A DNA stretch of 10,166 nt. Source: a candidate division KSB1 bacterium. GTDB lineage: Bacteria > Zhuqueibacterota > JdFR-76 > DREG01. The position numbers and the translations under genes are program-made. Location: the NCBI GenBank assembly GCA_022566355.1, contig JADFJB010000148.1:1-10166 (forward strand), in the 5' to 3' direction. Position 1 is the stretch's first letter. Each line of letters starts with the position of its first letter. A model generated the notes under the pieces. That model had not been told where the DNA came from. It saw only the letters and a list, made by a program, of their open reading frames with translations, and ran no database searches. Positions 1 to 10,166 of this stretch are shown piece by piece.

Positions 1-434
1 GTTCTTTTCACGGCTAGGCTTCTAACATCTAACTTCTTCATAAATCCACTGATCATTTTTTGTTCTTCATTCAATTGTTCAAATAAATTCTTAAGAGAGG
101 TTGGATCAGTTAACCTGATCTATTCATGAATTATAGTATTAAGCTTGAAGTTTCAAAAGTGTCATCCCGTCGCGTAACGGGATCTATTTCCATAAAATTA
201 AAAAGCATAATTGTAAGTATAAAATAGTTGCAAAATAGATCCCTTCTGGATGACAGTGATAAGGTTTATGAATTATCCAAGTTAATTTGTTGCTGCTTTA
301 AAAATCAGCAATTGCGTTTCCAGTTCAAACGCCGCACCTAAGGCTATTTCTAAAAATCGCTTAAAATCTTTATCACTTTCGCGACTGCTGCCTTCTGCAA
401 TATTGGAAGGAATTGAAATGGCTGCCCTTTTCAT
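1..434 (-). pseudogene. Broken four-helix-bundle protein (23S rRNA IVS / S23 family), split by a palindromic element
   Basis: Two separated minus-strand pieces match the two halves of one S23-type four-helix-bundle protein. The upstream piece (434-282) reads 50 residues from an ATG and carries the family hallmark [10 protein letters not shown] followed by a Ser/Arg-rich turn, [10 protein letters not shown] and FELETQLL, then stops. The downstream piece (119 to beyond position 1) is an open frame with LKNLFEQLNEEQKMISGF and a Lys-rich end, which fits the last helix of the family. Between them lies an element with a 9-bp direct repeat (126-134 and 268-276). Joining the flanks does not restore one frame, and a TAG sits directly before the ATG where the family would continue (GLR-K-x-MKRA, off by one base), so there are further frameshifts. 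The first helix is missing. The family is found inside 23S rRNA intervening sequences and as free-standing genes; its function is unsettled. I am confident of the family and of the gene being broken. Confidence 0.8.
135..267. mobile_element. Short palindromic MITE/REP-like element with 9-bp flanking direct repeat
   Basis: The core has perfect inverted ends TGTCATCC (160-167) and GGATGACA (248-255), and a second perfect 11-bp inverted pair GGGATCTATTT (179-189) and AAATAGATCCC (233-243). The whole can therefore fold into a long hairpin. An alternative small hairpin is CCCGT/ACGGG (166-170 with 177-181). The exact 9-mer ATGAATTAT occurs at 126-134 and 268-276, which looks like a target-site duplication. 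The element sits inside an S23-type gene, which supports insertion. It has no coding capacity, so any movement would need a transposase supplied elsewhere. One caution is that the 9-mers lie 25 and 12 bp outside the inverted ends, so the true boundaries may be wider than the hairpin. Confidence 0.65.
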
Positions 435-522
435 CTAACTTCCTAAGTCCTACTGGATTCTGTTTGGTAATTTGATTTTTTGAATTTGAGATTTATTTGT
501 GATTTGTTATTTTATTCGTCAT

Positions 523-564
523 CGTCAATCGTCAATCGTCAATCGTCTATCGTCTATCCTCTAT
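523..564. repeat. Heptamer tandem repeat, six units
   Basis: Six consecutive 7-bp units are visible: CGTCAAT three times (523-543), CGTCTAT twice (544-557) and CCTCTAT once (558-564). A 6-bp variant CGTCAT precedes them (517-522). The array lies 8 bp past the stop codon of the adaptor lipoprotein gene, between it and the broken S23 gene. Such arrays can vary in copy number by slippage. No function is evident. Confidence 0.85.
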
Positions 565-572
565 CTGCCTAA

Positions 573-1625
573 CTACTGTATTATTTTCACTTTGGATCGA
601 TTCCTCAACGTCTCAAACCCTTTAATGATTAACCGCTCATTCAGTCGTAATCCGTTGGTGACCTCAACCTCGGTTGGATTTTCCAATCCTGTTGTAATAA
701 CACGTTCTCGGGCTGCACCTCGTTCGACAATAAAAACTGTCTTTCCTCTTTGTTTGGCCAGAAGAATGTCTTTCGGTATTACGATCACACTGTCTTTTCT
801 TGCTATGATCACTTCTGCTTTGACAAACATTCCCGGGCGCATCAACCAATCCAGATTATCGATGGTTAGCGATGTTTTGAAAGTGCGAGTATCCGGATCG
901 ATCGCAGGCGAAACCTGGGTAATTTTACCCATCAGAGTATCATCAGGTAATGTGTAATTTATTAAACGAACCGATTGACCTAATTTTACATCATTGAGGT
1001 ATTTATCAGAAAGGTTAACATTCATGTACAAGCGGCTGTAATCCATGATCTTAACCATCAACAAATTCACATCAATCCTGGTAGCGTTGGTATAATATGG
1101 CAATTCCACAATGACACCACTAAACGGCGCTTTTATTTTCATTTTGGCCAACTGGATGCCCGCGTTCTCGTAAGAATACTTGGCGTTGATGTAATCCATT
1201 TCAGCATTTTTTAATTCACGAAGGGTTACACCACCTTTATCATAAAGTGATTTTTGCTTGTCGAATTCCCGTTTCGAAATGTCTAAATTAAGCACCTGAG
1301 ATTCGAGTTTGATGTTATTCTCAAATTCAGCATCTTCCAGGTGAATGATCTCCTGGCCTTGTTCCACTAAATCTCCCAGGGCGTAAGGCAGGCGTGTTTT
1401 AGGATTGGTTAATAATTTGTAATAGCCGGAAATTTCAGACTTTAAAGTTACTTCCTCAGTTGAATATACCGTTCCAGTCGCATCGATATATTGTTCGATA
1501 GGTTTATTTTTGATTTCTTCTACTGACACCGGAATAGAAATCTCAGTATCCAATGAGACTTCATCCGAAGCGCATCCGGCTAAAATAATAAAGCTGATAA
1601 ATAAGCAGAAATTCCTTTTATACAC
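573..1625 (-). CDS. RND-type efflux periplasmic adaptor (membrane-fusion) lipoprotein
   Basis: This is a membrane-fusion protein of the HlyD/AcrA type, expected to sit in the periplasm and join an inner-membrane transporter to a TolC-type channel. I choose the GTG at 1625-1623 (350 residues): AAGGAG lies at 1637-1632, six bases upstream, and the product begins MYKRNF and runs straight into a lipoprotein signal with lipobox LAGC. A TTG at 1646 would add seven residues and lacks that spacing. Numbered from the TTG, Cys25 is the lipidated residue, residues 55-105 form the first lipoyl half (GTVYSTEEVTLKSEISG), about 106-166 an alpha-hairpin, KIKAPFSGVIV (170-180) the second lipoyl half, and about 200-290 the beta-barrel with RPGMFVKAEV. 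The C-terminal membrane-proximal part follows with VIVIPKDIL and ERLIIKGFETL. It is the last gene of the minus-strand run, about 300 bp after the TolC-like gene. The family is usually paired with an RND pump, but here the nearest inner-membrane transporter is ABC-type. Confidence 0.9.
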   Translation of the reverse strand: MYKRNFCLFISFIILAGCASDEVSLDTEISIPVSVEEIKNKPIEQYIDATGTVYSTEEVTLKSEISGYYKLLTNPKTRLPYALGDLVEQGQEIIHLEDAEFENNIKLESQVLNLDISKREFDKQKSLYDKGGVTLRELKNAEMDYINAKYSYENAGIQLAKMKIKAPFSGVIVELPYYTNATRIDVNLLMVKIMDYSRLYMNVNLSDKYLNDVKLGQSVRLINYTLPDDTLMGKITQVSPAIDPDTRTFKTSLTIDNLDWLMRPGMFVKAEVIIARKDSVIVIPKDILLAKQRGKTVFIVERGAARERVITTGLENPTEVEVTNGLRLNERLIIKGFETLRNRSKVKIIQ

Positions 1626-1631
1626 TATAAG

Positions 1632-1637
1632 CTCCTT
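1632..1637 (-). promoter_or_regulatory. Shine-Dalgarno site that fixes the GTG start of the adaptor gene
   Basis: On the minus strand AAGGAG is followed by the six bases CTTATA and then GTG at 1625. This is a near-ideal site and spacing. The upstream TTG at 1646 overlaps this region and would place the site inside the coding sequence, so the GTG start is preferred. Confidence 0.75.
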
Positions 1638-1722
1638 ACCTCTCAAATAAATCTACAATTTTCAACTCTACAATCATACTGTCATGTTTGTGTCTTTTTA
1701 GATCAACACAGTACTACCACTG

Positions 1723-1826
1723 TGTCATCCCCGAATGCTTACCTGTTAAAAGCGTACGGGCACAAGTTTATCGGGATCTAAGGTTTTGTGAAACAAGATT
1801 CCCGCTTAAAGCATGCGGGAATGACA
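1723..1826. repeat. Palindromic dispersed repeat related to the element at 160-255
   Basis: The ends TGTCATCCCCGAATGCTT (1723-1740) and AAGCATGCGGGAATGACA (1809-1826) are inverted copies matching at 16 of 18 positions. Inside are CGGGATCT near 1772-1779 opposing AGATTCCCG near 1796-1804, and a small hairpin CCCGC/GCGGG (1801-1805 with 1815-1819). The TGTCATCCC end and the inner CGGGATCTA are shared with the element inside the broken S23 gene, so both probably belong to one dispersed family. It fills most of the gap between the TolC-like and adaptor genes. In that position it could act as an mRNA hairpin or simply be a neutral insertion; the sequence does not decide between these. Confidence 0.75.
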
Positions 1827-1925
1827 GACCAATAAGATCATGAAATTATTCTGCAATAAGTGGAATCAAAATGACATTAAATTTGATTTATATTTCTTTC
1901 ATTTTTATTCAGTAGTTTTCCGAAT

Positions 1926-3437
1926 TTACAATCTATCTGGAGCCACAGATCTGTTCTTCTCGAAATCCCATAACGACTGGATTTTCAAATTCAATAACTC
2001 GATTCTATAATTTATTAAAGCATTGACTAGTGCAATTTTCTTCTCAGAAAGTTGGGTTTGAAACAAATTCAAATCCATACTGGTGAGATCGCCATTTTCA
2101 TAACGTTCACGATTAATTTCATAAGTCAGCTGGGCATTTCTTTCATTTTGCCGCGCAATTTCAATTTGATTTTCCAGGTTTTGCAGATTTCGGTAAACAC
2201 TCCTGATCGCAATGATGATATTGTTCTTCTCATCTTCTAATCCAAGCTCGTTGGCCTTAACCACCGCCTCGACAGATTTCATACGTGATTTTTTTTCACC
2301 CCAATCCCACAATGGGATTTCCACTGATAACGCAATCTGCTGGCTGTTTGTGGGATTCGAATAGATATCGTTAAATTGCTCATTGTCGCCAAAAAGTCCA
2401 ACCGATAAAGATACATTTCCTTGAAATTCGTTTGTCGCCGATGTTCTGATCAAATCAAATTGTGAGTTTTCTATATCGATTTCCCTTTGTCGCAGCTCCA
2501 TCCTTTTGCTAATTCCATGATCGATGGCTTTCTGTAATTCGACCTCTACTGACACGTGAGACACATCTGCAATCACCGAAATTTCATCAAACAACGATAT
2601 TCCAATGAGTTGCTTAAATTGATCTTTTGCATTTTCCAACAATACTTGCTGGTTTTGGTAATTGGATTTGCTGGTTGCAAGATTCAATTCCGCCTGGTAA
2701 AGCTCTTCTTTTGCTGAAATTCCCGCATCTACTTTATTCTTGATGATCTCATAACTGGATTGCTGGTTGATGTATTCTTCATTGGCTATTTGCACGCTCA
2801 TCTGGTTTTGAAACACATTATAAAATCCTTGCGTCACATTTCTCTCCAAGGCCAGCTTCTGAATCGAGTAACTTAAAGATGCATCTTCTAAATTCAACTC
2901 TAGTGCCTGTAAATCAAGTTTCGTTCTGTTATAAGTAAAGATGGGCTGATCGAAGCTCAGAAAAAAATTATTAGTGAAGGATTTTGTTCGTACACCCTGA
3001 AAATCACTAAAGGCGTCTTGCCAGGAAAATCGGTTGACCAAGGACAGAGTACCATCCGACCATTTGATAGGCTGGGTGATCCTAAACGTTCCCAAAGATT
3101 GCTTGGTTTCGCTGGTACTCCAGATAGAAAACAGGCTATTGAACTGCCGATCTCTACTGAAATCAAACGGTGTTACCGACAGGGAAAAATTCGATTTCAG
3201 GGCAGCATTTTGTGCATTCAGTGATTCTCGATTTCTTTCCAGATTTAAGAATGAGCGTTTGATATCCGGGCTATTTTCCGAAGCGATATTTAGAGCATTT
3301 TCTAATGTCAATACTGTTTGGGCAGAACCAGAGTTAGATAAAAATAGTGCCATAAATAAAACAAAATGAACCAAAAATAGGTCCACGATAAACTTGTGCC
3401 TGTACGTTTTTACCGGGTAAGCGCTCGGATGTGACAT
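1926..3437 (-). CDS. TolC-family outer-membrane efflux protein
   Basis: This is an outer-membrane channel of the TolC type, expected to form a trimeric beta-barrel with a long periplasmic alpha-helical tunnel and to serve as the exit duct for the exporter encoded alongside. The open frame starts at a TTG (3545; 539 residues). I prefer the ATG at 3437 (503 residues), because it gives a basic N-terminus (KTYRHK), a hydrophobic core (VDLFLVHFVLFMALFL) and a cleavage site near SGSAQ-T. AAGGAG lies upstream near 3495 but has no well-spaced in-frame start, so the start is uncertain. Numbered from the TTG, LTLENALNIASENSPDIK (79-96) is the typical first repeat opening. Residues 340-540 form the second repeat, with IALSVEIPLWDWGEKKSR and the late family motif YENGDLTSMDLNLFQTQLS. 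The length fits the family. The gene lies 264 bp downstream of the permease gene from its ATG, or 155 bp from the open frame's start. Confidence 0.9.
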   Translation of the reverse strand: MSHPSAYPVKTYRHKFIVDLFLVHFVLFMALFLSNSGSAQTVLTLENALNIASENSPDIKRSFLNLERNRESLNAQNAALKSNFSLSVTPFDFSRDRQFNSLFSIWSTSETKQSLGTFRITQPIKWSDGTLSLVNRFSWQDAFSDFQGVRTKSFTNNFFLSFDQPIFTYNRTKLDLQALELNLEDASLSYSIQKLALERNVTQGFYNVFQNQMSVQIANEEYINQQSSYEIIKNKVDAGISAKEELYQAELNLATSKSNYQNQQVLLENAKDQFKQLIGISLFDEISVIADVSHVSVEVELQKAIDHGISKRMELRQREIDIENSQFDLIRTSATNEFQGNVSLSVGLFGDNEQFNDIYSNPTNSQQIALSVEIPLWDWGEKKSRMKSVEAVVKANELGLEDEKNNIIIAIRSVYRNLQNLENQIEIARQNERNAQLTYEINRERYENGDLTSMDLNLFQTQLSEKKIALVNALINYRIELLNLKIQSLWDFEKNRSVAPDRL

Positions 3438-3588
3438 TCTTAGGATTTTTGAACATCGGTTACCACTCCATTTCAAGCTAAATAATACTCCTTCCTTGTT
3501 TTCACATAACCTCTTATCTTGTAGATTTAAGATCATTTTTATCAATTGCGACCTATCCTTTCACTATATCTAATTCCATGCACGTCGA

Positions 3589-3662
3589 GGAGTTGCGTTT
3601 GTCCCGAGCAAGGTCGATGGCAACTCCACGATGCAAGTCCACTGCGCAATGGAGTTCAACTC
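3589..3662. repeat. Inverted repeats in the permease to TolC gap
   Basis: GGAGTTGC (3589-3596) and GCAACTCC (3620-3627) are perfect inverted copies with a 23-bp loop. A short palindrome GAGTT-C-AACTC follows at 3652-3662. GGAGTT/AACTCC motifs thus recur three times within about 75 bp. No T-run follows on either strand, so it is not a classic intrinsic terminator. It may be a decayed dispersed repeat, and it lies in the only sizeable non-coding stretch between the permease and TolC-like genes. Confidence 0.55.
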
Positions 3663-3700
3663 TGTCGCAAGCTAAGGTGATTTTGTGCTATCTTTTAGAA

Positions 3701-6700
3701 TCATCTCTTCACCCACTTAACAGCATCCGCAATGACGATTCTGCCTTCTGAATTATTGGTTAATTCAACTTTTGCTGAATCGGCTGAAAAATAATAAGTC
3801 CCTAAAAAATTCCAGCCATTTTCAACTTCTGCTAAGTTTATTATTGGCTCATCGACGCCGTCATCATGATACACCAGAAACTGATATTTATCCTTTGTCT
3901 GGTTTTGGCTCTGCCCCCTAAATCTTCTTTGTCTGATGTTTACAGTATAACTATAGACGTCATAATTCCCGCTTTCCGGCAAAACAACATTCCATGCAAC
4001 TTTCTTATCGCCATTGCCCGATTCGATATAATAAGCGGAGTGAATATATCTGCCATAAAAATTTGATTGTGTCGTTGCCTGCCATTTTTTAGAGGGTTGA
4101 AAGAATTGAATACCGGCGTATTTTACTTCACTTTGAGAAGACATATTCTTGACTAATCCCTGGAGAAAACTTTGCGAAGATGTATTAAATATCTTAAAAC
4201 CGGGATCTTCATTATCAACGATGATTTCGTCTGAAGCTGTTGGTGAGATGGAATAGTCGAGGATTCGTTGGCCATCGAATGGTTTTGCCGATCGTACCAA
4301 TTCAAACTCGTCAAAAAACCTGGTCAAAACAGCAGGCAGGTTTTGAGAGATTAATGTATTGATGGTCATTAAACGCGGCATGTCGTCGAGAACGATACCA
4401 ATTTCTTTGGTTTCATTAGCACCTATTTGAATGATTTTTTCAATAGCAGGTTGGCTGCCTCCGCCACCAAAGCCACGCCCACCACCGCGTCCACGGCCGC
4501 CTCGATCACCTCCACCGAATCCACCCCTGCCAGAGGTTCGAAATGAGGCCACCAACAATCCTCCTACCGGTTCAGGATTTGTAACCTTAAATTTTACCTG
4601 GTATCGGGTTCTGTCGATATCCAGAACTTTGTAACCAATTACATCGCTGACTAAGAATCCAGGTAATTGCCTATCGTTAACCCATGCTTCTATATCTGCT
4701 GCTAAGTCCAATTGGAAACGTTCCTGTAACATCCCATTGAATGTCTCGAAATCCAATGCTTGAAATTTATATTCAGCCAATATTTCATTTAGGAAGTCCT
4801 GAAATTCTTCCGTTCCAATTTTACCCTGAATCAATGTAAAAAGATAATTACCCTTTGACTTTAATGCATTGTAAGCGACTTCCCGATTTGATTGGTCTGA
4901 CAACAATTCGATCAAACTTTTATCCATAAGTGCCAAATTGGCTTTTTCTTCATCATTCAGTCCGGTCATTCCTCGCAGGAAAGTACTGGCAAGATTATTT
5001 GATCCACCCTTTAAATAAGTTTCAAAGGCGATATTTAAAATCGGCCAACGTTCGGATTTCAGATGGTTCACAAATGTGTAGTAGTTCGGATAAATCGAAT
5101 AATCGTTTTCAGAAATATCCGGACTGCCAAAGAGAATCGGTGCGGTTGCAGCGGTAATTGTGGCTCCTGCCGTAGATCCCTGGTTATTACGGCCACCACC
5201 TTGCCTGCCTCTTCCAGCAAAGGCGCCTCGCGCTAAGAAAAATCGTGAAAGATTTGCGCTATTGGAAAATGTCGAAAGTACGAAACGATTAAATATTCTT
5301 CTCTGTATCTCCTGGGGAAGTACGGCCTGGTTACTGCGCTCAATTCGTCTTTGTTCCTGGCGTAATCCTTGTTTGAAATCAGCTCCAGTGAGGAGTATGC
5401 CATTTTCCGGTAGCCATACCATTTCCGGCTGTACTGTCTCGCGGCTGATGGTCCACATTCTTGCGTAGGTCCTGAATTGAATAGGAATTTCCACAAGTGA
5501 TAATCTCGGAAACGGGTACGCCAGGTTCAGATCTCGCTCATAATCCTGCTTGAGTTCGCTGATAATAGACGCAAGAGTATCTCCCAGCTCATCAAAATAG
5601 GGCATAAAATAATTATGTCTGTTTAATGTAAACAAATTGAAATGAACGGAATCAACCATTATGGAACGCTTTTCATAAGGACCAATAACCAAAGACAATT
5701 GCGTTAACGGATTCTCAGGTTTGAATGAGTATTTACCATTTTCAAGCCTTGTCCCCGCTCCCTGGGATATCACAGTTAATGCGTTTTTCGTCTCGACAGT
5801 CAATTGAAATCGGACAAATTCCTGATTGTGGTACTCGGGATGATTGGAGCTATATGTAACGCCAGGAATTGGATACCACAAGTTTTCGGGCGAAAGAAGA
5901 ACGTAATCTGCAGAGACGAAAGCATAACGCTTATCCACATTAATAATGCCCAAGTGAAAGTTCTTTTCCCGTACGGCGTTTTCTACATCTAAGTAACTGG
6001 CTTCCTCATTAATTGTACCGCTATAACTGATTGTTAATGAATCCGTTGTCTGAGGTAAAAGCTGCTCGAAAGGAGTAACCGACAGTATGTGCATTTCCCT
6101 CGTAAAGTCTAACTCTCGTGAATCCGCCTTAACCCTCTGCACAGTTAAGCCGGGATTAAGACTGAAAATGTAGCGATCGATGATTTGAGATGTGTTATTT
6201 TGAATGATTAGATTAGCTTTTACCTGGATTCCATTACCTGCGTGGATTAAATCGATGTCAGAGGATAGAGTCGAAACAACAGGCTCATCATAGAGTTTGT
6301 TGTTGATTTCAACCATATCTTGTCGCAGATTTTTACCTTCAGAAAATTTTGACACATATATATTTGCCATCGTCAAACCTGCAAAAAAGAATAGGATAGA
6401 AGCTACCAGGGAAAATCGAGTTAATAGCCTGGATTGCGGCAATCGTTTTAACAGGTAGACAGTCGCAAAGATAAAACTCAGCCCCAGAAAAGTATAAATC
6501 CCGCGATGGAGGAGGATACTATCCAGGTTGCCAAAGCCTATGAAATCTGAATACAACAATGGCACATTGAATGCCATATAATCAAATAAATGATAGAGTT
6601 TCTGATCGAATAAAAAAAGAGTTGAGGCAATATAACCCAGAAGCAGAATGAACGTAACAGCTTGGTTACGGATCAGGGACATAGTCAAAAAGGATAAGCC

Positions 6701-7186
6701 AAAAATATAAATCAGTGTCGGAATACTGAGTAGCAAAAGATAATAGATGTATGGCATTGGATTAAAGGGTACATCAGTGATAAGAAGATTAAAAATAGCG
6801 GAAATTAGCAACACAGCCAGATTCAATAATGCAAAAACAAACAAGATACCAACGGTTTTGCCGAAAACGTAATCGCCGTTTGTCATTGACCGCATATAAA
6901 CGACTTCGGTGGTGTCAAGCTTTTTATCCCTCTTCAAAAAATCGGAAGCCAGGAAAACTGCAATAACTGCCTGCACAACATTTAACAATAATAAGTTCAT
7001 ATAAGGAATAGAGGAAGGGATTCCACGAAACATCCATCGAGCAAATCCAATATCCGTCAAAACGAGCAGGTTAAGAATAACCAGGGTGACAATTGAAAAC
7101 ACCGCAAAAACACGAAAAAACCAACCCCTTAAAAGCGTCTTGATTTCATATCGAGCAACTGTCAAAATGTTAAATATAGACAGCAT
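3701..7186 (-). CDS. ABC-2 permease fused to an inactive M1-aminopeptidase-like domain and a golvesin-C-like domain
   Basis: This is a 1161-residue inner-membrane protein, far longer than an ordinary ABC-2 permease. The start is ATG with AAGGA eight bases upstream. Residues 1-280 are the ABC-2 membrane part, with hydrophobic segments near 22-46, 62-82, 109-134, 146-168, 174-193, 229-246 and 258-278. Residues about 300-860 follow the M1 aminopeptidase layout: a beta-rich N-part (LLSPENLWYPIPGV, 430-443), then YPFPRLSLVEIP (557-568) where M1 enzymes read YPF-x-LxLVExP, and late helices ending AWVNDRQLPGFLV (834-846). The catalytic HExxH is absent, with no histidine at all between about 530 and 700. 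Two Gly/Arg-rich insertions occur at about 655-670 and 886-910. Residues about 985-1161 resemble the golvesin C-terminal-like/xanthan-lyase-like domain (EIIVDNEDPGF, then FLGTYYFSADSAKVELTN and IVIADAVKWVK). The partner ATPase gene lies 168 bp upstream. Its substrate is unknown; a periplasmic binding or scaffolding role for the exterior is inference. Confidence 0.85.
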   Translation of the reverse strand: MLSIFNILTVARYEIKTLLRGWFFRVFAVFSIVTLVILNLLVLTDIGFARWMFRGIPSSIPYMNLLLLNVVQAVIAVFLASDFLKRDKKLDTTEVVYMRSMTNGDYVFGKTVGILFVFALLNLAVLLISAIFNLLITDVPFNPMPYIYYLLLLSIPTLIYIFGLSFLTMSLIRNQAVTFILLLGYIASTLFLFDQKLYHLFDYMAFNVPLLYSDFIGFGNLDSILLHRGIYTFLGLSFIFATVYLLKRLPQSRLLTRFSLVASILFFFAGLTMANIYVSKFSEGKNLRQDMVEINNKLYDEPVVSTLSSDIDLIHAGNGIQVKANLIIQNNTSQIIDRYIFSLNPGLTVQRVKADSRELDFTREMHILSVTPFEQLLPQTTDSLTISYSGTINEEASYLDVENAVREKNFHLGIINVDKRYAFVSADYVLLSPENLWYPIPGVTYSSNHPEYHNQEFVRFQLTVETKNALTVISQGAGTRLENGKYSFKPENPLTQLSLVIGPYEKRSIMVDSVHFNLFTLNRHNYFMPYFDELGDTLASIISELKQDYERDLNLAYPFPRLSLVEIPIQFRTYARMWTISRETVQPEMVWLPENGILLTGADFKQGLRQEQRRIERSNQAVLPQEIQRRIFNRFVLSTFSNSANLSRFFLARGAFAGRGRQGGGRNNQGSTAGATITAATAPILFGSPDISENDYSIYPNYYTFVNHLKSERWPILNIAFETYLKGGSNNLASTFLRGMTGLNDEEKANLALMDKSLIELLSDQSNREVAYNALKSKGNYLFTLIQGKIGTEEFQDFLNEILAEYKFQALDFETFNGMLQERFQLDLAADIEAWVNDRQLPGFLVSDVIGYKVLDIDRTRYQVKFKVTNPEPVGGLLVASFRTSGRGGFGGGDRGGRGRGGGRGFGGGGSQPAIEKIIQIGANETKEIGIVLDDMPRLMTINTLISQNLPAVLTRFFDEFELVRSAKPFDGQRILDYSISPTASDEIIVDNEDPGFKIFNTSSQSFLQGLVKNMSSQSEVKYAGIQFFQPSKKWQATTQSNFYGRYIHSAYYIESGNGDKKVAWNVVLPESGNYDVYSYTVNIRQRRFRGQSQNQTKDKYQFLVYHDDGVDEPIINLAEVENGWNFLGTYYFSADSAKVELTNNSEGRIVIADAVKWVKR
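4454..4531 (-). repeat. Gly/Arg-rich low-complexity coding stretch in the permease
   Basis: This stretch encodes residues 886-911 of the permease fusion, built of RGG, GGGR and GFGGGG units, and lies between two beta-strand-like segments (GLLVASFRTSG before, AIEKIIQIGA after). It is locally GC-rich in an AT-rich gene. A shorter relative is encoded at 5177-5224 (residues 655-670). Both look like expanded surface loops. Confidence 0.8.
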
Positions 7187-7325
7187 GGTTTAATTCCTTT
7201 ATAAAGTTAAATTCTACGAATGTTATATTCTGAATCATTGCTCCGAGCAGGTTAAAAAGGTAAGTATGACAAAATCAAGCCATACAGAGCGGAGCCGAAG
7301 AATGTTATTCTTTAGAAAGTCGTAC

Positions 7326-7351
7326 CACCCTTCAACCCCGAGCTCAGGGTG
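7326..7351. repeat. Hairpin just past the ABC ATPase stop codon
   Basis: CACCCT (7326-7331) and AGGGTG (7346-7351) are perfect inverted copies, three bases beyond the ATPase stop on the minus strand. The loop contains GAGCTC. The sequence resembles the common dispersed repeat of the CCCTGAGC...GAAGGG type. No T-run follows on the minus strand, so a terminator is not supported. It could slow 3' decay of the ATPase message. A second weak inverted pair, GCTCCG and CGGAGC, lies between here and the permease start. Confidence 0.5.
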
Positions 7352-7354
7352 ATT

Positions 7355-8245
7355 TTAATTGACTTTCTGATCAATACCAAACTCCATAAAATAGACATAA
7401 GCATGCTCCAGATTAGGCTCGATCTTTTTGCCTTTATAGCCATCGAGTTCATCAGCAACCAGCTGAACTTCCCAACCTCTGTCTGTAGGGACTGTTGAAA
7501 TCACTGGGAATTTTTCTTTCAGGGTCTCCAGCTCATTGTCCAATGCATCAACTTGCCAGACATGATCTTTTGCTTGCTCAATTAACTCATCCGGTGCTCC
7601 CTGGAAAACGATCTCACCTTCATTCAACAATGCCATATTGCGGCATGTGCTTGAGATATCTCCAATAATATGAGTAGATAGGATGATGATGATATCTTTC
7701 CGGCTCATATTGGCAAGCAAGTTTCTGAATTTTATTCTCTCTTCGGGGTCCAACCCTGTTGTCGGCTCGTCGACGATCACCACTTTAGGCTCTCCAATCA
7801 ACGCCTGGGCAATACCCAACCGACGTTTCATCCCCCCCGACAGTTTATTTGCCTGTCGATCCCGGACATCAAAGAGACCGACCTGTTCCAGCAATTCATC
7901 CACAGCATTTCTACGCTTCGCTTTTTCTTTTAATCCTACCAGGCGAGCGACATAATCCAAAAACTCCCAGGTTTTTAGTTTCGAAAAGGAATGAAATTCT
8001 TGCGGCAGGTAACCTAACATGGCGCGAATTTCACGTCGATTTTTCTGTAAATCCAGATCGTTCACTTTTACAACCCCTGAAGTCGGTTTTATCAGGGTTA
8101 CTAATATCCGCATCAGGGTTGTTTTGCCGGCGCCATTGGGCCCTAATAATCCAAACATGCCACTATCGATCTGTAAATTGATGTTTTTTATTGCATGATT
8201 TGTGCGGTTGTAAACTTTGTTTAGGCCTTCGATTGTGATCTTCAC
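7355..8245 (-). CDS. ABC transporter ATP-binding protein (CcmA/NatA-like)
   Basis: This is a 296-residue nucleotide-binding subunit that hydrolyses ATP to drive the ABC-2 permease encoded next. All key motifs are intact: Walker A GPNGAGKT (35-42), Q-loop Gln82 in YLPQEF, signature LSGGMKRRLGIAQAL (135-149), Walker B VVIVDEPTTGLD (155-166) and H-loop His192 in LSTHI. The C-terminal 90 residues include a short accessory domain and the family ending LEHAYVYFMEFG. The start is GTG at 8245; the product then begins MKITIEGLNKVYN, exactly where the family normally starts. The ribosome site is weak (AAGAG about 12 bases upstream). It is the first gene of the four-gene minus-strand run, divergent from the lipoprotein gene at 8837. 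The direct pairing with an ABC-2 permease argues for export, but the substrate cannot be read from the sequence. Confidence 0.95.
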   Translation of the reverse strand: MKITIEGLNKVYNRTNHAIKNINLQIDSGMFGLLGPNGAGKTTLMRILVTLIKPTSGVVKVNDLDLQKNRREIRAMLGYLPQEFHSFSKLKTWEFLDYVARLVGLKEKAKRRNAVDELLEQVGLFDVRDRQANKLSGGMKRRLGIAQALIGEPKVVIVDEPTTGLDPEERIKFRNLLANMSRKDIIIILSTHIIGDISSTCRNMALLNEGEIVFQGAPDELIEQAKDHVWQVDALDNELETLKEKFPVISTVPTDRGWEVQLVADELDGYKGKKIEPNLEHAYVYFMEFGIDQKVN

Positions 8246-8297
8246 TATTGTTTTTACTCTTAAACTTCTTTTAGATTTTTATTTTGACTTCAGCGTA

Positions 8298-8326
8298 AAA
8301 TTAACATGTATGCAAAGCTAAGTCAA
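8298..8326 (-). promoter_or_regulatory. Possible sigma70-type promoter for the ABC ATPase gene
   Basis: On the minus strand TTGACT (8326-8321) matches the -35 consensus well and is followed after 17 bases by TAATTT (8303-8298), a weak -10. The predicted start would be near 8291, giving a leader of about 45 bases before the GTG. The -10 matches only about half of the consensus, and the sigma preference of this organism is unknown. Confidence 0.3.
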
Positions 8327-8523
8327 GCCTTAACTAAGCAAAAAATAATTGATAGCAACATTATATACGGACATGAATACAAACTTGGTTGGCATTGCGT
8401 TCAAAGTTTGGGATTAGCGGCGTTATAGTGGGATAGGATGCAGGACTTCAGGGACGGAATAATAAAAACAATGAACCAGTGTTAACTAACCTGCATTAAC
8501 CATGATCTAGATGTTCATTTTTA

Positions 8524-8579
8524 GACAGGATAAACAGGATTATCAGGATAATAATCTAGTATATCTAGTTAATCCTGTC
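8524..8579. repeat. Inverted repeat with GACAGGAT ends
   Basis: GACAGGAT (8524-8531) and ATCCTGTC (8572-8579) are perfect inverted copies. Inside are partial direct copies of ACAGGAT/TCAGGAT and a central CTAG-TATAT-CTAG palindrome, so the whole stretch can form a cruciform or RNA hairpin. It resembles the common intergenic repeat built of ACAGGATTA units. No T-run follows immediately, although an A-rich run begins at 8580. Confidence 0.6.
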
Positions 8580-8826
8580 AAAAAAGAAAATACAGCTAAT
8601 AAAAAGTTTGTTCAAAAAACAAAGTTTCACATCAGTACTTGTTATTTTTCAAAGTCTGGCCCATAATCACTCTTACTGTCCCTTCTAAACGGTGTTCATC
8701 ACAAAATTCTATTCTAATCAGGTATTTGATAGTATTAAACCCAAAATACGCTGATAAATTATTATGAACCTATTTATTTCCATTAATGTAATGGTATGAG
8801 AATAAATCATAAACAAAATTTCATCC

Positions 8827-8831
8827 GGAGG
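8827..8831 (+). promoter_or_regulatory. Ribosome binding site of the lipoprotein gene
   Basis: GGAGG is followed by five bases (ATTTA) and the ATG at 8837. It is the strongest Shine-Dalgarno site in the window and supports this start. Confidence 0.8.
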
Positions 8832-8836
8832 ATTTA

Positions 8837-9670
8837 ATGAAAACACTAAACATAAAATCCACAATTCCTAATTTAGTAAAGCCAGCATTTGTATTTCTGT
8901 TGATGATACCGGCATTGTCCGCGTGTAAAAAGTTAAACCTGGAAAGTCCCTCATTGGATCGGGAGATTATTATTGATGGAAATTATGATGATTGGTCGGG
9001 TCAAATGCAGTTATTAGAAAAGGATAAAATTTCGGTCGGATTGATGAATGATGCGGAATATTTATACCTTAGTTTAGTAACAAACGATCGCCAAATTAGA
9101 AGCCAGATGATGTTTATGGGTTTTACCCTCTGGTTAGATCCACTAGGCGGCAAGAAAAAAACTTTTGGCATCCGTTTTCCAATAGGAATGACAGAATCCG
9201 GGATGTCCATGCGCGAAATGAGGGAAGAACGAAACCAGGCACAAATGGAGGATATTTTCTTCCAGGCAATGTACGAACTGGAAATCCTTGGACCTGATGA
9301 TGGAGATCGAACGAGACTTGGAGTTTCGGAAATTCAAGGATTGGAAGTGAAAGCAAATCCATCACGGGGAAGTTTTGTTTACGAACTAAAACTTCCATTA
9401 AAAGCAGAGGGTTTATACAATTATGCAATCAATATTGAACCGGGAAGTCTAATTGGGATCGGTTTGGAAACCCAGGAAATGGACCGGGGAATGATGGGTG
9501 ATCGAATGGGTAGCGGTGGCATGGGTGGCGGACGAGATCGTATAGGGGGTGGAGGAAGGCGTGGTGGTGGTGGACAGGGAGGTAGAGGTGGTGGGATGGG
9601 TGGTTCTGGTGGTAGAGAAGCCCCACAGCCATTGAAAGTTTGGGCGGTGGTGCAATTAGCCTCTGAATAA
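8837..9670 (+). CDS. CBM9/DOMON-like lipoprotein with Gly/Arg/Met-rich tail
   Basis: This is a 277-residue predicted lipoprotein. The first 30 residues are a signal peptide (hydrophobic FVFLLMIPALSAC) with lipobox LSAC; Cys30 would be lipidated and the Lys-Lys after it does not signal inner-membrane retention. Residues about 43-60 (IIIDGNYDDWSG) followed by VGLMNDAEYLYLSLVTND match the opening of carbohydrate-binding-module-9/DOMON-like domains, where an IDG-x(3)-DW motif precedes a beta-strand with the pattern N-D-x-x-x-L-Y. FTLWLDPLGGKKKTFGIRFP and YELKLPL continue the beta-sandwich. Residues 217-260 are a low-complexity Gly/Arg/Met segment, and a final strand (LKVWAVVQLA) closes the protein. 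Ligand and role are unknown. It is the only complete plus-strand gene, divergent from the exporter run, and its stop directly abuts a truncated dUTPase frame. Confidence 0.8.
   Translation: MKTLNIKSTIPNLVKPAFVFLLMIPALSACKKLNLESPSLDREIIIDGNYDDWSGQMQLLEKDKISVGLMNDAEYLYLSLVTNDRQIRSQMMFMGFTLWLDPLGGKKKTFGIRFPIGMTESGMSMREMREERNQAQMEDIFFQAMYELEILGPDDGDRTRLGVSEIQGLEVKANPSRGSFVYELKLPLKAEGLYNYAINIEPGSLIGIGLETQEMDRGMMGDRMGSGGMGGGRDRIGGGGRRGGGGQGGRGGGMGGSGGREAPQPLKVWAVVQLASE
9485..9616 (+). repeat. Gly/Arg/Met-rich low-complexity coding stretch in the lipoprotein
   Basis: This stretch encodes residues 217-260, made of MGG, GGGR, RRGGGG and GGRGGG units. It sits just before the last beta-strand, like the loop insertions of the permease encoded at 3701-7186. 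GGT and GGA codons are mixed, so it is not a single perfect DNA repeat. Confidence 0.8.
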
Positions 9671-9819
9671 ATTTGAGTAAAAAATCATTTGTAGTAAAAT
9701 CAGGTGACAGGATTGCTCAAATGATTTTATGCCCGATAGCAAAAGGAAAACTTAAAGAGGTTAAAAATCTCCCTAAGACAGCAAGAGGTAAAGAAGGTTT
9801 TGGCTCGACAGGGAAATAA
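9667..9819 (+). pseudogene. dut: dUTPase C-terminal fragment, 5' part missing
   Basis: Reading from 9667 the frame gives INLSKKSFVVKSGDRIAQ, then MILCPIAKGKLKEVKNLPKT and ARGKEGFGSTGK, stopping at TAA 9817. This is the C-terminal third of a trimeric-type dUTP diphosphatase: conserved motif IV (GDRIAQ) and the glycine-rich motif V (RGKEGFGSTG) that closes over the substrate. The full enzyme is about 140-150 residues; motifs I-III, including the catalytic Asp and the uracil-binding hairpin, are absent, and TGA at 9664 closes the frame just upstream. No usual start gives a working enzyme. The homology begins at the stop codon of the lipoprotein gene (9668-9670), which points to a recombination or assembly junction there rather than gradual decay. 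I am very sure of the family and of the truncation in this window. Confidence 0.85.
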
Positions 9820-9821
9820 AA

Positions 9822-9935
9822 GATATAGAATCCGAAATCCTGAAAAAATCCGAGCAATTAAATGAAGTTTCAAAGACAATGGCGCTCAAGAAATTAAAGA
9901 ATATTGGCGGCGCAGATCTGGATTACATACGCTAA
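9822..9935 (+). other. Short open frame between the dUTPase fragment and the RDD gene
   Basis: A frame shifted from that of the dUTPase fragment reads DIESEILKKSEQLNEVSK, then TMALKKLKNIGGADLDYIR, ending at TAA 9933, two bases before the RDD start. It looks protein-like (charged, helical) but has no ATG, GTG or TTG before the ATG at 9879, which would give only 18 residues. It could be a small coupled gene, a tail joined to dUTPase by a frameshift, or chance. I do not recognise it. Confidence 0.25.
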
Positions 9936-9937
9936 AA

Positions 9938-10166
9938 ATGAAGCTGAACCTGCCTAAAGAAAGGGAATATGTCGGCACAGCCCCGCTATGGAAAAGGATT
10001 GCCGCGTTTTTTATCGACCTGTTCATCATAAACTTTGTTCTCCTGATCCCATTCAGGCCTCTGCTTAGGGTATTGGTTCAGGAAGAATCAGGCTTTTCTC
10101 AGATGTATTCTTACCTCAGTTCTAATCCTTCTGTTGTTGAAATCATAACAGCAGTATCTCTTACAA
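9938..10166 (+). CDS. RDD-family membrane protein, partial (runs off the window)
   Basis: The ATG at 9938 opens a frame that stays open to the window end (76 residues seen). Residues 16-27 read PLWKRIAAFFID, the entry of the RDD family: an Arg (20), six residues, then an Asp (27) inside the first hydrophobic segment, which continues LFIINFVLLIPF. The first membrane helix spans about 21-38 and a loop with charged and polar residues follows. The family has unclear roles, with some members linked to ion transport. No clear Shine-Dalgarno site precedes the ATG, and no alternative in-frame start exists after the TGA at 9863. The frame uses AGG for Arg repeatedly. The gene lies in the segment downstream of the suspected junction, so it may not share the origin of the genes to its left. 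Confidence 0.75.
   Translation, partial: MKLNLPKEREYVGTAPLWKRIAAFFIDLFIINFVLLIPFRPLLRVLVQEESGFSQMYSYLSSNPSVVEIITAVSLT

Follow-up and report, generated by a model that had tools for sequence, protein, structure and literature searches.

Envelope-spanning exporters are usually classed as ABC, RND or MFS systems, each with its own inner-membrane motor. Tripartite-pump operons described in the review PMC8277102 encode inner-membrane transporters of a single kind or, in the case of MdtBC, a pair of RND subunits, where one adaptor gene is accompanied by two consecutive RND genes. In VarABCDEF and MacAB-type pumps an ABC transporter is encoded with an adaptor and an outer membrane channel (PMC5595328), in operons without RND permeases. 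The locus described here resembles both arrangements and departs from each. The single adaptor and paired RND genes of its homologues recall MdtABC-type operons but are preceded by an ABC ATPase, an ABC-2 permease fused to an inactive M1 peptidase fold (the dead-M1 permease) and a TolC of their own, and the ABC protein is of the ABC-2/M1 kind, in contrast to the MacB fold.

The permease itself is akin to ABC-2/M1 fusions with an intact HExxH motif, which an earlier note on this DNA had expected in Bacteroidota and which do exist in genomes of that phylum (L208–L212; 1217–1242 aa, 12–13 TM segments, HEVAH or HEFAH, PF01433 over its cut-off). In these fusions, as in the dead-M1 permease, an ABC-2 unit precedes an M1 fold on the outside and an ATPase gene adjoins, and the homology covers the M1 part together with the beta domain that follows (hhalign E 2.4e-14). 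They differ in having two ABC-2 units, where the dead-M1 permease has one of ~7 TM segments, in keeping the zinc site, and in lacking both the golvesin tail and any TolC, adaptor or RND neighbours (0/5 loci, with the ATPase alone present). Among M1 peptidases proper, IRAP, ERAP1, the Deinococcus enzyme 6iff and tricorn F3 share the fold of domains I–III (Z ~21), whereas the dead-M1 permease has no HExxH, appears to lack the third zinc ligand and is tethered to the membrane by its ABC-2 part. A precedent for an M1-type fold that serves binding and not catalysis is Taf2 of TFIID, whose aminopeptidase-homology domain makes contact with promoter DNA as well as with other subunits (PMC6220335); Taf2 is a eukaryotic transcription factor with no transporter, and the likeness is one of fold.

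We analyzed a stretch of 10,166 nucleotides from a candidate division KSB1 bacterium (contig JADFJB010000148.1), hereafter the window. It encodes a protein of 1161 aa that is a single ABC-2 unit joined to an M1 fold without its zinc site and to a golvesin-C/CBM35-like jelly roll. The parts (ABC-2 permease, M1 fold, golvesin/CBM tail, RND pump) are known, while the combination is without description in the searchable literature, from which subscription papers are mostly absent and in which we found no account of this family, whether among ABC-2/M1 fusions, golvesin domains paired with ABC transporters or mixed ABC/RND operons. The dead-M1 permease apparently marks a widespread export machine, seemingly unstudied, and a gene row that, across several phyla, combines one adaptor and one channel with both an ABC motor and, usually, a pair of RND permeases would be an exception to the usual classification that deserves explanation. 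Because its genetic setting is clear and some of its hosts are in culture (Prolixibacter, Mariniphaga, Sunxiuqinia), this family of bacterial pseudo-peptidases is also directly open to functional tests.

Architecture of the dead-M1 permease

The gene (3701..7186) reads on the minus strand from an ATG at 7186 to a stop at 3701, and its assignment draws on profile searches, an AlphaFold model and structure comparison. Residues 1–285 (6332..7186, minus) form a membrane part with about seven hydrophobic segments and a predicted C-terminus on the outside, as judged from hydropathy, charged loops and the homologous ABC-2 unit, the second of two, in the active fusions. Its Lys/Arg-rich loops, at residues 84–113 and 248–259, place the remainder of the protein outside the cytoplasm. 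The ABC-2 match in Pfam, PF12679, is not significant (E 0.13); the assignment of one ABC-2 unit is nonetheless supported by the predicted topology, the neighbouring ATPase and relatedness to the active fusions, themselves matched by PF12730. Consistent with this kinship, residues 10–405 align to residues 320–732 of the fusion L208 (blastp E 2e-8), that is, to its second half.

The protein ends in a jelly roll (residues ~982–1161; 3704..4243, minus) that bears out the golvesin-C-like module seen in the earlier note. Of the two Pfam families named there, Golvesin_C (PF25275) passes its cut-off, matching residues 1029–1159 (E 1.2e-15, 58.2 bits against a gathering threshold of 31.6), and PF01433 remains under its own, matching residues 761–835 alone and with just the tail of the model (E 9e-4). 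Compared in isolation, the tail superposes on the C-terminal domain of Paenibacillus xanthan lyase (6f2p; Z 18.3, rmsd 2.4 over 134 residues) and on CBM35 modules (Z ~12–13), and the xanthan lyase tail is also matched by a profile of 61 ectodomains (E 1.6e-12). The likeness is one of fold, and here, unlike in those proteins, the jelly roll is joined to a transporter.

A peptidase fold on the outside

Between membrane part and tail lie three regions on the minus strand: an N-terminal beta domain of M1 type (residues ~300–520; 5627..6289), assigned from a profile match to 6a8z/6iff and from structure; a catalytic-type domain without a zinc site (residues ~520–846; 4649..5629), assigned from profile, model, structure comparison and column counts; and a beta domain like M1 domain III (residues ~847–960; 4307..4648), assigned from model, structure and alignment, which contains a Gly/Arg stretch at 889–910. 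The M1 landmarks YPFPRLSLVEIP (residues 557–568) and AWVNDRQLPGFLV (residues 834–846) lie where they had first been noticed. A search of the PDB with the single window protein returned no real match, and M1 structures were reached solely by the family profile built from the 61 homologous ectodomains. Its matches to solved structures included the M1 peptidases 6a8z/6iff (E 1e-8), tricorn F3 (1.7e-7) and a cold-active aminopeptidase (3.5e-7), the 6a8z match covering both the N-terminal beta domain and the region after the zinc site.

The AlphaFold model of residues 285–1161 (mean pLDDT 86.7, pTM 0.84) points the same way. Its best Foldseek E-value is 1.3e-20, to IRAP, and VIA-align superposes it on IRAP 7zyf (Z 21.9, rmsd 5.8 over 471 residues) and on the Deinococcus M1 enzyme 6iff (Z 21.9, rmsd 4.4 over 371). 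In the predicted structure the M1 fold of the exterior, beta domain plus thermolysin-like domain, is thus confirmed, in agreement with the family profile, and the suspicion of an M1-like fold voiced in the earlier note holds.

Loss of the zinc site

The dead-M1 permease contains no HExxH anywhere in its sequence and no histidine between residues 524 and 708, as the earlier note had reported for about 530–700. The active-site helix persists at residues 624–640, with QEIQR (residues 625–629; 5300..5314, minus) where HExxH would be expected. This placement comes from the columns of 96 homologues and from the hhalign profile alignment to the active fusions (E 2.4e-14), in which the TAHEVAHQWW helix pairs with the QEIQR helix and which is locally weak there. 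In the helix that would supply the third ligand (residues 715–727; 5006..5044, minus; from the model and column counts) the expected Glu appears to be missing, and the near-invariant Glu722 would lie one turn later in a register set by motif spacing. The earlier note had a Gly/Arg loop (655–670) take the place of the site, a proposal that we reject: the site helix is still there, and the loop belongs to a disordered, mostly window-specific insertion after it (residues ~645–692; 5111..5254, minus; from the alignment and pLDDT under 50).

The homologues show how far this loss extends. HExxH, searched for anywhere in the sequence, is present in 0/96 non-redundant homologues from seven phyla, and at neither of the two zinc-His columns is His among the common residues. 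Because no homologue keeps the motif, its loss is clade-wide and old, which rules out an active enzyme that was mutated or misassembled at this locus. Reading frames are intact at 24–53% identity across several phyla, so the family has been retained and is not decaying. A maximum-likelihood tree places the dead families A and B together on one side of a branch (support 100/99) and the active M1s, 12 secreted proteins and five ABC-2/M1 fusions, on the other. As read from these comparisons, the loss of the zinc site is old, clade-wide and found in proteins still under selection, and the repurposed, non-enzymatic exterior supposed in the earlier note is well supported by the M1 fold together with the missing motif.

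What the family has kept bears on whether the exterior might still be an enzyme, with a non-zinc or shifted site built on acidic residues and H524. E566, P568, P587 and E594 are invariant in 96/96 homologues, E722, D536 and Q586 are each kept in 95/96 and H524 in 93/96, and the residues of the active fusions that correspond to E566, P568, E594 and K778 are invariant there. The near-invariance of E566, E594, E722, D536 and H524 is what such a site would lead one to expect. However, P568, P587 and others are just as invariant, as structure would demand, and the retained residues could have a structural role alone; the whole protein contains no Cys, H524 is the sole conserved His near the site, and we know of no enzyme of this kind. 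We consider an altered enzyme very improbable.

HExxH and the third-ligand Glu of M1 enzymes are usually separated by 18 residues, a spacing that appears to be 19 in the active fusions L208–L212. Secreted M1-like proteins of relatives (L171–L174) carry HEILH with no Glu 18 residues later and possibly represent another altered M1 group.

An ABC motor in an RND gene row

In the window the operon begins with an ABC ATPase gene (7355..8245, minus; PF00005 E 2e-32; Walker A GPNGAGKT, LSGG, DEPTTGLD), and the dead-M1 permease is followed by genes for a TolC-type outer membrane channel (1926..3545, minus; PF02321 E 2e-41) and an RND-type periplasmic adaptor of the MFP family (573..1646, minus; TIGR01730, 177 bits against a cut-off of 94.9). 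The contig stops 572 bp past the adaptor gene, at the point where an RND gene would be due, and holds none, and no RND gene of the expected identity was found in the window's assembly. A scan of contigs with one protein as query returned no homologous loci, while the alignment as query returned 80. We scored neighbours over 96 non-redundant loci from KSB1, Bacteroidota, Latescibacterota, Krumholzibacteriota, Calditrichota, Chlorobiota and Ignavibacteriota, counting each gene solely where the contig leaves room for it.

The conserved order, all on one strand and common to families A and B, is ATPase, dead-M1 permease, TolC, adaptor, RND, RND. An ATPase lies upstream in 86/90 loci, TolC downstream in 80/87 and the adaptor downstream in 77/79; an RND permease follows in 62/65 loci and a second one in 54/55. 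The first RND matches ACR_tran (E 7e-222), and a single TM4 aspartate (VDN or LDN) is kept in both RND types. No recurrent cargo gene adjoins the operon in the homologous loci. The operon had been taken for a plain ABC tripartite pump, an idea dropped once the RND genes were seen downstream in these loci. Membership in a defence system was rejected, with no PADLOC match for the permease, as was spread by plasmids, with no plasmid match.

Permease and pump also tend to occur together by genome. Among 59 genomes around the window, scored for close relatives of the RND type found at the dead-M1 loci, 21 have both, six the permease only, two the RND only and 30 neither (Fisher 1.2e-8, a value that ignores shared ancestry). 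Three loci with room for it have no RND gene adjoining the adaptor (L053, L121 and L149), and the genome of L053 (G026) keeps the RND although on a separate contig from the permease.

A possible route for cargo

We infer that the ATPase and the dead-M1 permease add an ATP-driven module to an RND tripartite exporter, with the dead exterior to hold cargo or pass it on. At the inner membrane the two proteins would form a homodimeric half-transporter by which cargo may be moved, flipped or extracted. This cargo, probably a peptide or an amphipathic molecule, would be bound uncleaved in the cleft of the dead M1 fold, and the CBM-like tail may fasten the exterior either to glycan or to the adaptor protein. 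The proton-driven RND/adaptor/TolC conduit would then take the cargo across the outer membrane, so that ATP and then proton-motive force would power successive steps along one export route. Taken as a whole, from the observed family and operon to the presumed handover of cargo, this is our best explanation and the simplest to take in all the observations, and we give it slightly less than even credence. Gene neighbourhood is no proof of a shared complex. Its most novel form, a hybrid machine in which an ABC-2 half-transporter and a two-subunit RND pump use one adaptor–TolC conduit with the dead peptidase and CBM-like parts as cargo receiver between them, we consider somewhat less likely than not.

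The same gene row might instead encode two separate pumps under one promoter. One would be an ABC exporter, or an ABC/adaptor/TolC pump, and the other an RND pump that handles a different substrate through the same adaptor and TolC. Each gene set could act alone, the active ABC-2/M1 fusions get by with an ATPase alone, and different pumps share TolC channels in other bacteria (PMC8277102). Against such independence, gene order is kept over several phyla and in both families, and permease and pump are present or absent together by genome, in G026 even when unlinked, and we hold two pumps to be unlikely.

That the ABC part moves no cargo is, in our estimate, also unlikely, though slightly less so: ATP would then shape or gate the RND/adaptor/TolC pump, with the dead M1 exterior as a docking scaffold. 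Mechanical control by ABC proteins is familiar from FtsEX and MacB, although ABC-2 permeases are usually transporters. The ectodomain is very large and non-enzymatic and is encoded alongside an RND-type adaptor and RND permeases, as a docking role would have it, and Taf2 offers the precedent of an aminopeptidase-homology scaffold (PMC6220335). The reading in which cargo is handed over to the RND conduit remains the one that we prefer.

Flanking sequences and a second copy

Beyond the adaptor gene, positions 1–572 of the window (minus) contain a short tandem repetition of GACGATT, and a 50-aa ORF at 282–434 (minus) resembles, judging by eye, the four-helix-bundle/S23 family. At the other end, a divergent gene (8837–9670, plus) encodes a putative lipoprotein that has no match in Pfam. 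Its start (YDDWSG) we take by eye to be CBM9-like, and its C-terminus, rich in Gly, Arg and Met, is similar to the permease's Gly/Arg loops. The gene was rejected as a member of the system, not being conserved beside the homologous operons.

The window's genome carries a second, ~26% identical copy of the system (L042, G000:C72:5035-17994), a family-B row in which a pair of RND genes accompanies those for the ATPase, dead-M1 permease, TolC and adaptor. A practical risk is that dead-M1 proteins are annotated as M1 peptidases. The dead M1 domain of L042 passes the PF01433 cut-off, and automatic annotation may call this protein a peptidase.
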